In this document: positions 1-46,627 of the stretch, piece by piece
How positions within the stretch are numbered: the first letter of the stretch is position 1
Layout: each line of letters opens with the position of its first letter
NCBI GenBank assembly: GCA_015039465.1
Contig: MU130264.1
Span: forward strand, 127,965 to 174,591
Origin: Phlegmacium glaucopus
Lineage: Eukaryota > Basidiomycota > Agaricomycetes > Agaricales > Cortinariaceae
Direction of reading: 5' to 3'
DNA: 46,627 nucleotides
The notes under the pieces: generated by a model
Seen by the model: the letters and a program-made list of their open reading frames with translations, nothing else
What the model was told of the DNA's origin: nothing
The model's database searches: none
Program-made: the position numbers and the translations under genes

Positions 1-336
1 GAAGAGGATGATCAGACACGACGTCTGCAATCAATTGACAAGTTCACGTACATTCTGGAGATGGACGAAGAGGATGATCAGACAAGACGACTGCAATCGA
101 TTGACAAGTTCACATACTTCCTGGAGACAGACGAAAAGGATGGGATAGGATGGGATGATCAGACGAGAAGTCTTCAGTCAATGGAAAGCTCAACGTACAT
201 TCTTGACAAGCACAACCCGGATGTTTCGGAACTCCGCAACACTATCATCCCCATCCGGGTCCTTGAGCTGGATGGTTTCGTTGGAACCGAAGCGTCTCTC
301 ACATCGCCGACTGTAATCGCCCACGTTCAGCAATAG
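1..336 (+). CDS. 3' end of a gene with 22-residue repeats (partial)
   Basis: The frame is open from the first base and stops with TAG at 334-336. It begins with tandem 22-codon (66-bp) units whose core reads DDQTRRLQSIDKFTYILE; a second unit follows at once and a third is diverged and shifted by a short insertion. A non-repetitive tail of about 45 residues ends in HVQQ. The units are acidic at the start, then carry an aromatic/hydrophobic stretch. The 5' part lies outside the window, so the true start and domain content cannot be known. I do not recognise the family. It converges on the minus-strand gene at 358-1335, only 21 bp away. Confidence 0.6.
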   Translation, partial: EEDDQTRRLQSIDKFTYILEMDEEDDQTRRLQSIDKFTYFLETDEKDGIGWDDQTRSLQSMESSTYILDKHNPDVSELRNTIIPIRVLELDGFVGTEASLTSPTVIAHVQQ

Positions 337-357
337 AAAAATCAGTAAAAATCATTC

Positions 358-1335
358 TCACCACTGAAACCACCCCTCATCTGGTATCACACCAAGATCT
401 GTTACGTGACAGGTTGGACATATATTCCTCTGGTGCTCCCACTCTTGTGCTAACTTCTCCAATATCATGCTCATCACCAGCACCCTCCCTTTCTTGACGA
501 CTGAACCCCAGTTATTAGCCTGAACTAACGAGTTACCATCCTTGGTTGAAATGCTGTACTTGTGACCTTGGACGTGGCGTTCGCCACATTTCCCTTTGAA
601 ATAGCTCATCAGTGTATCATGGAGTCTCTGTCTCTACCCGTCAGTACAGACGACGAAGTGTAATACAAAGGGCGCACATCCGGTGAGAAGCAAAACTCCA
701 GGGGGAACGTCATAGGGTTCCCAAATGCGTTTATCACGGTCACTGAGTTTCCGTCACCATATCCAATGGATCGAGGCAGTCGCTTCTGTATGGCCAATAA
801 CTCTTCCTTCGTCGATGCTAAGCTCTGCCTTGTTTCGTCCGCATAAGAAGCAGCTACGATACTGAGATCGCAAAGGCGGCATCAGTATGACAGATGTGGT
901 GGTGGAGGAGACTTACATCATTAGCCCGTTCAAGAACACTGTGATATTTTGTTTATGTTGGGAAAGTTTCTGTCTGAAACTCGCAACTTCGTCAGTCTTG
1001 AAGAGACCCCAACCGATTTTGCGCCAAGAGGCACCCTTTCCACCTCCACCTAGAGCCTTCTGGTATGACTTGATGCGGTCGAGGAACGTCTTCAGTAACT
1101 CAAGACAGGTCGTTGTTTCTGCCGCGATATCCTGTGCAAGACGTCCACTTGGGGGAATCACAGTAATGGCATGCTCGACCATTATCAGGGCCTGTTCGAA
1201 AGAATGCAGCTCCGTGATCAAGCATTGGTACTCGGATGAGGAGCCTGTGCTGTCGCTGAGAGCCTTGTAGATTGAGCGAGCAATACCGGCAGCAGCGACG
1301 ATGTCACCGAATGAGGCTGGGACGAGTGGAAGCAT
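358..1335 (-). CDS. Fungal N-terminal domain plus ubiquitin-like (ULD) domain protein
   Basis: Three exons: 1335-917, 861-678 and 627-358. The introns are 55 bp (862-916, donor GTAAGT) and 50 bp (628-677, weak donor GTGCGC, acceptor CAG), and joining them gives one frame of 290 residues. The start is the ATG at 1333-1335 (MLPLVPASFGDIVAAAGIA). Residues 1-140 look like the helical fungal N-terminal domain found in STAND-like and ULD proteins of Agaricomycetes. The rest, from about SVTVINAFGNPMTFPLEFCF through SYFKGKCGERHVQGHKYSI, matches the ubiquitin-like domain typical of this family. There is a CPTC pair near the C-terminus. A signalling or innate-recognition adaptor role is only an inference from domain type. 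The second donor is the least certain part of the model. Confidence 0.75.
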
Positions 1336-2349
1336 TGCAAAGGGATGGGGACACTACAAGGACTAAATATGATAGATCGCGTGGAAAAAAAAGGTACACT
1401 GCCAGGCAGTGTGTAAACTAGATACTAGGACCTGTAAAGCGGGACTTGCCGGCTCGTGTCGCGCGCTATGATCGAAAGTGGGCGTTCGGGCATAACCGAC
1501 ACTCATTGAAAAGCAAAAGACCTTAATTAATTGCCCTTAATAATGGAAAGCATATACGCCAATTTTCCTGATCCTGTCGCCGAGACGTCAACAACAACAA
1601 TAAGGTAACTGTCGCGTCTTGGAGTCAATGAAAGTAGAGGTGCAATATTATGTTACAATGAGACGAATGTGCAAGAGATCCGTAGGTACGAATATCTTGT
1701 CTGTGCCTAGGGCTTGCCCGGGCTCCTCGAATTTGGATCTCAGAAGGCGAAAGGGATTAGCCTGCACGTGGTCCCAATCGCGCCGGAAGATTTTGCCAGA
1801 GCCTGAGCTGGGCGTGGTTTTCCGGGAGAGATTAGATTGGCCTGAGATAGCGGCCCAATCGTTTGATCCAAAAAGGTTCAGAAATGATCTGAAGAGGAGT
1901 CCGAGCAAGACCTGAGCGTCAGGTGAGCTCGATTGTGGCGAACAAGTGCCGAAATCAACCAGCTGTACCAACCAGAGTGTAAGCTCCTGTCGGCAGGTTG
2001 GTGAGGAACGCGTGAGGCAGGCTGTCTACCCAAACGAGCGTCACTCTGGTGCTTGACCTGCCCCGTCAAGACACCAAGAATGTGATACGTAGTATCGAGA
2101 TGGTGTCGTATTTTCAATAAGAAAAGCCCTCTGATCAAGTTGAAAGATGGTAATATTCTCTGTTAAGTGATAAACGGAAGCGGTGAGCAATAAGTCGGTA
2201 TGATGGAAAGGCGGGAGCAGCAGAAATATATATGTTACGAGCAGGATATAAAGAATGCAAAGTAGTTCTACAAGGTGGGAGTATGAGGGAAGATCAATAC
2301 AAGTGGTGATGCAAGGATATCTAGATCGTCCGAAACGGCGATGTGACTT
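1336..2349. other. About 1 kb with no supportable gene
   Basis: Short open frames exist on both strands (for example 1648-1971 on minus and 1619-1915 on plus), but they overlap each other, lack ATG starts or splice context, and show no recognisable domain. The piece from about 2150 to 2350 may be the 3' flank of the DIRS-like element whose recombinase ends at 2421. I could not find a terminal repeat that fixes that boundary. Confidence 0.4.
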
Positions 2350-2420
2350 CTACATTCTGCTAAATAGGAGCGGGACGCTGATAATACTTGATAATTGGGC
2401 CCCTGACGAGGCATGAGAAA

Positions 2421-2829
2421 CTAAATTGAAAGTGAACCATCTGATGCGTTGATAAGTACGGAAGGAATATTGTTGTTGATGCGGAATTGTTCGAAAATAA
2501 CAGCCAGAGTATCGATATGAGCTTTGTTGTATGCTTTTGAAGTGCTCATGGGGAGAATCTCCTCCATGCGGCGCCAGTACAGAAGGAAAGCGAGAGAAGT
2601 CCAGCCACCAGTGGCAGCAACGACTTCTGGAGGTACCCCGGCGAGGAGCAACTCCACGGCACCACCAATGCGGAAGCTGTGCCCGAGAATGTGGGTAAGC
2701 TTGGCAGCTGACCATACACCCGTGACGAAGTCGAGGAATGTATGCTTGAGCAAGTTTCTAGGTTGGCCCTGAGGTGTCGTGTATGCGAAGAGAGCCGATG
2801 ATGAAGGAATTGATGAGTTGACAGCGAGA
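2421..2829 (-). pseudogene. Tyrosine recombinase, C-terminal part (severed)
   Basis: This fragment reads in from SSALFAYTTPQGQPRNLLKH and continues to HSFRIGGAVELLLAGVPPEV and LLYWRRMEEIL. It therefore carries the H-x-x-R pair and the probable catalytic tyrosine of the recombinase fold. The first catalytic arginine (FWGCRRLGE) is on the other side of the inserted transposon, near 10100. The stop lies at 2421-2423. Removing bases between the two TGG copies (2830-2832 and 9867-9869) makes the frame run through the junction as ENHLAV, showing this was one gene before the insertion. Confidence 0.8.
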
Positions 2830-2833
2830 TGGC

Positions 2834-2869
2834 CATCAGGAAAACCCTAAATTGATTATTTTGCGCCAC
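2834..2869 (+). repeat. Left terminal inverted repeat of the Plavaka-type element
   Basis: It is identical over 36 bases to the reverse complement of 9831-9866. It starts CATCAGGAAAACCC and ends TTTGCGCCAC; outside it is TGG plus one C. Confidence 0.92.
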
Positions 2870-2972
2870 GGACATTCATAGTGCCCAATGAATCAAATTA
2901 GACAGGATTTAGGAAAATGATGTACCAATGATGCACGATGATGCACGATTTAGCGCTCATTGGTTCAAAATG

Positions 2973-3260
2973 GTGCAATAAACAAAATGTAGATTTTGGC
3001 TGGTGTAAAATCATGCGCTATGAACTACAAATTTTGCACTAAAAATCCTCATTGAATCATCCAAAGTGGGTATCCGAGTGAGAATCAATTGCGCACAGGG
3101 AATCTATGAAATAGTGCAATAAACATACAATGTATCCGATTATATGGCTGGTGTAAAATCATGCGACTATGAACTACAAATCTTTTTGCACTAAAAATCC
3201 TCATTGAATCATCCAAAGTGGGTATCCGAGTGAGAATCAATTGCGCACAGGGAATCTATG
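2973..3260. repeat. Duplicated subterminal block (two units of about 145 bp)
   Basis: The block from about 2973 to 3113 recurs at about 3114-3260. Both copies contain GTGCAATAAAC, then GGTGTAAAATCATGCG, ACTACAAAT, TTTGCACTAAAAATCC and TGAGAATCAATTGCGC in the same order, with small indels. GTGCA/TGCAC words are also frequent between 2920 and 2990 and near the right end (9690-9800). Subterminal repeats of this kind are where accessory proteins bind in plant CACTA elements; that role here is inference. Confidence 0.8.
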
Positions 3261-3343
3261 GTTTAACAAGCAATGCTATACATATGCCTATCCGTAAAGT
3301 CATTGACAAAATAAAGTGTTACATCTGTCCAAAACATTAGCTG

Positions 3344-6300
3344 CTAGACGTCATTATCTTGCGGGTGCGAACATACCAGATATTTGGGGAAAAGATGAAC
3401 GCTGCGGCGGATATTAGCTAACGGAATGATACTGCATATATGTGTCCCGTCTCTATCCTTCTGCGGTGAAACTTTGTACAGGAGGTGATTGGGTTCTGGG
3501 TTATCGGGAAGGGGAGTATACCACTCAACGTATGCGAGATGTTCAGGAACTTCAGTACCGTCAGTAAACACAATGGGGAGGGCACGCTTGGGAATTGAGA
3601 AGACAACACGGATACGTCCAATGTGGTAGCCTGATTTTCGGGAAAAACTTCGAATCTCATGGCAGAAAATTGACATCAAAGACATACCGTCGAGACCAAT
3701 ATCTTCTCCAGTTCCATCGTTGATCAATCCAGTATCAAAACGGCTCGGAATGAGTTTTCCATGTGAATCCTCCCGCTCTGGACGACAATGGATCGAATCA
3801 GAAGTTGAGACTGTCAATGTTGATGGATCCGTTCGCATAAACTTGATGCGGTGCCACACTGCGACTTTGGTGAACGGCATGCGAATCCCCCAAAGTTTTC
3901 GTTCGAGCTGCGCGCGTGTGAGGTCAGGGTCATTGCTCAAAGCAATAAAGCGTGCAAGGGCTGTGCGAAAGTGAGTGGCGCCATATTTCGTGACCAAAAC
4001 ATTGAGTGGGACTGCCCAAAGCGAAGGATGTTTTGTGAGCTTGAGAGCTCGATCAAGCTCAAGCCCAGGAGGTGTCCATTCAACGTGTGGAGGACAGGGA
4101 CAGCCCTCGAGTTGCCATTCAACATATTGGCGGTGCCAAAGAATTTTCTCCTTTCGTTCTAGCCAAATTGTCATCTGTGTGAATTCGTCCTTGTGGTTTG
4201 TCGCGGCATAGGCATCCTTTGCGAGATCGATGTGAAGGCGTTCCGTGTACTCGGTGTTAAAGTTGTCCAGTGTGCCGTAAAGCTTGATGTATTCGACGTA
4301 GTGCCTGGCAGAATGAAGTTTGGGAATGTTGAATGCATCGCGAATGTCAAGGTCCACAAAAATGCTCTTGTTATCATGAAAGCGCCGGAGGGAATCTTCG
4401 AGAAGTTGAAGGGTTTCATCAGTATGTACCGGATATTGGGCAAGGTAAAGAAAATCAAGGAGCGCACGAACCGCGCGAACCAAGCGAGCATTGGATAGTC
4501 CACCTGGGAGGGGAGCATCGAGCACAAGGCCCATGAGAATACGGCTCATTTGGTCATGCTCCTGGCCAGTTACCCTTGAGAGACTTGTGATACCTTTGAT
4601 GAAATGCCGAATGTTGTGATTCGGTGGCATTCAACGACACCGCGCGTCAACCTCGAGAGGTCCCAAGGCCTTAGTAACCCAAGAAATCAGGTGCTTGATG
4701 ATGCCCTGATAGAGTTGATGGAGGATGTCGGGGGTGATGGACCGATAGATGTGGACATAAGGCAAGTCCTTCCAGAACAGCTCAACAATGGGCTTGATAC
4801 CCGCCTCTGAACACACCTCCAAAAAACCTCCTGGATCATCGTCAAAGGAATCTAATGCCTCGAGGATCTGTTCAAGATCACGATGCCCAAGGTTTTGACC
4901 TTCAACAAATTCACCTAATTTATCTCGCGGGGTTTCACATGTTGGGCATTCTCCAGTTTTCGTACATGTTGTGAGGACTTGTTCAGGGTAATCGCCAGAA
5001 AAGCAGGCAAGGAGAGGGTGGTTTCGATGTACAGAGCCGTCGCCAGTTGCCATAAAAATCCCAGATACGCCAGCCGATTTCAGAGGCTCAAGAACACGCC
5101 CCATGCATGCATGATATAGGTTTGCTAGCTGGCGTCGTCGAGCGGCTTTATTTGAAACATTTTCGAGCCTTGTGGTAGGAAGGTATGCAAGTAGGATGTA
5201 GGCACGGTTTGATGGTTTGCGACATATTTCCTTAGGGATATTGCCAATCGTGAGATAAAGAGGGTATGCACTTTTGTTGCGGAAGGTTGTGAGCTGTGTT
5301 TTATCGGTTGATATTATGACTGGGAGGATAGTCGCCCCAGGTTTATCTTTCTCAAGCTCTTCCTAAAGAAGTAGTTCAGCGTGGGATCTGGGCTCATTGA
5401 TTGTCAACGTCAACTTGACATTGAACTCTTACCTGCGTTGACCACCACCACCTTCCTGTATGCATATCATGATATAGCCGTACATTTTTTCTATCATCGG
5501 TATAATGCTTCTCAGGTCCGAAGACTAGATACGGTGCAAATGATGGATCACCAAACAAGGCTCGTATACATGCAATAATGTCACGAAAGTAAACCTCACA
5601 GACTTCATCACCGACAATGATTTCATGCCGTTCGAACCGTGGACGTCCAGGTAAGTGATTATCAATGATCTTGTTTAACTCTGCTGTATTCTTGAAGGAT
5701 AGACCAAGGCGCTCAGGGACCTAGAAATTGAATCACTTCGATTAGGACCACAGGTGCGTATTCTGACCATCTCACTTACTCCTTCAATGCTCATTAGTTC
5801 TGTGAATGCAGTCGAACTTGGGCCCTGAGTCTTTGCCCAAAGCGCAACTTCCCACTCGATTTTTGAATGAAACGGGTTGAAGGGGTTTTCCTGGTTCCCA
5901 ATTTGTGAAGTATAGGCGGTGTTCTGGTCGATGCAATCTGGGTTTGTGTATGTTGCTCCTGCCTTTCCTTTGCTGAATTTAACAACGTAGGGTTTCTTCT
6001 TCAGCTCGGTCTCGGCCCCGCCCCACATTCGGCTGGCACCTGATGTTGGACTTGGAGTGCCACTCAATTCCGCTTCATCAATGATTAGTGTTGACTCAGA
6101 TGTTCTCGGAATTTGGCTAGGTTCCAAGGAATCTGCACCTTCCTCCTCTTCATCACTATCTGAATCTGATCCGTGAGTAGGATTTTCTTCCAATTCTTCC
6201 TCAGGATCTAACCCGAATTCCTCAGGAGTATAATCATCATAGTTTCCAAAGAAGTCGCCTGTGGGATCAACCTCAAAGTCCTCAATGGTTTCATCAGCTC

Positions 6301-6475
6301 CAATTGGCTCATTTTCGCTCTGATGGCCTTCGTTTTCTGGTTGGTTTTCCGTGTTATCGAGCGTGTGGCCAGGATCAGGAAATTTTCGCTTGCAACGAGG
6401 ATCATCACTTCGTCGCTGGTGGGTGCGAATCCCGCTGCGCTTGAACGATGCTCCACATCCGCAGATAACCTGCAT
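3344..6475 (-). pseudogene. Plavaka-type transposase with an in-frame stop
   Basis: Exon 1 is 6475-5780, beginning MQVICGCGASFKRSG, a cysteine/histidine zinc-finger-like start followed by an acidic stretch (EEELEENPT, DSDSDEEEE). Exon 2 is about 5720-5433 (LGLSFKNTAELNKI, VYFRDIIACIRALFGDPSFA, HDMHTGRWWW). Exon 3 begins near 5358 with EELEKDKPGATILPVIISTD. Donors GTAAGT and GTAAGA and acceptors TCTAG and TTTAG fit. The sequence continues through GVSGIFMATGDGS, CPTCETPRDKLGEF and DILHQLYQGIIKHLI, hits TGA at 4631-4633, and resumes in the same frame as MPPNHNIRHFIKGITSLSRV to 3344. The family normally has arginine there, so CGA to TGA is the likely lesion. Unless the stop is read through, this copy makes no full transposase. 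Confidence 0.85.
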
Positions 6476-6755
6476 ATTTGGGTGGACCGAGGGATATGGA
6501 GATGAGTAAAGGTTGTTGGTGGTTCCAATGATAGGAATTCATGGCCGGTGTTTTATCATCGCACCTGACTCAGGAGTCAGGAACGTCCAAGTTCAAATTT
6601 TCCAACCCCTGCCTCTTTCTTCCTCGTCTCACAAGCTCAACCCATTCCACTCCCTAGTCCCATAATCTCTTTGCTCCAAGCTCGCCTTTCCAACGCAATC
6701 TTATTTGCATATACATTCCTTCCATACTTTATTTCGAACCTTCACCTTCTTCGCA
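6476..6755. promoter_or_regulatory. Shared divergent promoter of transposase and DUF6532 gene, with a palindrome
   Basis: Only 280 bp separate the two start codons, so the genes are probably transcribed from one bidirectional region. An 18-bp near-perfect palindrome, CCTGACTCAGGAGTCAGG, occupies 6564-6581 roughly in the first third. It could be a protein-binding site. No TATA box is obvious on either side. Confidence 0.45.
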
Positions 6756-9338
6756 ATGGGGAAAGGTGGTGGTCCCAAGGCTGTTACTGCAGGAACACTC
6801 AAAAGCAAGCCTGCCAGCAAGCCAACTTCAAACAAACCAGCTCAAAGTCATCCCGCTCTGCCATCGAGTTCGAGACGTAAGCTTTCGTTTTGAGGATTCA
6901 CTCATAGTACTTGCTGACGTGGCTGTCTCAGCAACTCGAAAAGCGAAAAGTGATGCATACTCCACTGCACGTAAGTTACTATATGTTGTATAGTTATTCT
7001 TTTTGTGTTTTACAGCTTTTTTGGCTTTGTCATGTAGCATGGGTCGGTGCAGCTCCCACAGGAAACCGAAAACGATCAGGTTCTCATGTTGAATCTGAAG
7101 AACCACTGTTGAAGAAGACCAAGAATGGTATGTATTCATATTCCATTACACATCTGGTATGTCGCAACTCATTCTCAGTAGCTTCAGCAACAGTGGAGCC
7201 AAAAAAGCGTGCAACGGCAGGTATGTTCTAACAGTGGTCTCAAATTCATTTATTCAACATTTCATTTCAGTGACTCGTCGAAAGCCAGTTGTAATAGATG
7301 TGGACGATGACAATGACGATGAGGACGAGGACGTGATGGATGTTGATGTCAGTAGGCATTCAAACATCCCTGTGACTTGCCGCCATCCTGCACCAACCAC
7401 GTCCAAAGACGCTCGTGATATTGAATCGGAAACCGAGTCTGAAAGCAGTAGGAAGGCCAGCGAGGATGAAGACGAGCTGGACAATGAAGATCCTGATGAC
7501 TTGGACCTGCTGCATCTCAACAAGGCTTCCTTGAAAGAGAAAATGTCGTCTGAGGTACGTTTTCTTTGACTGATAGTCATATTTGTATAATAACTTTAAT
7601 GACATTTCAGCGCCCTCGGTGGAATCAAAATCCTATTGACTCAGTCATGGACGCATCAGACCCTTGGGATATTTTTGACAACAATGAGCACCTCGAAGAC
7701 GATCAGGATTGTTCATTCCCTGATCATGAACTGGCAGGAACGACAGCCTCAGAGTTCGATGGAGCCTTGGACGAAGATGGTGAGGACGAAGAAGGTGAGG
7801 AGGATCAAGAGGATCAAGTGTCAGAACCTGAAATCAGGACCCGACGTAGCAGCGTTAAAAAGGTATGTCTTCAATTTATTTTCAACATTGAGGGAGCCAG
7901 GGACAAACAACGTGAAGACGAAGAACGCCAAGAGGAACAAGACAAGCAACTCACAGAAAAGAAAATCACAAACTCACGAAGCATTACTCAATGAATCCAT
8001 GATTTCCAGGTTCCGAAATGGAAATCCAAGCCCCATGCCCCAGCTGCTACAAAGGTAAAGTATTTTCTCACTATCAAAGTACTTTTACATTGACCCCAAA
8101 CATCGCATTCAACTTAGCCTGCCGGAAACCGACGCAAGTCCCATGGCCATGCTGCTTCTGATGTGGATGGCTCCACCGACAACGACGACGACAATCACAA
8201 TGATGATGACGGTCGAGCGTTTCAAGATGTCAACAGAGGCTGGCCTGTGGAAGCCCATTACACACCTATTCGCCGGGACACCCATAATCTAAGTATTATG
8301 AAACAACCTCAACCCATGAAAAGGATGATACGCTCCGCAGTTAATCGGGTTACCGAACATTTTTTATTCGATTCTGCATACCCCGCTGCTGAACAGGTGG
8401 AGTTTGAGACTTTCCATCGCGATGTTTTCATCCACTGTTCGAAGCGCCTCAAGTATTTTGAAATCATCAAAAGGCTTAAAGTAGATGACGAGCTAGTAAA
8501 GCTTTGTGCTCGAGTGGTACCATCTCATATCATACAGATCTAATATGCGCTTATGACCTTTGTTTACTTCAGATTAATGCTCGTGTCTCCAATCTGCGTA
8601 CTCGCCCAAAGGGGATTACCAACAAGAAAGTTGAGGGGTTCTACCAACTTCTGGCTGGAGATGATGCCGGATCTCGTGTCAAGGCCCTTACGAATGAAGA
8701 CCAGGATTACATTTACCCTGCAGCTGTACGTTCTTTCAAAAGTCATGAAGATATCTCCTCATTCTAACTTGTAGTTTTTTATCTTTTAGGGTGGAGGTGT
8801 TGATACTAACCGTCCATATTTTCATCCATGCATCATATCCTCCATGAAAGAATGTTTTTTTACAGGAAGCCGTGGAACATATGGGCAAAAATACCAGGCT
8901 CGTTTTTCCTCATGTATCACGGATGGTCCAGGAAAGAATGAGCTCGAGTTGCCGATCCCTATGGTCTGCATTGTGGCAACATCGGTAAGCCAGTAATTAT
9001 TCATCCTTACATCTGAGTGGCTTATGTCCGTCAGGCCCATGCCTCGCTTGATGACTGGAGCCAGGGTTACAAACGAACCAAGAGCGACTTCCGCGCTGAT
9101 GCCTATGAATCTATTTACCGAGGACATGAGCTTTTCCTCAATACGCTGCGCGAAGAGCGTCCAGAATTTTACCACAAGCTCATGTCCGACCTATATAATG
9201 CTGTTGCGTGCGTGTCTCAATTGCAAGATGTCTTACATAGGCTTACTATCCTATCCCAGCTCGAAAGGTGTCCGCTCTGCCAGCCATATTGCGACAAATT
9301 GCATGGCTCGACTCAACCTTCCACCACGAGGTAGCTAG
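6756..9338 (+). CDS. DUF6532 protein carried inside the transposon
   Basis: The start is ATG at 6756 (MGKGGGPKAVTAGTLKSKPA). Many short introns follow. The first half is a basic, then strongly acidic low-complexity region (VIDVDDDNDDEDEDVMDVDV near 7290-7350; EDDQDCSFPDHE near 7700), likely disordered. From about 8220 the C-terminal domain reads GWPVEAHYTPIRRDTHNLSI, FHRDVFIHCSKRLKYFEI, KKVEGFYQLL, YFHPCIISSMKECFF, LELPIPMVCIVATS, DAYESIYRGHELFLNTLREE and YHKLMSDLYNAV, which I recognise as DUF6532 of Agaricomycetes. The last intron (donor GTGCGT near 9207, acceptor CCAG near 9260) shifts to the frame ending NCMARLNLPPRGS with TAG at 9336-9338. Its place between the inverted repeats suggests an accessory transposition role, perhaps like TnpA of plant CACTA elements; that is inference. 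Exact internal exon edges are not all resolved. Confidence 0.78.
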
Positions 9339-9830
9339 GCCAAGGGCACTTGTTTTGTAGCAACTATAATATTGCGCTGTCTCCCTTCCTCTCGTTACCC
9401 CTACACCTGTCTAGCCTCAACCTTATAATTATATTCTCAGTCCATATCACCTTCATTTTGTCTGCTTTATCTCATAATATCCATGATACCCATTCCTTGC
9501 CTTTCTCCATAGTTTATCATAATATTCTCCTAATCTACGACATGTCATTCCAACTTTAATGCCATATTTTAATGTGTACACTGCAGTGTGATAAATTTCA
9601 AGTGAACTATGGACCTTTAAGAGACGAACATTAAGTTTATTTCTTCCATCATTCACATACAGAAATGCAAAATAATGTATAGTTGTGCACCATTTTTCAA
9701 GGCATATTTTTACCAATGTTTCATTCAGTTCACCGTGCACCATTTGATCCATTTGATCCAGAACGTACAATTATGTATATTTGTGCATAATGGTGAAGCT
9801 TTGTGCTATTTTCGGGCAAATTTTCGATCT
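9339..9830. other. Right subterminal region of the transposon
   Basis: There is no gene. The DNA is AT-rich and contains several GTGCA words (for example GTGCACCATTT twice, GTGCATAATGG once) resembling those near the left end, plus two adjacent copies of ATTTGATCC. A polyadenylation region for the DUF6532 gene is expected here but not recognisable. Confidence 0.5.
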
Positions 9831-9866
9831 GTGGCGCAAAATAATCAATTTAGGGTTTTCCTGATG
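9831..9866 (-). repeat. Right terminal inverted repeat of the Plavaka-type element
   Basis: It is a perfect reverse complement of 2834-2869. It is followed directly by the second TGG of the target duplication at 9867-9869. Confidence 0.92.
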
Positions 9867-9869
9867 TGG

Positions 9870-10979
9870 TTCTCGAGAGCGGCGACAGGACATATCAGCG
9901 AGTTGGCATGTGCTGTAAGGACCACGGAAGCGCCAACCTCTCTCATAGACTTTGTCCAAGGAATCGGGAAACTTGCGGAGCGAGTCCCATCCCGCAATGT
10001 GCGAAAGGCAATGCTAGTGAATGTTAGATGATAGGGTGACCATAATGAGTGGTATGACCTACATGACGGAACGAAGTACATGGTACTTCTCATTGAAAGC
10101 AGCCGCGATGGTGACGATGGTCTCACCAAGCCGTCGGCAGCCCCAGAACGTGCATAAAGCGGCTGCCCAGATGGCTGCATGAAATGAGTCTGACAGGTTA
10201 ATGACGCGGCGAAGAGCTAGCAGGTGCTCGACAGACACGGGTGCCCTGAGAGCCATTCTGTGGTTGGTCCCCTCCTTATTTGCGGAGACACGAGCTAATT
10301 TGACCCAGTTGTCGTCACCACACCATGGGGCATGATGCACGATGTGCCAGCTGCGTAGGCCCGACATCCAGGAACGGATGGTACCACCTGCCACTAGGCC
10401 TTTATGTTCGGCAATGAAAGCACAAAGAAGAGGGTATCGAGCAGGCATGCGATCCTCCTCCGCTATGTGCCACTTATCGCAAAATTGTGTGAACCGTTTC
10501 AGGCCTGCAGCGTAGGTGGATCTGGTGTTTGGGGCATAACCACCTCGGATAGCCATTAGAGCTGACTCAACAAGGGGAGGAGGAAGTGTCTGAGTAAGTT
10601 CCTCTCTGTGACGAGCTCCGAAAGGAGTGTCCCATGAGAAGATACGGTCAGCGGCTGCGACGTGGGGGCGTAGATGGCTAGGTATGATGGATCGGCCGCT
10701 CTGAGGTTCGCGAGGTTGTATAGGACGAGGAGTATTGGCACTGATTAAGTGTAAGGCTGTGGATGTGGTTTCTGATTCGGATGATGCATGGAATGGGGTA
10801 GAAAAGGGTAACATAATTTCAGGAATGCTTGAGGATGATGCGGGGTGAGATTTATACAGGTGAAATGAGTTTCGAGGACAAGTGGGGCGCGGTAAGATAG
10901 GAACTAAGGTTCGACTCTCACCCACTGACCTCTCGACAGCACGGGCCGCCGATGGGAAAGCTCGTTCAAGACTGGACAT
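9870..10979 (-). pseudogene. Tyrosine recombinase, N-terminal and central part (severed)
   Basis: It starts at ATG 10979 (MSSLERAFPSAARAVERS), overlapping the RT/RNase H stop by about 14 bases. The SAM-like core-binding region reads YAPNTRSTYAAGLKRFTQFC and TIRSWMSGLRSWHIVHHAP. The catalytic-domain start is FWGCRRLGE, containing the first arginine of the R...HxxR...Y set. A short intron near 10020-10065 precedes FRTLRDGTRSASFPIPW and CPVAALENH, where the DNA transposon begins. The remaining catalytic residues are at 2421-2829. Confidence 0.8.
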
Positions 10980-13453
10980 CAAGGAAGCAATCAACGAGCT
11001 CAACTGGGAGCGTAAAGGTAGGAAAAACCTGCTTCCCAACTAATCCTGGTTCTCCGCGCGAGATAGGATCGGCTGGGTTAGCTTCAGACTCAATGTAGTT
11101 GATGTTAGGCGTGATGAATAAGTCCATGAGGACCACGTATGTGCGGCGGACAGAAAGATTAATGTGGGTATTCGAGCTGCGGCCCTTGGCCATGGCCCCA
11201 ATTGTGCCTTGGTTGTCGGAATGGATGAGCAGTCGACAGTCACGGAGACCCTTCTGTTCAAGGAAATAAACCAGAAGCTCGACCGCAACTGTCTCCAGCC
11301 AACAGATGTCACGGCCTGGAATCTTCCAAGTGGGGGACAGGCGGAAGGCAGCCCAAGACTCTCCCATAACAATACCAATACCCCATGATGTGGAGGCGTC
11401 TATGTAGAGCCCCAAATCCTGCAGAGTACCACGAGGATGAAGTTGACGGGTGACGCAGGGAACTGATAGCGCCTCCAGCCACCATTCTAGGTCTTTGATC
11501 ATGGCCCGAGGTGGGTATCTGGTCCTGAAGTACCTGTCTTTGCACTGGAAGGATGCGGCGAAATTGGAGAGTGAAGGGAGACGAGAGTGGCCGTTTACAT
11601 ATACGAATGCGACGTGACACAATGAACCATGAATCTTTTCAACATCAACAAGCTGGCATGGATGGTTGTAAATCGAGAAGTCGTTGAGAAAACGGCGGAC
11701 CCGCTCATGAAACTTGAGTCGTTTTACTTCAGGGAGGCTAACTAGTTTCTGGGGTATGTCCCACAGGAAACCGATGAATGTTGTTATGAATTTAAAGCTG
11801 TCATCCTCTTTTTCTTTGTGCCAAGGGACACCTAACGGCTCAATACGACGTAAGGCCTCCGGGCGGTCGTAGTCATAATAGAAATCGCCATCCGAAAATG
11901 TGCCTGTAGCTGATGGAGTGCGGAAGATTTTGAGGTCGTCTTCATATTTTAGAATGGGACGGACTTCCTCTGCCTCCCAAATGTCAACCACAGCGTTACC
12001 AATCATGCCCGAATTGCTACTAGCACTGGCGGTGCCAAATGCATGAGCGTGGTTGATCAGAAAACGACTGGGTGTTCCTTGAACGACCAGCCAAGGTTTA
12101 TGTGATGGGAGAACAGGACAGGTGCGGTGAAATTTTTCGATGTCCAACGTACATGCCTGTGTGCCGGGTGGTGCAATTGCTATCTGTGATGGCTTGTATA
12201 AATATACATGTTTATGGTGATGGATGATGATGATTGTAATGAATATGGTATGAAGGGACATGAGGCACCCGATGAGGACATGAGGTCCGACCAGCGCTCA
12301 ACGCGCCGGCCATTTGAAGACATGAGGTACTTCAAAATTGAGGACATATTGTCCATGTGACGCACACAATATGCAATTCCCAAAATAGCGGATAACAGCA
12401 GGAAGAAAACAGCGCCTCGCGCTGAACGCAGAGGGGTGTATAACGATGGAAACCCAAAAAATGGAAAAAGATAAGGAAAAAGGGACTCACCATGTCTGCA
12501 ATTTTCGAGGCCATATCAAAACGCGTTGGGAAATCGGCTTTGTGGATGTAAGAGTTGACTGATGCATGAAGCTTGGTAGCTTTGGAGAGATGTTGGCAAA
12601 TCCGGATTTTATCAGGGGCGCCAGGATGCTGAGGTTGAACTGAAACAATAAGCGGAGATGATTGAAATGGGCCACGCAGGATGAGTTCGACTTCTTCCTG
12701 AGAGAAAGGACCAGACATCCTGCCAGAATCGACCTCCTTACTTAAATATTCTTCGACAGCCTCGACATGTTGTATAACAGATGGATTATTAGGTAAGATG
12801 ACGGTCTCCGAGAGAGAAGGCATGCGCCCGAGAGGAAAACCATGTCGTAGATTCGATGGGAGGAGATGGTAATTGGCAATGAGATTGTGTTTGAGAAGGA
12901 GTGACTCGAAGGCATCAGGATTATAGGGATGAAAAATGCGGTTGAAAATCAAGGAGTGTTCAGGTAAAGACTCGACCAAAGGCAGACGTGGAATGATGGA
13001 GCATGAGAAATCGATGTAGGAGAGACGAGGGGAACGTGCTGCAGCGAGGAATGCTTCAAGTGGAGGTGGGGCCGGAGCGACAGGTCCAAGAGAGTGCGTA
13101 ATGTTCCTTGCTGCCACAAAAGGAACACATGTGGGCGCGTTCCTCTTTGGGGTGAGAACAGCTACTGCGGTTGCCTTGAACGTTCCAGGTAGCACAGAGA
13201 GAGCGGTTGTCGGGACTGACGAGGCCCTGGCTGGTGCATTTTGACCATGTTGATTTCCCGTTGGAGAACTTGACAGGTTGAGAGGAGTCTTGGTGGAAGA
13301 AAACCGTATGACCTCTTTCCGCGCATATGAGGCAGTTGGAGTTGGATGAGGATGACCTCCCACTGCCTGGCGAAAAGGGCTGTTGGTTGGGGTTAAAACG
13401 AGGCGATGTTTTGGAGAAGGAGCTTTTGATGTAGTTACCAAGACCACGATCAC
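10966..13453 (-). CDS. DIRS-like reverse transcriptase / RNase H
   Basis: The open frame 13453-12491 enters RT through SLPEHSLIFNRIFHPYNPDA, DSGRMSGPFSQEEVE and DKIRICQHLSKATKL. It is interrupted by a 307-bp intron-like segment (12184-12490, donor GTGAGT, acceptor ACAG) and resumes as IAIAPPGTQACTLDIEKFHR in the same phase. Motif A aspartate is in TLDIEKFHRTCPV and the catalytic pair in ILKYEDDLKIFR. The RNase H part has LGLYIDASTSWGIGIVMG, WLETVAVELL, LIHSDNQGTIGA and NYIESEANPADPISR, giving the D-E-D-D set. It ends at 10966, overlapping the recombinase start. The RT frame overlaps the Gag end (stop 13056) in another frame, so it may be expressed by frameshift or from its own start. Coding looks intact if the 307-bp segment is spliced. 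Confidence 0.82.
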
Positions 13454-14522
13454 GATTGTTGTTTGGTATGAATTTTGGTGCCTGAGAAGCGGTCAGGAGA
13501 CCTTGAAATTCTAACCTGAGCTTGTGGCTGGATGCTGCTTCCCTGAAAGCATTGTCGTGGTCAGCTGGATTGAACGAAGTTTTGTGACTGCGATGTTCTT
13601 TACGAAGACGCAATTCAATGCATTTCCAGGCATCGTAGAGCTCGTCCCTGTCTCTGTGCACATTAAAGAAATTGAAATGCTCGTCAAACCATGCAGCATG
13701 TTGCCCATCGTCTCCTGTCTTGTCGCGTGCCTGTTGAAATTTAAACATGTTGAGAGCGGCCTCGGACCACTGGCTGCATGTAATGGAGAGTTCCTTTCCA
13801 AAACGGCCTGAGAGCTTCTCGATGTCAAGAATATGGATACCTTTGCTCTCGCCTGGCAACGGATTAGATTTTATGGTTGGGAGAGTTGAGGCCTCATCAA
13901 CCAAGATTTGTAAGTTTTTGTTTAAAAAGAATGGAAGGGGTACTGCGACGTGAAGTTCGGTGTCAAAAAGACTCTGCGCGAACTCTAATGGAGTAAAGGC
14001 CCCGATTATCCTCTCCACCTGATTGCTGCCGTCCATGCAGCGTCTCTTCGCCCGGAGAATCTCCTCGGTTGTCCGTATGTCAGCGGATTCAGAAGCTACC
14101 TTTCGTTTAAGCTTATCCTCTTTATCCTTGAGTTCTTCATCTGCCAGAAAGTTGGCTAGGCTAGGATAAATCCATTCACGAAATGAACTATAAAACGAGG
14201 GAACCTTCAGCCGGTTCAGATTTTCGAGCTCGATGGTAATTAAGGAGGCCGTCTCTGATCCGGGGTGCGGATTAGAAACAGGGTCCTCCGCGTGTGCCAA
14301 GGTTTTTAGAGACCTGGCATCGTTCTCGGCCTCGATTTTTTTGTTCTTCTGTAGAATGGAAGCGAGTGAAAGGCTTTTAAGCATCTGAATAACATTAGGC
14401 GAGGAGTGTGTGCGGTGAGCTCGAGGTACAGGATGAACTTGGGGAAGAGGGGCAGGTTGAGGAGGGAGGAGAACTTGAGCGGGCAGAATGGGAATCATGT
14501 CTACATCGTTGCCTTGGACCAT
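13056..14522 (-). CDS. Gag-like protein of the DIRS element
   Basis: ATG at 14520-14522 (MVQGNDVDMIPILPAQ) opens 488 residues. A proline-rich start is followed by a charged helical part (DEELKDKEDKLKRKVA) and a capsid-like core (FTPLEFAQSLFDTELHVAVP, KLSGRFGKELSITCSQW). Two zinc-knuckle-like motifs come near the C-terminus: CLICAERGH around residue 395 and CSFCGSKEHYALSWTC near the end. The C-terminal 400 bp overlap the RT frame. It presumably coats the element RNA, by analogy with other Gag proteins. Confidence 0.75.
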   Translation of the reverse strand: MVQGNDVDMIPILPAQVLLPPQPAPLPQVHPVPRAHRTHSSPNVIQMLKSLSLASILQKNKKIEAENDARSLKTLAHAEDPVSNPHPGSETASLITIELENLNRLKVPSFYSSFREWIYPSLANFLADEELKDKEDKLKRKVASESADIRTTEEILRAKRRCMDGSNQVERIIGAFTPLEFAQSLFDTELHVAVPLPFFLNKNLQILVDEASTLPTIKSNPLPGESKGIHILDIEKLSGRFGKELSITCSQWSEAALNMFKFQQARDKTGDDGQHAAWFDEHFNFFNVHRDRDELYDAWKCIELRLRKEHRSHKTSFNPADHDNAFREAASSHKLRLEFQGLLTASQAPKFIPNNNRDRGLGNYIKSSFSKTSPRFNPNQQPFSPGSGRSSSSNSNCLICAERGHTVFFHQDSSQPVKFSNGKSTWSKCTSQGLVSPDNRSLCATWNVQGNRSSCSHPKEERAHMCSFCGSKEHYALSWTCRSGPTST

Positions 14523-15092
14523 TTTTCACGGAAAAGACGGGAAAATTGAGGGAAGTGTGTATTTATGAATTAATAAACTTGTTCTGAGTTTTTGGGACTC
14601 AAAAAAAGTTCTGAGGATGGATAAAACTCTTTTTCCGCGTCAGAACCAGGTCCAATGCGATAAAGAAAGGCGTTCGTAATCGCAAGCAAATCTTTTCATA
14701 TTTGTGTATGTAATTTACAGATGAAGAAGCTAGGATGTGGTTCTGACGCTGAACGTTACCTTATCCGATAATGAGCTAGCCCTCGTTCCTCGGGCTTGCT
14801 CATCGCGGAATGTCTTGTCCTTCGAGAGCCTGAACGAGCCTGAACGATTCCCTCCAGCTGACACTTAGTCATGCGGACCAAACGGCAGTCTATCGGTGAT
14901 GATTTAGGGCAGATCTGCCATCCGTGGGGGCTTGAGGACTTGGCGATTCATTTGAGGGACACGTCAGATTAGTTGGATAACGGGTCCATAAAAGGAACGA
15001 AGCATTAATTACATAACAGACGCGTTAGACGTGGGACGTAACACGTGATCGGTTTGGTTTTAGCAGCGCATCTAAATGCAAAAACACATTCC
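14523..15092. other. Upstream flank of the DIRS element, with inverted repeats
   Basis: There is no gene. GCGTCAGAACCA near 14638 is repeated in inverted form as TGGTTCTGACGC about 90 bp further on (near 14740). A stem-loop follows at about 14772-14802, where TGAGCTAGCCC pairs with GGGCTTGCTCA with one mismatch. These may be remnants of the element's terminal or internal complementary repeats. The right part also holds the promoter of the gene starting at 15093. Confidence 0.4.
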
Positions 15093-16041
15093 ATGGCAAA
15101 CCGTCGTACTCAAAAATCCAAAATCCAAAAAGCTGATGAAAACTCAGGGTTTGACTCTCAAGACTTTGCCCTCTCACAAGAATCGATACCGAGTCCAGAT
15201 GCTCGGGCTGAGCATCAGAGGATGTACGCGTTTCTACGTCACTTATAGTAGTACTAATGTGATTACTTTTTATCTATACTAGCCTCTTGAAGGCCCTTAC
15301 AGGTGAGTCAATAAAATATAGAACATGGTGCCATGTTGGACTTACTAATAATTGCCACAGAACTACGGAGGAAAGAAAAGGCAGAAAGAGAGAAGAAAAC
15401 CGAAAAGGACAAAAAATTCTTGCAAATAATCGTAAAGCATCTCGATCGTGATGTAGATAATGCGCATATATGCAGTGCATTCATCGTCGCTAACTCCAGG
15501 ATTGCTTTTGCAAGCTCACCAAGGCGACAGATATAATTGAAGAAACCGTGAAGGCCGCGTGAGTCTCATGGCGCATATATTTGGATCGTAATACTATGAC
15601 CCACTATTACTTTTCCAGTGAGGCTGAATATAACGCCTTCCTCTCCAAATACACTGTACAGGAAGATAAAATTTATAATCTGTGGACGGAGATCCAAAGC
15701 GAGCAATCAAAATTAGTGGTTCGTCTATCAAATCTTCTATAAAAATGACAACCCCTCATCTATGCTTTCTAGGATATCGTTAATGAGCAGCACGGGATCA
15801 AAAAAAAGGCGGTCACCAGCACAGCATCTGCGCATCTAACTGCATTATCCAACGCGAATTCTGCGTGCAATGGTACATTGACACCTTTCTCTGTTGACGT
15901 TCCAGTATTTGACATAAGCTTGACTTCTATTCCATTTCTCGACATTGGCTGTGGTTCACAGAATCGCGAAAGATTATTGACAGCCTAATTCCGCCTTCTG
16001 ACTCAGACTCGGACTCGGATGTGACTGACAGTGATAATTAG
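15093..16041 (+). CDS. Small coiled-coil protein with acidic tail (unknown)
   Basis: Seven exons join in one frame from ATG 15093 (MANRRTQKSKIQKADEN) to TAG 16039-16041. The first donor is GTACGC near 15223, and the small exon 2 encodes LLKALTG. Exon 3 encodes the charged helix ELRRKEKAEREKKTEKDKKF. Later exons give CKLTKATDIIEETVKAA, EAEYNAFLSKYTVQEDKI and QSEQSKL. The last exon ends SLIPPSDSDSDSDVTDSDN. All junctions keep phase, with typical acceptors and 47-90 nt introns. The protein is about 195 residues, largely alpha-helical, and the serine-aspartate tail looks like a casein-kinase-2 substrate. I do not recognise the family. It converges on NOP56, 316 bp away. Confidence 0.65.
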
Positions 16042-16357
16042 TGCTTTCTGGGTCCCTTGTTCTCATACTTGCTGGGAATGTCTTCTAAAAGCTGTGGAGT
16101 TGACTCGCTCTTGGTCGTCTTGGCTCTTGGACATGCTGTTTTCCCTCTGTACGGCTCGTATCACGATACTTTTCTCGTAACCTTGCAGGACTTGAATACA
16201 CAGGATCTGCGTTATATGGCCTCGGTGCTGCTGTCGACCTTCGTAGGAGTGTACCATGGCTACAAATTGCAGTGAAGAGAAAATGAATGCTAAAATATAG
16301 CCAAGACAGATAGATAGCGACAACAACAAGGTAAGTAGCAAGGACGAGAAGGCAACA

Positions 16358-18197
16358 TTACTCTTTACTCTTCTTTTCCTTCTTATCTTTCTTATCCTTC
16401 TTGTCCTTCTTCCCCTTCTCTTTCTCTTTCGATGGCTCGTCCTGTTATGAGAGTCTCGTAAACCTGCTGTAAAATGGAATGAGATGAGACGAAAACGCTT
16501 ACAACCATTGCAGCCTCGCTCTTTGCCTTCTCTTTCATTGCCTTTTTCAAGGCCTTTTTCTCCTCCTTTGACAACTTCACCTTCTTTGACGAATGCGCCT
16601 CCTTCTCCTCGTCAACATCCATATCGTCTCTCTTTCTCTTCTTCTTGTCCTTCTTCGGCTTCACCGGCGTTGCTTCCAGGGTAGTTAGTGCTGGGCCGTC
16701 TACCTCCATGTCATTGTCATCTTCCAGCGCAAGATCTTCCAAGACTCTGCGAATAGCGTCCGCGTTCTTAGATGGTGGCGCTCCCGTTTCGAAGAAATTG
16801 AGTCGTTCTTCAACTTGAGCCCGAAGGGCTTCACCAAACTTGGGTGTTGGGTTCTCTGTCATTACGCAATATCAGTGTACGCCCCATCGTTAGTAGAGAA
16901 AAAGAGCGGGTACCAGAATAACAATCGATACGAGATGCTATTGAACATTTATTGGCGAGGAATCGAGAGATACGACCTTTGTGTTTGGCACCAGCGCGAC
17001 CAATAAAGGTTGAATGGTAAAGGAGACCATACTATAACCATGTTTGAGATGATGGCAATGATGATATGAACTTTGAGACGTACTTTTGGCGTGTTACCCT
17101 TTGTCTTCAACGCTCTGAACAGTGCCTTCTCAGCACCTAAAATCTGGACTGTGCTAGCAGGATATTTGCTCAGATTCGTCAAGCTACCAGCATGACTGAT
17201 GAGTCGTGCGCCCACGCGCTCGCCTAGAAGAGCTGTAAGACTTGGTGCAACAGAGTTCATCTTCTCTGCTAGATACGATACTAACGACTTGCGGTAATCT
17301 GAAAGGGAGACGACTCGTGTGGCGAACGAGGAGATATTTAGCATATCTATGTCTGAGAGACCGGATCCCATGGAACCACGGGCGGCGTCGAGGATGTTTT
17401 GAGCGACCGTTGTGTCATCGTCCAGAAGGGCGGCCAAGTCAGGTAGTTTGTCCTCATCGAGGGAGTCCTTATCACCAATGAATTTGGCGACACGGGCATA
17501 TTGGTGGTTATCAGGCACAAGTCGGATAAGTTCCGGGAAATGATACCCATACCACTCCCGAATACGCATAGAAAATAAGTTGACGTCCTTGTCCAATTGA
17601 TCCAATAGCGCAATGGCCTGAATAATCATGTTATCTACCCGGTTTACGTTGAATTTAAGTTTGGAGCGGGAGTAGGAGTGACCCAGGCCGAGTTGTGCTT
17701 TTTTGAGGTCGTCGGTCTGGAGACCTTTGAGTAGTTTGGAAGCGTGTAGTCGGATACCACGAATAAGGTCTTGAGCGATCTCTGATACGTCAATTCCGAA
17801 ATCAAAGACATCTCTTATGCTCTTCCCAAGCAATGGATCGGAAACAGCAAGAACGACGGCTGATTTTTTTGATGGTTTGGATAGGTTGAGTTCTAGTAGG
17901 TTTTTGAGGTGATCGTTCAATATGCCTGGGATGAAAATCAATCCAGTTGAAGTCAAAGGGGAGCTTTTTGCATAAAGAGTATTACCACGCACCTTCAGAT
18001 ACATCATTTGCGTTCTCCAAAGCCTGGGCAGCGCTTTTAAAAGGTAAAAAGCTCATCAACGACACCATTTTACCGAACTTGGCTAAATCATGGAAGGATT
18101 CTTGAACTGCCTTGTTCTTGGATCCAATGTTCTCCATAAGTTTTGCTTCGAAGATGGCATAGCCGGATGCTGACTCGAAGAGTACGTGGGTGACCAT
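16358..18197 (-). CDS. NOP56: NOP56, box C/D snoRNP core protein
   Basis: Five exons: 18197-17993, 17925-17084, 17031-16914, 16855-16503 and 16441-16358. Introns are 67, 52, 58 and 59 bp, and the frame is complete at 533 residues. The start is [20 protein letters not shown]; an upstream in-frame ATG at 18276-18278 would add about 27 residues not expected for the family. The NOP5NT domain comes first, then a coiled coil, then the Nop domain with [54 protein letters not shown] and [20 protein letters not shown]. The tail is lysine-rich ([19 protein letters not shown]). It bridges the two halves of box C/D snoRNPs and is needed for rRNA 2'-O-methylation and early 60S assembly in the nucleolus. 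The GNTPKYGL signature, with no break, distinguishes it from NOP58. Confidence 0.95.
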
Positions 18198-18367
18198 CTT
18201 GGAGCAGCTTTTTACGCCGTTCACGGCGACGAGTAAGGGAACTTTTTTCTTCGAAAGTGACAGGTGACTGGTGCACATGACGTTGTCACGTTGACAAAGT
18301 CACGTTATGACAAGGGGACAGCTGACTTGAACCCTCTCGAACTTCACCACTCGAACTTCTATTTGCT
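18198..18367. promoter_or_regulatory. Short divergent promoter between NOP56 and a small gene
   Basis: The two start codons are 170 bp apart on opposite strands. The interval contains GTCACGTTGACAAAGTCACGTT-like direct repeats (TCACGTT near 18285 and 18299). These could be binding sites shared by both genes. Confidence 0.35.
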
Positions 18368-18658
18368 ATGTCCTCAAGGTTAGGTTGCTTGTGGCGTTAA
18401 TTCTATTCCAGTCAGAGCGCAGGATTCAAGCTGGGCTGACTTCAATTACAACGATCTTCGGACTTGAGCATTTCGTCAGACTCTGATGGAGAGCTTACTC
18501 TCCTGAGTCCTAGTGAACTTGGAAAGCTTCATGAAAATGCCAAAAACGTCAAGATCTCTCGTCCACCCGATTACACTAGGATCCGTAAAGTGTCCAAAAC
18601 TGTCCCATTATCAGATTCTGGTTCTTGGGTCTCAGTGCTTGCATCCATATACTACTAG
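18368..18658 (+). CDS. Small hypothetical protein divergent from NOP56
   Basis: ATG at 18368 with an 11-nt first exon (18368-18378), a GTTAGG donor, a CTGAC branch site and a TTGAG acceptor (18468) joins a second exon 18469-18658. The result is about 66 residues: MSSSISSDSDGELTLLS, then SELGKLHENAKNVKISRPPD, ending VLASIYY. It is serine/aspartate-rich at the start and basic in the middle. I do not recognise it. The model depends on one intron with a non-T-rich acceptor, and the frame could belong to a longer or decayed gene. Confidence 0.4.
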
Positions 18659-20874
18659 TACTCGACACTGCCTACTAATCTCTCCACGGAAACGATAAGC
18701 GGACACGGCTTCTAACTGCCTGCATGTCGTAAAGTCCTCTCAAATCTTAAACTTCACTTGCTGTATCGACTTGTCGGCCTACAAATTCCGATTCTCTGCA
18801 CCTGACCAAATATAACCGTCTTGCCTTGCCCTACCACCCTGGGTAGCCATAGCTTGAAGGTCTTTTTGGCCAATGCCTCCAACCAACGCACTAGCCAGCC
18901 CGAGTCAATTGACAGACCCATAGATATACCGTTGAAGATTATTCACGGCCGAAAATGACATCTATTCTCCAACGCTTCGTACATGTTTGGCGCTGTATCA
19001 ATAGATGTTCCTTTGACGCTACGTCGTTTCTTGATTTAAGTTAAGCGCCATAGGTGTTTCCTACTGGCTTATCGGCCGGCTCATGAGCGGCCGTTGTTGA
19101 ACTGATGATCATTGAACATTGAATTGACCGGTCACACCCACGTCAATGGGTTCCATCATACAACGGTTAACTTGGTAGCACACATGTATCACAAAATGAT
19201 ATCACTGGCTGATTATGCGTAGTGGTCGGAACAAGTACATTGAATCCGCCTCAATTTAAACTCCGGGGGCCGCCTCGTGTCGCCAGACTCGCCACAGATT
19301 TCCATAGTTGATCAATCGACGAATCTAGTTATATGCCCAGTTCTACTCAAGTTCTCAGAACCACGGACCATAATAGAAACTCCTATAACCACAAGTGGCT
19401 GGACCGAAAGGCATGTAGCTTTTCAATATGGGGTTTCCAGTGGCACGGCCTCGAGGCATTTCTACTAAAAGTCCTTTATAGGTCTGTTTTCATCATACAC
19501 GTGCGGACATTTTTTCCACGTTTTGTTAGATGAAAGGCCGTAATTCGGAGTCGGTAGCTGTGACGATTACCACCAGCAGCGTATCCACATGTAATCTATA
19601 CCCTCGGAAATGTGGCAGGGTGGGAGAGATAAAAAAAATTAGAGCACGTAAATATTAATATCACAGCTCTAAATCAATTAGTACCACGGATCTCGGCGAG
19701 CCATTGCACAACTGGCAGTGATATTTGTGTAATCAAGTCAATCTCAACTTTAAGGCGACATCATCCAGGCTTATACGCGAACCTGAGCACTCGGATGATC
19801 GGCTCTTATTCTGCACGCCTGTCCGCTGCACACACTTTGTTGCAAAAATACAATAGTGAACTCGTCGGACATATTTTTGGTTTCTTATTTAATCTTACGG
19901 CACAGCCCTTAGCATTTCGTAAGGATTCCAAAAGAGACGACACATATCTGATGAATTTCTGCTCTCCGATCGCATTTGTCGCAATAAAATAAGAACTTGC
20001 CAGTGAGATCGTGAGAGAAGTCTAGATCTTATTTTTACATGTAGAGAGTCTTGAACATTCTAGCATTTTCGAGAGGATTCCGAAGGAAGCTGGACCTTCT
20101 GTTATCTTCTGACCCATGAATTCGGACAGATACAATATAGTTCTTTTCCCGGAACCCGGCGCCACCTTCAGTATCTTCTATCCTGATGTGACATTCATAT
20201 TTGACTCATAAAATATTGAACTTGAATCACAAAGTTTTGTACCCTAATAGCTTCCTTTGGACTAAAACAGGTATGAAACGGATTCGGTAACTTGCCAGTA
20301 TCGGACGCAAACATTGAGCGTATGCATTCTCCATATCCATTAGGCAAAAAGATAAGAGTAGCTACCCGATTATTTATTAAAGTCTGCAACGTTATAAACT
20401 TTGTAAGTATACGTCAGTACATCGCTTGTGAAGGAAAATTCTCGGACTGTTGACGAAACCTGCTATACTCACAGTAGGTGGCAGTGGTTAATCAGAAATT
20501 GATGATTGCAAACCTTCAAGTTGTCAAAAGCATGTCAAGGTCACATGATGTAAATCAGAACAAAATTTACAAAGTTCCATTTTTGTATTTATGCTCCCCC
20601 ATCGCCTCGTGGTCGCCAGGCCTGTTCTTCTTGTCCTTCTGGTCAATTCAAAGGCAGGGACTTGACTGTGCGGACCCAGGGGGTTTTTCACTATAAACAG
20701 AACATCAAAAGCTGTTGGCAACCGACCTTGGGCCAGGTATACTATCACTCTTTCAAAGGCACGATTTAAGCATCGTCACTCATCTTGATATCGTGTTGGT
20801 ATCAACAGTCACCGGTTCAGCCTCCAACCTCGTGGCCATAGACTTTTAACGCCATCTTTTCACGAACTTCTACG
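18659..20874. other. 2.2 kb with no gene recognised
   Basis: Open frames are all short (under 75 codons) and unsupported on both strands. I see no tRNA, rRNA or clear repeat. Base composition is ordinary and CpG is present, unlike the right end of the window. Confidence 0.4.
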
Positions 20875-20875
20875 C

Positions 20876-20904
<29 letters not shown>
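20875..20904. repeat. Poly-C run of 30 bases upstream of a gene
   Basis: Thirty consecutive C occur 37 bp before the ATG at 20942, inside the likely 5' UTR or core promoter. The length may be an assembly estimate. Confidence 0.85.
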
Positions 20905-20906
<2 letters not shown>

Positions 20907-20941
20907 ACTTGTTCCTCTACCATCAAGCTCATCCCCTCACC

Positions 20942-23543
20942 ATGTTCAAGTGGCGTAGGCGTAGCAAGACTCCCCAAGAGCCAAAAACACCCAAGTTGCC
21001 GACTATCCATCTCCCAGATGCACGATATGCCCCCACATGGTATCAGCCGCAACAATATAACCCAAATCCACATTCAAACTATCAGACCGTTCCTCCAATG
21101 CAAGCGATGGCACCGATGGTTGATCCATGGTATGGCCACCACGACCCCACATCAACGAAATCAACGAGATCAAGATCTAGAACAGTATCAAATCCCGTTC
21201 AGGTGAAAGGTATGTTGGGTAGGCCACCTCTTGTTTGGTTTTCGTTGACCTATAACTGAAGCCCCGACACCGATTTGGCCTCACCCTTCACAAGGCCGAT
21301 ACAATCCTAATCCGGAACATTCGAGCAGGATGTCGAGGGCTAATTCCACTCAAGCACATCGTCTCACACCAGTGGCGGGTATGCACTCGCCTTTTTGCTT
21401 TTATTTTGATGATTCAATAACATCCTTCCAGTACCGACGCCGGCCTTCCTTGACGAGATGGCTCACAGGAGAGCACCGGAAGCGTCGCTGGCCGATTTCT
21501 CGATCCCCGTTACCCATTGCAGTAAGTATGCGCGCCACATCCTCTGAAGAGATGATCCAACGATCGAATATAGCCACCTCTTTTATGGACAAAGATACTC
21601 GGAGGGCCGAGGCTTTAGCGAAAAAAATGGGGACCGAGGCCACGATACGTGAGTCCGTTGCGCCTTTTGTTTATGATTTACAATGTGATGGGAACTGGTT
21701 TTATGATCCTATACAGCTCCTTCGAAGGCTTTCCTCGAGAAGCAGGAAGAGAGGGGGCAGGCAGAGAGGGACAAGGCAGAGAGGGAACGGGCAGAAAGGG
21801 CGTTGGCTAAAAAACAAAAACATCAATCGTATGAAGATTTCGCGCCGATCTCAATAGGTGAGTTAGGCTGCCCTCTCTTCGTCGTGGCAATATTAACTCG
21901 ATTTTTCTGCCCGGGTAGCGGATACGAAATGTCAAATTGAAGCACTTCGTAAGAGAGGAGTACCGGAGGACATGCTATCCCAGATGCGACCAGGTGACGG
22001 TTCGCCTGATCTATAAGGGCATTCTTTCTCATTTTTGTTATCAGTACCAGTAAAGGCGTGTCTGGAAGAGCAAGCAGAACAAAAATCAGGTAAATCGACA
22101 TTCTCTACGCTTTGCTCGTCATTTGAGGCCAAATTCACCAGCGCGGGCGCCGACGCTTCTCAAGTCTGCTTTGAAGCGATCAAGTTCCTTGAAACCCGCC
22201 TTGAAATCCATCCTCAAGAAAGGTCCCCTTCATGGTAACATCTCGCCCGAGGTTTTTTGCAGGATTGAATGTAAGATCTGACGATGAAGTCTTAGATGAG
22301 ACGAAAGCCTATTCGGATAATGAATCAGCGAAATACGAACGAGGTACGAGAGACAGACTACTCTTCATGGTTAGTCATCCCTGATAGATTTAACTCAGAT
22401 CGTCGATCATCGCAGCAAGGTGAGTATCTTGCTAGGATTGGTGAGAAACTCCCACATCTGAGCGCAATTTGAGTCCCCAAAGGGGTTTTAAAATCTGTCG
22501 CTCCTTCTATCGCTCCATCTACCGCGCCACCAATGGAAGGTTCGTGCATTGTGAATTCTTGTATGGAGCTTGATGCCCATTCCATCTGGTCAGAGAAACA
22601 AGGAGGCTGGCCCTCACAATATGTGGAACCCGCAATTCGTGCCCCCGTTCATGAAATTCGTACGTTGTTATTTCCAATTCGAGCGCAAGATAGAGTTGCT
22701 GAAGTTGATGATGAAGACCCGTCAACTTTCAGACCTACACATTCAACGTCGACAGGTTCGACCGACAGTGCAGGTAGGCCCATGAATGTTTGATTACAAC
22801 TCTAGTTAGTAACCTCGTCTCAGGCCATGACTATCATCGTTCGCGTCGTGCAAGCCATACAGACCCCCGCATCCCCGCATCGAATTATATTCGGCCATAC
22901 ATCCGAGAAAGTAATGACCTCACTTTAATCTTGCTTGACATCCCTTGTTGACGAGGTTGGTCTAGTCTCACCGGATCTCATTCACCCGCAGACGCCAGCC
23001 CATGTAGATTTATCATGGCCATTGGTCGAGTACAACTTGCGGAGGTCCCGGGGACAGCCGTTAATTACGTTCGATGCTGGATTTAACCCTCGACTCGAAA
23101 AATATGCCGTGAGGGCCCTCAGACCAGGAGATTATGTATCTTCTCCACTCACCCGGCAAGAGTCCGTAATGCATCTCTCTGAGACCGCCTTTGTCAATTG
23201 GATTGTCATCACATGCGATAAGCTGCCACTGTGGCCCATTAAACTCAAGCAAACAACCAACCTCCGGGTCATTGACATTTTTAGGGCAATCTATGATACT
23301 TACGCCCAACCCTTGACCCAAGAGGAGTTGATACACTTTGGGAGAAGTAACATCGAACGCTGTGCAGGTGCTTTCAAGCAAAGGTGTGAAGATGGTCCGG
23401 AATTGGCCTGCCTGGCAGAGAAGAAAGGGATGCTCCGTATTGATCTGCTAAGGGGTAGGCGGATTTTCAAAGGACTTTACCCGGATAGAGGCAATATAAG
23501 CCATTACAAACTGGTTTTCGACGATGGACCACCACGACGTTGA
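20942..23543 (+). CDS. Multi-exon protein, probable DUF6699 domain
   Basis: ATG 20942 opens MFKWRRRSKTPQEPKTPKLP. Exon 1 ends 21209, exon 2 is 21262-21378 and exon 3 is 21432-21521. A series of small exons follows, each bounded by GTGAGT/GTAAGT and CAG, mostly with phase-1 junctions (one G left of the donor). They encode charged helices (for example KQEERGQAERDKAERER, QIEALRKRGVPEDMLSQM, EAIKFLETRLEIHPQER). The last exon begins near 22966 and holds a folded domain: VDLSWPLVEYNLRRSRGQPL, LRPGDYVSSPLTRQESVMHL, WPIKLKQTTNLRVIDIFRAI and YDTYAQPLTQEELIHFG. It ends PPRR with TGA at 23541-23543. The pattern resembles DUF6699 proteins of Agaricomycetes; function is unknown. Middle exon edges between 22400 and 22960 are less certain. 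Confidence 0.62.
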
Positions 23544-26189
23544 TTTTTCCTTCGATTTTTTCTTTTTTTTTTGACGCCGCTTGACGACTTGTTACGACGC
23601 TTTTTCTATGGTCGTCTAATTTACCTATTCTCGTGAGTTTCTCTCCAATCTTTTTTGTAAGTCAGCACTAAACATTTCTACTCACCCTTAGGGACTTATT
23701 TGTATACTCCAGTCACGCCTATCATCCTATCATCTGTATTATCTTTCAATCTTTCGTCAGTGTCTGTATGCATGCCATGTTCACCTTTTTTTGTCATCAC
23801 CACTCAACTATCCATTTGTTCATTTGTATACCTCTCATCCCTCCCCTCTCCTTGTTCTTTCCAGTCGTTACACCTGTCCCAAGTTCGCATTGTTTGCTTT
23901 GAGCCGGTTTTCATATGTTGTTTAAGCCCAACACCCCCCCCCCCCTATGTTTAATTGTAATCATGTTCACTACAACCCCATGCGTACTTGAAACTTCCAC
24001 AAATAGAACTGTGGGTTTTGGCGGGTGCCAGAACTTCCTCCTGAAGGATCAGAAGCTAGCAAATATTTTTCTGTCGTGCAGAAGTTTTTCTGTTCTGGAA
24101 GCGACTTTATAACCTTGTTAAAATTGCTCACCTCCGGGCATCCTTAGTACTTCGTAGACCGAAACCCTTCCTTCTGTTCATGGTACCGGAAAGCAACCAT
24201 ATTCATTCAAGCCATTCTGTACAAGTCCGTAAACCTCTAAAGAGGACTTTGAAAGCCGTCATAAATACCATTACCCGCAAAAAAAGAACAGAGCCGGCGC
24301 CGAGGTTCAACTTCGCGACTGCGCGAGGGAACCAGCCCAATAGAACGAAGAGAAGAAGACTGATAACTGATGAGTTACAAATGCCCGTATAGAACGGCGG
24401 GAAACCCTCCCTCGGAGGTTTGTTATCTCAAGTGCGATAACTTGCTGATCTAATTCACGAAGGGAATACTTGAAGGACTTCTGCATCGGAACCGTTCTTT
24501 TGGCGACACACGTGGGTTGTTCTCATGACCAAAGAAGAGTCCAAGGACATTAGAAAGAGACCATATCAGAGCCTGCTACCTCGAGCTGAAAAGACCTTTT
24601 TTAGACAAAAAAATAATTCGTACTCACCTTGATGGCATCGTCCTACTACATCATCACCCGACCTTGTTAGAGCATATTTTGATCATCGCGCTTTTCCCAA
24701 AAATGTTTGATAAGAGAAGTAAAAATGACAATCAGTGACGATGTTGATAGCTACCCGAAACAAAAGTAGGGTTTGATTGATATCTGTACGAAAAAAGACT
24801 TGTGGTGCATCACCAGGTTTTTGCAATGGTTTTCAACTCACAACTATGGCGAATTGAAAAAGGAGTGGCAGGGGGGGTTCAGTAGCGTGTTATGAATGGA
24901 ACAACGGCGTCATCCACAAAGCGATAAGGCGATATCTGATGTGACCATACCTAGTATGAGAAAGAAGTCTGACAACTGACAGAGAAGTTCGGGAATGATC
25001 GCTCTAAAAAAATACCTGCTGACCCTCGGTTGGATTATTTAAAATATGAACTCGGTTGAGTTAGGGAGTACTTCATTTTGGAAAGGACAAATGTATACTT
25101 TACTGATCATTGAATCGGTGTAAATCAAATTGGGGTGACGCCCTTAAACTGCCTTTGACATGGGGTGTAGGCATGTTTGCTGCGAACTTGATATCGATCA
25201 TCACCGATCTGGGTCAGTCTTACCAAGCCAAGGTTGTCACCGTAGCAAGGGACCAGGAAAGTCCCCCAGCACAACCTATATAAACGGCGGCCAATGAACT
25301 GAGCTGAATCGCAAGCAGGGAAGTAGGAAGCCAAGATAGAGGATGAATAGGAGAATACCTTATATTAAGATCATGTCAAATCTCTTATCGCCGAGTCCTG
25401 CAAGTAATTCTCCAGAGCAACTCAAGAACGGTTTCCAACTCAAAAACGAACACCCAGTCCTGCATTGAGATCGTCAGAGTCCCGAAATACGGGTAGTAGA
25501 CTAGACCATGACCTTCCTGGTGTTTTGACTTATTAGGGCATATCACTATAAGATTTTGCAGTCGGAATCTTGTCGGAGGTCAGCGGGGACGACTTGGGCA
25601 TTGGCACGTCGTTCCACTCGTTTTCGCCAGAGGGAAAAGAGAGCGGAGAGATGGGGGAAAGGAAGAAAGGGACAAACGCGCTGCGCTATCTTGACAGCTA
25701 TACTAGTATCCAGTGAGTCATATTACATTAACAATGCATTGTCTTTCGGGGTGGGCGCCAAATGGGGGAGCATTCGAGATCACGTGGCGTATGCGAAAGG
25801 CGTGCAACAGGCGGTTGATTTACACTGGAGGCCCTCAAGTATAAATCAACCGCCATTTATACAGGGCAATTTGCATTTAGGCAAGGAACAAACTCGGCGC
25901 AGGCTTTTATTCCAAGTAGCTAGCCGTGAAGCCGAGTACAACGTATTCACGCGGAGAACAAATATATTGCACTATCCTATATTTGGCCCAGGCTCCTAAA
26001 ACCAGCACACTCGTATCGCTCGTAGCTAGCAGCGCGGGACAGGGTTATCCAAAATGTAAGTAAGTGAATCCATCTAAGAGCTAATATGAGCGTAACGCGG
26101 TTATTCTAATATCTTTGATATGTGATAAGATAAGATAATATGTCCCGATACGAGCGTGCTGGTTCTAGGAGCTTCAAGTTGTATTTGGC
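23544..26189. other. 2.6 kb with no gene supported
   Basis: The first 400 bp are pyrimidine-rich and probably hold the 3' UTR of the preceding gene, with a 12-C run near 23934-23945. Two open frames deserve mention but not annotation. One is 24180-24392 (+), a 70-residue arginine/lysine-rich frame. The other is 25556-25999 (+), 147 codons, without an ATG context or recognisable domain. No RNA gene was seen. Confidence 0.35.
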
Positions 26190-26690
26190 CACAATTCGCA
26201 TCCTGGCATCTATTCTCCCTCTCCTGCTCATAATACTTACCATACTCATTGATATTCTTTATCGATACTGTAAGGTGGGGATTGCTACATGGGTTGTAAA
26301 ATTTTTCAAATTGCGAGTTCTGCCATAACGACAATATTTCATTGATATCATCAAGGAGATAAAATCTCTGCGATGGTAGCTTCAATAGATCAAGCATATT
26401 TTTTGAAAAAAGAAAAAAAAAAAACTCACAAGACACCGAGTTACATTTTTACCATGAAATGTGGATGTATATGAATAGGGTGTGGCGGGAATGCATAGGG
26501 TCCTTTCAACTTTCCTTTCTTACGTGCGCAGAATATTTAATGCTCAACCAAGCGCCAATACACCGTCATCCCACTCCTGCTTCGTCACACGCCCTGAACT
26601 CTGATGGTCCAACTCCACAGCTCATATCAATGCGTTGACATAGCGTCCGTCCAGCAGGAGCAGGAGGTAACCGTGCTTTCACTGGATTGT
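26190..26690 (-). pseudogene. Decayed partial duplicate of the RING-protein 3' end and its flank
   Basis: Blocks here recur in order at 27110-28100. They are ATTGCTACATGGGTTGTAAAA, then TCATTGATATCATCAAGGAG, then TTTTTACCATGAAATGTG, then TTACGTGCGCAGAATATTTA with the last codons of the RING gene, then GATGGTCCAAC and CTCATATCA, then TCAATGCGTTGACRTAGCG. Two internal pieces of about 200 and 30 bp are missing relative to the functional copy, so no RING cluster can be encoded. Confidence 0.75.
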
Positions 26691-27110
26691 GAGATTAAAT
26701 CCGATATCTAGGGTACCGGTGTGATTCAGCTGTAGTCGGTTCGATAATGATGATGTGGTAACATTGCGGTTGCCAACATTGGGATTGGGATTGTTTGACG
26801 GGTGTGATGGGCAGTGGGCTGACTGGGATGTTTTGTTGTGATGGTCGCTTGATGAAGGGTTGCCAAGTTGGGAGTGGGTTGATAGCTGATTTTATTGGGT
26901 TGCAGGAGGCGTTAATGGGTGTTAATGGGTGTCGGTGTCGAGAATGTGTTCTGTTATTGGGACGAACGGGGTTCTTGATCTCCTGGGCTCAGTTGCGCAA
27001 CTTTGAACTCGCCGCGTTTCAAGACGAACATCTGAAGAGGATAAACCCATTGTCTCCACTGCAGGTGGATCCACATTGTAGGATACGGCCTGAGTCGGGG
27101 GGTCCCCCTC
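26691..27110. other. Spacer between the two duplicate copies
   Basis: It is G/T-rich with TGGGATTGGGATTG and TTAATGGGTG repeated twice. No match to the RING gene or a gene of its own was seen. Confidence 0.35.
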
Positions 27111-27715
27111 TCCTTCCCTCTTTCGCTAATAATGCTTACGATACAACTCATTGATTTTCTTTATCAAAATTCATTATAAGTATTTAAATAACACCAGAAT
27201 TGTAAATTACCTAGAGCGGAGAGAGAAAAAGAATAAAAACAGTTGAAAGCATGGAAAGTGGGAGGAAGGATTGCTACATGGGTTGTAAAATTTACTAAAT
27301 TGCGAGTTGTCTCTCCCATGACGACAAGTTCATTGATATCATCAAGGAGATAAAAAAATCTCTGCAACGATATAGCCATATAGTCAGTATTTCGATGCAT
27401 CAAAGTATATTTTTTGAAGGAAAAAAAACAACTCACAAGATACCGAGATTACAATTGTTACATTTTTTTTACCATGAAATGTGAATGTTGTGGTGTAATG
27501 AATGGGGTGTGGGCAGATGGGGGAATACATAGAAGAATGAAAGAAGAATGAAGAGGATGATAGTGTTGAATGGACAATGCAATGACGTGTGTGAGAGAGA
27601 GGTGTGGTGATATGAAAGAAAAAAAAAATGGAAATGAAGGCACAAAAGAAGGAACCAAGATGCAAAATAAGGTCCTTTCAACTTCCTTTTCTTACGTGCG
27701 CAGAATATTTAACGC

Positions 27716-30700
27716 TCAACTAAGCGCCAATACACCCTCATCCCACTCCTGCTTCGTCACACACCCCGAACTCCGACAAACCGGACACGATACCTCGATA
27801 TTACCTCCTTCAATAACACTGACATCCGCACCAACCGACGCAACTCTCTCGGCACTAACAAGACACCCAGGATGGAATGTATGCAGGCATACTCCTTCCG
27901 CTTTCCCGTCCGACCCGTGGTTCTTGTTCATGATGACCAGTTGTCGCACCCCAGCAGTTTTGGTTTCATCGGCGACGACTGGGTCCTCATCTGATGGTCC
28001 AACCCCGCAGCTCATATCATAACACCTCAACCCAGCATCTCTCTCCCTCCTCTCAATGCGTTGACGTAGCGTCGGGCCGGGAGCAGGAGGTAACGTCCAT
28101 GCTTTCTTCACTCTCTCTTGACCACCACCACCACCACCGTTAACGTTTGCATTCGCAGCGCCATTAGGATTGAAGATGGGAATTTGATCGAACAAGGATG
28201 CGAGGTTGGTAACTGGACCAATGGTGACGTTACCGAACGCGAACTGAGCTTGTGGTCGAGGTCTTCCACCGTTATTATTGGCATTAGGTCCCTCAGCCGG
28301 CTCCTGGCCTGCTTGAGGTTGAGGTTGAGGTTGTCCTTGTCCTTGAGCTTGCTGAGCCTGCGGCTGGGGACCTCCCATCAAATTCGCAAACATCTGTGAA
28401 ACGAAGTCATTCATCGTCCTGCCATCCTCCTGTCCGAAATGATTGCCAACATTGAACCCAGCGTTCAACCCAGCCATGAAAGGCGAGAATCCTTGACCCT
28501 GCTGCTGTTGGGGTTGTGGCTGCTGCTGGGGCACTGGTGGCGCGTCACTTTGAGTGCTTGGAACACCAGCTGCTGCTCCTTGAGTACCCTGTTCCTGCCG
28601 GGGCGCCTGACCTTGCTGCGTCTGAGTCCCAGCTTGCGCTTGTCCTCGCGCATGTCTTGCTGCATGATTCAAGAAATTCATGACCTGAGCATACTCCTGC
28701 CTGTCCTGCTCGTCCTGTGCCGCAACAGCAGCAGGATCTCCATCAAGTCCAACTCCACCTTGTTCCATATTCAAATCAACAATCATGCCCATCCCTTCAT
28801 CGATATCCATAATCATATCATCTTCATCTGCCAACTCTGGGTGCATGCCGAGATCCTCACCCATGTTCAAGCGAGCGGCTCGCACACCCGCCAGAGTCGA
28901 TCGACGTAAATTTTCAGCATCCTCAGGTGTAAGATCTGCTGAAAGCAGGTGTTGTATTAGCTGATCTTGGTTGTTCATTGTAGCAGCTCCCTCAATATCT
29001 AGGAAGGGGTTGGCGGGTACGGCTTGGTTTGAGTTGGCATTGTCGTTATTGGCAGTTGTGTTTGCAGGTGGTGCGGGAGCAGCGCCTTGGGGTTCTCCTC
29101 TCTGGGCTCCGAATTCGGGCATATGCGGCAATTGGACGTGGAAGTGTGGAAATGGTAGGGCACGTGGATGAAGTTGGGGGAAGGCTGGTAGGGAGGACGT
29201 TGAAAAGAAGGGTGCACGAGATAGATACATTGCAGGGGAACGAGAAGGATGGTAGAAAAGAGAAAATCGTGGGTAATGAGCATCTCGTCGTGTAGCTAGG
29301 TGCATATACTCACCTTGGGGGGTATTGGCATTCGCATTGTTGACATTGGTAGGTTGTCCTTGTCCTTGGGGATTTGCATTCGTAGCTATAGATACAGAAT
29401 CAACTTCAGATATCTCAAGGGAAGAGTAAGAATAATTGCCTCCTGCTTGAACGCCCGCCCCAACGCCATTGCCAACAGAGGGAAAGGGGAAATTGAGAGG
29501 AAAAGGGATGAGTGTGACCAACCCATGTGCGGTTTGGATCGTCCTTGGCGCGAGATGGTCATTCTGTCTTGGTCGTGGTGCTTGAGTTTGTGCTGGAGCT
29601 GGTGCTGGAGCTGGAGCGCCACCTGGTGTCGATGCTAGAGGGGGCTCGTTTGCATGAGGAAGCACAGACGGAGCCTGGATTCCATGTCCATCTCCTTGTT
29701 CCTGTGCTTCTTCTCCATCTTCTTCGCCATCGTCCTCGCCCTCGTCACCATATTCATCTTCATCCTCATCTTCGTCATCATCTTCGTCATCGCTGTCACT
29801 CATATCTTGCAACTCGGGCATCGCATCCCAGTCGTCACCACCTTCCTGAGTACGAGCATTGATATTAGCATATCTAGAGCCAGCTTCAGGTGTGGAGAGT
29901 GTTTGAGCAGTAGGCTGGGAGGTTAATGGGGCGGGGGCGGATGATGAAGACGACGACGACGCGGTTGCTTGACCTGGAGGAGGTTGGGATTGGCTGCGGG
30001 GCATCGGTGTGGGATGGGTGTTGAGTACTGATACATCAGGAGTTTGTGAACGGACATGAACAATAGGTGGGGATTCTAATGATGACAGGAAGTTCAGAAC
30101 ATGTTCGGAAACTGAAGGACCATCGGTTGAGGGTGCAATAATCGGTTCAGCGGCGGCTGCAGGAGCAGCAATTCCATCTTGGCTTGATTCATTTCCTTCT
30201 GTATCCTCTGAATCACCCCTCGTCCTCGCCTCCGCCCTCTCTCTTTCTCGGCGTTCCCTCATTCGCCTTCTCCAAGAAACGTACGTTAGATTCTCAGGAT
30301 CGATATTAAACCTACAAGTCGGACATGTCGTCTGGCGCGGTCTCGAGAACCAAGGAATCAAGCATTCTGCATGGAAGACGTGGGCGCAGGGGAGAGACAC
30401 GATTTTGGCAGTACTAGGTTTCGAGGCTTGATCACCGTTTGTAGATTGAGTTCGTTCGCTCTCCTCTTCCTTTTTCTCGCTTCCCTCATGCTGATGCACA
30501 TCTTCTTCAGAACTAGTACCACCCAACAGCTTATCCCAACAGATTGCACAACCGCCGTCTCCACCTTTTGTCTCATCCTCTCCCATCCCCCCTCCAGTTC
30601 CTCCAACCCTTTCCAACCGCCTCACCAACCCCACAGGTACCTCCTCTAATCCATCCACGAGCTTCCTAGCTCTCTCTGGATCTTCTTTCTCTCCAAAGCC

Positions 30701-31855
30701 ACTACCATCGAGGTTGAACCCAAAACCAAGCCCAGCAAGGTTAGCTAGATTAAACCCTCCAACAGGGAAATTGAACCCGAACTGAGCACCTGGAGTAGCT
30801 CCAGCATCACCAGTACCTTGATCAGGATTGTTGCCGCCAGCAGCTGGACCAGTAGCACCAGTCTCCCCTTCAGCAGCGTTTTCGCCTAGACCCATAGCCT
30901 GGCCGAAAAGGCCGAATCGAGCCATGAAGTCTGCAAAGTTGGCGTTTGGAGGTAGTTCATTCTGGGCATTAGGGTTGACATTAAGATTTGGGTCAGCGGC
31001 GTTAGGGGTGGGTTCTCCGTCAAGTGGTTGAGTTGCCCCTCCCCTGTGGAAGGCTGGACCAAGGCCAATGTCTAACGTGAGTGAGAAACCTTCAATGATG
31101 GGATGTCGACCGTGGGGCTGATTGTGGGGAGTATTCCCGTTCTGATGGGGCTGTGGTTCTGGCATCGGACCTCGGGAAGGAGGGACGGGATCGGTGTTGC
31201 CAGCGTCATTGATATTGTCATTATCGTTGTTGTTGTTGGACATCATGTGCTGGAAGAAGCGGAAGGGATGTGGGCGGAGAGTTGTTGTTTCATCTACAAC
31301 GGTGCGGCTGAAAATGGGTGCTTGGCCTCGGAGGCGAGCGCCGGGCGTTGGCTGAGGAGCGGTGGTTGGTGTTTGAGAGGAAGGGGGTGATACAGGAGTT
31401 GATGATGAAGGCCCCGCTGAAGACACAGAATTTCCAATGCGCTGCGAAGGGTGTCTGCGATCCCGGTCCTCATCTTCGTCATCTTCTACCCTGGCGCGTC
31501 TATTATTTACCGCTGGTTGATCTTGGGATGTATACGAAGGAGGAGATGGATTAGGGACAGTATTTTCGCTCAAACGTTGATCGTTAACAGTCTGCATTTC
31601 AACCTCGTAAGCATCCCGGTCTGATTCAGAATCGTGGTTATTGTCACGGTCTTCGTCTGAAGAGTTAGATAAGGATGCAAGAGGAGGCATATCGGAGACT
31701 GCGCCGCTCATCTCCACGTCTGCAGTCGCCGTCTGTGGCCCAGTATTATGCGATCGAGCGGCGCCTAAAGGAACAAGTTCTGGTATGTCATCGTCGTTAT
31801 CTGGATGCTGAGCTATAAAGACATGGATAGCATTCTGAAAATGATTATTATCCAT
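27716..31855 (-). CDS. Large disordered protein with two RING-H2-like clusters, probable E3 ubiquitin ligase
   Basis: ATG 31853-31855 (MDNNHFQNAIHVFIAQHPDN) opens 1379 codons to TGA at 27716. The canonical RING-H2 has C436-x2-C439, a 50-residue insert, then C490-x-H492-x2-H495-x2-C498 and C511-x2-C514 (SLPCAHVFHAECLIPWF, TTCPTCRFNIDP), followed by a basic helix RRRMRERRERERAEAR. Near the C-terminus a second cluster appears: CYDMSC, then CLHTFHPGC, then CPVC. Between them are acidic runs (DDEDEDEDEYGDEGEDD) and Q/P/A-rich disordered stretches. RING-H2 proteins pass ubiquitin from an E2 to a substrate. The long disordered flanks recall the nuclear quality-control ligase San1, but that is a guess. 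A strong in-frame donor (GTGAGT at 29308-29313) means a segment near 29100-29313 might be an unspliced intron. Confidence 0.8.
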   Translation of the reverse strand: MDNNHFQNAIHVFIAQHPDNDDDIPELVPLGAARSHNTGPQTATADVEMSGAVSDMPPLASLSNSSDEDRDNNHDSESDRDAYEVEMQTVNDQRLSENTVPNPSPPSYTSQDQPAVNNRRARVEDDEDEDRDRRHPSQRIGNSVSSAGPSSSTPVSPPSSQTPTTAPQPTPGARLRGQAPIFSRTVVDETTTLRPHPFRFFQHMMSNNNNDNDNINDAGNTDPVPPSRGPMPEPQPHQNGNTPHNQPHGRHPIIEGFSLTLDIGLGPAFHRGGATQPLDGEPTPNAADPNLNVNPNAQNELPPNANFADFMARFGLFGQAMGLGENAAEGETGATGPAAGGNNPDQGTGDAGATPGAQFGFNFPVGGFNLANLAGLGFGFNLDGSGFGEKEDPERARKLVDGLEEVPVGLVRRLERVGGTGGGMGEDETKGGDGGCAICWDKLLGGTSSEEDVHQHEGSEKKEEESERTQSTNGDQASKPSTAKIVSLPCAHVFHAECLIPWFSRPRQTTCPTCRFNIDPENLTYVSWRRRMRERRERERAEARTRGDSEDTEGNESSQDGIAAPAAAAEPIIAPSTDGPSVSEHVLNFLSSLESPPIVHVRSQTPDVSVLNTHPTPMPRSQSQPPPGQATASSSSSSSAPAPLTSQPTAQTLSTPEAGSRYANINARTQEGGDDWDAMPELQDMSDSDDEDDDEDEDEDEYGDEGEDDGEEDGEEAQEQGDGHGIQAPSVLPHANEPPLASTPGGAPAPAPAPAQTQAPRPRQNDHLAPRTIQTAHGLVTLIPFPLNFPFPSVGNGVGAGVQAGGNYSYSSLEISEVDSVSIATNANPQGQGQPTNVNNANANTPQGEYMHLATRRDAHYPRFSLFYHPSRSPAMYLSRAPFFSTSSLPAFPQLHPRALPFPHFHVQLPHMPEFGAQRGEPQGAAPAPPANTTANNDNANSNQAVPANPFLDIEGAATMNNQDQLIQHLLSADLTPEDAENLRRSTLAGVRAARLNMGEDLGMHPELADEDDMIMDIDEGMGMIVDLNMEQGGVGLDGDPAAVAAQDEQDRQEYAQVMNFLNHAARHARGQAQAGTQTQQGQAPRQEQGTQGAAAGVPSTQSDAPPVPQQQPQPQQQQGQGFSPFMAGLNAGFNVGNHFGQEDGRTMNDFVSQMFANLMGGPQPQAQQAQGQGQPQPQPQAGQEPAEGPNANNNGGRPRPQAQFAFGNVTIGPVTNLASLFDQIPIFNPNGAANANVNGGGGGGQERVKKAWTLPPAPGPTLRQRIERRERDAGLRCYDMSCGVGPSDEDPVVADETKTAGVRQLVIMNKNHGSDGKAEGVCLHTFHPGCLVSAERVASVGADVSVIEGGNIEVSCPVCRSSGCVTKQEWDEGVLALS

Positions 31856-32638
31856 GATGATGATGGTACAAAGGGAAGAGCAGTTAAATATTGCACTCTG
31901 CTGACAGCTGCTGACTGGCGATTACTTTGTTTGGCTCTGTTACCCACCCAGAATATGCTAGAAGCGTTCTTTTGTTGTCTCTACACAGGTTTCAGAGGCA
32001 CAAAAAGCGCTGCTTGGTCCTTTTGTGTCGTCTCTGCGATTTTCATCACTTCGACACAATTACATGGGCACTTCATCGAATAGTAGGTTATTTGCACCTT
32101 TTAGGCGAGAAATTTCTGCTAAAAAACACAATTTTTCATCAGAAATACCACTAACTACTACTAGTCTCGAAAATTAATGTCATACTTAATTGTCTTCGTT
32201 ATCAAGCGCACGTCTACCATTCGGGGTTCGTTATGCCACCTATCCAAACCAAAAGCTCTCCACAATGAGATTGAGCGTGGGACTCAGTGCACCGATTATT
32301 GTACACAGAAGAAGCACGGATATCGGCGAAAACACATTGAAGAATTTAGACTTGAGGACGAAACCCACCAAGATTCCGATAACATTGACAGCGAACGTTG
32401 TTGCACCATACCCTCAGGGCCGATCCCGGGTCTAACTTTGTCTTTAACTTCGTATCTACAATGAGGCAGAGGCTGCTTCCAAAGCTCGATGAGGCTGAAT
32501 TGCCGGTGATATCGAGCAGAACGTGGTTCCATGTATAATTTTTCCCAAGCTGACATGCGGTTTGCATGTGGTTCTGGAAGAGGTCGCTGAACCCATTTCT
32601 CAACCCACATCTTCAGTCAATCACTCTACGCCGGTGGG
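31856..32638. other. Promoter interval with no gene recognised
   Basis: It lies between two divergent genes. Short frames at 32177-32464 (+) and 32296-32610 (-) overlap each other and show no domain. TACTACTAGTCTCG is found near 32155. Confidence 0.35.
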
Positions 32639-34370
32639 ATGTCTACCGATATCGAACAGCAGAATGGTGTGTTAAATATAAGTAACCTGATTCGATACTG
32701 CCTGACCTTTATTTTCTTCGCAAGATGACCTACAGGATTTCGACAGCCGTGCAGACAAATTATGGTCGATATACAACAAGGAGGCAGAAAGTTATGACAG
32801 GGCCCTCATGGAGACTTGGAAAGACGACATGGATACCATCATCATCTTCGTGCGTATACATCGCACCAATCCAGATTTCATTTAGAACTCGTTTGCCTTT
32901 TCATCTCATAACAGGCTGGTCTTTTTTCTGCCGTTTTAACCGCCTTCCTTGTTAATGCATCCAGGGATCTCAAGGCAAATCCTACAGATCAGACAAATGC
33001 ATTGTTGAGCCAAACTGTGGCTCTTCTCGCCCAGATCTCACAACAACTCGGACCCAATGGCTCTCAGACCATCATATCATTACCCCAGCCATTGGAACCA
33101 TTTAAGCTGAAGTCTTCCGACCTCTGGGTCAACATTTTTTGGTACATGAGTCTAGGTTTCAGCATCACTGCTGCGCTTGGGGCGACCCTTGTGCAGCAAT
33201 GGGTCCGCGAGTATTTACAGGTTTTTCAACGGCTTAGCGGTTCTTTGGAGCGTTCGCGAATGCGGCAATATCTATTCCATGGATTAGCTAGCAATTACAT
33301 GTCGTTATTAGTCAAGGGCATTCCTACATTCATCCATATTTCCCTCTTCTTCTTCTTTGTCGGTCTCGCCAACAATCTTTTTGCCACCAACAATGCTGTC
33401 GCTATAACAATAACTTCTATCATCGGGTTTTGCGCTGTCTTCTACCCCGGGTTTTCGGTTTTCCCTATTCTCTATCCCCAAACTCCTTTCCATACCCCAT
33501 TGTCCAACATTTTTTGGAGATTAGCACAAATCATCCGCCTTCGCAAATACAGAGACAGAAATACAGAAGGCAAATTTGTACCTGTGAACTTTAACATGGC
33601 CAAGGGCTGTTTGCAACTTGCTATGGACCACTCTAATAATCGCATGACGCGTGATACGGAGGCAATACACTGGGTGCTCAACAAAATCACAGAAGACAGC
33701 GAATTCGAGCCATTCGCTGCTGGCATTGGAGGATCACTGGCCACTCCATGGGGAAAAGATATCTGGAAGAATATCTTCGGAGAAAACCCTGGAAACATGC
33801 CCTCGACACGTTATAACACTGTAATAACTTCGAATACTGTCCAAACGCTCAGGATTCGTATCGAAAGTCTCATGCGTTCCTGCACTGTTTCAACGTTCTC
33901 TGACCAGCAAAGTCGATTCACGCGTGCATGCGTTCAAGTTTGTATTGATGCTGTGGCATCTCTCACTCTAGGCTTTGAGGCCGAATCGGAGCTTGACATC
34001 GACAATGACCTCATGAACGAAGTTCTTGATTTCTTTGGTGATGAGAGAAAGAGACGGGATAAACTAGTGGCACAGGAGGCTGAGACTTCATTTGGTTCAG
34101 CCATGAACCTACGTCAGCTGTCAGGCAATCAAGTGGTGGATACATCGCTCGAAAAAATAATTGAAGTGCTTACTATATATACGTAAGTATCCAGATACAA
34201 GCATCGTGATATATGGTTTGTCCATATCTTTTCGAAAACTTTTTTCAATGTTGATTCTCGGGCTATAGGCTTCCTTCGTTCACTGGGACAGTCGCGAAGT
34301 CGCTTGCCGATTCGATTCCACCAAGCACCCAAAGTTCATCGATAATCTTCCACTTCTATCTGCGCTATAA
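32639..34370 (+). CDS. DUF6535 membrane protein
   Basis: Exons are 32639-32666, 32725-32849, 32915 to about 34181, and a last exon from about 34270 ending TAA 34368-34370. It starts MSTDIEQQN, continues DLQDFDSRADKLWSIYNKE, then MDTIIIFAGLFSAVLTAFLV (first membrane segment), SSDLWVNIFWYMSLGFSITA, the characteristic LVQQWVREYLQVFQR, LFHGL, and two more membrane segments around FIHISLFFFFVGLANNLFA and AITITSIIGFCAVFYPGFSV. These features are typical of DUF6535, a large Agaricomycete family of unknown function. The C-terminal half is soluble. A broken paralogue lies at 41062-43483. The final exon (VHWDSREVACRFDSTKHP) is supported by a GTAAGT donor and a CTATAG acceptor. Confidence 0.82.
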
Positions 34371-34439
34371 TCAACTCCGCCATCGACTTGGTACGGTGGT
34401 ACAAAGTTCAAGCGTGATGACACTCCCCTCTCTTATGAA

Positions 34440-35080
34440 GGATTCTTTCGGTTGGAGGTGACAGATGATGAAAAGGGGTGCTAGTCTGTTTCCTTTTTAT
34501 CGTGCCACTAAATGCTCTTTCGCCTGTCCTTATCAAGAGAATGTCAAGAATCCCTTTTTTGAAGGATCTGTCGCAGGAGAAATTGCTGCGTATGTATCGC
34601 GAAGCACTTATCTACCTGATGCTGAAGGGTGCCAAACTTGGGGTATCTATGCGTTTGGGTGCTCAGTCCTGAGGTTGGTGGGCTGGAGCAGGAATGGGCT
34701 ACAGAACTCGCTCTAAAATCGAAACGATTGAAAGGCAAGATACCTTGCCGTCGTGTAACGTCGCTCGTCCATTATCAATGTCTTCCTAGTGCAAAGTTCT
34801 GCTATCCTGCATCGCCGGTGCGGTTGAAGGTGCGTGTTTCATCCATTTTTTAGTTGGTAATTCTCTACCAGCCTCTCAACAAGCGTACAAAACTGATATA
34901 CACCGCGATCTGCGTGCCGCCAATATAATGACAAAGAAACGAATGGAGAGGCGTTCTTATCCGCTGGGATATGTGCCTACTGTGGGAGACGCATGAGGCC
35001 TTGAGGGCGAAATACGTACCGGACGAACCATGGGGTACAGATATCTAACTCGTACTGACTTTTCAGAATACTACTTGGGC
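34440..35080 (+). pseudogene. Protein-kinase-like remnant
   Basis: Scattered short frames resemble pieces of the tyrosine-kinase-like kinases common in Agaricomycetes. LSQEKLLRMYREALI lies at about 34563-34610, and a catalytic-loop-like DIHRDLRAANIMTKK at about 34893-34937. Both read on plus but in different frames, and no glycine loop or DFG motif can be joined to them, so it is a decayed fragment at best. Confidence 0.42.
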
Positions 35081-35528
35081 ACTTGTTCCCGCCCAATCCT
35101 ACAGAGTCCTTGTAACACATATTCTATGGGATGATATGGCGTCTGCCTAACCTTGCTACTTCAATGACGATTTCTGTTGATGTTTTTTTGAAATGAATGA
35201 TCTTTCTGCCAAGCGTGCTGCGGAATGCCGTTTGTCCTCGAGCTGCATAACTTATAATAGATTCCATGAAATTTCGTTACATATTAGATAACATCGCATT
35301 CTTACTTATCTTTATCGAAATCGTTTGAACAGAAAATTAAAAAAGAGATCGTGGATGATGCGCAGCGCCTTGGCAGCACCGCTAAAGGAATACATTATAC
35401 AATAAAGCTGTAATACTAATACTAGTATTACTAATACCACGGTTACAAACAGGTCATACGGTCACAGAACGTGCCAGTGCCAGCTCAGCATCGTCCAATC
35501 TACACATCATTCAGATCCTCCTCAGCGC
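35081..35528. other. Upstream region of the microexon gene
   Basis: No coding signal. A TATATAAA box at 35529-35536 lies only 14 bp before the ATG at 35550. That is closer than a transcription start would allow, so either the box is not used or translation begins further downstream. Confidence 0.35.
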
Positions 35529-35549
35529 TATATAAACCACTTCCTCAGC

Positions 35550-38500
35550 ATGGATCACTTGTTGTCCAGCAAACCTGTGAACGACCAACCGCTCACCAAT
35601 CCAAACTATCTACTTGAAGGCTCTCAGTCACCATCGTCATATGGCGTCTTCTTTACCAACGCAAATGGGCTCAGCATCAACCAAAGCACATTCAATGTCG
35701 TTCATGGAAATATGAATGTTTCTTCTAGGGAACAGCCATCTCACGTACGTACTAAGGTCGAGTCGACTACAGCCCAAAAACTGACTTCATTCAAGTGGAA
35801 TAAGTACCAATGGGTTGACTTCGATCAGCAAACACTGCGACGTCTACATACCAGTTCCACTGGCATTGTGACCATGGAGATGGAACCAATGACATTGACC
35901 TCGCGTGTTAAAACCTATCGTATCCATTGGTACGGGGATAGGAAAGATATTTTTTACAATCATCTGGAGTATGCTAAATCACCGTGTGTTTTGTTGCCTT
36001 GGTGTACCATTTCAAAAATTCTGACACATACTGTAAAGACTGGCTCGTCGGCCAGATATACCCCAGTTCTTTGGAACTTCTATTGATAATGAGGATAGTG
36101 ACCGATTTATTGTCCTTTCTGGTGGTATGAGTGTAGCCTTACAAATTCTACATGCCACTCACATTGTGTTTCTGCAGGTGGTTTGTCATTGTCAAATGCT
36201 TTTATTGGAAGTCATGCAGACTTAGAAATAATAAAGATAGCCTCTGTATGTTCTGATTGATTGAGTTTCTGCCATCTTTTCATGATGTTAACTGACCATT
36301 GCTCAGTTTTTTCAACTACTGGTGAGCACTTACATAGAATCATTAATATATATCTGAAAAAAAATGGGAAATTGTAGGACATATTCAGCACAAGCCCCTT
36401 TACTGTGTTACTCTGGGATTGGTCAAGACTTTGGGACCTACCCATATTTTCTTCAACTTGTGGACTTCTTGTAGATGTTATTCTCCTTGAATCATATGGG
36501 TTGCTAGCAAGTTCCAAAGGGGGTAGCAAGAGGGTAATATAATCATAAAACCATGAAATGTGTACTAACTTGTTCATCAAAGAATATTGAAAATTTCTAT
36601 GCAAGGCTACAACTTCGGATATGTGAGTGATGTGGCCTTTATAAAAGAAGTAGAAAGAGACTCACTGTGGTTCATGATGCAGTACCTGGTGATATGGAAA
36701 GAATGTTGCATTTCAGGCCAGATATGGTCATCTTAAGAGAGACTGTTATAGAAAGCAGTGAGATGGCAAGAAGAACAGTCAGTAACTAGAATCAATCCTG
36801 GCTATCATCTCTAGCTGACAACAATGATCTCCCTCTGTATTGCAGTATGTAAGTGCTCTCTCTCCTGGCTGTCATCCCTAGTTGACAACAATGATGTCTC
36901 TCTGCATTGCAGTGGGTGAGTTGCTCTCTCTCCTGCATATCATCCTTAGCTGATAACAATGATATCTCGCTGCATTCCAGTTGGTGAGTGCTCTCTCTTG
37001 TGGCTGTCATCCTTAGCTGACAACAATGATGTCTCTCTGCATTGCAGGATGTGAGTACTCTCTCCTGGCTGTTATCCCTAGCTGACAACAATGATGTCTC
37101 ACTGCATTCCAGTTGGTGAGTGTTCTCTCCTGGCTGTCATCCCTAGCTGACAACAATGATGTTTCTGCATTTCAGGGTGTGAGTGCTCTCTCTCCTGGCT
37201 GTCATCCCTAGCTAACAAGAATGACATCTCTCTGCATTTCAGAATGTGAGTGCTCTTCTCCTTGCTGTCATCCCTAGCTGACAACAGTGATGTCTCTGCA
37301 TTGCAGTGGGTAAGTGCTCTCTCTCCTGGCTGTCATCCCTAGCTGACAACAATGATGTCTCACTGCATTCCAGTTTGTGAGTGGTCTTTTTCCTAGCTGC
37401 CATCCCTAGCTGACAACAATGATGTTTCTCTGCATTGCAGAATGTGAGTGCTTTCTCCTGGCTGTCATCCCTAGCTGACAACAATGATGTTTCTGCATTG
37501 TAGCCTGTAAGTGCTCTCTCTCCTGGCTGTCATCCCCAGCTGACAACAATGATGTCTCTCTGTGTTGCAGGATGTGAGTGCTCTCTCTCCTGGCTGTCAT
37601 CCCCAGCTGACAACAATGATGTCTCTCTGTGTTCCAGGATGTGAGTGCTCTCTCCTTGTTGTCATCCCCAGCTGACAACAATGATGTCTCTCTGTGTTCC
37701 AGGATGTGAGTACTCTCTCTCCCAGCTGTCATCCCTAGCTGATAACAATGATGTTTCTGCATTGTAGCCTGTGAGTGCTCTCTCTCCTGGCTGTCATCCC
37801 TAGCTGATAACAATGATGTCTCTCTATTCTAGTTTGTGAGTGCTCTTTTTCCTGGCTGTCATCCCTAGCTGACAACAATGATATCTCTCTGCATTGCAGA
37901 ATGTTAGTGCTCTCTCTCTCCTGCATATCATCCCTAGCTGACAACAATGATCTCTCTCTGCATTGCAGGATGTGAGTGCTCTCTCTCTACTTTCTGTCAT
38001 CCCTAGCCAACAACAATGATGTTTCTGCATTTCAGAATGTGAGTGCTCTCTCTCCTGGCTGTCATCCCTAGCTGACAACAATGATCTCTCTTTGTATTGC
38101 AGTATGTAAGTGCCTCTCCCTGCTGGTTGTCATCCCTAGCTGACAACAATGATGTTTCTCTGCATTCAAGATTGTGAGTGCTCTCTCTCCTGGCTGTCAT
38201 CCCTTGCTGACAACAATGATATCTCTCTGCATTGCAGGATGTGAGTGCTCTCTCTCCTGTCTGTCATCCCTAACTGACAACAATAATGTTTCTGCATTTC
38301 AGGAAGTGAGTGCTCTCTCTCCCAGCTGTCATCCCTAGCTGACAAGAATGATGTCTCACTGCATTCCAGTGGGTGAGTGCTCTCTCTCCTGGCTGTCATC
38401 CCTTGCTGACAACAATGATGTTTCTGCCTTGCAGCATGTGAGTGATCTCTCTCCTGGCTGTCATCTCTAGCTGATAACAATGATGTTTCTGCATTGCAGC

Positions 38501-39896
38501 GTGTGAGTCCTCTCTCTCCTGGCCATCATCCCTAGCTGACAAGAATGATGTCTCACTGCATTCCAGTTTGTGAGTGCTCTCTCCTGGCTGTCATCCCTAG
38601 CTGACAACAATGATGTTTCTGCCTTGCAGCATGTGAGTGCTCTTTCACTTGGCTATCATCCCTAGCTGACAACAATGATGTTTCTGTATTTCAGGGTGTG
38701 AGTGCTCTCTCTCCTGGCTGTCATCCCTAGCTGACAATGTTGATATCTCACTGAATTACAGTTTGTGAGTGCTCTCTCTCCTGGCTGTCATCCTGAGCTG
38801 ACAACAGTGATGTTCCTCTGCATTCCAGATTGTGAGTGCTCTTTCTCCTGGCTGTCATCCCTAGCTGACAACAATTGTCTCTCTGCATTGCAGAAACCAA
38901 CATCTGGAATTGAAGAACTCAGTGATGGTCAGTTTGTCTGTCTACTTATTTTCCTTGTTTGATTATGACATGGTCATTCAGATATAATGCATGTGGATTC
39001 TGTAGGTGCTTTCTCCTCCTGTCATCTCTAGCTGACAACAATTGTGTCTCTGAATTTCAGAATGCAACATCTGGAATTGAAGAATTCAGTGGTCAGTTCA
39101 TCTATCTACTTATCTTCCTGGTTTGATTATGACATGGTCATTCAGATGTAATGCATGTGGATTCTGTAAGTGGCTTTCTCCTGGCTGTCATCCCTATCTG
39201 AGTACAACAACCCCACAGGATGTAGGTTGTCTCTGAATGACTGTCTTCCTTAGCTGACAACAATATCTTCTTTCTATGTTATAGTTTGTCAGTGTTTTGC
39301 TTTATCATCATGTTATATTTCTATGCTTAATGTTACTAATTAGTTTTCAAACAACTCAACATCTAGGATTGAAGAAACTAATGATGGTGAGTGCCTTTTT
39401 ATGATACCTCCATTTTGTGGTTATAATATAAACATTCAAATTCAATGCATGTAGATTATGTGAGTGCTCCCTCCTGGCTGTCATTCATAGTTGACAATTT
39501 CTCTCTGTATCACAGCTTGTGAGCTTGCTGTCTCCTGGATATTGTCCTTAGCTGACAGCAATAACTTCTGTCTGTATTACAGGATGTAAGTATTCTCTGA
39601 CCTGACATCGTCCTTAGCTGACAACAATGTTCTCTTTCCATATTGCAGTTTGTGAGTGCCTTTCTCTATTATTTTACTACAGTATCTTTTTATGCTTAAT
39701 GCTATTAATCAGGCTTCTTACAACTCAAAATCTGGAATACAAGAACTCAGTGATGGTGAGTGTGTCTATTCATGATATCTTCCATTTGTGATTATTATAC
39801 TGTTATCCAGATGAAATGCATGTGGATTCCTGCTCCATCAAGGAACTTTTTAATGTTGGGAGTTCAGAGAGAAGGTCCAAGGATTTAGACCATTAG
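35550..39896 (+). CDS. Gene with 36 three-nucleotide exons (hypothetical, Agaricomycete family)
   Basis: Conventional exons: 35550-35985, 36056-36124, 36178-36245, 36307-36321, 36378-36533, 36583-36622, 36683-36777. Then come 31 exons of 3 nt between 36846 and 38831, followed by 38894-38927, 38982-39001, 39061-39091, 39146-39165, GAT 39219, TTT 39285, 39344-39386, 39455-39459, CTT 39516, GAT 39583, TTT 39649, 39713-39755 and 39811-39896 (TAG). Every junction keeps frame and no stop occurs; total 422 residues, or 405 if the in-frame segment with donor GTACGT near 35741 is a 51-nt intron. The N-terminus (GLSINQSTFNVVHGNMN; SPYIPQFFGTSIDNEDSDRF; FIGSHADLEIIKIASFFQLL) resembles a family often seen in Agaricomycetes, function unknown. 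Exon 7 ends ESSEMARRT. The tail repeats TSGIEELSD and MHVDS. Splicing of the 3-nt exons is inferred, not shown. Confidence 0.7.
36778..38893 (+). repeat. Tandem array of 32 intron monomers separated by 31 three-base exons
   Basis: Each monomer is 60-66 nt and reads as a complete spliceosomal intron: donor GTGAGTGCTC (GTAAGT or GTTAGT in a few), CCTAGCTGACAACAATGATG around the branch site, a CT-rich tract, and acceptor GCATTGCAG or GCATTCCAG. Between each acceptor and the next donor are exactly three bases, starting at 36846, 36913, 36981, 37048, 37113, 37176, 37243, 37307, 37374, 37441, 37504, 37571, 37638, 37703, 37768, 37833, 37900, 37969, 38036, 38103, 38171, 38238, 38303, 38370, 38435, 38500, 38567, 38630, 38695, 38762 and 38829. 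Triplet counts: GAT 6, AAT 4, TTT 4, TGG 3, two each of TAT, TTG, GGT, CCT, ATT and CAT, one GAA and one CGT. Spacing varies from 63 to 69, but the variable length lies within the intron part. Confidence 0.9.
38894..39896 (+). repeat. Four exon modules: TSGIEELSD exon plus MHVDS exon
   Basis: The pair of an exon coding (S/T)SGIEELSD-like residues and an exon coding (D/S)xMHVDS recurs at 38894/38982, 39061/39146, 39344/39440-39459 and 39713/39811. Introns between the two exons of a pair resemble each other (TTTGATTATGACATGGTCATTCAG in the first two). Introns after the MHVDS exons resemble the array monomer. Two and three single-codon exons follow modules 2 and 3. Confidence 0.75.
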
Positions 39897-39977
39897 ATTC
39901 AGAATTCTGCACTACCTGAAATTTCTACTATACAGTGATTATGAGTTCTACTTGCTTTTATGGGCTGATCCTTTGCA

Positions 39978-40284
39978 TGTTATGAACAGACCCCTCTTTT
40001 CTTTCCTTCCTCATTCCTCTTCCCTTCATCAATTTGTCGGTGTACTATATTTATCCTTGCCCCTTGCCCTAGTGTACTATATTTGTCCTTGCCCCCCACC
40101 CTGCCCTGACTATTTGCGACTCATAGTAGTAGTATGGACCACAGCCTCGATGACTCATATTTGTGTATATAAGGAGCCATACCCACAGTAGTTATTCCCT
40201 AGTTTAGACCTTCTGTGTACTATGGTCTTAATCTACAACTGCTTGCTCTAGAACTTGCTCTCAGTCTAGCACGGAGATATTTTT
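39978..40284 (+). mobile_element. LTR fragment, family Y, plus orientation
   Basis: It begins TGTTATGAACAG and matches the reverse complement of 40459-40893 over the TATATAAGGAGCCATACCCACAG region and the following TTTAGACCTTCTGT and GTCTTAATCTAC blocks. The 3' end is unclear because another LTR begins at about 40285, so the copy is probably truncated. The TATA box near 40168 suggests this is the promoter side. Confidence 0.6.
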
Positions 40285-41061
40285 TGCTTGGGAATGTATG
40301 ACCCAGGAACCAAGTTGAATACTAAGGTGCTTATCTTTGATAAGCACCTTGCACCTATATACTACAAGTGTGTGAAGCTACTTCTAAATACAGCTAGTAC
40401 AAATGGAAGGCATAAGGTATGTCAATGATAACAAATATAGATGTTGATGTGTGACTGCTGTTATGGCGACTATAAGCTTGCACTCATGTTTGGTGCTGGT
40501 CCAATAGACCAAATAACTAGGGACTTTAATACAACTGCAATCATTATCACAAAGAGAGACTGAGGACGTCCAAGGGATTCTGAGCAAGCTGGTAGATTAA
40601 GACCGTAGGGAATACAGAAGGTCTAAACTAAGGATTGTAGCTGTGGGTATAGCTCTTATATACTAGGGGTTTGAGTCAGAGATAGAGGGATGGTCCGTGC
40701 TGGGGGTACAAGTTGGTACAAGTCAGAGATAAGGGAAGCGGGAGCGATAGCTATATATAGTACAAAGGAAGGTATAGGGCAAAGGGTAGGTTGGGGAGTG
40801 ATGTGATAGAGAAATGATGAGGGAAAGGGGAAGTATAGTACAGAGAAGGGAAAAAGGAATAGGGGGCCGTGAGCATACCAGACATTCATAACAACTGCAG
40901 TCAGGGATGTCATTGGCAGAGGGGCAACTACTACAATGATAAGGGGATGTACACAAGGTGAGGGATAAAGGGAGAGTGGTAGTGATACTATCATAGAGGA
41001 GGTGAATGTATGCATGTACTAAGCTAACCATAGAGGTGGATACAATGAGTGTCCCCTTACA
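40285..41061 (+). mobile_element. LTR, family X, interrupted by a family-Y LTR
   Basis: Its left part (TGCTTGGGAATGTATGACCCAGG, hairpin at 40324-40350) and right part (to GTGTCCCCTTACA) match the complete family-X LTR at 42875-43188. The two parts are separated by the nested family-Y LTR at 40459-40893. No clean target duplication was found for this copy. Confidence 0.6.
40459..40893 (-). mobile_element. Solo LTR, family Y, nested, minus orientation
   Basis: It is 435 bp with 7-bp inverted ends (TGTTATG at 40459, CATAACA ending 40893) and a perfect 5-bp target duplication ACTGC at 40454-40458 and 40894-40898. On minus it contains a TATATAAGAGC promoter-like box. There is no internal retrotransposon sequence, so it is a recombination-derived solo LTR. 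Confidence 0.82.
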
Positions 41062-41304
41062 GATACTACAGGTCTTTGTTACTGTTTCAACATTCTCTGA
41101 CCAGCAAATTTGATTCATGTGTGCTTGTGTTTGCATAGATGCTGTGGCATCTCTCACTCTAGGCTTTAAGGCCAAGTTGGAGCTTGACATCAATAATGAC
41201 CTCATGAACAAAGTACTTGGTTTTTTTGGTAATGAGAAAAAGAGATGGGATAAACCAGCAGTGCAGGACTCCAGGAGGCTGAGGCTTCATTTGGTTCAGC
41301 CATG

Positions 41305-41877
41305 TGTTACATTCCGTCATACATTACTCCAGTCCAGCTCTGTCGGAGCTGTCTCCAGTAGTCCATACTCCATACAGTGCTTTCCCTCACATCCTGAACT
41401 ACTCCTCCTACATTCAACTCCGAGACTTTTCTGTGTCATTCTGGCTCCTCCATCTATACTCCAAACCCATTACCACTTCTTTGCCACAACCACTATTTCT
41501 TTGTCATCACATTCCCACTATCAGTCAGCACACCAGCCATGGATTATTCACCTCAAGAATGCAGGACCTTCTGGGAGCAGAACGCAGCACTTTATATTTA
41601 TACTTTATATTTTGGTTGCAATTCCTTTTATTATTTAAGTACTTGAAACTTGTATGTTTTCCTCAGTTTGAATATCAACCTAGTTTTCTCCTCCTAGTCA
41701 TCCTCTAAGTTCCTGCAACTTCCGGTTCCACTCCGTTCCGTTCTTACTCTGAGATTAGGACACAAAGGTTTAGGGTAGCACAGCACATATGCTGAGGCTA
41801 TAGTCCTTTTCCATTCCGTGGTTCCGTTCCGATCAAACTCTGTCCAATACTCCGGACTAGAGTTCTCGAACTTAACA
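41305..41877 (+). mobile_element. Solo LTR, family Z, plus orientation
   Basis: It is 573 bp, begins TGTTACATTCCG, ends CTCGAACTTAACA, and has TGTTA/TAACA inverted ends. The perfect 5-bp target duplication CCATG is at 41300-41304 and 41878-41882. It is inserted in the DUF6535 pseudogene. A TATATTTATACTTTATATTTT-like promoter segment lies near 41590-41610. Confidence 0.9.
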
Positions 41878-42143
41878 CCATGAGCCTAGATCAGCTGCCA
41901 GGAAATCAAGTGGTGGATACATTGCTTGAAATAAAATAGAAGTGCTTAGTGCTGATTGGGATGAAGAAAACCTTATCATATCCAGACCTTTGGGCTTTTC
42001 TTCTGGACTTCAATAAAACACATGGCCTGTACTCAGCAGAATACAAGGACGAAGCCATAACTCATAAGGTGCAGGAAGTGGATGATGAATTGTTGAAGGG
42101 GTGGAAGGCAGTGCAGGAACTTTATTCAAAGCTGCATGATAAA

Positions 42144-42717
42144 TGTTAAGTTTGAAAACTCTATTCCGGAGTATTGGATGGAGTTTGATTGGAACGGAAC
42201 CATGGAACGGGAATGGACTATAGCCTCAGTGTATGTGCTGTGCTACCCTAAACCTTTGTGTCCTAATTTCGGAGTAAGAACGGAATGGAGTGGAACTGGA
42301 AGTTGCAGGAACTTAGAGGATGACTAGGAGGAGGAAACTAGGTTGATATTCAAACTGAGGAAAACATACAAGTTTTGAGTACTTAAATAATAAAAGGAAT
42401 AGCATCTGAAATATAAAAGATAAATATAAGTGCTGCGTTCTGCTCCCGGAAAAGGTCCTGCATTCTTGGGTGAATAATCCATAGCTGGTGTGCTGACTGA
42501 TAGTGGGAAAGTGATGACAAAGAAATAGTTGTTATGGCAAAGGTGTGGTAATGGGTTTGGAGTATCATCGGAAGAGTCAGAATGATACAGAGAAGTCTTG
42601 GAGTTGGACGTAGGAGGAGTAGAACCAGAAACAAGGGAAAGTACTGGAACGGAGTACAGACTACTGGAAACAACTCCAATGGAGTTGGACTGGAGTAACA
42701 TATGACAGAATGTAACA
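42144..42717 (-). mobile_element. Solo LTR, family Z, minus orientation
   Basis: It is 574 bp, the reverse-oriented relative of 41305-41877 (starts TGTTAAGTTTGAAAACTC, ends ACAGAATGTAACA). The perfect 5-bp target duplication ATAAA is at 42139-42143 and 42718-42722. The different target duplication shows an insertion independent of the other copy. Confidence 0.9.
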
Positions 42718-42874
42718 ATAAACCAGAGAAGCAGTTGATGGAAGATAGGCTGAACAAATTGGTTCCGAGTTGGAGGAATTATATTGATGCAATTGCAAGA
42801 GTCCTTGTCTGCTTTGAACCAGTGAGTGGATCCCTCAACCGACTCAGTGGTGGTCATCACTAACTACTACCTTT

Positions 42875-43188
42875 TGTTAGAGAATGTAAGGACCCAGGAA
42901 TCAAGTTGAATTCTAAGGTGCTTATCTTTGATAAGCACCTTACACCTATATACTACAAAGTGTGGGAGCTAATATGACTATATACAGCTAGTACATAATA
43001 GAAGGTAGGGTGAGGTAGATACCAAGAATAGATACTGACATCGGCGAAGGGTCAATTACTACAACAATGGGAGGGAGTCCGTAAAGGGTAGGAAGGGGAA
43101 TGTGGTATGTAATACCATCGTAGAGTGAAAGTGAAAGTAAGTAATACTAAGCATACCTAGAGGCGGACACAATGAGTGTCCACTAACA
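42875..43188. mobile_element. Solo LTR, family X, complete
   Basis: It is 314 bp, begins TGTTAGAGAATG, ends GTCCACTAACA (6-bp inverted ends), and has perfect target duplication CCTTT at 42870-42874 and 43189-43193. It contains a hairpin at 42915-42941 with 12-bp arms (AAGGTGCTTATC, loop TTT). It sits in what was an intron of the DUF6535 paralogue. Confidence 0.88.
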
Positions 43189-43483
43189 CCTTTCCTGGTT
43201 GACAGCTTCTAAGCATTTGGAACACATTTTCTATGAATGGCCATCAGTGACAAACCTACCAGCAATGTGGGAAGGGATAAATTGGGGGAAGCTACCTCCT
43301 GACTCCTTGAAGTGGTTCATACTGCATCTTATACCCCCCCACCTGTTAATTCATCACATTCTGGCTTGTGCTGATCCAAGACAACAACCCAACTTTGATT
43401 GTTGGACATCCCGAGCTGACTTAGTGGGTCTTGGTAGACTGCTAAACAGTCCTGAGTTGCAGAGGCTTTTTTACACTCAATGA

Positions 43484-43752
43484 CCAGATGCTGGGACTGA
43501 ACCACAAGGTCCACAACCATACACAAATCTAGTGGTTCCAGGACATAAGTGAGCATGGGGGAGTTGGATTCATGATCAAGATGTTCTTTGCAACCTTCAG
43601 GTCACTTGAGAAGAAATTGGTGACACCTGAGTCAAAACAACTAATTGAGGCCACATTGCAAGTGATCAGTGACAATGGAAATTATTTCCAGATTGCCAGT
43701 CGATGATTCTTGCCATCACTACCCTGAACTTTACACTCCCCCACATCTTCCT
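43484..43752. other. Flank after the DUF6535 paralogue, no gene recognised
   Basis: Only short frames, CpG-poor. It may be 3' UTR or decayed coding sequence. Confidence 0.3.
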
Positions 43753-43852
43753 CCAGGAATCCGTGTGGACTGCCTGGAATTGAGAATATTCCTGGTGGAT
43801 TCCTCCAGGATTCCTCCAGGATTCCGGGCAGTCCAGGTGGATTCCTGGTGAA
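43753..43852. repeat. Foldback element of about 100 bp
   Basis: The arms CCAGGAATCCGTGTGGACTGCC and GGCAGTCCAGGTGGATTCCTGG are inverted repeats with few mismatches. Between them CTCCAGGATT is repeated in tandem. It looks like a small MITE-like or foldback unit. Confidence 0.65.
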
Positions 43853-43979
43853 ATCAGCTAAGTCATTGACTTGTTTTATTTCATTTAATTTTTCCCTGAT
43901 TTAATTTTTTTTATTCCAAGATATATATTGAAAATCATATAAATACAAATTTACATTAAAAAGTAATTAATAACCTATT

Positions 43980-44130
43980 AAAATTTTAAAAACATACCCC
44001 CCTGAAGGGGGTTATGATTGTAGTATATTAAAATTAAAATGAACCCTGGTGAGGGGGTTGTCATTGTTGTTGCGTGAGGGCTGTGGTAGTGTATTAAATA
44101 AAAATAAACCCCCCATGAGGGGGGGGGGTC
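43980..44130. repeat. Three C-run/G-run hairpins in AT-rich DNA
   Basis: CCCCCCTGAAGGGGG at 43997-44011, ACCCTGGTGAGGGGGT near 44044, and CCCCCCATGAGGGGGG near 44109-44128. Each is followed by a GT/TG-rich stretch (GTTGTCATTGTTGTTG). The same design recurs at 46079-46480. Confidence 0.75.
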
Positions 44131-45114
44131 ATCATCATTGTTTGCATGGGTCGTTGTGTGTGTGTTGTCTTTTGTACATGTTGTCACTTGCATTATTGCA
44201 CACCAATACTGATTGGTAGTGTGAGAAAAAAGCTTAAAAGTTGCCATCATGAAAATAAGCAGACTTTGAATTCACTTACCTATTTTGGAAGCAGCCCTGA
44301 ATCACATTCCTGGTCAACAAATCATTCGTTCAATGATATCGTCCTCATCATTCATCTTATTTGCAATGTCTCACACTATGCTGTCTATTGTTTACACTAT
44401 CAACATGCTCCTAAGCATCTACCATCCACTTGTTCCTTGGCTAGCAATCCAGCAAAGCGATCAATCTACTATTTGCATCAGTCATTGGCTCGCATTTGAT
44501 CGTATCTTTGGTCTGTCATTTCAAGAATGGCCTCTTTATGGACGCATCAGCCACATCTCCCATTATGTCAGAGGCTTTGTCATTGTTGTTGTGGCTATGG
44601 ACCCACAAGTTTTTGTTTCAGCCATCTATCTTGCCATCCCTTGCTCCTGGATCTCACTCAGTCCCCTATCCTCAATTATCTACCTCTTATCTTATCATTC
44701 ACTGCCAAAACCATCATTCACACAGTACATGAAGCCTTCCTACCCTCTTTATGACAACTTAGGAAGTCCAGAAGGATCACAACTAAGCAGGAATTGCAGA
44801 TGAATCAGCAGCAGAGGATTATTCTCGCAGTGTGTCAAGTGTTATCAAGGCTGCGCGACATGGGATCATGGGCAAGTAGTGTTTTCTCGGGAACAAGGCT
44901 GCACCTTTCAAGTGTTGACTCAGGACCTTTCACATTTTTGACATGACCACACGCCTATGGAGTTGATATATTTTTGCTATTGGACTATGTACACTGCCTT
45001 CTCTTCTTTTCTCTCACACTTTGACACTTTACAGATCTTTTTATTGTTCCTTCTTCTTTTCCATTGTTCTTTTCTTCTTGCAGCTGTCCTCTCTTTATCT
45101 TTCTTCCTTTGACA
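44131..45114. other. About 1 kb CpG-poor, no supportable gene
   Basis: A 172-codon frame (44285-44803, +) translates into a hydrophobic protein with no recognisable family, while the other two plus frames are also open for long stretches. It is probably decayed transposon or gene sequence. The stretch from 45000 to 45114 is a TTC/CTT-rich tract. Confidence 0.35.
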
Positions 45115-45972
45115 GCATGTACTTCTTTCTTTTTATTGTTCTACATAGCCTCATCCTCAGGGTATAAATACTGCTCTTTTGTACCAGGATAGGTAGTTAA
45201 TCCCAATTCATTCTTACTCCCCAACAGTCATCCTCTCAGTGGAATTCCAGTGAATTCCTCCCTCTAAGTTCGCTTTTTCAGTCCCTTACTGTTACTGTCC
45301 TATACTGTCTACTGCTATAGTCTTACTGAAGACTCCTTCTTACCCATCCTCATCCTCGTCCTCTACCTCATTCACCTTCCAAGATCTTCATCCTCATCCT
45401 CCTCTACTCTCTTCTAACCAAGTGTGCTTACTAGTCTCTGGTTATACCTTCCATAAACGAACACAGGGGGATATTCTGACCTAAAGTCTGGTCCAGTTCC
45501 CTCTGGTTGGTGTTTTATAACAACACAAACAACGATTTATAGCATACTTCTTTCTTTTTATTGTTCTACATAGCCTCATCCTTAGGGTATAAATACTGCT
45601 CTTTTGTACCAGGATAGGTAGTTTACCTCAATTCATTCTTACTCCCCAACAGTCATCCTCTCAGTGGAATTCCAGTGAATTCCTCCCTCTAAGTTCACTT
45701 TTTCTGCCCTTAACTGTCAATCTATCCATACTGTCTACTGCTATAGTCTTACTGAAGACTCTTTCTTACCCATCCTCATCCTCGTTCTCTACCTCAGTCA
45801 CCTTCCAAGACCTTCATCCTCATCCTTCTCTTCTCTATTCTTTCCCCCTACCTCTGTGTGTTACAAGTCTAAGGCTAAGCCTTCCCTAAACAAATAACAG
45901 GGAGTCTCTTGACCTAAAGACTGGTCCACTGCTCTCTGGTTAGTGTTATAACAACACAAACAATGATTTATA
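45115..45972 (+). repeat. Direct duplication of a 0.43-kb LTR-like unit
   Basis: 45115-45540 and 45541-45972 are two adjacent copies. Both run from AGCAT(GT)ACTTCTTTC through GGGTATAAATACTGCTC, GTGGAATTCCAGTGAATTCC, TCATCCTCATCC and TGACCTAAAG to AACAACACAAACAAYGATTTAT. The TATAAATA box and pyrimidine-rich downstream part suggest LTRs in tandem. A third, partial copy is inverted at 46545-46627. Confidence 0.8.
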
Positions 45973-46074
45973 GCATGTATCATTGTTTATGTGTGTTGTC
46001 ATTTGTATGTGTTGTCTGTACGTGTTGTTGTTTGGGTGTTGTTGTGGTGATTAAAATAAAGAATAAAAAATAAA

Positions 46075-46480
46075 ATAACCCCCCCAGTGAGGGGGGGGTG
46101 GTCGTTGTTGTGTGTGGTGGTGGTGGTGGTGGTGGTAGTGTACTAAAATAAATAAAAATAAAATAACCCCCCCCTTGTACAGGGGGTAGCTGTTGTCATC
46201 TGTTGTTTGTTTGATGTTGTTGTTGTTGTTGGTTGAAATAGAATAAAAACCCCCCTTGTTCAGGGGGGGTAGCTGTCGTTGTTCAAAGCATAAGAATTTA
46301 AAAAAAAAACCCTGTGAAGGGGGGTGAAAAGGTGGTGGTTTGTTGAGGTGGAGGATAGTAGTGGATGGGAGGGAGGTTGTCATCGTCATCATACACTGGG
46401 GGAATTCATTAATGAATTGAAATTAAAATAAAAGAATTTTTTTTAAAAAACTGAAAACCCCCCTGGGTAGGGGGGTACCC
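46075..46480. repeat. Cluster of five C-run/G-run hairpins
   Basis: C-runs facing G-runs occur near 46079-46098, 46167-46186, 46250-46268, 46310-46324 and 46458-46476, with loops of 4-8 bases such as CAGTGA, TTGTACA and TTGTTCA. Each is preceded by AATAAAATAA-like sequence and followed by GTxGTTGTTG-like repeats, so the whole unit of about 80-100 bp recurs rather than the hairpin alone. Confidence 0.8.
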
Positions 46481-46544
46481 GTCGTTGTCACCATTGCTGT
46501 TGTTGGCCATTGTTGGCTGTTGTTGGTTGTCATCGTTGTCCTTG

Positions 46545-46627
46545 GTATAAATCATTGTTTGTGTTGTTATATAACACCAACCAGAGAGCAGTGGACCAGT
46601 CTTTAGGTCAAGAGACTCCCTGTTGTT
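46545..46627 (-). repeat. Inverted partial copy of the LTR-like unit at the window edge
   Basis: It is the reverse complement of about 45893-45975 (ACTGGTCCACTGCTCTCTGG, AACAACACAAACAATGATTTAT) with few mismatches. It continues beyond the window. Confidence 0.8.

What the first reader, a model, noticed from the sequence alone, without database searches (positions are those of the whole stretch)
36778..38893. A gene with 31 consecutive single-codon (3-nt) exons
Seen directly: 32 near-identical intron-like monomers, each with GTGAGT-like donor, CTGAC-like branch site and TGCAG-like acceptor, are separated by exactly three bases 31 times out of 31. Intron parts vary by indels (monomer period 63-69), yet the spacer never changes length, while its sequence is far more variable than the flanks (12 different triplets). 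Exon 7 ends in phase 0 (codon ACA, 36777) and the exon after the array starts in phase 0 (AAA CCA ACA, 38894), so every triplet is a codon. None is a stop; residues are mostly D, N, F, W, H, G, P, Y. Known: 3-nt exons exist singly in other eukaryotes; I know of no array like this. Inference: each 3-nt exon can be kept or skipped without frame change, so one gene could produce very many peptide variants. The rival view is a single 2.1-kb intron made by intron duplication.
Basis: partly seen in the sequence, partly recalled or inferred. Interest (0 to 1): 0.97.

Follow-up and report, generated by a model that had tools for sequence, protein, structure and literature searches.

The report
Mushroom gene with one-codon exons
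In the genome of a mushroom, seven copies of one gene each carry a row of similar intron-like units with 19 to 32 spacers between them, every spacer but one exactly three bases long and none a stop codon, so part of the protein is likely pieced together one amino acid per exon and could gain, lose or swap residues without losing its reading frame.

Summary
The window holds 32 intron-like units separated by exactly 3 nt, 31 times of 31, in frame inside a predicted 52-exon gene. The genome (Phlegmacium glaucopus, by a named protein on a contig of the same length) holds seven copies, each with such an array. In all, 180 of 181 spacers are 3 nt and one is 6. Splice signals are kept far better than the rest of the introns; triplets vary far more than most intron columns. 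No stop occurs among 180 triplets (8.2 expected by column shuffling). Homologous proteins P0007 and P0008, from short contigs without the upstream introns, carry 35 and 49 extra residues at the array site. I infer functional single-codon exons, spliced in turn, that add a hypervariable peptide rich in aromatic and, mostly, acidic residues. Against this, the deposited gene model joins 36777 directly to 38894. No RNA read was available, and the DNA behind P0007 and P0008 was not seen. Combinatorial choice of codons is untested. My literature searches found single 1- and 3-nt exons and schistosome micro-exon genes, but no such array.

The parts
35550..35744 (+). exon 1 (predicted), starts MDHLLSSK; holds the STFNVVHGNMNV stretch
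   Evidence: residues 1-281 of the model are identical to deposited protein P0001; open in the paralogues
35796..35983 (+). exon 2 (predicted)
36039..36124 (+). exon 3 (predicted)
36178..36245 (+). exon 4 (predicted)
36307..36321 (+). exon 5 (predicted, 15 nt)
36378..36533 (+). exon 6 (predicted)
36583..36622 (+). exon 7 (predicted)
36683..36777 (+). exon 8 (predicted), ends in phase 0 before the array (..EMARRT)
36778..38893 (+). array: 32 intron-like units and 31 predicted single-codon exons, peptide YWLDLGNWFNPDDDPFNDNYIDEWHRFHGFI
36846..36848 (+). single-codon exon 1 of array (predicted), TAT
36913..36915 (+). single-codon exon 2, TGG
36981..36983 (+). single-codon exon 3, TTG
37048..37050 (+). 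single-codon exon 4, GAT
37113..37115 (+). single-codon exon 5, TTG
37176..37178 (+). single-codon exon 6, GGT
37243..37245 (+). single-codon exon 7, AAT
37307..37309 (+). single-codon exon 8, TGG
37374..37376 (+). single-codon exon 9, TTT
37441..37443 (+). single-codon exon 10, AAT
37504..37506 (+). single-codon exon 11, CCT
37571..37573 (+). single-codon exon 12, GAT
37638..37640 (+). single-codon exon 13, GAT
37703..37705 (+). single-codon exon 14, GAT
37768..37770 (+). single-codon exon 15, CCT
37833..37835 (+). single-codon exon 16, TTT
37900..37902 (+). single-codon exon 17, AAT
37969..37971 (+). single-codon exon 18, GAT
38036..38038 (+). single-codon exon 19, AAT
38103..38105 (+). single-codon exon 20, TAT
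38171..38173 (+). single-codon exon 21, ATT
38238..38240 (+). single-codon exon 22, GAT
38303..38305 (+). single-codon exon 23, GAA
38370..38372 (+). single-codon exon 24, TGG
38435..38437 (+). single-codon exon 25, CAT
38500..38502 (+). single-codon exon 26, CGT
38567..38569 (+). single-codon exon 27, TTT
38630..38632 (+). single-codon exon 28, CAT
38695..38697 (+). single-codon exon 29, GGT
38762..38764 (+). single-codon exon 30, TTT
38829..38831 (+). single-codon exon 31, ATT
38894..38927 (+). exon after the array (predicted), module 1 (KPTSGIEELSD), starts in phase 0
38982..39001 (+). module 1 second exon (DIMHVDS)
39061..39091 (+). module 2 exon (NATSGIEEFS)
39146..39165 (+). module 2 second exon (DVMHVDS)
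39219..39221 (+). downstream single-codon exon GAT (predicted; not in P0001); GAT, GGT or AAT at the matching place in five paralogues
39285..39287 (+). downstream single-codon exon TTT (predicted; not in P0001); CTT in one paralogue
39344..39386 (+). module 3 exon (FSNNSTSRIEETND)
39440..39459 (+). module 3 second exon (DSMHVDY; predicted, not in P0001); its acceptor reads AA instead of AG in this copy; an AG at 39453-39454 would give an in-frame 5-nt exon 39455-39459
   Evidence: sequence; AG at the matching place in the other copies printed
39516..39518 (+). downstream single-codon exon CTT (predicted; not in P0001)
39583..39585 (+). downstream single-codon exon GAT (predicted; not in P0001)
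39649..39651 (+). downstream single-codon exon TTT (predicted; not in P0001)
39713..39755 (+). module 4 exon (ASYNSKSGIQELSD)
39811..39896 (+). last exon (DEMHVDSCSIKELFNVGSSERRSKDLDH) and stop TAG

Best explanation
[quoted passage not shown] How it would work (inferred): each unit carries a GTGAGT-type donor, usually a CTRAY branch site, and an AG acceptor, so each intron is recognised on its own (intron definition), with adjacent introns spliced in turn because two spliceosomes cannot sit on a 3-nt exon at once. Every triplet begins and ends in phase 0, so unequal exchange can add or delete units, and splicing could skip any run of them, without changing the frame. The array thus acts as a frame-proof, fast-changing peptide module between a conserved N-terminal part and repeated C-terminal modules (x-STSGIEELSD-xxMHVDS). 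Shown: the anatomy, its conservation in seven gene copies, the absence of stops, the excess variability of the triplets, and homologous proteins from short contigs with variable residues at that point. Inferred: that this array is spliced so in P. glaucopus, the order of splicing, that the triplets are under diversifying selection, and any use of skipping. The peptides are rich in F, D, L and W; my guess for function is a binding surface of the acidic-aromatic kind, untested.
For: Spacer constancy: 31 of 31 here. In six arrays cut up by a script that allowed exons of 1-30 nt, 149 of 149 are 3 nt; with the seventh, read by eye and regex, 180 of 181. When units are found by the branch core instead of the splice sites (151 units, against 181 spacers in all), 151 of 151 hold AG-N3-GT/GC. 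Introns meanwhile run from 49 to 73 nt. Splice signals: the GT and AG columns are 0-1% non-consensus against a mean of 13% over the intron between donor and acceptor (the cut itself demanded GT or GC and AG, which one search checks without that demand). CTRAY sits in 162 of 188 introns; the only two GC donors are both the strong GCAAGT. Codons: 0 stops in 180 triplets, 8.2 expected, zero in 1 of 10,000 column shuffles; TAG, TGT and GTT are missing where 7.0, 8.7 and 13.7 were expected. Variability: entropy 1.71 and 1.80 bits at triplet positions 1 and 2 against a mean of 0.59 over 64 intron columns; at intron divergence 0.06-0.12 (202 unit pairs) positions 1-2 already differ by 0.52-0.64. Gene under constraint: exons 1-8 without a stop in all seven copies from where they align, mean dN/dS 0.49 over 15 pairs of six copies. 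Spliced-looking homologues: P0007 (352 aa in a 1110-base contig) crosses all seven upstream intron positions and P0008 (281 aa in 1324 bases, starting inside exon 2) crosses six, by eye on the alignments; they then carry 35 and 49 residues where the array lies, and P0008 goes on into STSKIEELSDDEMDIGS, the module after the array. P0007's peptide matches the array's residue make-up (log ratio +15 nats; best of 1486 windows of the family's own N-terminal part -1.5).
Against: The deposited gene model P0001 (BYT27DRAFT_7183887) joins 36777 to 38894 with no array residue, and also lacks my five downstream single-codon exons as such; [quoted passage not shown] Other deposited models stop earlier, read through the first donor or skip further (P0002-P0005). 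No RNA read or isoform was seen. I did not see the DNA behind P0007 and P0008, so in those species the peptide might be one ordinary exon. P0008's and P0010's peptides do not match the array's residue make-up, and P0008's 49 residues include NEKELMELDS, which may be another copy of the module. The units share ancestry, so shuffles of triplets treat related data as independent. Triplet identity and intron distance are not associated overall (P 0.21), which an old pool of triplets reshuffled by recombination would also give; the four closest pairs (intron divergence under 0.06) mostly share the triplet. Three intron columns reach 1.2-1.6 bits, near the triplets. One copy (L026) lacks the normal start and the downstream modules yet keeps 22 of 22 spacers. 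Exon 47 of this gene has a broken acceptor.
Confidence: 0.86

Rival explanations
1. The array is one 2.1-kb intron that grew by tandem duplication of an intron-exon border; the inner splice sites are relics and the triplets are never in mRNA.
For: Deposited model P0001 joins 36777 to 38894. Both flanking exons are in phase 0, so this also keeps the frame.
Against: Relics should decay like the rest of the intron (mean 13% non-consensus), yet GT and AG are 0-1% off across 188 introns in seven genes, and 180 of 181 spacers keep 3 nt while the introns vary from 49 to 73. No stops in 180 triplets. P0007 and P0008 carry residues at this point. The two GC donors are of the GCAAGT type, the form known to work (recalled).
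Confidence: 0.07
2. The codons are real but mostly optional: splicing joins any donor to any downstream acceptor, so one gene makes many in-frame peptides, from none to all 31 codons.
For: Donors and acceptors are alike in sequence and all phase 0, so every skip is in frame. P0001 (no codons) against P0007 and P0008 (35 and 49 residues) would fit both extremes.
Against: No two isoforms of one gene were seen. The long peptides in P0007 and P0008 rather suggest near-complete inclusion. The protein database is clustered at 90%, so isoforms could be hidden.
Confidence: 0.35
3. An introner-like element was inserted again and again between the codons of an existing peptide-coding stretch, so the triplets are old codons and the introns young copies.
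For: Triplet identity does not follow the similarity of the introns round it overall (P 0.21).
Against: Insertions at exact 3-nt steps, 180 times of 181, have no cause that I know of. Hits to the unit fall only in the seven gene copies (the search counts repeats as lower bounds). The most similar units tend to share the triplet (3 of 5, 7 of 20, 16 of 50, against 14% of 2317 pairs), as duplication of whole units predicts.
Confidence: 0.08
4. The array works as RNA or DNA, for example as a ratchet or decoy that slows splicing of a long intron, and the triplets are spacers without coding meaning.
For: The units keep their splice signals.
Against: Does not explain the lack of stops, the skewed codon use (chi-square 245, reached in 0 of 2000 shuffles) or the constancy of 3 nt instead of 0 or any other length.
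Confidence: 0.03

Closest known systems
Schistosome micro-exon genes (MEG; PMC10526429, one abstract passage)
   Same: Many very short exons in one gene, a family of paralogues.
   Different: There exons run from 3 to 81 bp and introns up to 5 kbp; here the array exons are one codon (one of two), introns are 49-73 nt, similar and in tandem, in a mushroom.
Single ultra-short exons: 1-nt exon of Arabidopsis APC11 (PMC4674806, passages), 1-nt exon of Fusarium CYP621A (PMC12940212, abstract), 3-bp micro-exon of Drosophila homothorax (PMC7392893, abstract start in listing)
   Same: Show that exons of 1-3 nt can be spliced; PMC4674806 favours intron definition with the two flanking introns removed one after the other.
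   Different: One such exon in the gene reported, not 19-32 in a row.
Plant micro-exons (PMC8831610, passages)
   Same: Flanking introns are likely removed consecutively; such exons are often missed by annotation.
   Different: Conserved exons of 1-15 nt in different genes; 'clusters' there are groups of related exons across species, not tandem arrays.
Introner-like elements of fungi (PMC4457414, search listing)
   Same: Many similar introns in one fungal genome.
   Different: Those multiply through the genome (recalled: in many unrelated genes); these were found only inside seven copies of one gene.
Tandem exon clusters such as arthropod Dscam (named in the PMC10803435 listing; details recalled)
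   Same: Clusters of alternative exons that diversify one protein segment.
   Different: Dscam exons are ordinary-sized and mutually exclusive (recalled); here a unit is one codon and many would be joined in series.

Membership tests
Spliceosomal intron (fungal, intron-defined) | GT or GC donor, CTRAY-like branch site, AG acceptor, length in the usual range | tested here: met
   188 introns of 49-73 nt as cut; 186 GT and 2 GC (GCAAGT) donors; AG in all (the cut demanded these; one search finds them in 151 of 151 units found by the branch core); CTRAY 10-45 nt from the 3' end in 162 of 188
Spliceosomal intron (fungal, intron-defined) | Removed from mature RNA | tested here: inconclusive
   P0007 and P0008 look spliced upstream of the array but are other species, and their DNA was not seen; P0001 treats the array as one intron
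Micro-exon gene (MEG) | Very short exons of 3-81 bp | tested here: met
   180 spacers of 3 nt and 1 of 6; that they are exons is inferred
Micro-exon gene (MEG) | Long introns (up to 5 kbp) between the short exons | tested here: not met
   Introns 49-73 nt
Micro-exon gene (MEG) | Secreted product | not tested
   No signal-peptide predictor at hand
Introner-like element | Similar introns in many unrelated genes | tested here: not met
   Two DNA searches of the whole genome hit only the seven gene copies; counts there are lower bounds
Non-coding minisatellite | No constraint on particular parts of the unit | tested here: not met
   Splice-site columns and spacer length are constrained far more than the rest
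Protein kinase fold (N-terminal part of the gene) | Significant sequence or fold match | tested here: inconclusive
   No Pfam family; one PDB sequence match at E 0.19, not a kinase; fold models poor (mean pLDDT 37.1 and 47.6); best Foldseek E 1.6, kinases among the weak rows

The most novel reading that the evidence does not exclude
A new kind of gene architecture: protein segments written one codon per exon, where the unit of evolution is 'intron plus one codon'. Tandem units are gained, lost and reshuffled like beads, and splicing may choose among them, so a mushroom gene family builds hypervariable acidic-aromatic peptides by a frame-proof route, possibly with very many isoforms per gene and possibly for recognition or binding of fast-changing partners.
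Probability: 0.4. Interest if true: 0.98.

Novelty: new variant of a known kind. Interest (0 to 1): 0.93.

Why it matters
If the array codons are in mRNA, this is the most extreme exon fragmentation that I know of: 36 of 52 predicted exons in one gene are single codons. It would show that the spliceosome can string dozens of 3-nt exons together, and give a natural test bed for the order and fidelity of splicing. It would also show a way to evolve a peptide by adding or removing single residues with no risk of frameshift. Three-base exons are hard for annotation and read mapping, and the deposited models of these genes leave out or run into the arrays, so such arrays may be overlooked elsewhere. 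The question whether introns can serve as a tool for protein diversification becomes directly testable with one long-read cDNA experiment.

Tried and rejected

Deposited model P0001 against my exons: residues 1-281 agree exactly. At the downstream modules P0001 has CF where I predict the two single-codon exons GAT and TTT; the only GT/GC-AG chain that gives CF uses a 6-nt exon with a GC donor. Its NDG-ASYN joint is given by no GT/GC-AG chain. This might be a forced alignment of a transcript with extra bases, but I cannot show it.

Absence of C at codon position 3 (0 of 180) looks at first like codon choice; the arrays are almost free of CpG (0 to 4 CpG per array, observed/expected 0-0.04, window 0.72) and C there would precede the donor's G, so loss of CpG is the simpler cause.

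Rows dropped and limits of counts: five TTT rows (followed by GTCTGT, inside an intron start) and one GTT row of the window gene (overlapping the GAT exon) were left out of the 27 downstream exons; that search demanded 3 nt, so their length is no independent test. L026 was left out of dN/dS (its start is missing). L023 failed the automatic cut (two GC donors) and was cut with a regex that allowed 3 nt or its one 6-nt spacer. One search covers 106 units (stricter core; 105 spacers of 3 nt, one of 6), one search covers 151.

Papers: ten searches used. That I found no such array in print rests in an open-access library only.


Full report
What is there. Between 36778 and 38893 lie 32 intron-like units separated 31 times by exactly three bases. 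Twelve different triplets occur, none a stop. I built a gene model by splice signals and comparison with paralogues: eight exons from 35550 to 36777, the array, then four modules of the type x-STSGIEELSD / xxMHVDS, ending in TAG at 39894-39896. The model is open throughout: 52 exons, 415 residues, 36 of the exons single codons (31 in the array, five downstream). One acceptor in module 3 reads AA instead of AG, and an alternative AG would give an in-frame 5-nt exon.

Where it comes from. A protein search found the same gene under a name: BYT27DRAFT_7183887 of Phlegmacium glaucopus, on a contig of 174,591 bases, the length of the contig of our window (C93 ends at 174,591). Its deposited sequence is identical to my residues 1-281 and agrees with the downstream modules apart from two odd joints and the part that it skips, but has no array residue.

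Seven copies. A DNA search with two units and a protein search of the whole genome both point to the same seven places. Every gene copy has an array at the same point. I fetched the six others. A script that allowed spacers of 1 to 30 nt cut six arrays into 31, 25, 24, 19, 28 and 22 spacers, all 149 of 3 nt. The seventh, L023, has two GC donors, both GCAAGT, and one 6-nt spacer; read by eye and regex it has 32 spacers, 31 of 3 nt. So 180 of 181 spacers are one codon and the other is two. If units are found by the branch core instead, 151 of 151 hold AG-N3-GT or GC. Strict sites number 15 to 30 per array against means of 0.02 to 0.07 in shuffles.

Constraint and freedom. The 188 introns vary from 49 to 73 nt, so the introns gain and lose bases while the spacers hardly do. 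At the GT and AG columns 0-1% depart from consensus; between donor and acceptor the mean is 13%. A CTRAY branch site lies in 162 of 188. The triplets behave in the opposite way: 1.71 and 1.80 bits of entropy at positions 1 and 2, against a mean of 0.59 over 64 intron columns, of which three reach 1.2-1.6. Pairs of units within one gene whose introns differ by 0.06-0.12 (202 pairs) already differ by 0.52-0.64 at positions 1-2. That is what coding triplets under pressure to differ, between introns that need only splice, would look like. An old pool of triplets reshuffled by recombination could give part of it: overall, triplet identity does not follow intron similarity (P 0.21), though the closest units share triplets more often than the 14% base rate (3 of 5, 7 of 20, 16 of 50).

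Codons. No stop occurs in 180 triplets. Column shuffles expect 8.2, and 1 in 10,000 has none. The triplets are 39 F, 37 D, 24 L, 16 W, 14 N, 11 S, 8 Y, 7 P, 6 H, 6 A, 5 I and seven of five other kinds. TGG and GAT are far more common, and GTT, TGT and TAG far rarer, than base make-up predicts. Acidic residues number 5 to 7 per array except 2 in L025. Units are related by descent, so these figures are guides, not exact probabilities. The lack of C at position 3 is likely due to the near-total loss of CpG in the arrays.

The host gene is not obviously dead. Exons 1-8 have no stop in any of the seven copies, once L026, which lacks the usual start, is read in its own frame. Mean dN/dS is 0.49 (0.32-0.80) over 15 pairs of six copies. 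Six copies keep the downstream modules, where I count 27 further 3-nt exons at matching places, none a stop (that pattern demanded 3 nt). L026 lacks the module strings looked for, and L024 has GTG at the start position.

Signs of splicing. Three homologous proteins come from short contigs: P0007 (352 aa, 1110 bases), P0008 (281 aa, 1324 bases) and P0010 (336 aa, 1273 bases). By eye on the alignments P0007 and P0010 run across the seven upstream intron positions of this gene and P0008, which starts inside exon 2, across six, so they look like spliced RNA; the records do not say so. P0007 goes on after the exon-8 part with KKDFEFDDELFDLDFFLDDFFFKEDELFDLDFFFG (35 residues). Its make-up fits the array triplets (+15 nats; best of 1486 windows of the family's own N-terminal part -1.5). 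P0008 goes on with 49 residues, among them NEKELMELDS, which may be a further module copy, and then STSKIEELSDDEMDIGS, the very module that follows the array here. The peptides of P0008 and P0010 do not fit the array's make-up. I could not fetch the DNA, so I cannot say that these residues come from single-codon exons. They do show that the site carries a variable stretch in what look like spliced products, which the one-intron view does not predict.

Against. The deposited P0001 treats the array as one intron, and JGI annotation in the paper that includes this species was aided by transcripts when available (PMC7550596, passages). Deposited models for other copies stop earlier, run into the first array intron or skip further. 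They disagree with each other as automatic models might when faced with exons they cannot represent, but I cannot exclude that most transcripts skip the array.

How it likely works. Papers on 1-nt and plant micro-exons favour splicing of the flanking introns one after the other, the former by intron definition (PMC4674806, passages; PMC8831610, passages). The short introns here suit that. All joints are phase 0, so loss or gain of units by unequal exchange, and any skipping, keep the frame. I take constitutive or near-complete inclusion as most likely, because P0007 and P0008 carry long stretches; choice among isoforms is possible but unseen. The acidic-aromatic make-up recalls activation-domain-like or other binding peptides; that is recalled knowledge and untested.

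Known or new. Single 1- to 3-nt exons, plant micro-exons and schistosome micro-exon genes are the nearest known things. I found no report of tandem single-codon exons in the searches, which cover open-access papers only. I file it as a new variant of micro-exon genes, not a member of the schistosome family, and keep the bolder reading in the section on the most novel reading.

Noticed in passing
all seven arrays, e.g. window 36778-38893: Arrays are almost free of CpG (0 to 4 per array, observed/expected 0-0.04, against 0.72 for the window), as expected if the repeats are methylated (inference); this also fits the absence of C at the third triplet position.
   Followed up: partly
L023, 5556 and 5622: The only two GC donors among 188 array introns, both GCAAGT.
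   Followed up: yes
L026, around 1766 and from 4532 on: This copy lacks the usual ATG region and the downstream module strings, yet its array and exons 1-8 are open: perhaps a young pseudogene or a rewired gene.
   Followed up: partly
window 39146-39755: The deposited protein P0001 has two joints here that are hard to explain: a 6-nt exon with a GC donor and a joint that no GT/GC-AG chain gives.
   Followed up: partly
window 33002-34186 and 41117-41300: A DUF6535 gene (Pfam E 8e-29) lies upstream of the array gene, and a short ORF downstream resembles its end by eye (no Pfam match; not aligned), as if a segment was duplicated round the gene.
   Followed up: no
window 3344-5104, minus strand: Pieces of a Plavaka-type transposon: Plavaka transposase (E 6e-45) and DUF6830 (E 3e-5, just under its curated cut-off).
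   Followed up: no
window 27716-31855, minus strand: 1379-aa open frame with a RING-H2 domain.
   Followed up: no
window 20875-20904: Run of 30 C, possibly an assembly artefact.
   Followed up: no
P0007 (homologue from an unnamed contig): Lacks the part after LLM that other copies have in exon 6, perhaps an alternative splice form.
   Followed up: no
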